Assembly: GCA_022432975.1 (NCBI GenBank)
Contig: CM039509.1
Coordinates: 46,619,167-46,683,166 of the forward strand
DNA length: 64,000 nt
Origin: Begonia masoniana
Lineage: Eukaryota; Streptophyta; Magnoliopsida; Cucurbitales; Begoniaceae
Direction: 5' to 3'
Part shown: positions 1-64,000 of the stretch, piece after piece
How the letters are laid out: the number at the start of each line of letters is the position of its first letter
How positions within the stretch are numbered: the stretch's first letter is position 1
Translations under genes and position numbers: made by a program
The notes under the pieces: generated by a model
Databases searched by the model: none
What the model was told of the DNA's origin: nothing
What the model saw: only the letters and a program-made list of their open reading frames with translations

Positions 1-2194
1 ATAATTTTTAATTATAGTTATATGAACTAATTTTTTTTCCTATTAATTTTTTTTTTTAGATTTCGTAGACGTGAAGTTGGTCAATTCACATCACCTACAA
101 GCTTTTGTTGAAATTGGTTCTGTGGTATCAATTTATTATTCAAAATTTAATTTTATATATTCAGTTTTATTTATTATAGATCCTCGCAATTATATTATTG
201 ATGATAATGATGACATAGAGGAAATTAGAGAATTAATTCCTACATTTTCTGTGGGACAATCATCTGCACAAGCATCCACTTCACCTAGAAAAAAAAGACA
301 AAAAACTTTGGATGTATGGAAACATTTTGATTTAAAAGATATTAAAATTGCGGGCAAAATAGAAAGTAGAGCTCAATGTAAATATTGTGCTAAAAATTTT
401 GCTTATACTTCTGGTAGCTCTACTAGCACAATTGGTAGACATTTTCAAAAATGCCACTTAAATATTGAAACACGAGATTCAACACAATCTCAATTAAATG
501 TTAGTGGTAGTGGCATTTTCACATATTCACAAAATAGAATGAGAGAAGAATAGCACAACTTGTAGCACAATCTGAATTGCCTTTATCATTCTTCGATAGT
601 GAAGTGTTTGAAAAATTTATGAAAGAATATGCTACTCCTAATTTTAAACGTGTCCCTAGAACTACTATGAGAAGTGATATCCTGAAAATATTTAAAGATA
701 TGAAAAATGAATTAATTACATTTTTTTCAAATGCTCCTACAATGTCTATTTGTATTACTTCTGATTTGTGGAGTGCACCTAATGTTATTGGTTATATAGT
801 GGTAACATCTCATTTTATTGATGAATCTTGGCAATTAAATAAAAGAATTTTAGGATTTCGTAATTGTGAATATCCTCATTCTGGCACCACCATCTCGTAG
901 ATTTATTATGACAATATTGCAAGAATATTCTATTAAAGATAGAATTTTTAGCATAACTTTTGATAATGCTAGTCCTAATGATGTTGCTATTTCTCAATTT
1001 AAGGATTTTTTTCAATTAGATATTACTCGTGATTCTCTTTTTCATATGAGATGTGTGTGTCATATTTTAAATTTGATTGTTAAAGATGGTATGTTATATA
1101 TTTCATCTCATATTGAAATAATTAGGTCCGCAATTTCTTATATTATTGGGTCTAATTTGAGACAACAAGAATATAAAGATTTTTGTAGAGCTGCCCAACT
1201 TAAACCAAGAAAATTAAAAACCGACGTAGATAATAGATGGAATTCAACTTATTTGATGTTGCAAAATGCTAGGCCATATTGGCAAGTTATTTGTACTTTT
1301 ATTAATGATAAGACACAAAATATTAACATTGACAAATCAAGTTGTGATATTGCTAATATATTTCTTGACTTTTTAAAACCTTTTTATGATGCTACAAATC
1401 AATGTTCTGGAATTTATTATCCCACTTCTAATATTATTCTTCTTATTTTTGTAGATTTAACATGTAATTTTGTGAAATATCGACAAATAGATGAATTTAG
1501 TAATATTCTTAATAAAATAGAAACAAAATTTAAAAAATATTGGCATAACATTCCTCTCATTTTTTGTTATGCATGTATCATGGATCCTAGATTTAAATTA
1601 AAAGAAGTATGTCTTATTCTTAATAGGATTTCTGCAAATTTATGTACTCCACCTTTAATTACTACTGATGACGTAACAAATGGAATTTCAAGTTTATATG
1701 TTTCTTATGAAACAAAATATTTCAATGTTAATCGTTATTATTCACGACCTCCATATAACGAGAGTTATCCTAGTAGTAGTAGTGGTGGTGGTGGTGGTAA
1801 TAGTTTTAGTATTGATGATATATGGAGTGAATTACAAACTGAAAATTATTCTACTTCTTCTACAAATGAACTCAATAGTTATTTTGAAGCTCGTTATCAA
1901 TTTTCTCGAGATGAGAATTTTGATATTTTAGATTGGTGGAAAATACATTCTACCACATATCCTATTCTTTCTATAATGGCACGTGATCTACTAACATCTC
2001 CTGTTTCTACTGTAGCATCGGAATCTGCTTTTAGTGCAGGTGGACGTGTTTATGATGAACGAAGAGGAAAACTTGCACCGGACCTTGTGGAGGCGCTCAT
2101 TTGTATCAAAGATTGGACCGACGCCAAAACGAGAGATCAACAACGAGATGATGAAATTCTTGAGGAGTTTACGCAGTTGGATGTTGAAGATTAG
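1..2194 (+). pseudogene. hAT transposase pseudogene (BED finger type), copy 1
   Basis: Cut-and-paste transposase of the plant hAT superfamily (RICESLEEPER/DAYSLEEPER-like). A BED zinc finger lies at about 300-460 (C-x2-C in 'CKYC', then H-x4-H in 'HFQKCH'). The catalytic core follows ('ITFDNASPNDVAI', 'RCVCHILNLIVKDG', 'DNRWNSTYLML'), and the C-terminal dimerisation region is at about 1860-2130 ('STVASESAFSAGGRVYDERR'). The reading frame is broken twice: near 545, where the finger-containing frame stops at TAG but the next frame continues, and near 880-900. From about 900 to the stop at 2194 it is open. A short GGT run near 1783-1800 gives a glycine stretch. The 5' end of the element lies outside the window. 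It is an inactive transposase, not a host gene; family assignment is secure. Confidence 0.9.
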
Positions 2195-2504
2195 AGATTT
2201 TTTTTATTGAACTTCTTTTGTAATTTGAAGTAAATTTTTTTTTCAAATTTGTAATTTTTATTAAATTTCTTTTGTAATTTTGTAATTTCTTTTGTAATTG
2301 AAGTATTTTTATTAGATAGATCGTTAGTTTCAAATAATTTATTTATTAATATATTCAATTTTATATACTTTTACTTCACATAACTAATTTTTAAATTAAA
2401 TGAGTAAATATTGTTGACATAATTATTAATACTTATTATAATTTTACATAATTTTTTTTTAAAAAACTTATATTAACAGTCATACTCATAAATTGAAAAT
2501 ATTT
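2195..2504. other. hAT copy 1 3' non-coding, AT-rich
   Basis: This is the AT-rich stretch between the transposase stop and the GC-rich terminal repeats of the same element. It contains short tandem pieces of the type 'tttcttttgtaattt' repeated three to four times around 2207-2300. No coding potential is seen. Confidence 0.6.
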
Positions 2505-2755
2505 ATATACGCTCGGCTCGTTAGGCTCGGCTTGTTAAGGCTCGGTAGGCTCGTTGAGCCGGCTCGGCTCGGCTCGTTTAACTCGTGGCTCGCGAGCCGG
2601 CTCGGGTTGAAATTTTTTTCAGGCTGGCTCGTTAGGCTCGGTAGGCTCGGCTCGTTAGGCTCGGTAGGCTCGTTAGGCTCGACTCGTTTAACTCGTTAGG
2701 CTCGATGAGCCGGACTACTTCTGGCTCGGCTCGGCTCGGATCGCTCGTTAGTCAT
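2505..2755 (+). repeat. GGCTCG hexamer array, hAT subterminal repeat
   Basis: The hexamer GGCTCG and close variants (GGCTCGTTA, GGCTCGGTA) recur a few dozen times over about 250 bp in an otherwise AT-rich setting. The array lies immediately 3' of the hAT transposase and ends where Copia-type coding sequence begins on the other strand. Clustered short repeats near the ends are typical transposase-binding subterminal repeats in hAT elements, so this is probably the 3' end of copy 1. The exact terminus and its 8-bp target duplication cannot be fixed because the other end is outside the window. Confidence 0.6.
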
Positions 2756-2756
2756 G

Positions 2757-3964
2757 TCTAGCAGAAAGCAAAGCATGACTAACATGAGAAATAGGAGAGA
2801 CCATACCATTGCCGACTGTGATTTGGGCATCACCGGAGTATGGCGTTGCAGAATCCAACAAGTTTAGGTCAGGAGTAAAATGATGCGAGGCCCCTGAGTC
2901 CATATACCAGTTAGCATCAAGAGACTGCGTATCGGTGACTGAATGAAGATTGGGAGTGGGAAGGATAGCAGAGAAGTTTCGCAGTGGAAACGAGGTAGGC
3001 TAATACTGGAGATTAGTTCGATGATAGCAAACATTAGCGCTATGACCAGGTTTGAGACAAATTTGACAGCTGAGGGCAATTTGGGGAACGGGACTATGAA
3101 CGATTTTGGGGAATGAAAGAGGGAGGGGAAGAAAAAGAGGAGAGGGAAGTAGAGAAAAGTTAAAGGAAGGAGGTCGGGGACCTCGTGGTTGGGCCGAAAA
3201 ATTGGAATGAGGGCCAAGGGTGAGGGAAACTTTGGTCTGGATTTATTACTCGAGGCAGTGGTGTAATGAGCTTGAAAAGGGCTCAACGCTGTAACCGCAT
3301 TCTGGCGATCGAGACGAGCTTCATAGCTCAATAGCAGACTGTTAAGTTCTTCAATAGATGGTTAAGTAGGAAGTGTGGAAACAAAAGTAACGAAGGCATT
3401 GTATTCTGCACCCAAGCCATTTAAAAAATACAGAACCTGATCCTTGGAGTTTACAGGTCCCCCAATAGCTGCTAACATGTTGTAGAGACCACGAAATTTC
3501 TGGACATAAATCATAGCACCGAGACCATCCTTGAGAAATTCTTGTAAACTGTTACAAAGCTCATAAATGCGAGCAAAGGAAGCGGCAAAGAAGAGTTGCC
3601 CAAGTGCTTCCCATATTTCATAAGCTGAGGAATACCCGATTAGTTGCCCTAGTAACTGTTCATGGACGGAAGCATGAATCCAACTCATGATAAGATGATT
3701 GTATCGTTGCCAGGAAATAAAATATGGGTTGATAATTGATGAAAGCGAATCTTCAAATTGAGGAGGACAGGAACGAGAGCCAGTGAGAATATCGTCAAAA
3801 CTATTGGCAATAACAATTTTGAGTATCTGATTTTTCCAAATCAAAAAGTTGGATTCATCAAGTTTAATAGTGAAGGGCTGATTTACAAAAAGAAGATGAG
3901 GAAGGGACAGTGGGTGAGAAGCAGACGACGAAGGGATATCTGTCGTACTTTGTGAGGAAGCCAT
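2757..3964 (-). pseudogene. Ty1/copia gag and start of protease, truncated
   Basis: Antisense remnant of a Copia retrotransposon. The first frame (3964 down to 3362) has the Copia N-terminal region ('FTIKLDESNFLIWKNQI') followed by the UBN2/gag region. After a frame change, a CCHC zinc knuckle is readable around 3015-3065 (C-x2-C-x4-H-x4-C, 'CQICLKPGHSANVC'). The start of the aspartic protease with 'DSGAS' follows near 2885-2900. The coding sequence then ends abruptly at about 2755 against the hAT repeats, so integrase, reverse transcriptase and the 3' LTR are missing from the window. The simplest reading is that hAT copy 1 inserted into this element and the remainder lies to the left. Confidence 0.85.
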
Positions 3965-4021
3965 TGTTCAAGAAAGGAAAAGAATGAAGAGCAAAGAATC
4001 GATAAGGGTAGGAGCCGTTAA

Positions 4022-4035
4022 TGGCTCTGATACCA
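4022..4035 (-). other. Primer binding site (initiator tRNA-Met)
   Basis: Read on the minus strand this is TGGTATCAGAGCCA, the standard plant PBS complementary to the 3' end of initiator tRNA-Met. It sits directly after the 5' LTR of the antisense Copia element and upstream of its gag start at 3964. Confidence 0.8.
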
Positions 4036-4258
4036 TGAAAGAAGAAAAACGTTCTGAAAACTTTGTATATTGCTTACTCAATCACTTACAGCAGCAAGAC
4101 AGTGAGTTATATAACGTTTACACCTATATACGACGACGACACGAGAATGAGGAGGAGAAGATTTAGAGAGAGAAGAATCTACAGAATTATAACAAAAATG
4201 TAGACCAGTCTGGAGGAGACCGAGTTAGTGAACCCGGTCTGAGATAGCTGGTTTAACA
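4036..4258 (-). repeat. 5' LTR of the truncated Copia element
   Basis: On the minus strand the segment starts TGTTAAACC and ends in CA directly before the PBS, giving a short LTR of 223 bp, a usual size for Copia. The boundary at 4258 is inferred from the TG...CA rule only, because the partner LTR is not in the window. Confidence 0.6.
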
Positions 4259-5034
4259 TATCTAAAGACTTCAATTTTCATAGTATAATATTGTTCACCT
4301 TGAGTTGGAATCTAAGTGCATTTATTAGACAAACTATGGAGGAAAACTGTACTTATAAATCATTCATTTTTCATTCTTTTGAGCGAAGTAGAATTGTGCA
4401 CCCCCACACTAGCATGGATCATCACAATTAACAGAATTTTGAGATGTTTTTACCCTTTAGTGTGGGTTGTCACTCTCTCTCTCTTGTAAGGATTGACCGG
4501 TCGAGTTGCTCGGGGTGATTGAAAATCATTCGAACCCATCTATGTTATGGGTAGTTTTAATACCCATATCATGGGCCTGAATCCTATCTCATATACATCC
4601 AATGTGGTTGACTGGACCATTCTATTTTTCTGTTTTTTGACATATTTGTTTATGAGAAGTTTGTTTATCTTGCTTCTTCAAACTACAAGCGTTATTGATA
4701 ATTATATTATTAAACAATAAATCACTAACATATTAAGTTTAGCCTCAGTATCTAAATTACTTGCTGTAGAAAGATCATAGCTTATTTTGTTTTTGAAAAG
4801 TCCATAACGATCAAATTTAATACATTATTTTGAACTTAAAATTTTTCCACTAGTGTAATACATAAAATGAAAGTCAACACCTTTAACCTTACAATCAGGA
4901 CCAATCCGTTGCATGTCTTGGTGATCCATGGATTTCGAAAGTAGTCATTCGAACTCGACATGTTGCACAAGGAAAAAAAATGAGTCCGGCCTAGCTTAAA
5001 AGCATTGGTTTGTGGTTGTTCAACAACTTGTACT

Positions 5035-5071
<37 letters not shown>

Positions 5072-5215
5072 AACTATTTGGACAAGACAATAACTGAGAG
5101 GATTGGTACAACTCTTGGAACCCCTTTAAATGATGTACGTACAACGTAGAAAGAAGAACACAGTAACAGATAATTGTCAAGGATCCTTAATGTAGAGAGT
5201 AGAAGGTGATTAAAA
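4259..5215. other. Intergenic sequence with old repeat remnant and poly-T
   Basis: No gene is seen. Around 4290-4440 the sequence resembles 21010-21230 (shared 'attgt.cac/tttgagt', 'ttataaa.cattcattttt', 'gcacccc' and 'cacaat..aacagaat' stretches), so both are probably decayed copies of one repeat. A T run of about 28 bases lies at 5038-5067. Confidence 0.5.
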
Positions 5216-7256
5216 ATCAGACACACCCTTTGATTACTCTAATATTATAAAACTTGCAACGCAAAGGCAGACATGGGGATGGGGAGCCATTAAATAGAAA
5301 CTGATGCAAAGTGTGAACAGTGACCGGAAGATGCAAAGTGTGAACAGTAATCGGAAGATGCAAATTGTGAACAACAACGGTAGATGTGATTTTAAAGCAA
5401 CGGAGGATGCAATCGAAAGATATAATTTTTAAAGGCAGAATTTTACAACTTTTCAACAGAAATACATACCAACAGAGAGCTGAAAAACAAAAGACATATG
5501 AGTTTCAAATTCTCAAAACGGCTCAAAACTGGATTTTTGAACACAAACAGAGAACATGACAGAAACTTAATAAAAATCACACAGCATGGCTGGCTCTAAA
5601 ACCAGAGACCATCCATGCATAGACTAACAGAAAATATCCCAAGCAATCCCAGAATACTTTAGAATATAATTTAACTGTCAAATACAGCAGTTTTGAAAAC
5701 TTAAACACCAGACCCAATACACTATATACCCAACAGAATTTCCTACAGAGTTTTTAAACAAAACACAGGACTATACAGAGTTGTAAAACACAACACCAAA
5801 ATCCCACAAAGGGTCTACAGACACAGACTTTACTTTAAATTCTTAACCTCGGGACAAAATTTGTCTGGCTGCAGCAACCAAAACCTGAGAGCTCGTCCAC
5901 CAGCCACCTATTCCTCAGTTTGAGGCACAAAGTCCTCAGTCACGGGTCCAGTACCTACAACAGGGAGTTCACCTATGAGTCTAAAACTCAGTACGAACAT
6001 ATAACATGCAGAATGCAGTATGCTATGCATGAACTTTTCAAAAAATACAGTTACAGAACAGAGCTTTACATTTCACTGGACAGGGTGGTATAAGTGAGGC
6101 TTATAGAGGAACTGGCGCATAAACATACATAACATAACAGGACATGACACTGGTTAGTAATTTTGCCGGGTCCCAGGGAAGGACAAGGTACAGGGTATCC
6201 TTGGCGGGGATAAATTTTTACATAAGTCCCAGAGAAGGACAAGAACAGGATGCCAGTCCTCGTCCACACTTAACCATACATTCATTACAGGTTTTATCTT
6301 ACTTAACTTCAAAACTGTGTACATAAAACGTTTACATGATTTTACAGAAAAACGGGTATGCATGGACGGTGCTTGAACCTAAAATAACAGGCAACAAGAA
6401 TATCACAATAGAGAGTGAAACAAAACCAGACAACTCAGAACTTATTCTAACTTTTCTACCCAAAACGAACCGACAGAACTGATACTCCTAGTACCTCCAA
6501 GTTGCAGGGCCTTAAGGGCCAACCTACGGCATGAACTTACCTGGTTGCTGTCGCGTTGATGTTCTGAATGTGTCAGAAATGCTCGGACCTGTAGCACGCA
6601 TGTAGAGAATTTAAAACACGCTACAAATGCTAACTAATAAGCTGTTAGAAATCAACAGCAGCATCTTTCAAATCCTCAGAAAACAACAACGTGTTTTCAT
6701 CCAAAAACAGTGAGTTTTCACAAATACCGAAACCCTAAACTTCGGTAAAAACTCACTTTTTAACTTATCCAAAATGTTAGCTTTAGTAGACGTTTACCTT
6801 TACTGTAGATTTTGCGAGCCTTGATCGTGTTACCTCTATGCGCCTCAAACCTTGATCGAAGAAAATGGAAGAAACGAAGGAAAGGAGTTCTGTCGCTTGG
6901 AGAAGAAATTAAAAATAAAGAGAAGAAGAGAGAATACAGAGAAGAGAAGATGGGAAAAATGCAAGGTTTTCACGTAGCAGAGAGAGAAGAAGGCACAAAG
7001 GGAGAGAGAAGGCTTGTCTTCTTCAACAAGTTGTCAAATGTCAATCCTCCATTGGTTTACTTCCACCAACCTTAATTGCTTCCTAAATTGCCCCTCTTTG
7101 GTTTCCAACTAAATTGTTATTTAGTTCGTTGTTTCGGTTACACCTCAGCTTGGTTTCTCCCACAAGTTCGATAAAATATTCACTATATTAATAGTGAAAT
7201 AATCCCAAATCGATAATTCAAGGGATAATTCCATGGCCAAAATACCGGGTGTTACA
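5216..7256 (+). mobile_element. Decayed long-LTR fragment ending GGGTGTTACA
   Basis: The right end matches the ends of the intact solo LTRs at 24070-26268 and 27568-30552. Near the left, 'aaaacttgcaacgcaaa' corresponds to 'aaaacttgcagcggaaat' found about 130-150 bp inside those LTRs, so the 5' terminus (TGTAACGCCCC) is missing. Around 5300-5420 are three to four loose repeats of the type 'aatcggaagatgcaaa..gtgaac', related to the minisatellite core discussed in the findings. No protein-coding sequence is recognised. Family is inferred, possibly a Del/Tekay-type chromovirus. Confidence 0.55.
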
Positions 7257-7360
7257 TGATGCATAAGAGGTTTCTGGTTTTCTCTCTCTCTGCCGAATAC
7301 GAAGAAGGTTTCTCCATCAAAATCTTCTCCGAAGAAAACTAAGGAAAAGGGAGAGAAAAA

Positions 7361-7432
7361 ATCCTATAAGAAAAGCATGGATCAAGGTAAGTTTTAATCC
7401 TATAAGAAAAGCATGGATCAAGGTAAGTTTTT
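7361..7432 (+). repeat. 36-bp tandem duplication carrying a splice donor
   Basis: The 36-bp segment beginning aatcctataag and containing 'atggatcaag|gtaagt' occurs twice in direct succession. Each copy contains an ATG and a consensus 5' splice site. It lies upstream of the conserved exons at 7825-8405 and may be the end of a duplicated leader exon. Confidence 0.6.
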
Positions 7433-7824
7433 TCTTACTTTTTCTCTAACGAAATTTGTTATGAAAGTTGAATGATGTATGTGAAAATCTATTGTTCAAG
7501 ATACTTTAGTTCTCTGTAATAAATAGAGAAACATAATGCAAATTGAAGCTAACATGAAGATTCTGTTAATTGCTCTGTTACGAAAATCATGCTTACAGGC
7601 TCACCCTGGATCTCTCTCTCTCCATCTCTATTTTCTTTCCACCTGTCTCATCTCTCTCTCGTATCTTTAATCTCTTGGGTGGTTGCGCCAGCGGTACCAC
7701 ATTCTACCATCACTGCCACTCTTCCTCGACCCAAACCGCCGGCCTACCACTCCCCAAATTTGCTGCAAAATCCGTCCACTTTTTTCCTCCCTCAACTCCC
7801 AAACACTGCTCTCCCCCTTTAAGT

Positions 7825-8405
7825 ATGCCTAGACCAGGTCCTAGACCTTACGAGTGTGTTAGAAGGGTGTGGCACAGCGATAGACATCAACCCATTCGAG
7901 GTTCTCTCATTCAAGAGATTTTCAGGTTCCCCTTCTTCTCTACCTTCTATTTTCTTCATTTCTTAGGGTTGTCAACGAGATTCATTGCTCCGCGACTAAG
8001 AAGAACAAAGAATGGCAAGAGAAGCTTCCTGTCGTTGTTTTGAAGGCAGAAGAAATTCTCTACACGAAGGCTAATTCTGAGGTACCTTCTTTCCCCTTAA
8101 ATTTCCATGCTGACTTCTTGACTTCTCTTATTTTCTGGGTATTGTTTTCAATTAGAGCAGGGTTTTTTTTTTTTTTTTTTTTTTCTGTTGAGGTTCTCTA
8201 TCTCTCACCCTGAGTTTAAACTCCACTATTCCTGCATTTCTAAGGCCAATGTTGTTCCTTATTGTGTCTGCCTTGTCTGGTTTATGGCAGGCCGAGTATA
8301 TGGACTTGAAAACACTCTGGGAACGAGTAAATGATGCAATCAATACGATCATTCGAAGGGACGGGAACACAGAAACTGGGCAGTTTCTTCAGCCTTGCAT
8401 AGAAG
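7825..8405 (+). CDS. Conserved plant protein of unknown function, 5' exons only (partial)
   Basis: Three exons join cleanly at 7825-7925, 7967-8081 and 8291-8405 (GT-AG introns, phases compatible) and encode 110 residues beginning 'MPRPGPRPYECVRRVW' and ending '...TGQFLQPCIEG'. I recognise this as the N-terminal part of a plant-conserved protein of uncertain role; some plant annotations label relatives as histone acetyltransferase-like, which nothing here supports. The last exon ends in a good donor (gaag|gtattc), but no following exon that I can recognise appears before the antisense gene at 9193. The gene is therefore probably truncated or has lost its 3' half. A leader exon may lie near 7361-7432. 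The ATG was chosen because the residues after it are the recognisable conserved start. Confidence 0.6.
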
Positions 8406-9192
8406 GTATTCCTTCATTTAGATTCTGTATCATCATTTTTCGCGGTTTCAGCTCTGCTTTACATACACCCAATAGGAAAAGACGTTAGCTTGCAATGCCT
8501 GTTGTTTCTGTAACCAAACAAAGTTGTTGCTCTCAACTGGGTGAAAACAATGAAATGAACAGAGTAGGACGAGAGTCCCGTCTGAAGGGGGAAGAATACA
8601 CGATTCAAAACAGATGCAAAGCACTTGAAACGTGTCATTTTAACAAAAAAATTACACGATAAGAAATGAGTTATCCATTATCTATATATTATGATTATTT
8701 TTTACCATTATCAAAATTTACAATGAAAATTATTTTGATTACGAGGGCCAAATTAAACTTATCTTATAATTTATTATATTTTACATTATAAAGCGAATCA
8801 ATGAATATTTTCAGAGATTAATCATAATATTATTTTTTTTATCCACTTAAACCCACTAGTTGAGTAAACATAATACTTAAAATGGAATTCAATGATTGAC
8901 ATCCATTTTACATTTCCACTGCCTACAAACATCCATACACCAATCCAAAATGTTGTCATATACACACAAATCACAGCTTTCTTTTCAATGAATATTTTTC
9001 AACAATTTTCCTAATATACTAATAATCATCATACCCATCTCTCTCTCTCTCTCTCTCTCATCAGCTTGGTTAACGATCGGGATAAAGCTAACACCCAAGA
9101 ACAAACAGGGCCCTTTCTACTCCTTTTCTCGTCCAGTCCTCTGGCTCAAAATAGTTGACTAGATAAACAAATCAACTGTGGAATGATGCAAG
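8406..9192. other. Intergenic, AT-rich, with CT microsatellite
   Basis: No gene is supported. The region is mostly AT-rich. A (CT)n microsatellite lies at about 9041-9060. The short frame at about 8510-8660 shows no family I recognise and could be either 3' remnant or chance. Confidence 0.5.
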
Positions 9193-9493
9193 CTAAAAGA
9201 CCTCGGAAGGGTGCTCATCCTCCATTGTTGGGGGAGATAAAGGCGGAACAGCCTCTTCATTGGAATCAGAATCTTGAACCTCTAACACCTTTCTGCCCGA
9301 TGCCTGCACCTCCCCTTTGCCGAATTTCCTCGAGGGAAGTGATTCAGAGGCAACAGCTCTTGATGAGTTGCTGCTTGTGATGGAAGATAAAAACTTCTCC
9401 TTTGAAAGAGTTTGAGACGCTGATGCTACCACAGAGCTGAAAACCCCAGACTCCTTCAACCCCTCTATAATCACCTGAACCAAACGACAGGCT

Positions 9494-9525
<32 letters not shown>

Positions 9526-12500
9526 AATCTATGCAAAAGCTAATGCCAAATAAACTGAATAACAACTAGACGAAAAGGAGAAACATGTACTGCAACCGTC
9601 ACTGACTCTCTTGGACTGTAGAGAACTGTGCAAAAGCAACATAACTGTTTTATGGAATTTTATTATGATAGCTTTGTTCTCACTTACTAGCGAGCGAAAT
9701 CTATTACCAATTCGGGCAAAACAGATCACGACATTGCTATTTTATTATATTGATAGGACGATTTCCTCGTCCTTTTCATATCTTTAAGAAGTTTAAGATA
9801 ACCTTTACCATGGGTGCATATATGCGTGTTAGGATGCCTTTCCTCAGCAGTTTGATTTTCAAGTCCTTGTCACCCCACACGACATGTTCATGATACCTAT
9901 AAAGAAACAACGAACATAAATAAAACGGCATCCATTGAAACACCGGAGCTATGATTCAAAGTTTCTTTCAAGGAATTCCCAATATATTGTCAATGAACAC
10001 AAGGAAACGCTTTGGAACTGTAAGAACTTTTCCATCATTGGAAGAATTACCAGCTTAGCATTTCCTCTTCAGTTGCAGTAGAAGCGATAATGAATGCCTG
10101 CAGTGGATAATGTTGCCTTAAAATGCTATCATAAAAAATGCAATAGAGACAAAATTACTCGTTCGAGATTTGTAGATTTTAACAAGTCATAGGCCTCATT
10201 ATCATGTATATTGGGATGTCAATCAACAAGAATTGTGACATTGACTCTAATCATCCCTAAATTTCATCAAATCTCACGACACTACTAAGTATAATCCATT
10301 TATGCTTTCCGTGAAAATTAATAGCTCTGAAAAAAAGAGAAACTTAATACAAGATCCAAGAGAGAACTAAACTCACAGTTCTATCAAATTCCAACATGAA
10401 GCATCTTTTGACATCATCTTTGGTAGGCTTGCAACCGCATCGATCACGTCTAGAGGTCAAATCAGAAAACTTTGCATATGTGTAGTGTAAAATAGCAGCC
10501 TCTTCCAATTTGATCTCACTATTAGAAATTATAGGAGGATTCCCATTATAGTAGAAAAGATCACAAGTAAAAAGTAAATGTGTTTAAACTATAATATATT
10601 CTTACTTTGGTGTTTTCATGTAATTATGCCAACGGTGAGCACCGTTAGGACGAAGATGATGTCGGATTCGAGCAGCCGATTTCCCATTGCCATAGGTTAA
10701 GAAGTAATTTGGATTACCTCGAGTTGATTCTTTGTACATGCCAAAGTATGTATCTTTCGGAAGATGGTCATAGTTCTTCTTGAACATTGACACCTTAAAA
10801 AGTATATTCAAAAAGTAAATATAAAGTGTTCTATAAAACTAAAATGCATCCCAACACTTAGAACGCACATATAACATTTGGATAATGACAAAGCATAAGT
10901 ACACTCCAGACAATATCACCAAATTTTTCATTTAATAGGAGAAATGGTTGGAAAAAAATGCCGAGAAGCAATTTTTAGATATGGGTAAATCCAAACTTTG
11001 TTCTCACTCTATTGTGCAACCTTGTCGTAAACTATAAGCACAGCATGTCTAAGACAGAATCAATTTCTCTACCAAACAAAATCGTATGCTCCTTTTAATA
11101 AGAAACTTCTATTACATGATTGAACTGCATCAAGATAACAGAAGTTATCACAGACCCTAACCTCCCCGTCCTCTAAACAAAAGTTAGAAGGTCTTTTAAA
11201 ATTACATCCTGTAGACCATTAGATTGCACTAATAAGAGTTCACGATTGATTATGCTATATGCATACCATAACTATATATGGCTGGAGTTAGTGTTCAAAT
11301 AATAATTAAGTCCCCAAATACAATTTTCAATAGAAAAAAGCACCAACCTAGATTCTTGAGCACTAAAACATGCACGCATATGACGATCCGTTGGTATAAA
11401 TATATTAGTAAGGAAAATTAACTCTCTAAAAAAGCAGAAAACTCCTCTACGTGTTATTAATGCAAACTCATGAACAAAATCTCCAGACAAAATGAACTTT
11501 ATGACAACAAATATGATAAGATATGTAAAGCTCATAAGATCTCTTGAACCTGCCTGGCAAAGCAATAGAATAAGAAGGATGCCAAAAAGGACATTAACTT
11601 ACTTCACTAAAAGGTTCCTTTACGTCATCTCTTTCAACACTGCTCTCCTAAATAACATGTAAAGTGCCATTAAAATCTGTTTAAAAGACATGATGACTCA
11701 CAAAAATAATAAAACAAATAAACAACATAATTTTTCCTTGATCACGTATCTTTTATAATTTCTTTAAATAAGTAACATGAAGTGAATTAATATAATGAAC
11801 TCACATAATTTGGAAATATAACCATATCAACATTTCCAGGAACATCAAGAAGCAACTGCCTCAAAGAGTACTCCCGCGCGCCGGCTGGATGTATTAACTC
11901 ATCAGTGTCAAGATGAATTATCCAATCCATGCCAGCATCCTAAGTTGACATGGAAAAGAAGAGAAAGTAAACTACAATCAAAACTTGGAATTCTGAGTTA
12001 TCACTCACATATGAAAATGTTGTATCCATATTTTATATATGCATTAGAATACAAGTCTTTCATACCCTTGCCATAACAATAGCCATTTCCATATTGAGAG
12101 ATTGTTTCACAAATAACTCATAGTTGCAAGGTTTGTAAAAGAAACCAGACAGCCACGTCTCATTCCAAATCCGACTGATGGTAGAGACACGATAACACAT
12201 GCAATAAGACAAAAGGTGCAAAATAAAAATGAGAGATGTAGATAAAAGTGTAATGTAATAGCAATAATGTAATTAACTTTAAAATGGTAAAAAATAATGT
12301 AAGAAGAAAGAACCATCAGTATAAGAAATCACATACATAATATAAAGAAATGAAGAAATATCGTGAATGCATACGTTCCATCAAAATTCATTATAATTTT
12401 ATTGCAAACTGTTTGAAATCTTCAAACATTCAGTTAAGAGGCTGAATAGCCAACATCTGGACAGAAAAAAACAACAAAACTAACAAACCTTTTAGACTGC

Positions 12501-13898
12501 TGCTCCTCTAGCTCTTTTGTTCTGTATACCAATTTCACTCCCTGAGAAAGCAATTTCAAATGTATGATTGAAATTTTTTCCCACTAAACCTTAATTTGAA
12601 TCGCTCATTTACATTGCACAGAAGATGAGGCAGCACAAGGCTAAATGTTGAGAGAGAGAGATTTAGCTGAAGAAGATATAAACTTACAGGAATTGACTCC
12701 AGAACTTTAGTTACGTTAGGAGATGCAGCATTTCCTTCCACAAAAAGGAAGAAGTTTGTAACTCCTATAACCTTGTGATAAAACATCCACGGTAAGATCT
12801 GCTCCAAGCCTGCTGATGTGCTCGTGGTAATGCAGATCTAAGTGTTCACAAGCACGGTTAAAGAAGGTTATTGTAATGAAGTATACACTTGAAGTGGTAT
12901 AGAACATTTCAGTTGAATATGATCGTGAATCTAGCGTGAACATGTACAATGAACTCGTTGCCTAATTTAACACTCGGGCTTAATCTCACCTCGAAAAGAC
13001 CAAAGGAGGAAGGAAAATGAATTAATTATCACTAGTAACCAGATAAAATAGGGCTTGACCACTTTACAAATGTGCAAATCAAAGAACACCGTCAGATTAC
13101 CAGGCTTTAAACATAAAATTCCAAAATCTGTCCGAAATGCACAAGGAGAATAATATAAAACATACTCGGTGGGAGCCTTGGATCCAAATGAACCAGATTA
13201 ATTAGGCCAGAAAATTTCAAAGATATACAAGAGGTAAACTTAAAAAACAACAGGTCAAACCAACAAATTATCCCTGAGCAGTAATAGTACCACCACAGCG
13301 AGGGGCAGAAAAAAATTAGTTGAGGCAGGTTGTAATTATATAACTTGGAAAAATTCTACCATTGCTTCTTGATTTAAGCTTCACTAATCGTGGAAAAAAT
13401 GATTCGAACCCCAGCATATAAATCAGCCGATGAACACCACAGATCGATCTCAAATCACAAAGTACAAAGACTAAGATTTCACGTAACTTAAATTATTAAA
13501 ACCGAATTTCAAATGCAGATCTCCTTCGACCTTCTCAGCTATACTACAAAACTAACCTTCGGCTTCAAACTCGACAAAATATCAAACTTCCAGTCATTAA
13601 AGTAGGGAAACGAAGGGGAAGCGCTACGACCAAGATTGACGCAGTTTGAAGGATTGGAATGATGAGAGACGGCAGAGAGAGGCGAGGATTCCATTCCAGG
13701 AAACTGATTGGAACCAGGAGGGGACCATCGAGTGGATGGGTCGGTTATTCCACCGCGCCACTGGAGGACGAAAGCCAAAGACGCAAGTGTAAGAGGAAGA
13801 AGAGTGAGAAGCAAGAGAAGCTTGGAAGTGAATGATTGGGAAGAAGCGGAGAAGGGAGGCTGGGAACGGAGAGGAGTATGGAGGTGGTGGTTGGGCAT
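9193..13898 (-). CDS. Glycosyltransferase family 92 (DUF23) protein
   Basis: Probable Golgi type II membrane glycosyltransferase. Eleven exons (coding): 13898-13557, 12837-12688, 12541-12489, 12174-12066, 11939-11805, 11647-11603, 10793-10606, 10518-10377, 10097-10051, 9896-9809 and 9474-9193. All introns are GT-AG and the phases agree, giving 526 aa. A short basic/polar N-terminus is followed by one hydrophobic segment at about residues 26-46 ('[19 protein letters not shown]'), a signal anchor. The GT92 core includes 'NFFLFVEGN', the DxD-type motif in '[12 protein letters not shown]', '[11 protein letters not shown]', '[14 protein letters not shown]' and '[15 protein letters not shown]'. Plant GT92 members include galactan synthases; the substrate of this subgroup (the 'RCOM_0530710-like' type) is not known to me. 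No frame damage is seen. A 992-bp palindromic transposon starts about 160 bp upstream of the ATG and could affect its promoter. Confidence 0.9.
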
Positions 13899-14057
13899 GG
13901 CGGAGAAAAACGGAGGGCGAGAGAGAGGGAATCTGCTAATTTTCTCTCTGAGGAATTTGAAAAGCTCAGTTTATTGGTTCAATCGCAATACCCGACGTTT
14001 GTTATTTACGATCGTACCCCTGATTGAATGTGGTCAACAAGACTTTTGTTATTTTTT

Positions 14058-15049
14058 GGGTTTTTTTTAAAAAAAACCTTAAGGTTTTGGTTTTTTTAAA
14101 AAAAAAACCTTAAGTTTTAATGTTCAACGAAAAAAATCTCCAGGTTTCGAAAATAGGCGAAAAAAACCTTCTAGTCCGGACTGGGCATCGGCCTGTACGG
14201 AGAGGCCGGCCGGCCTCCCTTTTTTTTTTTTTACTAAATAAAATGTTAATTTAAAATAAATATCAAACGATATTCAATTTACTTGAAATTTTTACCACAT
14301 GTTTACCACATTATGGGAAGATCATGTGAAAAGTTTCGTGATTTTCTAACACTTGTACGATTTATTATAATTTTAGTTAATTCTTTTATAAAACCGTTAT
14401 AATAAAACGTACAAGTGTTACAAAATTACGAAAATTCTCAGATTATCTTCCCATGATGTGGCGAACATGTGGTAAAAATTTCAAGTAAATTTAATATCGT
14501 TTGATATTTGTTTAAAATTAATTCAAGTAAATTGAATATCGTTTATTATTTTTTTAAAATTAATTTATAAATTTTAAACAAATATCAAACGATATTCAAT
14601 TTACTTGAAATTTTTACCACATGTTTGCCACATCATGGGAAGATAATCTGAGAATTTTCGTAATTTTGTAACACTTGTACGTTTTATTATAACGGTTTTA
14701 TAAAAGAATTAACTAAAATTATAATAAATCGTACAAGTGTTAGAAAATCACGAAACTTTTCACATGATCTTTCCATAATGTGGTAAACATGTGGTAAAAA
14801 TTTCAAGTAAATTGAATATCGTTTGATATTTATTTTAAATTAACATTTTATTTAGTAAAAAAAAAAAGGGAGGCCGGCCGGTCCAATTGGACCGGCCGGC
14901 CTCTCCGTACAAGCCGATGGCCAGTCCAGACTAGAAGGTTTTTTTCGCCTATTTTCGAAACCTGGAGGTTTTTTTCGTTGAACATTAAAACTTAAGGTTT
15001 TTTTTAAAAAAAAACCAAAACCTTAAGGTTTTTTTTAAAAAAAAAACCC
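14058..15049. mobile_element. Foldback/MULE-like palindromic element
   Basis: The 992-bp element is an almost perfect inverted repeat with arms of about 490 bp meeting near 14553. It is flanked by identical 9-bp target duplications TTATTTTTT (14049-14057 and 15050-15058), as expected for Mutator-like elements. The ends read GGGTTTTTTTTAAAAAAAACC and its complement. Each half is itself an inverted repeat: the module starting near 14262 ('atcaaacgatattcaattt') occurs four times in alternating orientation (about 14262, 14467, 14580, 14780). The right arm carries an extra small palindrome near 14876-14905 ('ggccggtccaattggaccgg') absent from the left arm. No coding capacity. RNA from either strand could form a very long hairpin. 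Confidence 0.85.
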
Positions 15050-15084
15050 TTATTTTTTTAGTAATTTTCTCAAGGGTAATTTAT

Positions 15085-16303
15085 TAGGGCCAGGGTGTAC
15101 AAAACCCTCCCGGATCGAAGAACCGGACCAGAACCGACCTTTTTGGTCCGCTTCTGGTCGAGTTTTCTTAAAAAAAATGAATTTCGGTTCTTTTAAAGCA
15201 GAACCGAAATTTTCGGTTCGATTTTCGGGTTTAATGACAAAAACCCGAAAACCAGAACCGGACCACACAAAACATAGAAAAGCCCTAATTTCCATTCTTT
15301 TGTCGACTCGAAGCTCAGTTCAGAAGAGAAGAGAGGAGACGAGACGAGACGAGAGACTGTCTCGCTCGCCTACGCCGAAGCCGAAGCCAAAGCCGAAGCG
15401 TCAATCTGTCATTCAACCTTCTCTCTCAGCCGTCGCCGACGCATTCAATCTAAATCGGAGCTCTCTGAAACTCTGAGTAAGTACAGGTATTCTATTTCCC
15501 TCCAGCTCATCGTTCGTAGTACTTCGTATCTCTATTTTACGTTCATTGTGCTGCTGTTTTTGGGAGACTCTTCGGACGTGACCGAGAGCATTTGATTGTG
15601 TTATTTTTGCTGTTTTTGTGGGTGTTTCATTGCTGTTAATTTTGTGTTGCTCTTTATCTGAATTTTCATTGTGTTGCTGTTAATTTCCGAGGGCTGTTTT
15701 TTTGCTGTTAATTTTTTGCTGCCAATTATCGGTGTTTCATTGCTGTTTTTTGCTTTTTTTTTGCTGTTAATTTTTTGCTGCCAATCATCGGTGTTTCATT
15801 GCTGTTTTTTTGCTATTAGTTTTCTGAGTTACAACCTGCCAATCATCGGTTTTACTGTATTTTTGTTGTTTGCTGCTGTTTTTTTGCTGTAATTTTGTTT
15901 GGGATGATTTACTTTTTGTTAGATTAATTTTTTGCTTGCCAGTGGGTGATGGATAACAATATGATGCCAATGAATGCTGATTTCAAATATGATTGTGATT
16001 TCTCTTTTTCTGCCCAGTGCCCATGACTGAAAATTCTAGCATTTTCAAAGTTGAATCTCAGATCGGGCATTGCCCTGTTGACAAAAGTTGAAGTTTTGTT
16101 TGAAATTTTTTATTAAAAAAATATTTTTTAATGGGAAAACCGGAACCGGACCAGAACCGGAACCGAAATTCTGGTCCGGTTCTAGTCCGGTCCTTAAAAT
16201 TTGTTTGATGGTACCGGTCCGAAAAAATGAAAACTGAATATTATTGGTCCGGTCTTAATTTTTTTCAAAACCAGTCGACCGGACCGGACCACGTACACCC
16301 CTA
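15085..16303. mobile_element. Non-autonomous hAT element
   Basis: The element starts TAGGGCCAGGGTGTACAAAA and ends CGTACACCCCTA, flanked by the 8-bp target duplication TAATTTAT (15077-15084 and 16304-16311), the length expected for hAT. Subterminal regions are rich in CCGGACC/GGTCCGG motifs. They resemble the ends of the large hAT at 21372-38941, which could have mobilised it. Inside, 15300-15480 resembles a transposon leader and 15600-15850 has two to three copies of a ~60-bp repeat ('ttttttgctgccaatcatcgg'). No transposase is encoded. Confidence 0.8.
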
Positions 16304-16315
16304 TAATTTATTAAT

Positions 16316-17065
16316 GGGAAAATTTCAATTTAAACCTAGGAAAAATGACAAAATGAACCCTACGCTATATTTTGGTACAACTAAAACCTTAATTATCTCC
16401 ACAGAAAAAATCAGTCATCGCCGTTAGGCACTGTTAAATACACTTATAGTCGCTCACAATTTAAGTTAGGGCAACCGCGCTTTGCACAAAGGAGACCTCG
16501 TTTAAACGAGGACGACCTTGCGGCATCTCATGTTTTAAGTGAGGTCGCCCTCGTTTTTACGAAGAATATGAAGAACAATCAACGGTGAACAAAAACGGCC
16601 GAAGTTAGGGCAAAAACCTGAGAAGAACTCTAGTAGTAGTGGACAAAATCGTCTGAAATTAGGGAGAAATGACGAAGAAATGTTGTAAAAGATCAAAACT
16701 GCGAACAAAATCGATGGAGGACTACGTATTGGAGGTCGAAATTGGTCAGAACTGTGCGAAAAATAGCCAAAGAAATACCTAGGTCGTGCACGGCCTATCG
16801 GAGGGCGACCTTGAATTTGAAGTTGGTCGCCCGCAGGCTATCATGTTTCGCAACAAGGGCAACCTCACTTAAAACGCCGGCTACCACTGGAGGTCGCCCT
16901 TATTTAAACCGTGGGCCCGCAAGTGTATTTAACAGCGCCTAACGGCGACGGCTAACTTGTTCGATAAGGATAGTTTAAAGTTTTAGTTATGCCAAAAACA
17001 TAATAGATCATAGTTTTTTAGTCATTCTAACTTAATTCTTGTAATTTAAAATTTATCGTCAAATT
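16316..17065. mobile_element. MULE-like element with degenerate terminal inverted repeats
   Basis: Terminal stretches of about 110 bp are imperfect inverted copies: 'cgccgttaggcactgttaaa' near 16420 pairs with 'tttaacagcgcctaacggcg' near 16927, and the more distal parts also pair. The interior contains several inverted copies of a 'gaggtcgccctcg' motif. The ends are too diverged to set exact borders or a target duplication. No coding sequence is seen. Confidence 0.55.
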
Positions 17066-17940
17066 AGTCTTTCATATGACAAGTTAATTATAATATGAGT
17101 TACTAAAGCTATAAAGTTATTCTTTCAGTATGAATGGAGGAATTTCTACCGTTGTTTCTTTTGCAAAAGACGATGGATGAGAGAGGGTAGGGCCGAAAGA
17201 ACAAATCTACGTGGACACGAACACATAGCTTTGCTCCTTGAGAGCTGAGTGATATCTTTGGTGGACAATTGAGAAGAATTGTTAAATCAAGAGTGAGTTA
17301 TAGACGTGCATTTCATATAAATGCTTTTGTGATAATCTTGCTTGTTCAATGCATGTCGGATAAGGTTCGTTCGAGTGAAAACAGCTAAAGAATAGGTTCA
17401 AGCCAGTTGTAAAATCTAACATGTGTTTATTTTTTGTGTCGAAAACTCACGAAGAATATTGTTCGGGAAGGACTTTGAGTGTTCTTTTCCTATTTCAACT
17501 TCATTCTCGTCGACCCACCGTGCTAAAACAAGGTCTTGATTAGTTTCGAGATTATATCTGATGGGTCTAGGAGTGGATTAAACCTAGTCGGGTCCATCCA
17601 AATTTGGATGATCCAAGATTGGCTCACAACGCTTAATTTTTATTGCAACTTCGCACACTCTTTGCAAAAGCAACCCTAATTTCATTTGAAAAAAAAAAAA
17701 AGCTATTCATAGCATCTAAATTTCTTTTTATGTTATATTATTATATTCAACCACGGAATTTTGATAGTGTAATACATATTGCGATGTTAAATATAAGACT
17801 AATATTATGTTCATTATTTTATTTTATTTTTTAAACAGACGTTGGACACATAAAATAATAATTTATATAATTAATATAATAAATTATAAATATCAATTAT
17901 TAAGATTAACATAGTAATCTTTAAAATACTCTAAATATAA
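17066..17940. other. Intergenic, no gene seen
   Basis: AT-rich sequence between the MULE-like element and the leader of the YAE1-like gene. No coding, RNA or repeat feature could be supported. Confidence 0.5.
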
Positions 17941-18587
17941 TTGGTTTTTCAGAAAAACAGACGCTTATGGTTCTCGTTATCTGGGGTGCAAAATAGCGGT
18001 TCTTGAGAGCTCGCCGACTCCAAAAAATTAGGTAACCACTCTTTGATTGTTGATTTCGGTTTTTTTTTTGGGGGGGAATAGCTAATACTTTAAAGCAATC
18101 GATTCTCCCATTATGAAATATTGGATATTTTTAATATTTCAATTTGAAAGCTTCGTAATTTGCTCTCTTATTCGGGAAGATATCCAGTTAAAATCGAGTT
18201 TTCTGAGCTCTATAACATGGTTTCCGCGTTGATTTACGTTCAGGGATTTCTCGAAATCGTTAGTGTTTAAAAGTTTAATCTTGGGCCTGCTCGTGGTTTG
18301 ATCTCAATGAGGTCCTGATTTCGCAATTGAGCTTAACTCGAGTATTTTTTTTTCTGAATTTTTTATTGTCGCGTAAAAGTTGACGTGAACCTTGTTTAGA
18401 TTATTAGTCATGCCTAGTAACTGTAATTTGGGAGATGTTATTTCCAGTTAGACAGAGCTGTCCACCTTGCGGAGATATTGTTCGTCGTCTGTATTTGGTT
18501 GTTTTGTCGAGGGATTTTCTTCAATTGGAAGACTGTATAATCTTTTCATTAATTTGATTTTGAAATATAGAGCAATTACTGTCTCAG

Positions 18588-20301
18588 ATGGACTGGGAGG
18601 CTGGCAGAAGAGCTTTATTCTGAAAGTTTAAGGCTATCAGAATCAAAATTGCCCCAAGCATCAATTTCCAACATTAAACAAGATGTCTCAGGAGGTATAC
18701 TCTTGAGTTTCTCTCATGACTACTTTTCTCCATTTTAGCAGTCATTAATGACAGTTTTTCACTTTACTGATGTTAAATATGTTCTGTCTGCCATGAAAAA
18801 ATTTAGAGGTTTTCAGTTAAAATTCTCAGTGTGTGACTTGAATTTGAAGTATGTTTGAAGTTGTCTCAAATGTTGCTTTGTGCTGTCTGAAAATCAAATA
18901 GAAACATGCCTTTACTCTTACCTCTTTCTTTAGTTTCTCCTCTTCAACCTAAGAAATGGGAATTTTACATTCTTCAAGTCTCTCTTTCTCTCTCTACCGC
19001 GCTCTTCAATCAGGTCACTCTTTTACTCTCAAGTTTATGTTGTCAGATAAAAGGTGGCTTTATGTTTTGTGAAATTGTGGTTGTGCAGAATTTGGCAGTT
19101 CTGTGGGCTTTTAAATTGCTATTCAACTTCACAAAATTTACAAGCATTATTGTGTTTATGAGATGTTGGTAAATTCCCTTTTTTTGAATGTTGATGATAA
19201 ATCCATCTTTGACCCCCAAAAATGGTATTTATACATATACATAACGATTATACATGTTGGAATTCACGGTGTATTCAAAGTGTCTGTGTCTAGTCATGTG
19301 ATATTTTTTTCGCTTCTTCGATTGGCCAGACTACTCAAGTGTGCAATTCTCAATTTTATTTGTCACAAATGTCGGACATTTTGGAACATCATGGAATCAA
19401 ACAAATTTCTGTCGTTTGTGTTATATTTGGACCATCATGGAATCCCATGCATGGCCTTGATGATTATTAATAATCAAGTTTTCGTTTGTCATAAAGGAAG
19501 AGAAAAATTCAAACTAAAAGGTAACTCGTTTATTATTGGATTTTAGATGTTAATAGAGACGAAGATGGTAATTTATGGGAAGAGGATGAATATTTGTCTG
19601 ATGTTTCTCCTCACAAGCTGAATAAAGCATCTGATCTAGACAGGGAATGGCAAACGAGATGTGATCGATTTCATACAGTAATTTTTTGATTTTTTTAATC
19701 GTTTGTTATTCTCCCGCTCCCTTTTTACACAATCGAACGGTTCCGTGTGTTCTATAAATAACCACCTCTTATTCGATATTTAGATTGGATACCGAGACGG
19801 GCTAATAGCAGGCAAAGAAAATTCAGCTCAAGAGGGATTCAATATCGGATTTAAGCAAGCTGTCTTTGTCGGGTGCGAGTGGGGGATCGTTAGAGGCGTA
19901 ACGAGGTAGTGCATAAAAAATCGAGTATTATTGTTTTAGTCTTCGTAATTGATTGTTATATTATTTTCTTTTTTTGGTATTTTACGTCGTTATCAAGCAT
20001 ATTAGCTTGCCTTCCGGACGAGTTAAAGGAGAAGTTGATCGATTCGTGGGAGAAGAGAAATTCATTCCAAAGATTGTACGAATCGGTGCATTCGCTCTCC
20101 ACATCAGATGCTCTAAGGCTCTTCAACCAAGATATAAACGAGACAGCAAAACAGAACATCACGGCAGAACCTAGCTTGAACGAATCGAATTTTCCGCAGC
20201 AAAATTTGGATTTTAGCCCCGTGAGGAAGTGCATCGGAGAGTTTCGGACGCTCCTATCGGATTCCCCTTCATTTGATGTCCATTTCCCAGGATATCAGTA
20301 A
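18588..20301 (+). CDS. YAE1-like protein (deca-GX3 motif), with apparent frameshift after the ATG
   Basis: Homologue of Yae1, which with Lto1 forms an adaptor that helps deliver an iron-sulphur cluster to the ribosome-recycling ATPase ABCE1/Rli1 in yeast and human. Exons: 18588-18694, 19547-19677, 19784-19905 and 19998-20301; a non-coding exon probably ends near 18031. The conserved text starts 'EELYSESLRLS', continues 'ASDLDREWQTRCDRFHT', and has the Yae1 glycine-repeat core 'IGYRDGLIAGKENSAQEGF', then 'LYESVHSLSTSDALRLF'. Introns are GT-AG and phases fit. However, the only plausible ATG (18588) is one base out of frame with 'EELYSES': 106 bases lie between them and the first exon's phase-1 end. 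Frame restoration needs one base less near 18600-18606, or an upstream coding exon spliced to a 3' site at ..ggcag. Either a recent pseudogene, a sequence error, or an unseen start exon. Confidence 0.75.
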
Positions 20302-21363
20302 AAACTCTGCAGAAATATGACTGACAAATTTGAAACATGATTGTTGTAAGATTTGCTAGTAAATAAATAACACACTACAGGTCATAGTGTTGTCTGTGTA
20401 TTTTTATGGTGTGAAATATTGGATGGCTATGTTACTTGAATGATGAAAATTTCTTTAATTCCTTCCACAATTAGTGGCGGTTTGGAATTTGTTATTTTTT
20501 TAATACTTACAGTTAGCTGTGCGTGAAAAATAATCAAATGTGAAGAAAGTACTTGTTTAAAAGTGATTTATAAATGGTAATATCTAACAAATTATGATAA
20601 TCAATTATTAAATTATATAAAACTTGAAACTTCATTTTTAATTTAACATATCAACTTGATCATTTGGCGTCGTTTGGATCAAATTTAAAATGCCAATATT
20701 TTTACATCACTATAGTGAGGCTGGGTAGCGCATAAGATCTCGTAATGCTCTTACAAGGTTTGGGGAGAGGGAGAAGAATATAGTGACAGAGGGACCAATA
20801 TTAAAGTTAACGTTTCTTGTCTATTCAAGATGGTTTTGAAACGGTTGCAATGATCAAAGAACTACTCGAAACTCGCATTTAACCAGCACAGTGGGGACAT
20901 CGAATATAGAGGATTTGATGTGTATGTTTTGTCTCTTTTATCCAAAGTGGACTAAATGTTGAAACTAATATTTGTATGGTAAAGTCTCGCAGTGCTCCCA
21001 ATACAATATTGTCTATTTTGAGTCGAAACCGTGCGAAATTGTTATTGGGGTTAACCTAAAGCGCATTGTATTATGTATGGAGAAGAATTCTATTTATAAA
21101 ACACTTATTTTTCACTCTTTAAAACGATATAAAATTGTACACCCCTACTGGTACATACTGTGCCCTCACAATCAAACAGAATATTGGATCGTCTTTTACT
21201 TCGCAGGATTGGATGTCACATGTGCTATGCTCATTGAAACCGAAATTTAGGATGCATGGAGCTTGTAGTGGCAGCCCAAGCTCATCTGTCACCTTGAAAT
21301 ATGGCATTGAGCATATGTTGATGCATTATGTACCTGAGGTAACGAGTGACGAGCGTCATCATA
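20302..21363. other. Intergenic with decayed repeat
   Basis: Contains the 3' flank of the YAE1-like gene and, around 20970-21230, a decayed repeat related to 4290-4440. Nothing coding is supported. Confidence 0.5.
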
Positions 21364-22498
21364 TGTACACCTAAAGGTGTACAAAACCGACCTGGATCGA
21401 AGAACCAGGCCAGAGCCAAAGTATTTGGTCCAGTTCTGGTCGGTTTTGCACTTTAAATAAAAGAATTTTAGTTTTTTTTAGGAGAACTGAAGTTCTCGTT
21501 TCGATTTTCGGGTTTAATGATACAAACCACTAAACTCAAACCGGACCATTAAAACCCTATTTAGTATTCGGCTAAGCGCTTAGTCACCACACCCCCGGCC
21601 CGCACTCTATCTTCTCACTTCTCTCTCGTTGTTTCGCACTTCACAATCGCCGCGTCCGCAACCACTATCTCTTCCCAGTTCTCTATTGCAGTTGCCGCGC
21701 TTTTCTTTTCGTCAAACTAAGAAGGACGAACCGAGTCACCAACGAAGGTAAGCCCTTGACTTTGCCTCTTTCAATTTATGTAGAGTAGGAATCAGAGCGT
21801 CTTGTTTTTTTTTAAATTGGACAAAGCCAACTGGATGTGAGTGGGTTTCTATCCATCGCGAAGCCAACTAAGAGAGTGAGATTTCAAATAGATATTTTTT
21901 TAATATTCTGTGTTGTAAATTATTTTCATTTGGTGTAATAATTTAAATAATAATTTTTTCTGGACATTAAGTTTTTGATCCTTACTCTCAACTCAACCCA
22001 GTTGAAATTGTTGCATTCACTTCTTCCTAAATGGAAATTTGAAAGAATGTTTGATTCATGGAAAAATTAAAATTGGTGGTGCTCATTTGAATGGTATATA
22101 TATAGAAATTTTCAATTATTGTACTAAAATGCCAGTGTTGATATTGATCTCGTGGAATGTGTATTGGGTATTTTGAGATTTCATTAAAAACTGATAATGG
22201 AAGATTCTTCCATGGAATTAGAAAATATCATTACTATTGATAGCTTTCTAGATAACTTGACTGAATTATATTTGGTAGAGTAAATTTTAGGCAATATGTA
22301 ATTATGTGTAAAGCTTCCTTGGGTTTTAGTATCTTTTAATGAGATCTATTAATTATTGTTTCTTGTTCTCCTTGATTTTGAGACCTATTAATCAATTTTG
22401 CTTGAGCTGATTTATTTTTTATTAGATTATTAGTTTTTGATAAATTGTTGTATTTTATAATATGGAAACATGAATCACTAATGAGATGGTAGAGATTA

Positions 22499-22838
22499 TG
22501 ATTAGAACATCCTTGACATTTTAGTTTGATTATTTATATGTTTTATTTATTTATTTCAGTTTAAGTTAATTTCTAGTCATCTAGGGTTAGGGCCAAAGTT
22601 GTCTTTTTATTTTCTAGGGTTAGACCTAATTTTGTCTATTTAAGGCTATTATTGTAACTGAAAAAGACAAGTTGATGATGATTATTGAATGAATGACATG
22701 ATGTCTATTTCCCAACCCTACTTTTCTCTCTAGCTTCCCCTCTCATTCTCTTCTTCTCAGCTTTAATTCTCCTTCTCTTTCTTCTCTTCTTCCCCTTCTT
22801 TGGCTATATTTCTTATTCTAATTCCGTTGCCTACATCA
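22499..22838 (+). repeat. 5' LTR
   Basis: 340 bp, starts TGATTAGAACATCC and ends CTACATCA. It is clearly homologous over its full length to 32642-32980. It carries the 5-bp duplication GATTA on its outer side and the PBS on its inner side. Confidence 0.85.
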
Positions 22839-22841
22839 AAT

Positions 22842-22853
22842 TGGTATCAGAGC
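22842..22853 (+). other. Primer binding site (initiator tRNA-Met)
   Basis: TGGTATCAGAGC lies three bases after the end of the left LTR. It shows that the LTR pair reads on the plus strand, opposite to the gag-pol block inside. Confidence 0.85.
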
Positions 22854-22921
22854 AGGTTTTATTGTTTTCTCAAACAATAAAATCTTGGTTTAATACCCTA
22901 ATTTTTCGTCACATATTTCGG

Positions 22922-23108
22922 GTACTGTTCATCGTGGCACTGTTCGTCACTGTTCATCGTCGCGGACTATTCATCGCGAGGTACTATTCATCGATCACTG
23001 TTCACTGATGCTGTTCATCGGTACTGTTCATCGACAGTGGTATTGTTCATTTGCTCGGGGTTACTGTTCATCCACGGCGGCACTGTTCATCGTCATTACT
23101 GTTCATCT
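22922..23108 (+). repeat. ACTGTTCATC leader minisatellite
   Basis: About twelve imperfect copies of (A)CTGTTCATCG occur at irregular 12-25 bp spacing in the untranslated leader of the retrotransposon. No coding meaning is evident. Confidence 0.7.
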
Positions 23109-23296
23109 CAGAAAAATCTAAGCTTTGATGGGAAGATCTTGCCCTCACTACCGTGGTTGTTTGCGCATTGTTGTTCTCGCACATCGGGACTTCTCTGCTT
23201 GTGGGTTTTTCCGCCTAGCCCTCTGTTTTTCATCGCGCTGGTTGCTCTTCTAATTCCTCTGTTCGGTCGAGTTTTTCTCCACTCATCGCTCTTCAT

Positions 23297-23488
23297 ATGA
23301 CGTCTGATAACCTCTCTGCGCTGTCCTATTCCAATAAAGAAAAGTACAGATTTCAAGTATCAGCTTTAAAAGTGGAAGGTGTATGTGTGAATGGCGAGTC
23401 AAGGGCTTCTGGAGTGCAGGAGGTTATAAGTGGTTCTTATGCGTTTGTGTGTGTTCATGGTATTCGAGAGAAGAAATGCGGTGTTTGA
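23297..23488 (+). pseudogene. Sucrase/ferredoxin-like gene fragment inside the retrotransposon
   Basis: A 63-codon open frame ends '...RASGVQEVISGSYAF' plus 'VCVHGIREKKCGV' before a stop. This resembles the region of plant sucrase/ferredoxin-like (thioredoxin-fold ferredoxin, AIM32-type) proteins that reads approximately 'ASGVQEVLTGSYVFVC' then 'HGSRDKRCGVCGP'. The preceding 'VEGVCVNGE' fits 'VEDVLVNGK' of the same proteins. The match stops exactly at 'CGV', so the following iron-sulphur ligand Cys is lost. It lies in the retrotransposon leader on the same strand as the LTRs and is best read as captured host coding sequence. Recognition is from memory of the family, over about 50 residues only. 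Confidence 0.5.
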
Positions 23489-24064
23489 GGAATGCATAAT
23501 TTGTTAGTTTTAAAAAGATAGTCATCCTTAATATGAAAATCATTGTTGTCGACGACTTGCCCATTTTTCAAAGCGAGGACAATATCTTTAAAATTAGGGC
23601 AGGACTCATAATCCGCTTTGAGTCTTTCGAAACCGATGATTTTAGCACTCGTGACATTTAGAATAGATATGCGACGACTTAATGCGTCAGCTACTTGATC
23701 TATACCATTTTTCTGTGTTTCAATACGAACGAATATGCTTGCAAATACTCAACTCAACGACCATGTCGAAAGTTCAATTGTTTTTTAGAATTGACATATC
23801 ATAAGGCTTCATGGTCCGAGTAAATCACAAATTCCTGAGATAACAAATAGTGACGCCAATAACGTAGAGCTTGCACAACTGCATACAATTCTCTATCATA
23901 TGTTAAATATCGTTGTTTGGCATTATTTAATTTTTCATTGAAATAAGTGATGAGGTGTCGCTCCTGGCTAAGGACGCCACCAATCCCTACTCCCGATGCG
24001 CCGCATTCAACCTCAAAAACTTTGGAGAAATCGGGAAGGTGCATTACTTGAGCTTTCGTCATTT
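23489..24064 (-). pseudogene. Ty3/gypsy RNase H and connection region, antisense
   Basis: Minus-strand continuation of the RT block. The RNase H-like frame (24062 down to 23799) contains 'LPDFSKVFEVECGASGVGIG', 'QRYLTYDRELYAVVQALRYW' and 'FVIYSDHEAL'. After frame breaks, 'DQVADALSRR' and 'DYLFKTNKLCIP' can be read, which normally stand just before the integrase zinc finger. Homology ends there, so no integrase follows on this strand. Joined to the RT part at 26274 through the solo LTR at 24070-26268. Confidence 0.85.
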
Positions 24065-24606
24065 GGATCTGTAACGCCCCGAGTTATCTGAACCCGGTTC
24101 GTTACACAAAAGTTCGTACATGACTAAGAAATCTCAACTGTATTATTATTATTTTTTTAACCTTGCTCAACATTCAACATTTGACATAAGCTAAAATCTC
24201 AAAACATTTAAAACTTGCAGCGGAAATCTTTTGGACAACAATAGAGTTAAATAAAACTATGAACACTGTTTGAAATGTAAAAAGAATAATCGGCTGAAAA
24301 GAAATAGAGGTTTAAATCGTGAAATACTTGGGAAGTCGCAGAAGTCAAACACATCTGCCGATGGATAAAGTTAACGGAAGAAGCAGAAACAGCAAATAGA
24401 AGGCTTCTACCGACGACGTTAGCTGGATAAATCAATTATCCAACATCAACCGATCGTAAAACGACAAGTTTTGCGACTCGTATCTACCGACGGCAAAACG
24501 ACAAAAAAATCTCTCATTCCCTTCTTCCGATAGAATGAACTACATATACCGATCACTAAACGACAACGCGTAATACCCACTCATACCGGTAGTGCAAAAT
24601 CTACAT

Positions 24607-24770
24607 CTTCCGATAGAATTAAACCTACATCATTCGATGGCTTTTCTGAAGACATCTTCCGATAGAATTAAACCTACATCATCCGATGGCTTTTCTGAAG
24701 ACATCTTCCGATAGAATTAAACCTACATCATCCGATAGCTTTTCTGAAGACATCTTTCGATAGAGAACAC
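24607..24770 (+). repeat. 49-bp minisatellite, first block
   Basis: About three copies of a 49-bp unit beginning ACATCTTCCGATAGAATT and containing a second, related core CATCATCCGATGG. Each unit thus carries two copies of an ACATCnnCCGAT core. The block is separated by about 370 bp of ordinary LTR sequence from a larger block of the same unit. Confidence 0.85.
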
Positions 24771-25138
24771 AGCGACATTTCAACTATTTCTTGCTATGGA
24801 AGCACAACTCTAAGTACAGAAAAGAATTTACTTATTTCACCACAACCATTCAAAAACAGTTCAAATCATTGCATTACTCAAGTCCAGTATAATCCAGTGT
24901 AAAAAAAAAAAAACAACGGGATACTATTATCAGAAAAGTCTCAAAGTACTTTTGAAAACATCAAAGCAACTTCTATCATCAGAAAGTTTAATATGCTCAA
25001 ATTGAAATCATTGTCCACTAAACATTCACAACCACTGACACCAGTTAAACCGCCCCATCAGATGCCAGATCGATGCCTGATCGCACCCCTCCAACCTGCC
25101 TAGTCCTCAACCAACTCAGAGAATTCACCTGCAGTATC

Positions 25139-25645
25139 CTCATAAACCTACATCATCCGATGGCTTTTCTGAAGACATCTTCCGATAGAATTAAACCTAC
25201 ATCATCCGATGGCTTTTCTGAAGACATCTTCCGATAGAATTAAACCTACATCATCCGATAGCTTTTCTGAAGACATCTTCCGATAGAATTAAACCTACAT
25301 CATCCGATGGCTTTTCTGAAGACATCTTCCGATAGAATTAAACCTACATCATCCGATGGCTTTTCTGAAGACATCTTCCGATAGAATTAAACCTACATCA
25401 TCCGATGGCTTTTCTGAAGACATCTTCCGATAGAATTAAACCTACATCATCCGATGGCTTTTCTGAAGACATCTTCCGATAGAATTAAACCTACATCATC
25501 CGATGGCTTTTCTGAAGACATCTTCCGATAGAATTAAACCTACATCATCCGATGGCTTTTCTGAAGACATCTTCCGATAGAATTAAACCTACATCATCCG
25601 ATGGCTTTTCTGAAGACATCTTCCGATAGAATTAAACCTACATGA
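25139..25645 (+). repeat. 49-bp minisatellite, second block
   Basis: About ten near-identical copies of the 49-bp unit in perfect register; the only obvious variant is GATAG for GATGG in one unit. The block begins in mid-unit ('cataaacctacatcatccg') directly after non-repeat sequence, so it looks like a copied or slipped piece of the first block. Confidence 0.9.
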
Positions 25646-26273
25646 TGCATGACATACAAAATCATTCACAAGATACTTAACCCTACTGTTTTGTGATGTA
25701 GGCCCGAAGGCACATGCATACTTTACTTACCTGGCTTCTGAAAATTGTTTGGTCGCTAGCTACTTCAGAAATCTGCTCACCTAAGTTCATAACATAATAT
25801 AAATCAAAACTTCACTAAACCTTACCAAGAATCAAACAGTGGTTCGAGGAATCCAATTAGAAACTCTACTACTCGAGCATTCCCCTTTTATCACTAAAAC
25901 CCGAATCTACGCTCAATCTCAGCTTTCTCAAAATCCTCACATTGTACTTCTTCAGGTATTTAACCACTATATCATAAGAGAAATGAGGAAAACTTACCTA
26001 AGTCGGAGGAGAATCGGGTAAGGAAAATCACCTAGAGAGCTCGGCTGCTTGAGCTGAAAACCCGAAGAGAAAAGTATGAAATGGTGGCGGCTACAGTGCA
26101 TTAAACCCAATCTCTCTTTCCTTAAATACGTTATCCACTTTTAAAAATGTAATTTACTCTAATGCCCTTGCCTAGTCTAGTCATTCAATAACCCTACTTA
26201 AATTATTGACTAATAAAGTGTATACAATTAATAATAAAAGAGTTGGTTCGATAGAACCGGGTGTTACAGGATC

Positions 26274-27567
26274 TTAATAGTTTTGAAGGCTCTAGATGCT
26301 GCCAATGTCCAATGAAATTCGCACTTTTTCATAGACTCGGTAACAGGAACCATAATTGTACTAAAACCTTTGATGAATCGACGATAAAAGGTAACTAGTC
26401 CGTGAAAGCTTTGAACTTCATTTAAGCTTTTAGGCTCAGGCCAATCAACAATTGCTTTAACCTTTATGGGGTCAAGGGACACTCCTGTCGTAGAGACTAA
26501 AGCCCAAGAATGTAACACTCTCCGTGAAAAATGCACACTTTTTAACATTAGCATAGAGGCTTGAAGATCGAAGCATGGTGCAAACTTGTTGGAGATGACC
26601 TTGATGTTGTTCTAAAGTTTGACTAAAAATGAGGATGTCATCGAAGTAAACAACGAGAAACTTTCCCATAAAAGGTCTAACAGCATGAATCATTACTCTC
26701 ATAAAGGTGTTTGGGGCGTTGGTGAGTCCAAATGGCATGACAAGCCACTCATAAAGACCATCATTTGTTTTGAATGCGGTCTTCCATTCGTCTCCAGGAC
26801 GAATCCTTATTTGGTGATACCTACTTCTCAGGTAAATTTTTGAGAAAATCTTAGCATTAGCCATTAAATCCAACAAGTCATCAAATCTAGGGATGAGAAA
26901 ACGATACTTTACAGTAATCTTGTTGATGGCCCGACTATCAATGCACATTCTCCAAATACCATCTTTCTTTGGGGTCAAAAGAGCTGTAACTGCACAAGGG
27001 CTTAAACTTTCACGAATAAATCTTTTATTTAAAAGTTCGTTTATTTGTCGCTGGAGTTCAACATGCTCAGTGGGGTTCATTCTATAGTGAAGCAAGTTTG
27101 GAAGGGATTCCACAGGGATGAATTCAATTTCGTGTTGAATATCTTATAATAAGGGTAACTGGTTAGGGAGGTCTTCAGAAAAGACGTCCTTAAATTCATC
27201 AATGATTGACTGGGCTTCTGCAGAGATTATGAGTGGAGGGTTTGACCCATTCTCTACTACCAACATGACAAAAACAATTGAATCGCTTTTAAGTGAACGC
27301 TCAAACTTCGTAGGAGTAATAATATTTAATCCTTTATGTTCAACAATTTTCTTTGCCTGACGAGTCTCCAGTGGTTTTAGGCTTGGGGCAAGGAGATTAA
27401 GCTGAATTTTCTTTCCCTAGAATACAAAAGAACAAAAATTTGATCGACCGTGGATAGTGATGTCCAAATCAAACAACCAAGGACGACCGAGGATGACATG
27501 ACTGACATCCATGGGAATGACATCGCACCAAAGTTGTTCTTTGTATTCAAGGAACTGAATGAGAACC
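26274..27567 (-). pseudogene. Ty3/gypsy reverse transcriptase and protease C-terminus, antisense
   Basis: Minus-strand reading gives protease C-terminal text ('VSHVILGRPWLFDLD'), a linker, then reverse transcriptase from about 27113 down to 26472: '[16 protein letters not shown]', '[20 protein letters not shown]', '[17 protein letters not shown]' and the catalytic '[12 protein letters not shown]'. The YFDD box is typical of plant Ty3 elements. It continues after a frame change to '[20 protein letters not shown]' and the start of RNase H. Stops and shifts make it non-functional. Orientation is opposite to the flanking LTRs. Confidence 0.9.
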
Positions 27568-30552
27568 TGTAACGCCCCGAATTATATAAACCCGGTTCGC
27601 TACACATAATACTGAACCACACTATGACATTCTGAGAAAATTTCAAAATTTCACTCAACGGTCAAAGTTTGACCCTTAAAATGTTAAAACTTGCAGCGGA
27701 AATTCATATGTATAAAACAACATTTATTAATTAATTAAAATATTAAAGATAATTGGTTGAAAGAAAACAAACAAAACAGAACACGTCCACCGCTGAACAA
27801 TTCCAGCGATAGAAATAGAAACAAAAGGCATTCACCACTAAACAATGTCGGCGGTAGAAGCAAAAACAAAAGGTTTCTTTTGCTACCAACGTCCACCGCT
27901 CATGTCAGCCGAATGACACGTCGACTTCTCACGTCTACCGCTCACATCCACCGATCATAAAACGACAAAACCTATTACTCACATCCACCGATCACAAAAC
28001 GACAAAACCTAGTACTCACATCCACCGATCACAAAACGACAAAACTTATTACTCACATCCACCGATCACAAAACGACAAAACCTATTGCTCACATCCACC
28101 GATCACAAAACGACAAAACCTATTACTCACATCCACCGATAGACTACATCCACCGATAGACTACATCCACCGCTAGACTACATCCACCGATAGACTACAT
28201 CCACCGATAGACTACATCCACCGATAGACTACATCCACCGATAGACTACATCCACCGATAGACTACATCCACCGATCACAAAACGACAAAACCTATTACT
28301 CACATCCACCGATCACAAAACGACAAAACCTATTACTCACATCCACCGATCACAAAACGACAAAACCTATTACTCACATCCACCGATAGACTACATCCAC
28401 CGATAGACTACATCCACCGATCACAAAACGACAAAACCTATTACTCACATCCACCGATCACAAAACGACAAAACCTATTACTCACATCCACCGATCACAA
28501 AACGACAAAACCTATTACTCACATCCACCGATCACAAAACGACAAAACCTATTACTCACATCCACCGATCACAAAACGACAAAACCTATTACTCACATCC
28601 ACCGATCACAAAACGACAAAACCTAGTACTCACATCCACCGATCACAAAACGACAAAACCTAGTACTCACATCCACCGATCACAAAACGACAAAACCTAT
28701 TACTCACATCCACCGATAGACTACATCCACCGATAGACTACATCCACCGATAGACTACATCCACCGATAGACTACATCCACCGATAGACTACATCCACCG
28801 ATAGACTACATCCACCGATAGACTACATCCACCGATCACAAAACGACAAAACCTATTACTCACATCCACCGATCACAAAACGACAAAACCTAGTACTCAC
28901 ATCCACCGATCACAAAACGACAAAACCTATTACTCACATCCACCGATAGACTACATCCACCGATAGACTACATCCACCGATAGACTACATCCACCGATAG
29001 ACTACATCCACCGATAGACTACATCCACCGATAGACTACATCCACCGATAGACTACATCCACCGATAGACTACATCCACCGATAGACTACATCCATCGAT
29101 AGATTACATCCACCGATAGACTACATCCACCGGTGAACAGCAACACTCTAAACAAACAGGCAACTCTGCCTACTAAAAGAACTGGTAAATTTTAACAGCA
29201 GCTATTCAAAACAACATAAATCCACAACTTTATAAATCCAGAATAACAATCTACAACTAAAACCAAATCGTGTTTTTCATAATCAGAAGAGCTCCAAATT
29301 AATAAAAACATTAAACTCTTGCTGTCATTAACATTCTTAGCATACTAAACTGAACATTGTTAACTAGACTTTAGCATACTAAAACTGAACCATTGTTAAC
29401 TAGACTTTCACACCTACTGACATTAGTTAAACCGCCTCATCAGAGCACCAAACCGTGGCATAACTGTGCTCCATCAACTTCACCTATTCTTCGATACATT
29501 CAGAGAATTCACCTGTTGCAACCTCAGCACCTATATCACAAAACTCATCTATTAGCCTAATGCTAAGTAAGTAAAGCAACAATGAAATGATCTGCTGAAA
29601 CATAAATCCTAGACATGCAGTTTCTACTTTCACATCTCTGTTGCATTCACGTTCTTTCTCTGATCTGATCTCTCGGTTCCATTGGGAGTTGGATCATTTT
29701 TTCCAAAGTCATACATCCTCTTCATAAATTAAGGGGCGGATTAGTTCCTTTAACAGCTGATCTGATCCTAAATTCCATTGGAAAGCGGATCAATTTTCCC
29801 AAAGTCATACATCCACTTCATAAATAAAGGGGCAGATTAGTTCCCTTAACAGCTGATCTATTACATTCTGTTCATACCTTGTCATGCCATTACATGTAAA
29901 TTCTTTTTCGTGTTCTTTCCAAAACATTATACATGACATATAGAAAACATTCAAACAAGCATAAACCTACTGTTTTGTGATGTAGACCCGAAGGCACACA
30001 CATACTCTATTTACCTGGTTTCTTGGAAAAGCTTGGTTGCAAACTACTTCGGGTTTTGCTCAAACCTATAGCCGTAGACGGAGTATTAGTTAAGCTTCAT
30101 TCTAAACTATCCTCAAATCTACCAGAACTCATAAGGAAACTAGTTTGGGAAACTCAGATCATCAAGCATTCCTGATATGCCCCGAACCCGAACTAACTCT
30201 CACTTACAGCATTCTCAAAACTCGCATTTAAAATCTCCTCTAACATCGATAGCTAAAATGTAACAAGAAATCGAAGTATAACTCACCTAGCTTGGAGAAA
30301 ATGGGAGGGAAAATCGCAGAGAGAAACTCTGCTTAGCTGAGCTGAATGCCGAGAAAGGAAAATGAGAAAACAGTAACGGCTAAACCTCATTAAACCCTCC
30401 CTTAAATACGTTATCCACTATAGATCTCCATTTACCATTATGCCCTTACTTAGTCACTCATTAACCTAATCAATATTTCTCTCAATTTTATCTATAAACT
30501 GTACACTATTAGATGACAAGGTAAAATCGGTTCGATGGAACCGGGTGTTACA
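27568..30552 (+). mobile_element. Long solo LTR 2 (same family), minisatellite-bearing
   Basis: 2985 bp, beginning TGTAACGCCCCGAATTA and ending AACCGGGTGTTACA. It is flanked by GAACC on the left (27563-27567) and GAACA on the right (30553-30557), a 5-bp duplication with one change. It shares 'aaaacttgcagcggaaat' near the start with solo LTR 1 and interrupts the antisense protease. There is no coding sequence. A 1.18-kb two-unit minisatellite (27944-29122) accounts for much of its extra length. Confidence 0.8.
27944..29122 (+). repeat. Two-unit minisatellite: 37-bp (A) and 17-bp (B) units in blocks
   Basis: Two units share the 12-bp head ACATCCACCGAT. A is 37 bp (head plus a tail starting cacaaaacgacaaaacc); B is 17 bp (head plus agact). 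Counting from the sequence, the order is A5 B8 A3 B2 A8 B7 A3 B11, with every block boundary in register and few point variants (agtactc for attactc; one gctagact). Tails never mix within a unit. A degenerate relative of the A unit ('ccgatcactaaacgacaac') is present in solo LTR 1 near 24560, so A is probably the older form. Confidence 0.9.
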
Positions 30553-31275
30553 GAACAAAACAACGCTCTTTCACAGATATGGAGGAAGTGTCAATCCATG
30601 AGACATTATAAGGTCGAGGATGAGGAACAGGTTACGGTAGCTACAGATACTGCATTAATACAACTACCACTATCCACAATGATTTTGCAGTCTTTGTTAT
30701 TGACTTTGATATATGTGTGGAAAATAGAATGATGATGCTAATCTTCAACGTCTTTAGGTTGGGTAAGCGTACATCTCACGACGCTCAGTCGAGGTGAATT
30801 AGAGGGAGTAGGCATAGAAATGGGTCGAATACATCCTAAAAAATTATCATTGTCCACATCTTCAAATTCCTCAAGGTTAGGTTCATAAATTTGCTCTTCA
30901 CTCGTCGCCCCAACTACATTTTTACATTCTTGTAAGACTAAGTTTCGGCTAAGGCAATTTAAATAAATGTGGCCAAAACCTTTACAATTGAAACATTGTA
31001 GACACGACGAACTTCGCGAACTGTCTACACTTTTTTCTTTGTTTTCTCTCGCCAAAGGGGTATTTGATGGAGGAGGTCTTAGAAGAGACTTAGGAGTAAC
31101 AGGAGTTGGGACTGAGGGAGGTCTATTGTCGCTTCGTTTACCATAAGGTATTTTCATCACTACTCATAGTCTCGAACTAATGAATATGCATGATCTAAGG
31201 AATTGATACCTCGTAGAATAAGTTCACGTCTTAGATCATCTCTTACAGGTTGGAAATCAACTTCTTTCTCCTCCT
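30553..31275 (-). pseudogene. Ty3/gypsy gag C-terminus and protease start, antisense
   Basis: Minus-strand gag text 'VRDDLRRELILRGINSLDHA' near 31160-31250 is followed after a stop by a CCHC zinc knuckle near 30960-31010 ('CFNCKGFGHIYLNC', C-x2-C-x4-H-x4-C). The retropepsin active-site motif 'IIVDSGSCINAVS' comes next, near 30655-30700. The gag N-terminus is absent: homology stops close to 31270, where plus-strand PDS5-like sequence begins. This is the upstream end of the antisense gag-pol block. Confidence 0.85.
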
Positions 31276-32049
31276 TCTTCTCTGCAGGGTCTCCTCTCTC
31301 TTCTCGACCAAGTGGATGATTGTTTGTCAAAGGTAGGACAATCCCCTTCTGAATCAATACAGAAAGCACTTTTTGCTTCCCAGAAGGCATTGATATCTGA
31401 CCAACTTCTAACGCATTCAGATATTGATGTTAAAGTTGTAGTTTCCTCTTGCCTTATTGAGATAACTAGGATCACTGCTCATGTTTCTCCCTATGATGAT
31501 GAGAAAATGAAGGTAGTATTTCACCTTATTATATCCTCATTGGAAAATATATCTGATAATTCATGCCGATCTTTTAAGAAGAGAGTAACGATTCTCGAAA
31601 CCATTGTCGAGGTTAGGATGTATATGGTTATGTTAGATCTTGAATGTGATAATTTGATTCTTAAAATGTTCTATTGCTTCCTTAGGAATATAAGGGATTA
31701 TCATCCAGAAAATGTGCTCTTGTCAATGGAGAGAATCATGACCCTAGTTTTGGAAGAAAGTGAAGATATAAATGTGAAACTATTCACAGTCATATTAGTT
31801 GTTGCAATGTGGAACAAGGAGGAAGTATTGCCCATTGCTCGAAAGTTAGGCGAAAAGGTACTTGAAAATTGTTCTACTAAGTTGAAACCCTACATAAGTC
31901 AGGCTGTAACACAGGTGGGTACCCCCATAGAAGATTACAGTGATGTAGTTTCCTCTTTATGCCAAGCGACCCTCAGCTCTGTAGAACTTGATGATTTTCC
32001 TACTGCTAGCAAAAAGATGGGAACTGCAGTAGATAAACCTTCAGAGTAA
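31276..32049 (+). pseudogene. PDS5-like cohesin regulator fragment captured in the retrotransposon
   Basis: An intronless open frame of about 250 codons resembles the N-terminal HEAT-repeat region of plant PDS5 (sister-chromatid cohesion protein, binds cohesin to control its release and stability). Diagnostic stretches include 'LLDQVDDCLSKVGQSP', 'HSDIDVKVVVSSCLIEITRI', 'MLDLECDNLILKMF', 'RDYHPENVLLSMERIMTLVL', 'EESEDINVK' and 'ARKLGEKVLENC'. It starts directly after a pyrimidine-rich tract ending in cag at about 31290 and ends at a stop before chromodomain sequence. Lack of introns across this length suggests capture from spliced RNA. It has no start codon of its own that is conserved and has changes at conserved positions, so it is probably not functional. 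Confidence 0.8.
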
Positions 32050-32052
32050 GTT

Positions 32053-32580
32053 ATGAGAAATGGAAGCGCCTTTAATGTAGACCATGTTCTGGGAAAGCTG
32101 GAAGTTAAACAGGAGGATGGAAAACCCATTTACCAATCAAGGAATTTTGATCGTGACTTTAATGTCGAAGACTTGGTAGCTTATAAATGTCATTTTAAGC
32201 CATATGTTGATCTTTTTCTTCCTCCATCTATCGATTTTGATCCTACTAACTCTGCTTTCCCAACAGCTCCTATCACAACACACGAGGATAAAATTGATAC
32301 TATTTTAGGTGAACAGATTGTATTTACTAATGAAGGTAAGGTTCAACGCTTTCTAGTTCGTTGGGTAGGTCGACCAAATAATAAATGTATGTGGATGTCC
32401 AGGGATGTACTCCAACATTTGGATCTAGACCTCTTGGAGCTCTTCCAGAGTCATCAAGATCTTTCTTTTCCAAATTCTGGGATAGTTCGAAAAGATTCCC
32501 GATCCAAGCCCCCAGTCACACTAGTTTATGGTCACCGACAGAAGGTTGCTCAGCCCCTTAACTTATGGTCGGGAGATTGA
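32053..32580 (+). pseudogene. Ty3/gypsy integrase C-terminus with chromodomain
   Basis: Plus-strand frame directly upstream of the right LTR. It holds the region typical of plant chromoviral integrase C-termini: 'FDRDFNVEDLVAYKCHFKPY', then 'DKIDTILGEQIVFTNEGKVQ', 'RFLVRWVGRP', 'MWMSRDVLQHLDLDLLEL', ending at 32580. The chromodomain normally guides integration to modified chromatin. It agrees in strand with the LTRs and PBS and disagrees with the gag-pol block. The integrase zinc finger and DDE core are absent. Confidence 0.8.
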
Positions 32581-32641
32581 TTAGTTGCGGTATTATGGTT
32601 CTTTCAATTTGACTGGGTTGTTTTTTCTACCTCGGGAGAGT

Positions 32642-32980
32642 TGATGAGGACATCCTTGACATTTTAGTTTGATTATTTATATGTTTTATTTATTTATTTC
32701 AGTTTAAGTTAATTTCTCGTCTTCTAGGGTTAGGGCCAAAGTTGTCTTTTCATTTTATATTGTTAGACCTAATTTTGCCTATTTAAGTCTATTATTGTAA
32801 CTAGGAAAGACAATTGAAGATGATTATTGAATGAATGACATGATGTCTATGTCCCAACCCTACTTTTCTCTCTAGCTTCCCCTCCCTTTCTCTTCTTCTC
32901 GGCTTTAATTCTCCTTCTATTTCTTCTCTTCTTCCCCCTCTTCGGCTATATTTCTTATTCTAATTTTGCTGCCTGCATCA
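32642..32980 (+). repeat. 3' LTR
   Basis: 339 bp, TGATGAGGACATCC...GCCTGCATCA, homologous throughout to 22499-22838. It is preceded by a short purine-rich stretch (cgggagag) acting as polypurine tract and followed by the duplication GATTA. Confidence 0.85.
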
Positions 32981-32985
32981 GATTA

Positions 32986-33577
32986 CCCCTATTACTAGTT
33001 CTAGTGTCAGTATTTGTAGGGGAAGGACAACAAAATCTGATATTTAGAATCATTTTACTGTTGTTGAAAATTGACGATGATAACAATTCTAAAGCTAAAT
33101 ATAATCATTGTGGAATAACATATACATGTGATACACTGAAGAATGTGACATCAAGCTTGGAAAAATACATTTGTATTTGTGCAAAATTATTGGCAAATTT
33201 AGATGAGAAGCAAAAGACTTTGAGTTTTGAGAATATGAAGAACATGGTACAATAAATTTCATGTTTTAGTATTACTACTTGTCTAGAACTACTTGCGAAT
33301 ATAATAATTACTGATGAATTGTCTTTGTGGTTTGTTGAAGGAGAGAGTTTTAGAGTGTATTCCCAATATCTACAACCGAGATTTTCCATACCTTCTAGAG
33401 TTACTGTTGCTCGTGATATTTGTTATTTTTATGAAAAAGAACAAATGAAATTGAAAGAGTGCTTTAGAAGAACATCATAACGAGTATGTTTGACTACAGA
33501 TACATGAACTTCTATTCAAAATTTAAATTACATGGTTTTAACTGTTCATTATATTGATAGTGATTGGACTATGCATA
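32986..33577 (+). pseudogene. hAT copy 2 transposase, BED finger segment
   Basis: Resumption of the hAT after the retrotransposon. 'KAKYNHCGITYTC' and 'NLDEKQKTLSFENMKNM' align with the BED region of hAT copy 3 ('RAKCNHCSQSYAC', 'NRKQKTLSYQNMR'), but the first metal-binding Cys is Tyr and the first His is lost. Several stops follow. The frame breaks at the solo LTR inserted at 33583. Confidence 0.75.
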
Positions 33578-33582
33578 AGAGG

Positions 33583-34455
33583 TGATGTGAACCAAGGAAG
33601 GTCAAAAATCAAAGTTTCAATCAAAGATTTTCCAAATATAGATAAAGATTCGTTGAAGGAAGATGATGCATTTGAAAGTGTACAAAAAGAGTTTTTGATT
33701 AAAAAACTACGAGTAGAATCCAAAAAGATGTTTGAAGAGAGATGCATGAAGATTTATAAAGATCGGAGAGAGAGATATATAAAGATTCACCCGAGTTTGA
33801 AAGAGATAAAGATTCACACGGATTGGAGAGAGATAAAGATTTACGTGAACAAGAGGGATGAAAACACAACAACAAAACATGCACATGCAAAATCTATGCA
33901 GAGTTTCTTTTTCTCTATCAAATTTGGCAAACACTTATTTTCTAATTCTTGAAGAAAGGTGGACCACGAATTTAAGAAGGAGTGCCATGAAATTCATTAA
34001 TCAAATTGATCCAAGTTTCCTTTAATTATGTAGTCAAAGTTTCTTTTTATTAATTTGTTAAGTTTCCTAATTTTTAGATATTTCCTAATCTTTAGATGTT
34101 TTCTAATTACTTTCTTATTACATTAAAATATTTTGTAGCCTATTTAAAGACATAAATCTTGCAGCTTTATAGAAGGAATATACACGATTTTGAGTTATTC
34201 TTTGTGAGAATTTTCTCTTTGGTTCTTTGTGAATAACTAGATCTTCTTCAAGACAAAACTTGAAAGATCAACTTGATAGCTTTGGTTCTAACCACAAGTT
34301 TGGTTACCGGTCAAGCTCCTTGTTTGATAACTTTGGTTCTGTCGGCAAAATTTGATTGGGGTCAAGTTCCTTATACTTGATTTCAAAGGCGTTCTTGAGT
34401 TTCTATTCCGCGTTGTTGAAGGGACTCGGGTTTCATATACCCATGGTTCTCATCA
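33583..34455. mobile_element. 873-bp solo LTR-like insertion
   Basis: Begins TGATGTGAACC and ends TTCTCATCA, flanked by the perfect 5-bp duplication AGAGG (33578-33582, 34456-34460). Removing it rejoins hAT text homologous to copy 3. Inside, around 33740-33850, are about three loose copies of a ~35-bp 'gagagagataaagattca' repeat. The first third is open for 132 codons but resembles no protein I know. Confidence 0.75.
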
Positions 34456-34460
34456 AGAGG

Positions 34461-35795
34461 ATTTTGAATTTGTGTTTGATTTCGAATCATAAAGGTGACA
34501 CAATTGGTAAATAAGTAGAAAAATATTTATTTAAATAGGGAATTGAAAATGTGTTGATTGTTACAGTTGATAATACTTTTTCAAATGATGTTGCAATTTC
34601 ATATTTGATCAAAAGTGTTAGAAATTGGAATGATTTGATTTTGAAATGAGAATACATGCATGTGCGATGTTTTGCACACATATTGAACTTGATTATATGT
34701 GATGGCTTGAAAGATCATCAATAGGCTATTAGTAGAGTACGTAGAGTTGTTAAGTATGTTCTATCTTCACTTGCAAGGTTAAATTTTTTTAAGAATTATG
34801 TTGATAATGTTAATATCGCATGCAAAAGTAGTGTTTCTCTTGATGTATCTATAAGATGGAATTCTACATATTTGATGTTAGCAAACGCTGAAAAATTTGA
34901 AAAAGCTTTTGACAAGTTAATGAAAACTGATAGTAATTATGTTGGTGATTTGAGTGGAGAATCACCTCTCACTACAACAGATTGGGCGAATATTAGATAA
35001 TTTGTTAAGTTTTTTAAAAAATTATGATACAACTGTGATTGTTTCAGCCTCTTTGCATGTGATATTAAATATTTATTTTAGTAAAGTATGCAATTTGAAA
35101 ATAGTTATCATGGAGTATGCTGAGTCTGACAATCCATCATTGAGGAATATGACTATTGGAATGTAAGGAAAATTTGACAAGTACTTGGAAAGTTGTGAGA
35201 AAATTAATTTTTTAATGTACGTTGTAGTTGTATTAGATTCGAGATGTGAAATACAATTTTTGCAACATTGTCTTACTATGTGGGTTGATAATAATAAAAC
35301 AACAAATTTGCTGAGTCAAGTACAAACTGTGATTAACAAATTATATGTTCAATACAATTTGGATTTGGGGTTAAATATGTCACAATATTATTGTAGAATA
35401 AGTGTTGTCACATCTTCATTCACAAGACAAATTACTAGTTTTGGCCACAATAAGGTATATGAGATGTTTTGTAGCCGTCATAGTAAGCGAAATTCTTTAA
35501 GTAAGAGGACGGAAGTTGATCTATATTTATCTGAAGAATTGAAAAAAATTTAGACAATAAAGATAATTTGGCATGGTGGAAAGTGAATTCATTGAAATAT
35601 CCAATATGAAGTAAAATTGCAAAAGATATATTGGTTATTTATATTTCCACTATTCCTTCGGAGTCAGCTTTCAGTTGTGGATAACGTGTTCTGTATTCTT
35701 TTTGTAGTTCTTTGTCAGCAACGACTGTCGAGGCACTTATTTGCACTCAAAGTTGGATTCGTGAGGCAAAACATAATGTAGTCAATTATAATGAC
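34461..35795 (+). pseudogene. hAT copy 2 transposase, core and dimerisation segment
   Basis: Catalytic core and C-terminus with scattered stops: the segment equivalent to 'DNTSSNDVAISYLV', then 'ILNLIICDGLKDH', 'LDSRCEIQFLQHCLTM', 'GHNKVYEMFCSRH', and C-terminal 'TVEALICTQSWIREAKHN' ending at the 35801 insertion. It aligns along its length with copy 3 (43945-45987 on the minus strand), so both derive from one transposase lineage despite different terminal sequences. Confidence 0.8.
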
Positions 35796-35800
35796 GTGGT

Positions 35801-37212
35801 AGGATCGAGATTGTCTAAGAGGGGGGTGAATTAGACTTTTAAACTTAATTTATTAAGCTATTCAATTTCTCTCTTGTTACTAACTGGTTAGAACACAGCA
35901 AATAAGCAAACAGTAAATATGAGAGAGAGAATGTTGACACCACAATTTTTAACGTGGTTCGGCCAAGCTTGCCTACGTCCACGCTCCAAGGCTCCCCCTT
36001 GAAGATTCTTAACCTTCTACAAATGAGAAAAAAACAAGATCGAAATTCCGGGCTTCGATCTACTGCCTCTTACACACTGGATTGCTCTTCACGGGCGACG
36101 ATCCACAGCCTTTTACAGAATAGTGAGTTTGTAAAAAATCAGAACAAACTACTCTCCCTCAAAGATTAAATCTCAAGTTCAGGATTCGAGAGGAGTAGAT
36201 GAAAAATTACAGAGTATGAGAATTTCGCACGTTAGGGCTCAGAAAATGATTTTCGCAAAAAGTTATTTCTTCGAGCTATCTTCTTTGCTTAAATACTCTA
36301 TCTGCTAATCGGCTCTAGGTATTGAATGCTCCTTATCCGAATGTGGAAACTTTGTTACCGTTGGAGCAGCATCCGTACAAAGTAGATAGCCGTTGCATTC
36401 TGAAGTTGCTATCGTGCTTCGCCATTAATGATCAGGAGTTAAAGCTCTGGGCAAGGTCACTGTTGCTTCGCGGTTATTTTGAATTCTGGTGGAAGATCAC
36501 CGGTGGAAGTCTTTAAAATACTATCGGCAGAAGCACCTTGAAACGCCATAGGATGATGCGACATTAAGTGCTTGAACCGGTACCGACAGATGTAACTTGA
36601 AATGCTATCAGCAGATGTAAGCTTTGAACGCCATCGGCAGATGCAACTTGAAATGCTATCGGCAGATGTAAGCTTTGAACGCCATCGGCAGAAGCATTAT
36701 AGCGCTGAACCGCCATCGGTATAAGTTTCTTTAACCAGTTGAACCGCTATCGATAGATGCAGCTTTGCAATTCTCGAACCAGTACTGTTTATTGGTAAAC
36801 GTAGCTTTTGTCGTGTAGCGATCGGTAGATGTAACCTTTTCTTCGCTAAGCCACCGAAATATATTGTTTGTCGGTAGAAGTCTTCTTTTGAATATTATCG
36901 GTAGATGTAGGCTTTGAGAACTCGAAATGCAATCGATAGAAGTAGTCTTTTAAATACTTCTCCTTTGGACGACTTCACCGGTGGGTGAACACTTTGTCTA
37001 TCGATCTTTCAGCCCTGTTAAACTATTTAGCTCTGTACACTTAATCACAGTTGTTAAACAACTAAAATACCCTTTCCAAAGACATTTACAACAGATTAAA
37101 CCACAAGCATAATTCATTATTCTCATTTAATAAACATAATCAAATTAAATACTTAACATACTAAATACATCATCAAAAACTTAGTTAGACTTAAACACTA
37201 TTTAAGTCAACA
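35801..37212. mobile_element. 1.4-kb LTR-like insertion
   Basis: Inserted in the hAT C-terminus with the 5-bp duplication GTGGT (35796-35800, 37213-37217). On the minus strand it begins TGTTGACTTAAAT. The other end carries the 'aggatcgagattgtctaaga' sequence followed by 'ggggggtgaattagac', and 'aacgtggttcggcc' lies further in; I associate these with long plant LTRs. No coding sequence. Around 36530-36970 are irregular repeats of the type 'atcggcagatgtaagcttt' carrying the ATCGGnnGATGT core. Confidence 0.65.
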
Positions 37213-37620
37213 GTGGTGGATGAGTTTGACAAATGTATGTTTTAAATTTTTTCCTATTCTTTTTAGTAATTACTATACATTATATACTTACTTTAGAACT
37301 TATATTTTACAAATTTTACATCACCATATGGAGATAGCGAATCAATTCAAATTAGCGAATAGTGAGAACATCTAATTTCCTTGGTGTATGTTTGATTTTT
37401 TTTACTTCATTTTCTATTTAATTATATTTTTTTGTATCTTTTAGAGATGACATTTAGTATTTTTTCATTTTTGCAGGTTTGTAGAACAATAGCCGATATT
37501 TCCTAATATAATGGTTGGAGAATGAATGACATTGTATGTAACGACCCCTGTTCCCAGCAAGATATTGTCCGCTCTGGGGATTGGGCCGCAGCCCAATATC
37601 CTCCCCTCACGGCTTTGTTT

Positions 37621-37727
37621 GGCGAGAGCACTTCCCAGAAGGTCACCCAACCTGGAATTGCTCTCGCCGAAGCCCTCTTAACTTCGGAGTTCTTATGGGA
37701 TCCGTTGTCAATTGTGCTCCAAAACGC
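37621..37727 (-). ncRNA. 5S rRNA-like region of Cassandra 3' LTR
   Basis: On the minus strand: 'GGATCCCATAAGAACTCCG', 'AAGTTAAGAGGGCTTCGGCG', 'AGAGCAATTCCAGG' and 'TTGGGTGACCTTCTGGGAAG', in the same order as in plant 5S rRNA. These cover the internal A box, intermediate element and C box of the polymerase III type 1 promoter. The 5' third of 5S is diverged. Known Cassandra elements transcribe this region; transcription here is inferred. Confidence 0.8.
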
Positions 37728-38069
37728 GTCTTACTATATTGGGAGGGTCTCTTTACATATGTTTCATTTCCACATACTTCCCCAAGCGCTGTGGGATTGT
37801 GACGACCCCCTTTTTACGACCCGTCACCTTCCGGCTCGCCCGCGCGGACGTACCGCCATCCGGGTTCCGGTTCGTGCAGCCATCGTACCATACTTACATA
37901 TCCGGGTCATCACAATCACCCCCCCTTGGGGGCCCAACGTCCTCGTTGGCCACAATTCCGGTTGGGTACAGGCTCTGATACCATTTGTAACGACCCCTAT
38001 TCCCAGCAAGATATTGTCCGCTCTGGGGATTGGGCCGCAGCCCAATATCCTCCCCTCACGGCTTTGTTT

Positions 38070-38176
38070 GGCGAGAGCACTTCCCAGAAGGTCACCCAAC
38101 CTGGAATTGCTCTCGCCGAAGCCCTCTTAACTTCGGAGTTCTTATGGGATCCGTTGTCAATTGTGCTCCAAAACGC
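38070..38176 (-). ncRNA. 5S rRNA-like region of Cassandra 5' LTR
   Basis: Identical by inspection to the copy at 37621-37727, including the A-box and C-box segments. In minus orientation this is the upstream LTR, so polymerase III or II transcription could start here. Confidence 0.8.
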
Positions 38177-38949
38177 GTCTTACTATATTGGGAGGGTCTC
38201 TTTACATATGTTTCATTTCCACATACTTCCCCAAGCGCTGTGGGATTGTGACGACCCCCTTTTTACGACCCGTCACCTTCCGGCTCGCCCGCGCGGACGT
38301 ACCGCCATCCGGGTTCCGGTTCGTGCAGCCATCGTACCATACTTACATATCCGGGTCATCACATTGTAGCTTTACTAACTTGTTTTACGTACAATGATTT
38401 TTACTTTATGGTTGGATAATAAATATTATGAATTTTTGTTGTGTTAATGACATTGTATAAAGAATATTATGAATCTTTGTTGTGTTATGTACAACTTGAA
38501 ATTTTTTGATGTGTGAAAATTAAAAATAGAGCTTTTAAACAATTCAATTATACTGTTGCAACAAGACTTGTACGAAGTTTCATCACTTCTGTATCATCAT
38601 CTTCTTAAAGGTATGATTATTTAATTTTTATATATATGCTTTATATATTTTACTCCTGTTCAATTAAATTTTTATATATTTTTTATAGCCACCAGCACAA
38701 TTAAATTAATTGTTTTTTTTTTTTTTTGAATTTAGAATTTTTTATTAAAAAATAATTAATAATGGGAAAATCGGAATCGGACTAGAATCGGAATCGAAAT
38801 TCTGGTACGGTTATTTCGATTCCAGTTTTGGTCCGGTCCTTAAAAAATTTTTAATGGTACCGGTTCTAAAAATTGAAAACTGAATTTTATTGGTCCGATC
38901 CTAATCTTTTTTAAAACCGAACCGGACCATCAACACTCCTACGTACACC

Positions 38950-39308
38950 CATTATTTAAATTTAGTGACTGCATGTCTGATTGGAAACTGGTTACTAAAT
39001 GTTTAAAAGTGCTCATAAAAAAGGACATTTTTGTGGATTTTGGTCTTGTTCTTTCCTTTGAAGAGTAGACATAAAAGGCAGCTTTGAAAGAACATTAAAC
39101 TATAGCCAAGGTTGGTGTCTTCATTGTTGATCAACTTGGGTCCTATTTTCATGTCAGTGTACTATTAATTTATAGGGGAAAGGTGTAGAGCAAGAATTAG
39201 ACTATGAAGAAGGTAGCGGAGCATTAGTCGGGCAAATGGAGTAGGTTGCATTGTAGAATAGTCAAGGCATACCTTTTAGAAAGTAATGCGTTTGAGTTCA
39301 TTTGCAGT
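38950..39308. other. Intergenic, nothing recognised
   Basis: Sequence just outside hAT copy 2 up to the start of the interrupted element at about 39310. No coding or repeat feature is supported. Confidence 0.5.
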
Positions 39309-40013
39309 ACATTACTGTTGTGAAAAATAGTTCGCAAGTGTACGAGTCACAACAAGTAATAAAGTGATAAATAGAGTGTCGAACCCACCAGGACTTTTGA
39401 ATTAATAATCAAACAAAATTAATTTCAGTCTAATTTGAATAATGATATTTTAGTGAATTTGGATTCAAAATAAAGTAAGAGCAATTGATTAAATAACAGC
39501 AATTTAAACGAGTTTTAAAATATAATAAAAGAACTCCAGGGTTTCTAATTTCACCTAAATTAATCATATTTAGTATTCCTAATTCAATTCATTAATTTCT
39601 ATTTTTATGTGTTGATGGCAATTTCACAAAACTATTTATCAATCTCTCTCGAGTAATAATAAACTTATTCAACTAACGAATTATTACCTCTCGGTCTTTA
39701 ATCTTGAGAATTAATTGAATACATTAAGAACGAGAAATTAAAATACCATATAAACGCATTAGCTATCTCTAGTCTAACATCTTTTTCATGATAAAATATT
39801 CAGTGCAAGATTATTTATTACCTCTTGGTCTCAAAATAATCCTACGAATATGTTATTGTTGATCAAACAATCGCAAGCTTTAAGAACAGAATAATTTATT
39901 TAACACAATATCGAAACAGAAAAATAACCACTTGAATTAAAGGAAAAACTAAATAGTCATAATTCGGCTACATCGTAGTCCTAGAAAAGAAAATTAGTTC
40001 ATGCTAGGATAAA

Positions 40014-42429
40014 TGTAACACCCGTAATGTTTCTATAACGTGTGGAGCGTTAGATTTAGAGGAGTGAGGGTAATTTAATGTTAGTTGGTGAAGGGTTTAG
40101 AAGTGATTCTATGAGAAGAGATGTTTGAAAAGTCAAACCAACACAACAACCAATAAGAAAACAAAACTAATAATTTAAAAGTATGAAAAAGAATGAAATG
40201 TAGGGTTTTAGGGATGCCTTTCACGTTGGAAGAAAAAGACAAAAGGGAAGGGTTTGAATTGGTATTTTAAAGAAATGGGTGGAGGGAAATAAAAAGGTAA
40301 AATTTTTTTAGTTAAAAAGATAATTTTGGTTCATTCTTTATCCTTCTCCATCGTGAAAACCCTTGGCCTCCATTGTTGATGCTCTAAGCTTTCCTTTGGT
40401 GAAGAAACTAGCAAGGTTAGTGAATAAATTGAGTGGGTTTTAGTTGTATACAAATTAGGGTTAGTTTGTGGTGATTTTTAGGGTAGTTTTGATTGTTTTG
40501 GTTAGGGTTTGGAAAACCCTAACCATGGAGTCCGAATTTTTGGTTTCAAAGGAGTGTTTTCTTTCCAAATTTGGTATTTTAGTTGTTGAATGGATTAGTT
40601 TAGTTGGTTTTTAGAGAGAAATAGAAGATTGGAAGTAAGTTGTGAAAAATCGATTTTTCACTCAAAGTGTGCCGGTTCTGTTTTTACATTTCTGGTTTGG
40701 CCAAGTTGGTTGTTTGGTTAATTTGAGGATTTCAATGGATAGTAGACGTGTAGAGGTTTACGAATTGGGGTGGCACGTCGAAATCCGTTGAAAAACGAGA
40801 AAGTTATGGCCGTTTGAACTTGGACGGTATAGATTGTAGTAAAAATCGGATTTAAAGAGTTAGGTTGAAAAGTTAGTGTTAGTTTGGTTTAGTTGATTTC
40901 TTTAGAATCCCTTAGTTTGTCACTAAGTGTATTTTCCTTATTTGTTAGGTAATCGAGCGAGTAGTTTGGTTGGACGAAGTGACAGAACTTTTCTGGAGCA
41001 ATCAGGTAAGTAGTGGATTGAATCGTTTCGCCTTCGGGCCTACACCATAGAACGGTAGGGTTAACAGTTATTTATTTCGCGTTGTGTGGTGTGTGTTGCA
41101 TATTGGTTGACATGCATCATGGTTTGTTTTATTGCATGGTAAGTTTGCGAACGTGAAATGTAATCAGATAAAGTGAACGGCAAAAATTTTCTTGATTAGA
41201 GTGCCTTGTCGGAAACAAGTGCTGGAGTGTAGCACCCCGAAGTGATCTCTATGAGAGATGACCGACTAAAACACTGAGTCTTGATTGGAGTGGCCTTGTC
41301 GGGAATAAGTGCTGGAGCGTAGCACCCCGAGGGGACCTCTATGAAGGATTAACTGGCTAAAATACGTAATGGTGGTTCTGGGAATGGCCGTCCTGTACGA
41401 TTATGGGATGTGGGCTTACCCGGTTCACACAGCTTATGAAATGATTAAAGCAATGAACGGCAAATAAGCACAACTGATTGTTAGAAACAACATGTGATAG
41501 GATTAGCTGCATAGTGTTTTCATAGCATTCGTTATTCCTTATTTACTAAGCATTAGGCTTACGTTTTGTGTTCTATGGTGTAGGTGACGAGTATTACTCA
41601 GGTGAGGTAGAGGAGACAGCCTAGGACTAGGCAGCAGTCGGAGGAGTACGGGGTACGCCGGTGCAGGCTATTGTCGGGGTGTCTTGGCCATTGTCTTCCT
41701 CGGGTATTTTGTGGGAGTTTGATGTAGAATGTTTTTACAAGTATTTTGGAAAGGATTTACTTGGAGAAAAGTTAGAAAAGTGGAGAGATTTGGTATGTTG
41801 TGTTGTAAATATTTTCTTAGCTATTTTGGACGTTTACGAGTCGGTTGTGTTGTTGGATAGTGGTTGCAAATATTTGGAATGTTAAACTAGTTTGATTTCT
41901 GGTTTGAGTTTTTGAAAATTTTAGGCGTTATGCCGCTCATTTCGATTTTAAAATAAACGACGTCGGGTTTAGTTTCTCTATTTTTTTATTACCCGTTTTA
42001 ATTTGGTTTTTCAAGATTTTTACGGGACACGAAGTTAATGGTGTCGGGATGGTGTGGTAAAAATTTTAGAATTTTTGGAGGTGTTTAGCTCAAGCAAAAT
42101 TGAAGAAAGAGGGAGAAAAGGTGCAAAAAAAAATTAAAAAGAGGCATTTTTGGTGGCTGGCACCCGAGAGGGTGCCGAACGTTCGGCGTTGCTCGCGCGG
42201 CGCCCAGCGCACCAAGACCAGAATCTTTTTTATTTTTTTCTATTTCCAAAATATTTTAACTCGACCTTTTTTGACGTATTTTACGCACGTTTTCCAACAT
42301 TTTCTGATGGTTCGAAAAACCCAAAAATCGAGTCGAAAATTCTACGAAAGTTATTTTAAACATCGTTTTAAACACGGTTTGGGTTAGCAAAGTAGCGCAC
42401 CGAGCCGGGGTGGGTTCGGGGGCGTTACA
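40014..42429 (-). mobile_element. Long solo LTR 3 (same family, minus orientation)
   Basis: 2416 bp bounded by the perfect 5-bp duplication ATAAA (40009-40013, 42430-42434). On the minus strand it begins TGTAACGCCCCCGAACCC and ends CGGGTGTTACA, as in the solo LTRs at 24070 and 27568 but in the other orientation. Around 41198-41370 a unit of about 80 bp is present twice ('gtgctggagtgtagcacccc' and 'gtgctggagcgtagcacccc'). There is no coding sequence; the 74-codon frame at 41661 resembles nothing known. Confidence 0.8.
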
Positions 42430-42667
42430 ATAAAGAGAAACAACAAGAATGATTAAGATGTTTATAGTTTAGAAGAGAAAGAGAAAGAAAAACTATGTTG
42501 AAATTCAGTTCCCGAAGCTCTCGCTCCGTTCCAGTCTCCATCTCTATCTCCAAACCTCCTTCCTTGCCTGAATGCGCCCTCTCCCTAAGTTAACCTAATT
42601 CTCATATAATCTGCCGCGCACGATTATCCTCAACGGTTGGGATTAAAATGGATTAAAACAATTAAAA

Positions 42668-42925
42668 TAGCCGATCGATCGCTTGAGGTGTAGACGATCG
42701 ATCGGCACACTTTCTGCTTTGCATAAAATACCGCTTCAGCAGATCGATCGCCTAAATGTGGCCGATCGATCGGCTATGCCTCTGCTCCATCATCTTGTAG
42801 TAGTTTCAACCGATCGATCGCCTAGATGTGGGCGATCGATCGGTAACTCTTCTGCTGGCAACTCTTCTTCTCGTCCTTAAATTCTCCATCAGTTGATCGA
42901 TTGTCCAGATTTGGCGATCGAGCGG
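42668..42925. repeat. Four ~75-bp repeats with CGATCGATCG inverted pairs
   Basis: Four tandem units each hold two copies of CGATCGATCG or a close variant, about 15 bp apart and in inverted relation (for example 'gatcgatcgcctaaatgtgg' followed by 'ccgatcgatcggc'). Each unit can form a hairpin. The fourth unit is more diverged. They are very rich in GATC and CpG compared with the surroundings. Confidence 0.75.
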
Positions 42926-43090
42926 CGATGCCTCTGTTCACCGCCACACTTTAATAGTTGATGCTTAACCTGTTAAATTTAATTTTATCTGCACACTTAT
43001 ACCAGAAACGTTAAATTCATTCAAATGCTTGATAAAAATTTATCAAATCAAGTATAAAAGAGCATAATTAAGTGTGTAAAATACACACTT

Positions 43091-43485
43091 ATCGATTACA
43101 CTATAGACTAATGTTCCATATACTATATTATTTTATATTCTTAAAATATTTGCTCACATATCAAACAATGATTAGTGCATGTACAAGAATTTTTGTCGTT
43201 GAATTAGTTGTTTTACCCCAATTTCTAACTAGTTCGACGATTTTTAATTTAATTTCAAAATTTATTGATTTTCTCTCCGTCGATTTCTAATTTTGTAAAA
43301 AAACTAATAAGATTGAAATCGTATTAAGAATCATCGAAAGATTTTAGAAATATGATTAAAATATATGATTAAATGAAAATAAAGTATAAATGTGTTGAAT
43401 TTAACATATAAATTGATGACAAAGTCTAAATGGTTGATAAATAAAGGGTGCATCCTAAAATTAAAACTAGTTTAAGAATAATCTA
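43091..43485. other. Intergenic, AT-rich
   Basis: No feature is supported between the older LTR-like element and hAT copy 3. Confidence 0.5.
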
Positions 43486-43944
43486 TAAATTAGTAGGGGT
43501 GGGCAACTTGTGGTTCGGTTCGGTTTTGAAGAGGAACAGAACCAAACCGATCACAATTCAGTTTCAAATTTGGAGTCCGAAACCGGTTGGGAAACCAACC
43601 AGAACCGAACCAAAAGTTTCGGTTTGGTTCCGGTTCTACAACATATTTTTAAAAATTTTAAATAATATAAAATATATTATATATATTCCAAAAAAATATA
43701 CCCAAATAAAAAAAAATAGTTTTGTTAATATCGCATAATATCATAACAAAATGATTGAATATAACAAAATATAAAAACAAACTGAACCATCAAGTAAGTA
43801 ATATTATCTGTTATCAAAAAAAGAAAATTCAAAAAATGCTGAATAATATTCGCTACAAGTCTTCAACTATTCCACCAATATTGGATGAATATCTTCATCT
43901 CCATTAGTCGATGTGAAATCTGCAAAATGTAGTTGATAAACCAA

Positions 43945-45987
43945 TTAGATAAAATGAATTAGAAATATGAAACAAAAAGAAAATGAAGATGTAAAACAGT
44001 ACACACCTTGTTCAACCTTGTCAATATCAGTCACTGAATAATTAATATTAGTAGATTGATGTTTTGCCGTCCGAATCCAACTTTGAGTGCAAATAAGCGC
44101 CTCGACAGTCTTTGGGGAAAAAGAACTACGAAATGAATCGAGTACACGTCCTCCGCTACTAAAAGATGACTTCGAAGCAACTGTTGAAATGAGGATAACT
44201 ATTACATCCCTTGCCATTTTACTCAATAGTGAAAATTTCAAAGAATTCACTTTCCACCATGCTAGAATTTCACTTTTATCAGAAAACCTTTATAGTCCTT
44301 CAGATAAATATTGATGAACTTCAGTCTTATTAGTTGAATTGTCATGCTCATTATGACGATTACAAAACATCTCATACATCTTATTGTGGGCCAAACTACT
44401 ACGTTGTCTCATTACGGTAGAAGTCGTTCCAACTGTTATAGTAGAATTGTCTTCTGAAATTTCAATACCAAAATCATATTTATAATGGAGATATAATCTT
44501 TCTATTATAATTTCTACTTGTCTCACTATATCATTTGCCCTCTTACTATCAAACAACATGGTGAGACAATGTTTCAAAAACTCCATTTTACATCTAGGAT
44601 CTAGTACAGTTGCCACATATATCAACATATTGAACTTATCACAACTCCCCCAATATTTATCAAACTTTCTTTGCATGTCAATAGTCATTCTCCTCATCAA
44701 TGCATTATCACACTCAGAGTGCTCATGGATTACCATTTTCAAATTACACACTTCACTAATATAAATATTCGAGGCGACATGTGAGGAGGCCGAAACGACA
44801 ACAATTGTATCGTAAAAGATCTTCAAAAACTTGATAAGCTCTCTAATATTAGCTCAGTCTTCTTTTATGGGTGGTCTTTCGCTTTCCTCGCCCAAATCAA
44901 GAAAATTATGATTATCAATTTCAATTAACTTTGCAAAAGCTCTTTCATACTTTTCGGTGCTTTCTAACATCAAATATGTAGAATTCTATCTAATTGGTAA
45001 GTCAAGACAAACATTACTTTTGCAAGTAAAATTTACATTTTCAACACATTTTCTAAATTGTTGTAGCCTTGCAGGGGAAGATCGAACATATTTCACCATT
45101 CTACGAACTCTTGCAATAGACTCTTGATAATCTTTTAAACCATCATACACAATCAAATTCAAAATATGTCCAAAACATTGCACAAGCATGTGTTCCCCAT
45201 TCAAAACTAACTCATTCCAATTTTTAATAGTTTTGACCAAATACGAAATTGCAACATCATTCGAAGAAGTATTGTCAATTGTAATCGTCAAAACATTTTT
45301 AATTCCCCATTCAAACAAGCATCTTTCTACTTCTCGACCAATCGTTTCGCCTTTATGATTCAAAATCAAGCAAAATTTGATAATTCTCTTACACAATATC
45401 TAATCACTATCAATGTAATGAGCAGTTAATACCATGTAATTCAAATTTTGTATAGAAGTCCATGTATCTATAGTCAAGCATACTCGTTGAGATGTTTTTC
45501 TAAAATAATCTTTCAATTTCAGTTTTTCTTTCTCATAAATATTCATAATATCTCGTGCAATGGTATTTCTAGAATGTATGGAAAACTTAGGTTGAACATA
45601 TTGTAAATATGTTCTAAAACCCTCTCATTCAACGAATTTCAAAGGCAATTCATCAATAATAATCATCTTTGCAAGCAATTCTTGACAAGTTGCAAGACTA
45701 AAACAAGTTACATTCGTTCCCCCTCTCATATTCTGATAGCTTAATGTCTTTTGCTTCCTATTGACACTTGCCAACAATTTATTGCAATTAAGGATGTGTT
45801 TTTTCAAGTTTGATGTCTCATTCTTCGATGCATGACATGCATATGACTGTGAGCAATGATTACATTTTGCTCTAGGATTGCTATTATCAGAACTTTCAAT
45901 CTTCGTAAAATGATTCCAAACTTTTGATTTTTTCATTTTCGTTTGACTAAGTGTAGGACCCTTTACACTATCATTAATGCTTTCCAT
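43945..45987 (-). pseudogene. hAT copy 3 transposase pseudogene
   Basis: One long frame from the ATG at 45987, with a BED zinc finger ('CNHCSQSYACHASK', 'LKKHILNCNK'), a core ('TIDNTSSNDVAISY', 'MLVQCFGHILNLIVYDG', 'TVLDPRCKMEFLKHCLTML') and a C-terminal dimerisation domain ('STVASKSSFSSGGRVLD', 'TVEALICTQSWIR'). Five stops interrupt it, near 45625 (TGA), 45400 (TAG), 44986 (TAG), 44854 (TGA) and 44287 (TAA). The frame is otherwise kept throughout, with no frameshift seen. Three of the stops fall where related copies have Trp (TGG to TAG or TGA). It is a recently inactivated transposase. Confidence 0.9.
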
Positions 45988-46035
45988 CCTAAAACAAATT
46001 TAATTAATCAAAATCAACAATAAAATCAAAGACAC

Positions 46036-46565
46036 TACACATATTGCTCTAATACTCTCAGTCATGATAAAACAGCACAGAACAAACAAATAAAACACAT
46101 AAATTGCTCTCGGTCATGTCCGAAGAATCTCCCAAAATAGAAACATTAACTTCACAGTTCACATTATAAAACACACAAATCAAAGACACTACACATGTTG
46201 TTTTAATACTCTCGGTCATAATAAAACAACACATAATAAACAAATAAAACACATAAATTACACTCGGTCACACCCGAAGAGTCTCCCAAAACAAAAACAT
46301 TAAGTAACTATACAGTGCAAAACACATAAATTAAAGACAAAATCAAAGAACAAATATATTCTCGGTCAAAAAACAAAAGAGAGCAAAATCAATGACTTTG
46401 CTCTCGGTAAAAAACAGAAGAGTGCAAAATCATTGATTTTGCTCTCGGTAAAAAACAAAGAAAAATCATTGATTTTTCTCAGTAAAAAACAGAAGAGTGC
46501 AAAATGTGTTTGATTTTGCTCTCTTCTATTTTTGACAGAGAGAAAAATCAATGCTTTTTTCTCTG
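46036..46565 (-). repeat. Leader tandem repeats of hAT copy 3
   Basis: A block of roughly 155 bp is duplicated in tandem (about 46036-46190 and 46193-46320): both copies contain 'actctcggtcat..taaaac' and 'cgaagagtctcccaaaa..'. It is followed by three to four copies of a ~45-bp unit with 'gctctcggtaaaaaacagaa' at 46360-46565. It lies between the 5' end and the start codon of the transposase on the minus strand. Confidence 0.7.
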
Positions 46566-47059
46566 TCAAACACAAAAAAGAGAAAAAAATAGAACGTACC
46601 CAATGGACTATGTTGTTGTCGTCGTCGATAGCCCGTAGCGGAGAGTCGTCATCTGTTGGCTCTATAGTCTCTGCCTGTCGTGTGTCATCAGCTGTGTGTG
46701 TCGTTGCCTGATCATCTGCGTGTGTCGTCTTTGGACTCTGGAGTCTGGATTTTTAGGTGAAGAACCGATAGTCATTTAGATCTTCAGACTTTATTCGGTT
46801 GTAAATTGTAAGAACCGATTTCATCAGTTCGGTTCGGTTTCTATCGGTTTTGGCTGATCCAAACCGAAAATCAAACCAATAAATTTGGTTCTTGCAATTT
46901 AAAACCGAATTTAGGTTTTATCTTTATCAAAACCGACAAGAACCAGATCGATTTCACCAGTTCCGGTTCGATTTCCAGTTCCGGTTTGGTTTTTGAACAC
47001 CCCTATAAATTAGTTAGAAGTTAAATATTATACTTTAAAAAGTTTAATGAAAAATTTAA

Positions 47060-47222
47060 GGGAAAAGTACCATTTAGACCCCAACGTATGGGGTCAGTGG
47101 CCATTTGGTACCTAACATTTTTTTTGTACCCAATCAAACCCTAACGTATAAAACGTTTGCAATTTAAATCCTACCGTCAATTTTTCAGTTAAATTTAACA
47201 TATTCTTTTTAAAATTCCTAAA

Positions 47223-47290
<68 letters not shown>

Positions 47291-48203
47291 CGTAAAACTC
47301 CAGACCCCCTCCCCTCCCTCCTCTCTTTAAGAATGCTAAAACTGGCGAGGTTGAAGAATATTCTGGAGGGTTAGCTTTTGTTCTTAGTTAAACTAATCTG
47401 TGTTAGAGATTGAGAACATGATCTAATCGAATTACAGCCAACTGAGCAGATAGATCGAACTCGAACAGATTATCGGATTAAAAACTTCAAAGACGGTGAT
47501 AATCCGGTTGCAATCGAAGAACATCACCCCTTCCTCATTACATTACCCAAATATCCAGTTTAATCAATGTTATGATCAGCTGCCTATTGATCTGATCAAC
47601 AGAATCTAATTGGTTATGCACCAGATCACGCCAAGAACAGATAGTTTCGATTGATCGTTAATTACTGTTTGTTCTACATACCTCGATCATCTCTGGGCTG
47701 CCATAGTCCTGAATAAAAGCAGCAAGCTGCGAGCTATCAACACTGTAAGGCAAATTCCCAAAGTAAAGTTTTGTGGAGGCAGAACCCACCGTTTCTTCTC
47801 CGGCCACCACTTCACCGGTTTCCTCTGCCGTTTCTTCCGAATGTTGGCCTATCAACCAAAAATTGTAAAACTGTCACCGCAACGTGTGTGTAATGTTTGA
47901 GCCTGTTGATGCATTTCTTGGAGAATTTTGAGATCTGGGTTTTCATCGAAGGCCGGTCTTTTGATCTGGGTCGAGGTTGAATTTATCTTTTTCGTTTTGT
48001 TGTAAAAACAAAACATTTCAATTTTGTTCTTCGCTCTTTTATATATTTCGGAAGATTGGTTTTTTCCCTCACTTGGGGGTTTTGATGGGGTCACTCGACT
48101 CTCCGGTGGCCACCACCAAAAACTCTCCAGAATATTCTTTAACCTCGCCAGTTTTAGCATTCTTAAAGAGGGGAGGGAGGGGAGGGGGTCTGGAGTTTTA
48201 CGC

Positions 48204-48234
<31 letters not shown>

Positions 48235-48398
48235 TTTAAGAATTGTAAAAAGAATCTGTTAAATTTAACCGAAAAATTGACGATAGGGTTTAAATTGCAA
48301 ACGTTTTATACGTTAGGGTTTGATTGGGTACAAAAAAAAACGTTAGGTATCAAATGGCCATTGACCCCATACGTTGGGGTCTAAATGATACTTTTCCC
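47060..48398. mobile_element. Pack-MULE-like element carrying a host gene fragment
   Basis: Terminal inverted repeats of about 170 bp (from GGGAAAAGTACCATTTAGACC; the complement at the right end differs at only a few positions) are bounded by a perfect 9-bp target duplication AAAATTTAA (47051-47059, 48399-48407). The inner parts of the repeats hold (CT)n/(GA)n tracts, about 65 bases on the left and 27 on the right. A further 50-bp inverted pair ('aatgctaaaactggcgagg' at 47333, complement near 48150) lies inside. Between them is an RRM-gene exon plus intron. No transposase. Confidence 0.85.
47682..47870 (-). pseudogene. Chloroplast RRM ribonucleoprotein exon fragment in the Pack-MULE
   Basis: On the minus strand the frame reads a Glu-rich linker then 'TKLYFGNLPYSVDSSQLA' and 'FIQDYGSPEMIE', followed at 47681 by a consensus donor (gag|gtatgt) and intron-like sequence down to about 47350. 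This matches the start of the first RRM of the plant chloroplast 29-kDa-type ribonucleoproteins (the At1g60000-like group), where the text continues with the RNP-1 motif. RNP-2 ('LYFGNL') is present and RNP-1 is absent. Presence of exon plus adjoining intron shows the fragment was copied from genomic DNA. Confidence 0.75.
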
Positions 48399-48702
48399 AA
48401 AATTTAAATTAATACATTATTGGTGGAAGTAAGTTCTAGCCCATCGGCGATAGGACACATAGGCGTGATTCTGCACCACCGTGGAGTGAATGAAGACGAT
48501 AGGGTTTATCACTGTCTTTGCCAGCCTTCTCCGGATTCCGGAATCAAAGCTCTAATACACTTCCACTCTGAAACCCTAGCTCCGCTCTGCAACGTTTGAG
48601 AGCTTGAAAGTTGAACCCTAGGTTCACTTTGCAGGACTCCAGACCTTTTTTCCCCTCGCCAGTTGAGAGCCCTAGAGGTTTTAGTTTTGGGAATAACTCG
48701 CA

Positions 48703-51700
48703 ATGACGAGGGTGTATGGAACTGGTGCATATGATTTCAAGCGTCATCGAGTTGCGGAGTATCCAGTTGATGTGGCCAACCAGCTTGCGGACAAACCAAT
48801 CGAGACTAAACCTTCTACGGTGCTTTCGAGCACGATTACCTTGTTGGAGATTCAACGGGACCGGCTGACAAAGATAGCTGAGGAGAACTGGTCCAAGGCT
48901 GGGGATTCGGCGAAGCCTAAGAAGCAGTTCGATCCGGAGTTGGTGAAGGAGATTTATGACACAGAGTTGTTTGTTAAAGGAGGTCGAAAACCAGTGCCGT
49001 TGCAGAGGGTAATGATTTTGGAAGTTAGTCAGTATTTGGAGAATTATTTGTGGCCTAACTTTGATGCGGAGACAGCAACTTTCGAGCATGTAATGTCAAT
49101 GATACTCATGATTAATGAAAAGGTAAACTGTTTACGCTCATTTTTCTTTTATTCGAAGAAGTTGTGAAGGGGCTGCGAAAATTTGGGGGAAGTGCTATTT
49201 AAGTAGCATTTTTCTTTGGTTCTATACTCTCCCATATTTGTCTCAGTTGAGCTGTACAAACATTACCTCATGTAATGTAAATACAAACGGAATTGCATTA
49301 GCGCTGAAAAAAATACTAGCATACATAACCCTCGCATTCTCTTTTGTTTTCTTTGCAAAGCATGTAGAAAAGTTGCGCCCTCTATGTTTTTTTCCCGCAT
49401 AAGTTATCCTTTATCTGTGTTATGTATCTGTTAAGTAAAAGCTACCACTTTTTTTGACCTTCGTTGATTCAGCTTAAGCATCATTATGCCATAGTTGCAT
49501 CTGATCTATTATTAGTTATAACATCTGTGGACCATATTAATGAAGAGTTTGAACTTTCAGTTTCGAGAGAATGTAGCAGCTTGGGTGTGCTTTTACAATC
49601 AGAAAGAGTTGTTTAAGGTGTTCTTGGAAAAGGTTCTTCGTCTTAAAGAGGTTGGTTCTTTCATTTGCTGTAAGCTGCATTTTGACCTTAATTACGAGTC
49701 TGAAGCCTTCTTGAAACTTTATTAAATATTTAATTTCACCTGGCAGTTGTAAGTAGCTGTAGACGTCCTAGTGGTTTTCTTATTTTCCAATTTTTGATGC
49801 AGGGAAGAGAATTAAGTATTGCTGAGAAGACGAACTACCTAGTTTTCATGATTAATGCCTTTCAGGTATACAGTAACGAACATGCCACTTTATTCTATTC
49901 ATCTGAGATGTGGTTGACGTCCTCATGGGGAAACGTAGTTGTTGTTTTCAAAGTTCATAATATCCTGATGTTGGCACATAAATACAAGATTATGGTTGCT
50001 TAACAGAGAACCATTATTGGCATCCAGATTGATACTTACTGACCAATAAAAAAATCTGGACTGATACTTGCATGCAACATTATGCATATTTACGTTTTCT
50101 CTTTCTTGACCGTTGTCCTGGCGAATTAGATGCAGGGGACATATACTTCTTAATGATATACTGTGGCCTTGTTGTCATCTGATGGTTACTTTGGTACAGC
50201 AATGTCCACACGGTTTTACTATTTTATTATATATTGCTTATCATTATTCGACAGCTCATAGATTTTGTACTTTCTGCACTCTGGATCACCTTCACCACTG
50301 GAAATTCCTAAAATTTTATTTATTCATTTTTATTTCAGTTCAATTACAATTTTTAATGATCATGCAGAGCTTGGAGGATGAGATTGTAAGTGATACTGTA
50401 CTAAAATTAGCAAGTTTGCAATCTTGGCATAGCCTGTCTTATGGCCGGTTCCAGGTATGTAATGAATGCAATGTTATAAGCCACTGTTTTGGCATTGGAA
50501 GGAATGTATCTCCGATTCTAGTATTCCTTCTTTTACTTGCAGATGGAGCTTTCTCTTAACACAGATTTGATCAAGAAATGGAAGAGGATGGTAAAGAGGG
50601 AAGCTAAAGAGGCTATTAAACTAGGGAATAATTTTGATCCTGCATCAACCCTTGAAGTTGTGTTCTTGAGAAATCTTATTGAAGAATTCTTGAAGGTTGT
50701 CATCTTGGGTAAATTTTTTGTTAGTGAGAGAAATTTATATTTTACTGGCTAATTAACAGTAAATTAAAGTATTTTATATTGGTATAAGGTATTGGATGCT
50801 GAGGTTTTCTGCTTGGGACCTTCTGCTGGGGATCATGATTTTGTTAACGCTAATGGGCTGGAATCAGTTGATGAAGCTTGTGTGTTGTACTGTGAGAGGT
50901 TTATGGAATTTCTTATTGACCTTTTAAGCCAGCTCCCAACCAGGAGGTTTGTTGTGGAGATATCATTCCCTTGCCATGTTTTTGAAACTCTCTTTTTTTT
51001 TTCTTGTCTTTTTTGACCAAAAACGTGTAGGTCATTTCTTTTAAGCAAAATTAATGATGAATGCATGCCTTGAGTCTAAGAAATAATACATTCTTCAAAT
51101 CTTTCTCTTACTAATATACGTCACGTTTTTACTGATTTAGATGGCATTTTATTTAAGGATGAGGGAGGGCGTGATAAGTGCATTTGTCCTTGTGTGTATT
51201 TTTATCTCTCGTGCTTTGTTTCTTGTGTGAAATTTATTGACTGTCCTGATATTTATGTTCTTCCAATTTGGAGGGTTACAGGTACTTGCGACCTCTTGTT
51301 GCTGATGTAGCTGTTGTTGCTAAATGCCACTTAAGTACTCTTTATCGACACGAAAAGGGTAAACTCTTTGCACAACTGGTTGATTTGCTCCAGTTCTATG
51401 AAGGATTTGAGATTAATGACCATGTTGGGACACAATTGACGGATGACGAGGTGCTTCAATTGCATTATGATCGATTTCAATCTTTTCAGCTATTTGCATT
51501 TAAGAAGATTCCCAAGGTGTGTTCTTAGTTCTGTTTACTGTTCTTTCAAGAATATAATTTTTTTTCATGGTTCAGGATGGCATACTTATTACCAATATCT
51601 TTTATTTAGTTTTTTTATGAGTATGATCAACTATGTGATAATGAATAAAACATATTGTAGAAATAAACGACAAAGGGTTAAATGAAAAAAATTATTTTTG

Positions 51701-54700
51701 TCCATTAAGCAATTTGGATAAGGCCCCTTAAACAAGGAAATCTTGTAATATATAAGGTTGGGAAAAGAAAATAAAAAAAGAAGGTTTTTTTTTTTTTTTG
51801 TGAAAATCTGTATAATACTGCAAGTGGTTTTGATCTGTTCAGTAACTTGAGGATATTATGCCTTTAAATTGATAAAAAAGACGGTGCAATTAATAATTTT
51901 TTAGTGTGAGGTGCTAATATATGATCCTTCTTTTCTAGTTACGAGAACTTGCATTGGCCAACATTGGTGCAATCAACAAACGTGCTAATCTTGCGAAGAA
52001 GTTGTCTGTTCTTTCTCCACAGGAGTTGAAAGACTTAGTTTGTTGCAAGGTTCGCTTGACAATTAATTGATATCTTTTGTTTTTTTGTTGGTGGAAATAT
52101 ATATCTCTGCAATGAGACTTACGTATATCTTTACTTTTACTGATAAGAATAGTTTTTGCAGGTGAGACCAGTATCACGATATGCTTTAACTATGTTTTTT
52201 TTTCTATTATTTGTTATTTTATTTATTTGTAATTTATATTATGTTTCCTTCATTGGGAAATCTGTGAATAGAAAGTACCCAGAACCAAAGACAGTATTAG
52301 ATACTACTTTATGGTCTTCATATCCTGGAAAATAAATACTGTAGTAGCCCTCTTGTCGAGTACTTGAAGTTTTATACCTATTGAAGTCCCCGTTGTTTCG
52401 TTTTTATACCTATTGAAGTCCCCGTTGTTTCTTTCTTTCCATAGGAATCAAAGTTCAGTTGGCATGAAAGCATTAGAAACAGCTGGAACTCTAGCTATCC
52501 TTCTTCATTTGAAAAAATTCTATAATTATTTCTTGCGTCGACCACTGCACACCAAATTGTTTCTGCAACATAGGATGCCTCCCTTGCATAAGTGCCACAT
52601 ATTATGATTAGCGAACTCTTAGGTTGCTGATATAGCTTCTCCATTTTTTTGGTTGACATCTCATTTACATAGAGCACTGTTAGATTATCTGATCAACAGT
52701 CTTTTTTGGTTGCTCATAAGTTTTGATGAACATGATTTGTATCTATGGAAGATTATTACAAAAAAATTAGTGTCTCGAGTATTTGATGTGGCTTCCTGAT
52801 CTTTTGTTCTGTTGTAAGTTGCTAGATATTTGAACTGGTATTAGACGTATGGAGAGTTTTATATTTACTGTGTAGAGATGGAAAACATAGAGGTCATGAT
52901 AATGCGTTGTTGCATGTACTTGATGTAGATGATTCAAACTTGTTTATGCTTTTCTTGCGTCAGTTGTTGAGCCAATTTTTTGTTGAGGTAATATTGTTAG
53001 TAAAACGCTATTCCTTTCTGTGGTCCTTTACACAAGCACCCAAAAGGTACATTACAGCACTTGAAAAATGAAAAGTGCATTGTTCAATTGTATAGTTTAC
53101 CACTTAGTGGTACTTACATTTTTTCTTTTACTTCATCCGATAGAAGTTCTAGAAATTCTGGGTATATTAGTGCTTTTGCAGTTATCTGTAAAATTGTTTA
53201 TTGCTTTCCAGATTGAAAGTTCTAGTTTTACCATGCTCTTTATGTCATTTTGTAGTTTTTGGATAATTCTTTAATCAAGATTTCTTTCCTTTTATGGGAC
53301 TCATGCGCCTAAAAAATTGAATTGTGCCTTTTGACATTTTTTTTCTTTTTCTACTACAGTTTGGTAGCTATAAATCATGAAACAACATGGATATTGTATG
53401 CTCAAGTTTTTCTCTAATCATGCAGCTCAAACTGGTTTCAAAGGAAGATCCCTGGTCAGAAAGAGTTGATTTTCTGATTGAGGTCGTGGTTTCCTTTTTT
53501 GAGAAGCAAAAATCTCAAAAGGAAGCCATAAATGCTCTTCCACTTTATCCGAATGAGGAGATCATGTGGGATGAAAGTCTAGTTCCAAGTATTAATTACT
53601 CAGGCGAAGGTTGTTTGGCTCTTCCAAAACTGAACCTTCAGTTTTTAACGCTCCATGATTATCTTCTGAGAAATTTTAATCTCTTCCGTCTTGAATCAAC
53701 TTATGAGATTCGTGAAGATATTCAGGAAGCTATTCCACATCTTCTAGCACACATTAATAATGAAGGTGAAACATCATTCCGTGGTTGGTCGAGAATGGCT
53801 GTGCCTATTAAACAATTCAAGATCTCTGAGGTAAAGCAACCAAACATTGGGGAAGTCAAGCCATCTTCTGTGACAGCTGAAGTCACTTTCAGCATATCCA
53901 GTTATAAAGCTCAAATAAGATCTGAATGGAATTCCCTTAAAGAACATGATGTTTTATTTTTACTTTCTATTCAGCCTTTATTTGAGCCTCTAAGTGAAGA
54001 AGAAGCTGCCAGGGCTACTGTGCCACAGAAACTTGGTCTTCAATATGTACGCGGATGTGAAATTATTGAAATGCGTGATGAGGAGGGAACTCTAATGAAT
54101 GATTTTACTGGAAGAATAAAACCAGATGAATGGAAACCTCCCAAGGGGGAGTTGAGAACTGTCACTGTTGCTTTGGATACAGCACAATACCACATGGATG
54201 TGAGCAATATTGCAGAGAAAGGCACAGAGGATGTTTATGGGACATTCAACGTGTTAATGAGGAGGAAACCTAAGGAAAACAACTTCAAAGCAATTTTAGA
54301 ATCTATAAGGGATCTAATGAACGAATATTGTATTGTTCCCGATTGGTTGCATAACATTTTTTTGGGATATGGGAATCCTTCGGCAGCTCAGTGGACTAAT
54401 ATGCCTGATCTTTTAGAAACAGTAGATTTTAAGGACACTTTTCTTGATGCAAACCATTTGAAAGATAGTTTCCCCAATTTTGAGGTCATTGTCTTTTTAC
54501 TTTTAACCCTTAAAAATGATTTTTGTTACATTTTTGTGTGAAACTATGAGCTTAAGATTCCATTTTTTTTTTTTGCCATTTTCAGGTTTGCTTTAAAAAC
54601 TCAGATGGTGTAGAAAACTTATATCCCAAACCCCCTTTCAGGATTAGGCTTCCCAGAACGCTGAAAAGTAGCAGCCATGCCATTTCAGACTGTAAAAAGC

Positions 54701-57700
54701 CTACTAATGACTCACTGAATGATAACAATGTGGAAGATGCCTGTCCTGAGAAAGAGGAACTAATTGTTGAGGCATACATTCCTCCTGACCCCGGTCCTTA
54801 TCCGCAGGATCAGCCTAAGCAGAACTCTGTTAGATTTACTCCGACACAGGTATTTTGAAATATTTTTCAATTAAGTTAATAAATTACAATTTAATTATTT
54901 TTTCTCCTATGACTTGTCTTATTTGCTTTCAAAATCTGAACTAATGAAAAATGGATTCAGTAATTACATCAAGCAGTGTAATCTAGCAATTTATTTTGCG
55001 ACTTAAGTTTTACCTAAATACAAAAAAAAAAAAAAAAAATTGTGTGCAAAAAAAGCATTGTTGTTGTTAGTAGATAATATGTATTAACATGCATCTTTTT
55101 CATTGCATTAAAAAATAGTATTTCTTGTGGAAAAAAGGTATGTGATTAAGCGCTCATCTTCAACTAATAGCCTCTCACGACGAATTATAGATGCAATGTC
55201 AGTGACTATTAAGTTATAAACAATATAACGCAGTGACAACACACAATTGAGCAATCAGTTCTTAGGTTGAGGCTACTCCAACATTACTAAATGTCCAATC
55301 ATTTTCTTCTAACTCTGCTTTTTTTTTTGGGTCATATAATTGAGTGTTCTTCGGTGCAAGGTGCTAAAGACTGTGCAGAAGGTCTTGCTAATTTTATACC
55401 CTGCCTACTATTCAATGGCCCTACAAATTTGGCCATTTTATATGCGTCAGTTTTTTGCATAATTGGGAGTTCATATCAAAATTTGAGCACAAGATTGGTT
55501 ATAGTTGTTTTGTTCCCTTCTAGCTCTTCTAAGCCTCAAGTTCGTTTCAAGTTTTTAGTGGTTTGAATGTTAAAACCCCTCTTCTAAATTATTTGCACAT
55601 AAGAGAGGAATTATGCTGTAATTTGTCTTGCTTCTTATATTGTTGCTCCGTTATTAGAAATTTGAATGTTAAAAACCCTCTGAATTATTTTCACATCAGA
55701 AAGGAATTATGCTTTAAATTGTCTTGCTTCTTATATTGTTGCTCCGTTATTGGTAGGTTGGCGCTATCATTTCCGGCGTTCAACCTGGATTAACAATGGT
55801 TGTTGGTCCACCTGGTACGGGAAAGACTGATACAGCTGTGCAAATACTAAATGTTCTTTATCACAACTGTCCTTCTCAGAGAACTTTGATAATTACTCAT
55901 TCAAATCAGGCTCTTAATGACCTTTTTGAGAAAATAATGGAGGTATTAAGTTAAAACATTTACATATTCATTTTTTTTCTTCAATTAAAAAAATATCAGA
56001 TAATTAGCATCTTCTTTATGCTCTTTAGAGGGATGTTCCTGCTCGGTATCTGCTCCGACTTGGTCAAGGTGAACAAGAACTAGCAACTGATCTTGATTTC
56101 AGCCGTCAAGGACGTGTTAATGCGATGTTGGTGCGAAGGTTAGAATTACTAAGTGAGGTGGAGAGGCTAGCAAGATCTCTTCAACTGCCAGAGGACGTAA
56201 GCTACACCTGTGAAACTGCTGGATACTTTTGGTTACTTCATGTGTACTCACGTTGGGAGCAATTCATTGCTGCTTGTGTAGGAAATAATAATAAACCAAC
56301 GTTTGTTAAAGACAGGTTCCCCTTCAAGGAGTTTTTCTCCAACACTCCGAGCCCCATTTTCACTGGTGAATCTTTTGAAAAAGATATGCGTTCAGCAAAA
56401 GGATGCTTGCGTCATCTTAAGACCATGTTTCAAGAGCTTGAAGAGTGTAGGGCTTTTGAATTACTCAAGTCAACAGCTGATCGTGCAAATTACTTAATGA
56501 CGAAACAGGCAAAGATTGTTGCTATGACATGCACTCATGCGGCTTTGAAAAGGAAGGATTTTCTTCGTTTGGGTTTTAAGTATGATAACCTATTGATGGA
56601 AGAAAGTGCCCAAATATTAGAGATTGAGACTTTCATTCCAATGCTGCTCCAAAGGCAAGAAGATGGTTATGCACGTCTTAAACGCTGCGTTTTGATTGGT
56701 GATCATCATCAGTTGCCTCCTGTTGTAAAGAATATGGCTTTTCAAAAGTACAGTCATATGGATCAGAGTTTATTTACAAGATTTGTTCGTTTGGGCATTC
56801 CTTATATTGAACTCAATGCTCAGGGTAGAGCACGTCCTAGCATAGCTGAACTTTATAATTGGAGGTACAGAGATTTAGGAGATCTGCCCATTGTAAAGGA
56901 GGGATCTGCCTTCCATAAGGCAAATGCTGGATTTTCCTATGACTATCAGTTAGTGGATGTTCCAGACTACCAAGGGAGAGGGGAAACTGCCCCTTCTCCT
57001 TGGTTCTATCAAAATGAAGGGGAAGCTGAGTATGTTGTGAGTGTCTACATATTTATGAGGTTGCTAGGGTATCCTGCAAACAAGATATCCATCTTGACAA
57101 CTTACAATGGTCAGAAACTATTACTTCGTGATGTTATCAATCGAAGATGTGTTCCATACGACTTCATTGGCCCACCAAGCAAGGTTAGTGTACTAAAACA
57201 TTGTCTGTTCTATAATTGGAATTTCTGATTTAGGTCAGCATTTTTATTGTCTAGACTCGGTTTCCTGTGGAGCAAACTCGGTGTCCTTCATTTATGGACA
57301 GGACCATTCCTTAGTGCTAATTTCAATTGAAATGAATTTGGTTGGGGTGTTTTATTTGTGCTTATTGAATAATTCAGATAGTGGCCTTTCATTGCTGTTA
57401 TCTTTTCATCTCTTTGATCTTTTACGCTTTCTGTTGACAAATTATTGAAATTGTGCGGTCAATAATTATATTCAGGTCACCACAGTTGATAAATTTCAAG
57501 GTCAGCAAAATGATTTTATTTTATTGTCTCTTGTGCGTACGCGATTTGTTGGGCACCTTCGGGATGTTAGAAGATTGGTTGTGGCCATGTCTCGTGCTCG
57601 GCTTGGTCTCTATGTGTTTTGTCGTCGCTCTCTGTATGAACAGTGCTATGAACTGCAGCCAACATTTCAACTACTGCTTCAAAGGCCTGACCATCTTGGT

Positions 57701-58367
57701 CTGAATTTGAATGAAATCACTTCATATACAGAGCGGCATGTTAAAGACACTGGGCCTGTCTATCTTGTTAGTGGTGTTGAGGAGATGGCCAGCATTCTGG
57801 ATCAACTTTATCAGGTATCCTTGTCATCATTCATTCAATATTACTAATGGTGGATGCTTGATTTTAGAAGTGAGAAAGATGCATATTACTGTTAAGCTTC
57901 CTAAGAATAGTATACATCAATCTAATGTTGAGTAGTGTCTTAAAGGTGTAAAGATTTTTGATTGGGGCATTAAGGAGGGGGGTTTATTGAATGATTTAAG
58001 TTTCGGCTTTTATTAATCCTGAACCCCTTGTCAGTGCAACATTTTTTCTTTGTTTGATTATGTGATATAATACCTTTTCATCACGAATCGATTTTGGTTT
58101 CAGGTTCGAATGAGGAGCCATCATTATGATAATCATACCGCCCACGACGGACCAAATGGACTGTTGACTGCAACCTTCGAAGATGAAAGCGCTATGGACG
58201 CTGAAAAACCATCTGCAAACGGTTCAGACAGTGACTTAATGCTCGACGGAAATTTGTCCATCAAGATAGACATCGATGTCAGTTTGAATGATGAAAATGC
58301 TGCCCCCTCGGAAGAGTCTGCACCACCCGAAAATAAAAATACTGCAACTGATATGGAAGAAGAGTAG
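48703..58367 (+). CDS. AQR: RNA helicase AQUARIUS (intron-binding protein), spliceosome
   Basis: Superfamily 1 helicase that binds the intron upstream of the branch point as part of the intron-binding complex. The Arabidopsis homologue is EMB2765/At2g38770. Coding exons: 48703-49122, 49561-49650, 49803-49865, 50368-50454, 50543-50695, 50789-50946, 51282-51516, 51939-52049, 53426-54484, 54586-54849, 55757-55942, 56029-57183, 57476-57814 and 58104-58367. All junctions are in phase, giving 1527 aa, close to the family length (about 1500). The N-terminal ARM-like region starts '[20 protein letters not shown]'. Helicase motifs: Walker A 'GPPGTGKT' near residue 900, motif II 'MEESAQ' near 1130 with '[11 protein letters not shown]', then 'QGRARPS', '[10 protein letters not shown]', '[12 protein letters not shown]' and '[13 protein letters not shown]'. 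The C-terminal tail is acidic, ending 'TATDMEEE'. No frame damage. The Pack-MULE ends 305 bp upstream of the ATG. Confidence 0.96.
52369..52432 (+). repeat. Two-copy 31-bp tandem repeat in AQR intron 8
   Basis: The segment 'tatacctattgaagtccccg' with 'ttgtttc' occurs twice in direct succession within the 1.4-kb eighth intron. No function is suggested. Confidence 0.7.
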
Positions 58368-59500
58368 TCCGTCCTGCCTTTTGGTCCCAGGGGACTAAAA
58401 GGTAGTGGCTGTTTCCTACCATCCAGCTGGCCATTTTTTGCGCATATTCGACTATAACTGAGTACGAATGGCATGGGATCTAAAATCTTGAGACAAGACT
58501 GGTTAGATGCGATTATCGGAACATATTATCTCGGGAAATGTCTCTCCTAGGAAGAAATTGAAGGTGGCCTATGTAATGTTCATCTAATCTTGTATGTATA
58601 TAGTCGCATAGAGTTCATCTCAAAGGAATTAAGAGCTACTTTCTCGTGTTATGGCCATTTCCTGAAAGAGTTGCTAACATCCTCACTATTCTGCGTAGAC
58701 TCTAGAGCAAATGCTGTTGACAATCTTTATGAACCAGCATCCACTGCTGCTCAACTGTACCAAACGATGAGCGTCTTTTAGGTCGTGTTTTCTCTACATT
58801 TTTAACCTTTTTGGTCTTAGATTCCGGAAAATGTTTCTGGGTAATTTTGTTTAAGACTGTAAGAGCAAGTTTTATCCTTTTTTTTTTTTGTATATTTCTC
58901 AAGAATATAAACCGGTTGCTAATATTGGAAGTATATATATAGTATTTGGATAGTTATAAAAATCGATAATTCGGGATGTTATCGCTGTGGGCAGAACTGA
59001 ATCGAATCTAACGAGCCGACCAACCCAAAGAATTTGGTTCGGTGTTGAGTCGACTTTTGGTTTTGTTTCCACGGAGGAATTGAAAAATTCGGTTTGATTC
59101 ATCAAAACTGGAACAAGGTATTACTGTTTTTATAATATTGGACCGGGTTTAAGAAAAACCGGTTTTTTAACTTGAAATAACCTGACTCCATCTTTCTTCC
59201 ATTTCCATTCTACAATCTCCGTCTCGCTGAAGCTCTCTCTGGTGCGTCGTTCTGCTATCCCAACTGATCTGCTCGTCTCCCTTGTCCGACGTCCTGCTAA
59301 CCCACATAGCCTCTTGCTCTACAGTCTGTTATTCTGGAGCGAACCGAAGCAAAAGAACTGAACTGAAGACAGTTCAGTTTTTGGCAATGAAAAAGGATTT
59401 GAGTTTTACTCGGGTTTAAATTTAAGAAAAGTCCCTAATCTTGGCAAGAAAAATATTTCTGATTAGGGTTTAAGGTTATTCGAGTTCGTAGTTTCAGGGG
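58368..59500. other. AQR 3' UTR and intergenic spacer
   Basis: Holds the AQR 3' UTR and spacer up to the next gene. The stretch around 58980-59170 ('caaccca..gaatttggttcgg', 'accgggttt..aaaaaccggtttttt') looks like a decayed hAT end but has no clear partner. The sequence at 59190-59490 is probably promoter and 5' UTR of the HIT zinc-finger gene. Confidence 0.45.
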
Positions 59501-61767
59501 ATGGCGGAGAAGATACTCATTTCTGATAGTTCATCTACTCCATCTCCCTTGGTTCCGTCGTCTCGGATTGTCTGCCATGTGTAAGTTCTTCAATTTACTG
59601 GTAGTTGCGCTTTGTTAATCTATAGTTTCAATTCAATTTTGTCTCTAACAACTGTAGGTGCCAGAAGCAATTTTCGCAGTACACTTGCCCTCGATGCAAC
59701 TCTCGTTATTGTTCCCTCCAATGCTACAAGGTAGTGAGCGAAAGACTAGTTGAAATTCCACTTTTAAGCTGAATCATTTCTAATAATTTTTTACGTGTTT
59801 GATTTATGGTTTGTTTGGTGACGCTTTTGGGGTGGCAGTCGCATAGTCTTCGCTGTACTGAATCTTTTATGAGAGAAAACGTTGTTCAGGAGCTGCAACA
59901 AATGGAACCCAACGATGAAACCAAGCACAAAATGTTAGACATATTGAAGAGGTTTCATTTCGATTCGGAAGACGAAATGGATGGTTTAAGTGATGGTATG
60001 TTCTTGATAGAGTTTTCTTTAAAGGTATTTGCTTTTTTTTTTTTTGGGTAATTTTATAAGCATCCTCTGGTGCATGTGTGGTAATTATTCAAACACTGAA
60101 AAAATGCACTTAGTTAAGGGATTCATAATTTGCTTTTGCAATGTGGTTCTAACAGAGCAATGAGTGGTCTTCTGCTTTATGGAACGCTACCTAGTTGTGA
60201 GATCTTTTTTTGGTTGTTAAGAGTCTAAACATATTATTTCGTTATGAGAGTCACCCTAAATTCTATTGCCGAAGTCTACTGAACCAATGCCGAATCTCTT
60301 CTAAGAAAACTGAAGCTATTGCAGACCTTCATTTAGTGAGAGATTTTTACTGCTTCCTTGTATACCTTTGAGCTATGGGTTTATTACGAAAATGATGTTC
60401 ACTATTCTTCAAGATCTGTCCATGTTGAGATGTACAATTATTATTTTTAAGGTCTATTGGTCTCTGGTTCTACATATCATGTTGAAGCAGTCTTTCTTGC
60501 ACAAAACCATTATTAGGTTTTTCTTTATTGTTCATCTCAAACTTCCTTGGTTGACTATGAATTTTGATAAGGTGTATGTACTTTTGGAGCTATGTTGAGA
60601 ATGTCCAGCCATGTGATTGTCTTAATAAAAAACTCAACAAACAGGCGTCACACCACATCATGCGGTGATGGCACTCTGACTTTTATGATATATTTTAGTA
60701 ATCTCTTCTTGAACTTCTGCAGCTCCAACCCTGTCCGAGGAGAACATTCAAAAGGTTTTGGCAGGTATGTTCCTTTGTTGGCTATTGATTTAAGTTGTAT
60801 GTGCAAGCACTTTTTCTTTGTTGATGTTATGTGCTCTCACGAGTTGATCATATTGCGGTTAATTGATGAACTGCCTATTTTTGTATATGCAGGCGGTGAA
60901 CTCAGTTTTGATGATTTATCTGCGGAGGAGAAGAAGCAGTTCTTAAGAGCCATGGCATCTGGAGAATTGAGCAAGATGATTGAACCATGGGAGCCTTGGT
61001 GGTACAAACCCTCTGCCCAAAACATTTCCCTTGGCCAGTCAGGGAGGCAACTAATCGAACCACTCGCATCAATTTCACAAGGAGAGAGATTAGAAGACAC
61101 CCATTTAGCCGACATTCCTCTTGGACCAGAAACTCCACTGCCTCCACTTAGTCAGCTTACTTCTACTGAGCCATCCCCTCTTCTAGCTGTTCATCTCGTC
61201 GACACAATATATAGCTACTGCTTAACGCTTCGCCTGTACAATGGAGATTGGCGAGCCGATGCCGGTGGATCAGCAATGGTAGTGTTGAACGTTTCCTCTG
61301 TTCTGGGTCAAAGTGGGCATCTGCAAACTCATTCAGAAGCTCTTGGTTTTTGCTTAGAGCAGACCTGCTCTGCGTCCTATAAACACTTTGGTGGCTTCAA
61401 ACTGGGTCTGCGCGTGATCGAAGATGTCGTTAGATTGCTTTCTTTGGGCAGTCCCGCCTTAGTCTGTGCACTTTCTGATCTACGTAGGCTGATTCAGGCT
61501 GGGCGGAAAGAGCTGAAAGAAGAGAAACCCAGAAAGGCGAAAATCTCAGAAATTAGGAGTAAGCTGAAGCTGGGGGCGCGAAAGATATATTTCATCATGT
61601 GCTGGGTCCATGAGCAACCCAGAGAAGCTTGGTCTTCTCTAGCCGCCATTGTTGAGGTGGAGAGAAGCTCCCTCGCCAAAATTGATGGCTACAAAGTGGC
61701 TGGAATTGGAAAGGCAGACAGCTCCCAAGGAGATAAAGGCAAATGTTTGATCCAAGAAATGGATTGA
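59501..61767 (+). CDS. Zinc finger HIT domain protein, ZNHIT2-like
   Basis: Five exons: 59501-59580, 59658-59730, 59839-59995, 60723-60764 and 60893-61767. All introns are GT-AG and in phase, giving 408 aa, the same size as animal ZNHIT2 (about 400). The HIT zinc finger spans the first three exons: 'CHVCQKQFSQYTCPRCN', 'YCSLQCYKSHSLRCTESF' (Cys/Cys, Cys/Cys, Cys/Cys, His/Cys ligands). The ZNHIT2 signature 'LSAEEKKQFLRAMASGELSK' followed by 'MIEPWEPWW' opens exon 5. The C-terminal part ('LRLYNGDWRADAGGS', 'LGSPALVCALSDLRRLI') also fits. In animals ZNHIT2 links the R2TP/HSP90 co-chaperone to U5 snRNP assembly; the plant role is inferred. It reads in the same direction as AQR and lies 1.1 kb downstream. 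Confidence 0.92.
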
Positions 61768-62361
61768 GAAGGATAGAATTATAAAAATTTGAACTTTCTT
61801 GTACCTTTTGACTATATTTTGTAATTTAAACGTAATATTATTCTTAATTGACAAATCATTTGAGATTTAAAATCGGGGGATATTTTAAAATTTAAAATAA
61901 TTTCTATTAATAAAGTAATGAAAATGTTTGTCACAAAATATATAAAGTATGGATAATATTATATCAGTGACTGTAAATTAAAATTATTTGAAATTAAACT
62001 TCAGATTACTCTCCTAAACTAGGAGTCCTAATTTCTTGTTGCAGATCTTCCCCTCAAAATATGCACTCCTTCCTGCTTAATTACTGAAACAGGCATCCCG
62101 GAAACTTCGTTATGCTATTATTCAAAGTAAATAGAGTGAGATAAGAGGGGTATTTTGGACCTCTTACGTAAGATTATCGACCACACTCATGCAGGCTCTC
62201 TCTCTCTACTGCAGCGTAAAAGCTTCGAACTTTGGTTTTTCTTCTTTCATCTCCACTTTCCATATTCATCTCCCTCCTTTTTCTGATTCTCCTCGAATTT
62301 CTTGCTTCCTTCCTTTCACGTTTCTTCCTGTTTCATCTGCTCCCGGGGGCTTCTGAGGACG
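61768..62361. other. Intergenic and promoter region
   Basis: AT-rich 3' flank of the HIT gene, then a pyrimidine-rich stretch with a short (CT)n tract near 62196-62206 that probably belongs to the 5' UTR of the next gene. No other feature is seen. Confidence 0.5.
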
Positions 62362-63318
62362 ATGGGGCGTTGTGATCGGGTCCGTCTCCGACATGCTGAC
62401 GGCACTCCGGGTGGTCGCCATTATCGCGATAACCGTCTCGCTGCTGAGACCAAAGCCTCGGTAGGGTTTCGGCGATGTTTGAAGCGCGGGAGGATTGGGA
62501 TGTCTCCAGATGAGGTTTGCGCTGAGAAGAAGACAAAAGGGGTGGCCATGGCGGGTTTTGTGAAGAAGCGTTGTCTTGTGTTGATGGAAGCGCTGATCGA
62601 CCATCCGTATGGGGAAGTTTTCCGAGATATCACCACTCTCGCTTCGATTCCTACTCATGGATCTGAGTACATGAAAAGATTGACAAAACGAATGGATCTG
62701 TCGACGATTAAGAGCGGCTTAGAGAAGGGGGACTATTCTGCAATCGAGGGATTCGCCGGAGATGTCAGACTCGTCTTCTCCAACGCACTGATGTTCTTTC
62801 CCGTTGAGAACGATGTTAATACAATGGCGAAGAGGATGATTAGAGATTTCGAGATCGAACTGAAAAAGGCAATGTCAGAGATCAAGATGAACGCGGGGGA
62901 AAATATTTTCGCCGTCGTTTCAGATTCCGACGAAGGATCAGAAAAATCCGTGAGTCGCCAGGGGTTTAACGATTCATCGAAATATAAATCACCAACCAAA
63001 AGCCCTAAAACAGTTCTGAAAAGTACCGGAGCAACGCCGCCGAGAGCCGCTCTGTTAAAGGAGAGATTCAAAGAAACGATACTGAAAGCAGAGATGTCGC
63101 TTCTTGGCATGGGCGGAGAGAATAAACTTGAAGAGATGAAGAGAAAGAGGAAAAGGGAAGCTGCAAGAGAGGCTCTCAAAAAGATGGAGAAGTTGGTGAA
63201 ATTCAATGAAATTGACGATCATAAAGCTCTGAAGGAACTGGAATCAGGTTCCTCCGGCAGAAAAATATTATCCAGATTGGGATTGCTTCTCAGGGAGGAA
63301 GCTTCAGAGCTTGATTGA
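62362..63318 (+). CDS. Intronless bromodomain protein, GTE-like, with degenerate pocket
   Basis: 318 aa without introns; the ATG at 62362 is the first in frame after stops and non-coding sequence. Residues about 70-175 align with plant GTE bromodomains: 'CLVLMEALIDHPYGEVF' (helix Z), 'MKRLTKRMDLSTIKSGLEKG' and 'FAGDVRLVFSNALMFFP' then 'ENDVNTMAKRM'. The C-terminal 'EMKRKRKREAAREALKKMEK' resembles the coiled segment of GTE proteins. Bromodomains bind acetyl-lysine on histones through a conserved Tyr-Asn pair; here the equivalent of 'YNP' reads 'FFP', and the usual 'PVD' of the ZA loop is also absent. It probably lacks normal acetyl-lysine binding or has another role. A full open frame argues against a dead copy. 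A basic N-terminus may serve in nuclear import. Confidence 0.75.
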   Translation: MGRCDRVRLRHADGTPGGRHYRDNRLAAETKASVGFRRCLKRGRIGMSPDEVCAEKKTKGVAMAGFVKKRCLVLMEALIDHPYGEVFRDITTLASIPTHGSEYMKRLTKRMDLSTIKSGLEKGDYSAIEGFAGDVRLVFSNALMFFPVENDVNTMAKRMIRDFEIELKKAMSEIKMNAGENIFAVVSDSDEGSEKSVSRQGFNDSSKYKSPTKSPKTVLKSTGATPPRAALLKERFKETILKAEMSLLGMGGENKLEEMKRKRKREAAREALKKMEKLVKFNEIDDHKALKELESGSSGRKILSRLGLLLREEASELD

Positions 63319-64000
63319 ACATGGTGTGCTCCTGAACAATTTACGTAAATTAGAATGTTTAAGAATTAGCCACTGAAACTCTTGATTTTTTACGCCCATC
63401 TTCGATCCTACCTCCATTAAAATGGGTCCTTAACTTGTTTCCCTGTCTTGAGTTTGTTCTGGTTATCGTGATGGTTTGGACTTTGATTTAAAGAGTTTGT
63501 TGTCTTCAACAGATTTGTTGAAGCCCAATCAAGAACTCCATTAAATCTGTCCATACATTTTACTAGGATTGATAAGCAAGAACAATAAGTAAGCTGCCTG
63601 CTTCATTATTGAAATACATTGACCCTTATCTACTATATTTTCATCTTATATATATATTCTTTAGCAACCAAAATTAAAACATTTAGATCAATGCGTAATA
63701 TAATCAAATTTACCTCTCGCCAGTGATGTTTGAAAATAAGAACGGTTGTTTTACCTCCGAGTTGGTCTCTTCTAAACCTTTCTAATGTCTATACAATGGT
63801 GTAGGTTTCTTAACCAAATACAAGGGTTAGGGGATCCTTCGCTTTCAATTTCTTCTCTAGAACTTTCGGTGTGTATATATCTTCCATCACGAAGATATAT
63901 AGAGAAGTGAATGAGGATAAAAGGAAGAAGGTAGTTTCTTTGAAAGAAACTGATGTGATACAAGATCCGTCGATTAATATTAGAGCATAAAAAGTTTCTA
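63319..64000. other. Downstream flank, no gene seen
   Basis: AT-rich 3' flank of the bromodomain gene to the end of the window. No coding frame or repeat could be supported. Confidence 0.5.

Follow-up and report, generated by a model that had tools for sequence, protein, structure and literature searches.

Bs1 of maize is an LTR element holding fragments of three host genes and forming a new chimeric gene, and the review sections consulted name it as the exception (PMC13317346) to the single-gene captures of a maize LTR survey (PMC2774510). That survey covered 425 intact elements with at least 189 gene-fragment captures and, in the portion available, records no case in which a single element combines fragments of two or more standard nuclear genes. 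The same review sections describe the TRIM P450 and Rider/SUN transductions, plant retroelements with single transduced segments, and BARE-2 type chimeras, mosaics produced via template switching between packaged retroelement RNAs (PMC13317346).

Here we describe a family of LTR elements in Begonia masoniana, one copy of which lies in the window, that is, the whole stretch of 64,000 nucleotides of contig CM039509.1 that was analysed. Like Bs1, as far as the review excerpt describes it (PMC13317346), the family combines several host gene fragments with a chimeric frame, but it differs in having many dispersed copies, several architectures, swapped modules and other host genes, and in retaining an integrase-tail/chromodomain end and including very young copies. 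By domain content, the scanned frames hold other domains than the Bs1 cargo (proton ATPase, xylan endohydrolase and beta-1,3-glucanase). Bs1 is a fair analogy for the mechanism, the Begonia family being diversified, multi-copy and built from other cargo genes. The maize captures are likewise LTR elements with host gene fragments, whereas every architecture here that carries the sucrase/ferredoxin-like (SUF) piece has at least two host genes, unlike the elements in the available part of the survey (PMC2774510). As excerpted in the review (PMC13317346), TRIM P450 and Rider/SUN share the transduction of host sequence by a plant retroelement but not the several internal modules, changed between copies, seen here; the BARE-2 chimeras are also mosaic elements, but their partners are retroelement RNAs, whereas host mRNAs are also involved here. 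The additional ORFs of plant LTR elements likewise represent an extra frame kept in several copies but, in the part of that source at hand, they lie beside gag/pol (PMC7264820), whereas the host chain here replaces gag and most of pol. Among the matches listed from open-licence literature, no comparable multi-gene capturing family was found, and the sole PDS5 item concerned rice meiocyte proteins.

The window element proved to have the boundaries of the original prediction, with a 5' LTR (TGATT...CATCA) at 22499-22838 and a 3' LTR at 32642-32980, both on the plus strand and flanked by a perfect GATTA target-site duplication (22494-22498 and 32981-32985). The predicted primer-binding site is also present as a PBS-like TGGTATCAGAGC at 22842-22853 on the plus strand, which we take to be of the initiator Met tRNA type and because of which the element reads on that strand; a purine-rich, PPT-like stretch (32630-32641, plus strand) adjoins the 3' LTR. 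The plus-strand leader from the PBS to the SUF start codon (22841-23296) contains 2 ATGs, where shuffled sequences have 6.2 (P 0.03). It is followed by a degraded, host-derived SUF fragment at 23297-23488 (plus strand), whose frame alone (63 aa, 23297-23485) matched no Pfam family, but the aligned homologous regions of sister loci L025 and L019 matched Suc_Fer-like (PF06999; 6e-14 and 6.8e-12).

The intronless PDS5-like frame claimed on the LTR strand was borne out, as the frame at 31312-32046 matched Pfam PF20168 (E 5.9e-42, profile positions 12-208 of 1053) and, in the PDB, PDS5 homolog B (1.4e-15). The extent needed correction, with the spliced N-terminal fragment running from approximately 31249 to 32157 (plus strand) and not from 31276 to 32049. 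An in-frame stop at 32047-32049 ends the PDS5 frame; the next frame (32053-32580) shares its reading frame and contains a Ty3/gypsy integrase C-terminal tail (32158-32580, plus strand) with a chromodomain at about 32293-32451. The Chromo match is weak in the window (3.2e-5, 24.2 bits; Pfam cut-off 25.1), above the Pfam cut-off in L019 (1.7e-6) and just below it in L012 (2.7e-5). An integrase-bearing relative with an integrase core in L041 has a tail about 80% alike (40 of 522 first-look candidates were scored in the integrase-tail search), and a protein search with the chromodomain tail returned, within a set range of lengths, one protein, a Gypsy pol fragment. No gag start or integrase core was seen by eye among the listed plus-strand frames of the window element, as predicted.

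In the window copy 7.7 kb lie between SUF and PDS5, made up of antisense Gypsy sequence and tandem repeats of 49, 37 and 17 bp (23489-31248, ends approximate, minus strand), including Pfam RT (26472-27113) and RNase H (23799-24062) domains and, by eye, a gag zinc-knuckle frame (30738-31160), all on the minus strand. Because this block is missing between SUF and PDS5 in 19 of the 22 sister loci, the 19 in which both pieces are seen, it must be a later addition to the window copy. The window LTRs show 25 differences over 339 aligned sites (K2P 0.078), giving an age of 3.0-5.6 My at the substitution rates assumed. The age, the antisense split, the in-frame stop and a codon substitution ratio near neutrality in its clade (see below) leave the earlier view, in which cargo from two genes might be expressed intact, unsupported for this copy; it is an old, dead and disrupted member of a branch without a third cargo.

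Further LTR elements bearing this cargo, anticipated by the original prediction, do exist. Counting the window, there are 23 PDS5-bearing element loci spread over 10 contigs and one intron-bearing PDS5 donor gene; the 29 PDS5 pieces comprise these 23, four in the donor, a second piece in the split copy L028 and an inverted bit in L009. Paired LTRs, a target duplication, a PBS and a PPT mark the family as LTR retrotransposons, with an LTR-to-LTR length of 2.9-4.2 kb in L012, L019, L021 and L023, where 5-bp duplications are present and the LTRs of a pair differ by 0-3 substitutions. Apart from a gag piece retained in L029, L042 and L043, no gag, RT or integrase core of the elements' own was seen in those element-strand frames that were inspected by eye and, for some, with Pfam. 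The family is a non-autonomous derivative of a Ty3/gypsy chromovirus, with the integrase C-terminal chromodomain present and no autonomy genes seen in these frames. In TR-GAG non-autonomous elements gag is the sole frame; the family falls outside that definition, as the L043 frame joins gag, myosin IQ and the integrase tail, and SUF-type copies show no gag in the element-strand frames examined.

Between PDS5 and the chromodomain lies nothing, an AAA/bromodomain piece from an At1g05910-type gene, or a myosin-like coiled coil plus TAF2, while diverged family members carry gag and myosin. Besides SUF, PDS5 and the bromodomain, the modules identified were an ATAD2-type AAA piece, TAF2 and a myosin neck, with up to four host genes in one architecture and at least five in the family. 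Pfam and the PDB named PDS5, Suc_Fer, bromodomain/ATAD2, TAF2 and myosin, and the cargo is not a set of ordinary gag/integrase variants. NCBIfam gave no match, nor did the PDB search with the 255-aa coiled-coil/TAF2 frame of L022, and a protein search with an 856-aa frame gave no match covering more than 49% among the 120 of 701 matches listed. Copies are mosaic: L015 is L019-like (98%) and then L012-like (99-100%), and L021 likewise. The ATAD module has spread recently, since it is 98-100% alike in L012, L015, L021 and L023 despite differing 5' parts. The type A/B difference is not splicing of one transcript, as the type A ATAD piece replaces about 35 bp of the integrase tail. Two further ideas were dropped: a preference for insertion close to genes (visual inspection of 14 upstream flanks, of which 13 contained frames) and shared bases at junctions, at most of which only one parent sequence is known.

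The intron-bearing PDS5 donor lies at C1:17136664-17137725, elsewhere in the genome as had been predicted, with more exon matches in L031; of the five introns separating captured exons, four had readable GT-AG borders, and the element piece lacks the introns. The ATAD donor was matched exon by exon at C6:50901805-50905566, and the nearest SUF donor candidate is 70% alike in amino acids. Intronless cargo and intron-bearing donors support Bs1-like transduction of spliced host RNA for PDS5 and ATAD. The earlier Bs1-type claim thus stood as to spliced capture but was too small in scale, the family being multi-copy and carrying more cargo genes.

A full open frame (489-874 codons) is present in nine of the 23 loci, five among the 8 of type A and four among the 11 of type B, and a single 864-codon frame joins SUF, PDS5, bromodomain and chromodomain. 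Four of the six open-frame loci with measurable LTR pairs show 0-3 LTR substitutions. For each of the nine junction kinds, one or more copies keep the frame across the junction; mismatches occur between PDS5 and the myosin-like part in L022 and between gag and myosin in L042. Stops numbered 4 in the young clade versus 15.7 expected and 10 in the old clade versus 9.2 expected, the expectation (tree length x about 360 codons x stop share of mutations) being rough and leaving frameshifts uncounted. Seven of 15 leaders lack any ATG and 10 fall below shuffles at P 0.05 (all but L010, L011, L025, L026 and L028), although the leaders are related sequences and the shuffle tests non-independent. The young-clade PDS5 part gave an omega (dN/dS) of 0.60 (2dlnL 16.7), with the same direction but weaker signal by halves (5' 2dlnL 3.9, 3' 10.1), in codon tests that assume a single tree although copies recombine. 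No significant constraint was detected in SUF (0.85), the chromodomain (0.82) or the little-diverged ATAD part (1.28), and the window's clade (6 old copies) had an omega of 1.16, not different from 1; this old clade looks to be evolving neutrally. Stops and gapped codons were masked, and the omega 1 fit used a grid of kappa values. The SUF-PDS5 sets comprised 14 young copies, 9 open ones and 6 or 7 old ones, with L027, L029 and L030 excluded as partial, the chromodomain set 13 young and 4 old, and the ATAD set 7. Fully open frames survive in some young copies, which suggests that what is being retained is the openness of the frame.

Capture of spliced host mRNAs by a trans-mobilised element, filtered for one continuous frame, is probably the best reading of these sequences. 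The missing genes point to an LTR family that would be mobilised in trans, and because the cargo is spliced and the copies are mosaic, template switching during reverse transcription would have added spliced host mRNA pieces one after another. The in-frame junctions of young types, depleted stops and few upstream ATGs indicate that the chains lately spread are single frames, each starting at the first post-leader ATG and reaching the integrase tail/chromodomain near the 3' LTR. The simplest reason would be a need for translation along almost the whole RNA, which might serve, for instance, escape from nonsense-mediated decay or reaching particles.

It is conceivable, if unlikely, that the frames of the young copies specify a functional fusion of chromatin readers (PDS5 HEAT part, bromodomain and chromodomain), largely of stolen host exons. 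Acting in trans, it would steer or shield the element, for example by anchoring the integration complex to chromatin that is acetylated or bound by cohesin, or by weakening silencing. The omega of the young-clade PDS5 part, the recent ATAD spread and the nature of the three modules, chromatin readers or cohesin regulators, would fit such a role; but the ATAD and chromodomain parts lack significant constraint, SUF and myosin are non-chromatin proteins, the AAA domain is present only in part, and the 14 upstream flanks judged by eye hold some host-gene-like and some transposon-like frames. If true, it would mean a retrotransposon evolving by host-domain swaps in the interval from the 5' frame to the chromodomain. 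Still less probable is that the cargo is neutral ballast whose frames are open merely through the youth of the copies, as the neutral old clade and the SUF, ATAD and chromodomain parts would allow, and as genes captured in rice, mostly not under purifying selection in the part of that report consulted (PMC3726574), might lead one to expect; the stop deficit of the young clade, the few leader ATGs and the in-frame junctions argue against it. Host exons brought in by DNA rearrangement or mis-assembly are very improbable, despite rearranged copies (inverted pieces in L009 and L014, L013 and L015 in tandem), given the absent PDS5 introns with readable donor borders, the ATAD matches in separate exons, the spread of loci over contigs and the clear 5-bp duplications in four copies besides the window's.

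With mRNA capture and frame filtering as the favoured reading, gene capture appears in this family as something modular that happened again and again: five or more host genes are involved, the architectures are several, and some copies are very recent. It makes testable the question of whether captured host sequence is ballast or is under selection for an open frame or an encoded protein, for which the young clade, with its kept frames, and the old clade, which looks neutral, provide an internal control.

At window 22499-32980 the element has, as had been predicted, a pair of LTRs, a PBS and the target duplication GATTA, and it is read on the + strand because the PBS stands after the left LTR. 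Along that strand follow a leader, a degraded fragment of a sucrase/ferredoxin-like gene (SUF), an N-terminal fragment of PDS5 and the C-terminal end (tail) of a Ty3/gypsy integrase with its chromodomain. Of the two host-gene frames in the original prediction, the PDS5 identity is certain (PF20168, 5.9e-42), and that of SUF is supported through the sister copies only. Both SUF and PDS5 were seen in 19 of the 22 sister loci, and there the two adjoin closely; in the window copy 7.7 kb separates them, made up of tandem repeats and of Gypsy sequence in antisense. This block (23489-31248) holds gag, RT and RNase H fragments antisense to the element, without clean LTR ends, and may be either a nested insertion that lost its ends or an antisense capture during reverse transcription. 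Extensive tandem arrays with units of 49, 37 and 17 bp (24473-25730 and 27904-29183) sit within stretches starting near TGTAACGCCCCG and finishing near GTTACAG, which resemble LTR interiors from another Gypsy family. The LTR pair differs at 25 of 339 positions (K2P 0.078), giving an age of 3.0-5.6 My at rates of 1.3e-8 and 7e-9. Elsewhere in the window are host-gene frames near the element (53387-57225 and 62302-63315; Aquarius-like domains together with helicase domains of the AAA type, and a frame with a bromodomain), and the C-terminal part of a hAT transposase (866-2191) within an open 442-codon frame.

Used as a query against its own genome, the PDS5 fragment returned 29 pieces, comprising 23 element loci (window included), one donor gene (four pieces), another part of a split copy and an inverted bit. 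The expectation that other LTR copies bear the same cargo was thus borne out, as was that of a spliced PDS5 cargo with an intron-bearing donor: the captured exons stand apart in the donor, L031, and four of the five intervening introns have readable GT-AG borders. The captured part, which starts beside what looks like the donor's initiating ATG, continues the frame of SUF; the non-element loci closest to SUF are 67-70% alike. A cluster of 17 SUF-like matches at G000:C7:8846046-8958167, most with one in-frame TGA and many about 2 kb apart, appears to be a tandem gene array or a repeat array.

The window copy is one member of a family. Type B elements (SUF-PDS5-integrase tail) account for 11 of the 23 PDS5 loci (window, L009, L010, L011, L014, L016, L017, L019, L020, L024, L028). 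Eight more, type A, add an AAA-tail/bromodomain piece, ATAD (L012, L013, L015, L018, L021, L023, L027, L030); no SUF was seen in L027 and L030, both partial loci. The bromodomain piece matched ATAD2 in the PDB (3.1e-23) and, among the plant proteins listed, At1g05910-type proteins at up to 64%, and its donor was matched exon by exon at C6:50901805-50905566. Type C (L022, L025, L026) carries TAF2 (in L026, PF25577 5.7e-15; PDB 5.2e-7) and a coiled coil which we take to be myosin-like, without a myosin match in Pfam or the PDB. The remaining locus, L029, combines gag, myosin and PDS5. With 40 of 522 candidates for the shared tail scored, two of four further loci (L042, L043) join gag and myosin IQ motifs to the same tail, an arrangement absent from the other two (L041, L044); a fifth, L045, is 98% like L018 and represents type A truncated at the 5' end. 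The myosin, presumably of class XI, was recognized from the neck of L042 (PDB myosin-5A, 1.5e-22; IQ, 1.2e-17); gag was assigned there by PF03732 at 1.7e-4, slightly below the cut-off, and in L043 by similarity. At 4.6-7.5 kb of the oriented loci L009 and L014, parts of the LTR, the leader and the integrase tail (in L009 also the PDS5 start) are inverted and stand head to head, as if produced by strand switching in reverse transcription.

A single open frame spans 864-874 codons in five of the eight type A loci (L012, L013, L015, L021, L023) and 489-525 codons in four of the 11 type B loci (L017, L019, L020, L028). In L025 a shared frame, interrupted by stops, takes in SUF, PDS5, the coiled coil and TAF2-chromodomain, and gag, myosin and tail lie within a single frame in L043; exceptions are L022, whose coiled coil is in another frame than PDS5, and L042, where gag and myosin are out of frame with each other. 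Junctions of nine kinds occur in frame, each in one copy or more: SUF/PDS5, PDS5/tail, PDS5/ATAD, ATAD/tail, PDS5/coiled coil, coiled coil/TAF2, TAF2/tail, gag/myosin and myosin/tail. Were any frame free for each, chance alone would give a probability of about 5e-5; the figure is informal, since junction histories are shared and the best copy was chosen per junction.

Recent movement shows in the LTR pairs, which were measurable in six of the nine open copies and gave 0/373 differences in L021 (LTR lengths differing by 11 bp), 0/309 in L019, 1/306 in L023, 3/442 in L012, 12/355 in L017 and 15/404 in L028, with 5-bp duplications present in the first four. The duplication is unreadable at L013 and L015 because each is in tandem with another copy, a further PBS and leader following the 3' LTR. 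By sliding window, L015 resembles L019 at 98% across SUF and the early part of PDS5, and L012 at 99-100% beyond it; L021 resembles L023 at 99-100% to begin with, and L012 at 98-100% further on. A SUF-PDS5 tree built from 14 young copies has type A interspersed with type B. Template switching among RNAs packaged together would be expected to yield such mosaics; recombination of copies already integrated could also produce them.

Neither RT nor an integrase core was seen in the element-strand frames read, and the LTR-to-LTR length of 2.9-4.2 kb in L012, L019, L021 and L023 leaves little room. On its minus strand, L041 carries a chromodomain and the core of an integrase (rve, matched right at the cut-off with 9.9e-8); its tail is 79-80% like that of the window copy and its LTR piece 81% like that of L009. 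It is the kind of relative that could supply the enzymes, and we infer that it does so.

The closest known case is Bs1 of maize, described in a review as having transduced three genes and as containing a chimeric gene (PMC13317346); a maize survey reports no LTR element with pieces from more than one nuclear gene (PMC2774510). Rice captures are described as mostly without purifying selection, and sorghum captures as under it more often (PMC3726574).

Codon models, which ignore recombination, were fitted to the SUF-PDS5 segment. Omega (dN/dS) was 0.66 in the young clade (14 copies; 2dlnL ~15 against omega 1), 0.60 for the PDS5 part alone (16.7) and 0.60 in the nine open copies (16.4). Halves of the segment gave 0.74 (2dlnL 3.9) and 0.62 (10.1) in the young clade, and 0.60 (7.8) and 0.66 (5.0) in the open copies. 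No omega differed from 1 for SUF (0.85), the chromodomain (0.82) or ATAD (1.28), and that of the old clade without the donor (six copies, the branch of the window copy) was indistinguishable from 1 (1.16). Additionally, the young clade held 4 stops versus ~15.7 expected (P 5e-4) and the old clade 10 versus 9.2. Seven of 15 leaders were free of ATGs (L012, L013, L015, L017, L020, L021, L023; shuffle means 3.5-6.1); L011 and L019 held one, L026, L028 and the window copy two, and L025 three, with 17 (23.9 in shuffles) and 60 (54.5) in the insertion-bearing leaders of L018 and L010. Counts fell below shuffles at P <=0.05 in ten of the 15, and did not in L010, L011, L025, L026 and L028. The pattern is one of stops and upstream starts avoided and amino acids weakly kept, which suggests that selection for an open, translated frame fits better than selection for a precise protein, with a protein role kept possible by the PDS5 part.
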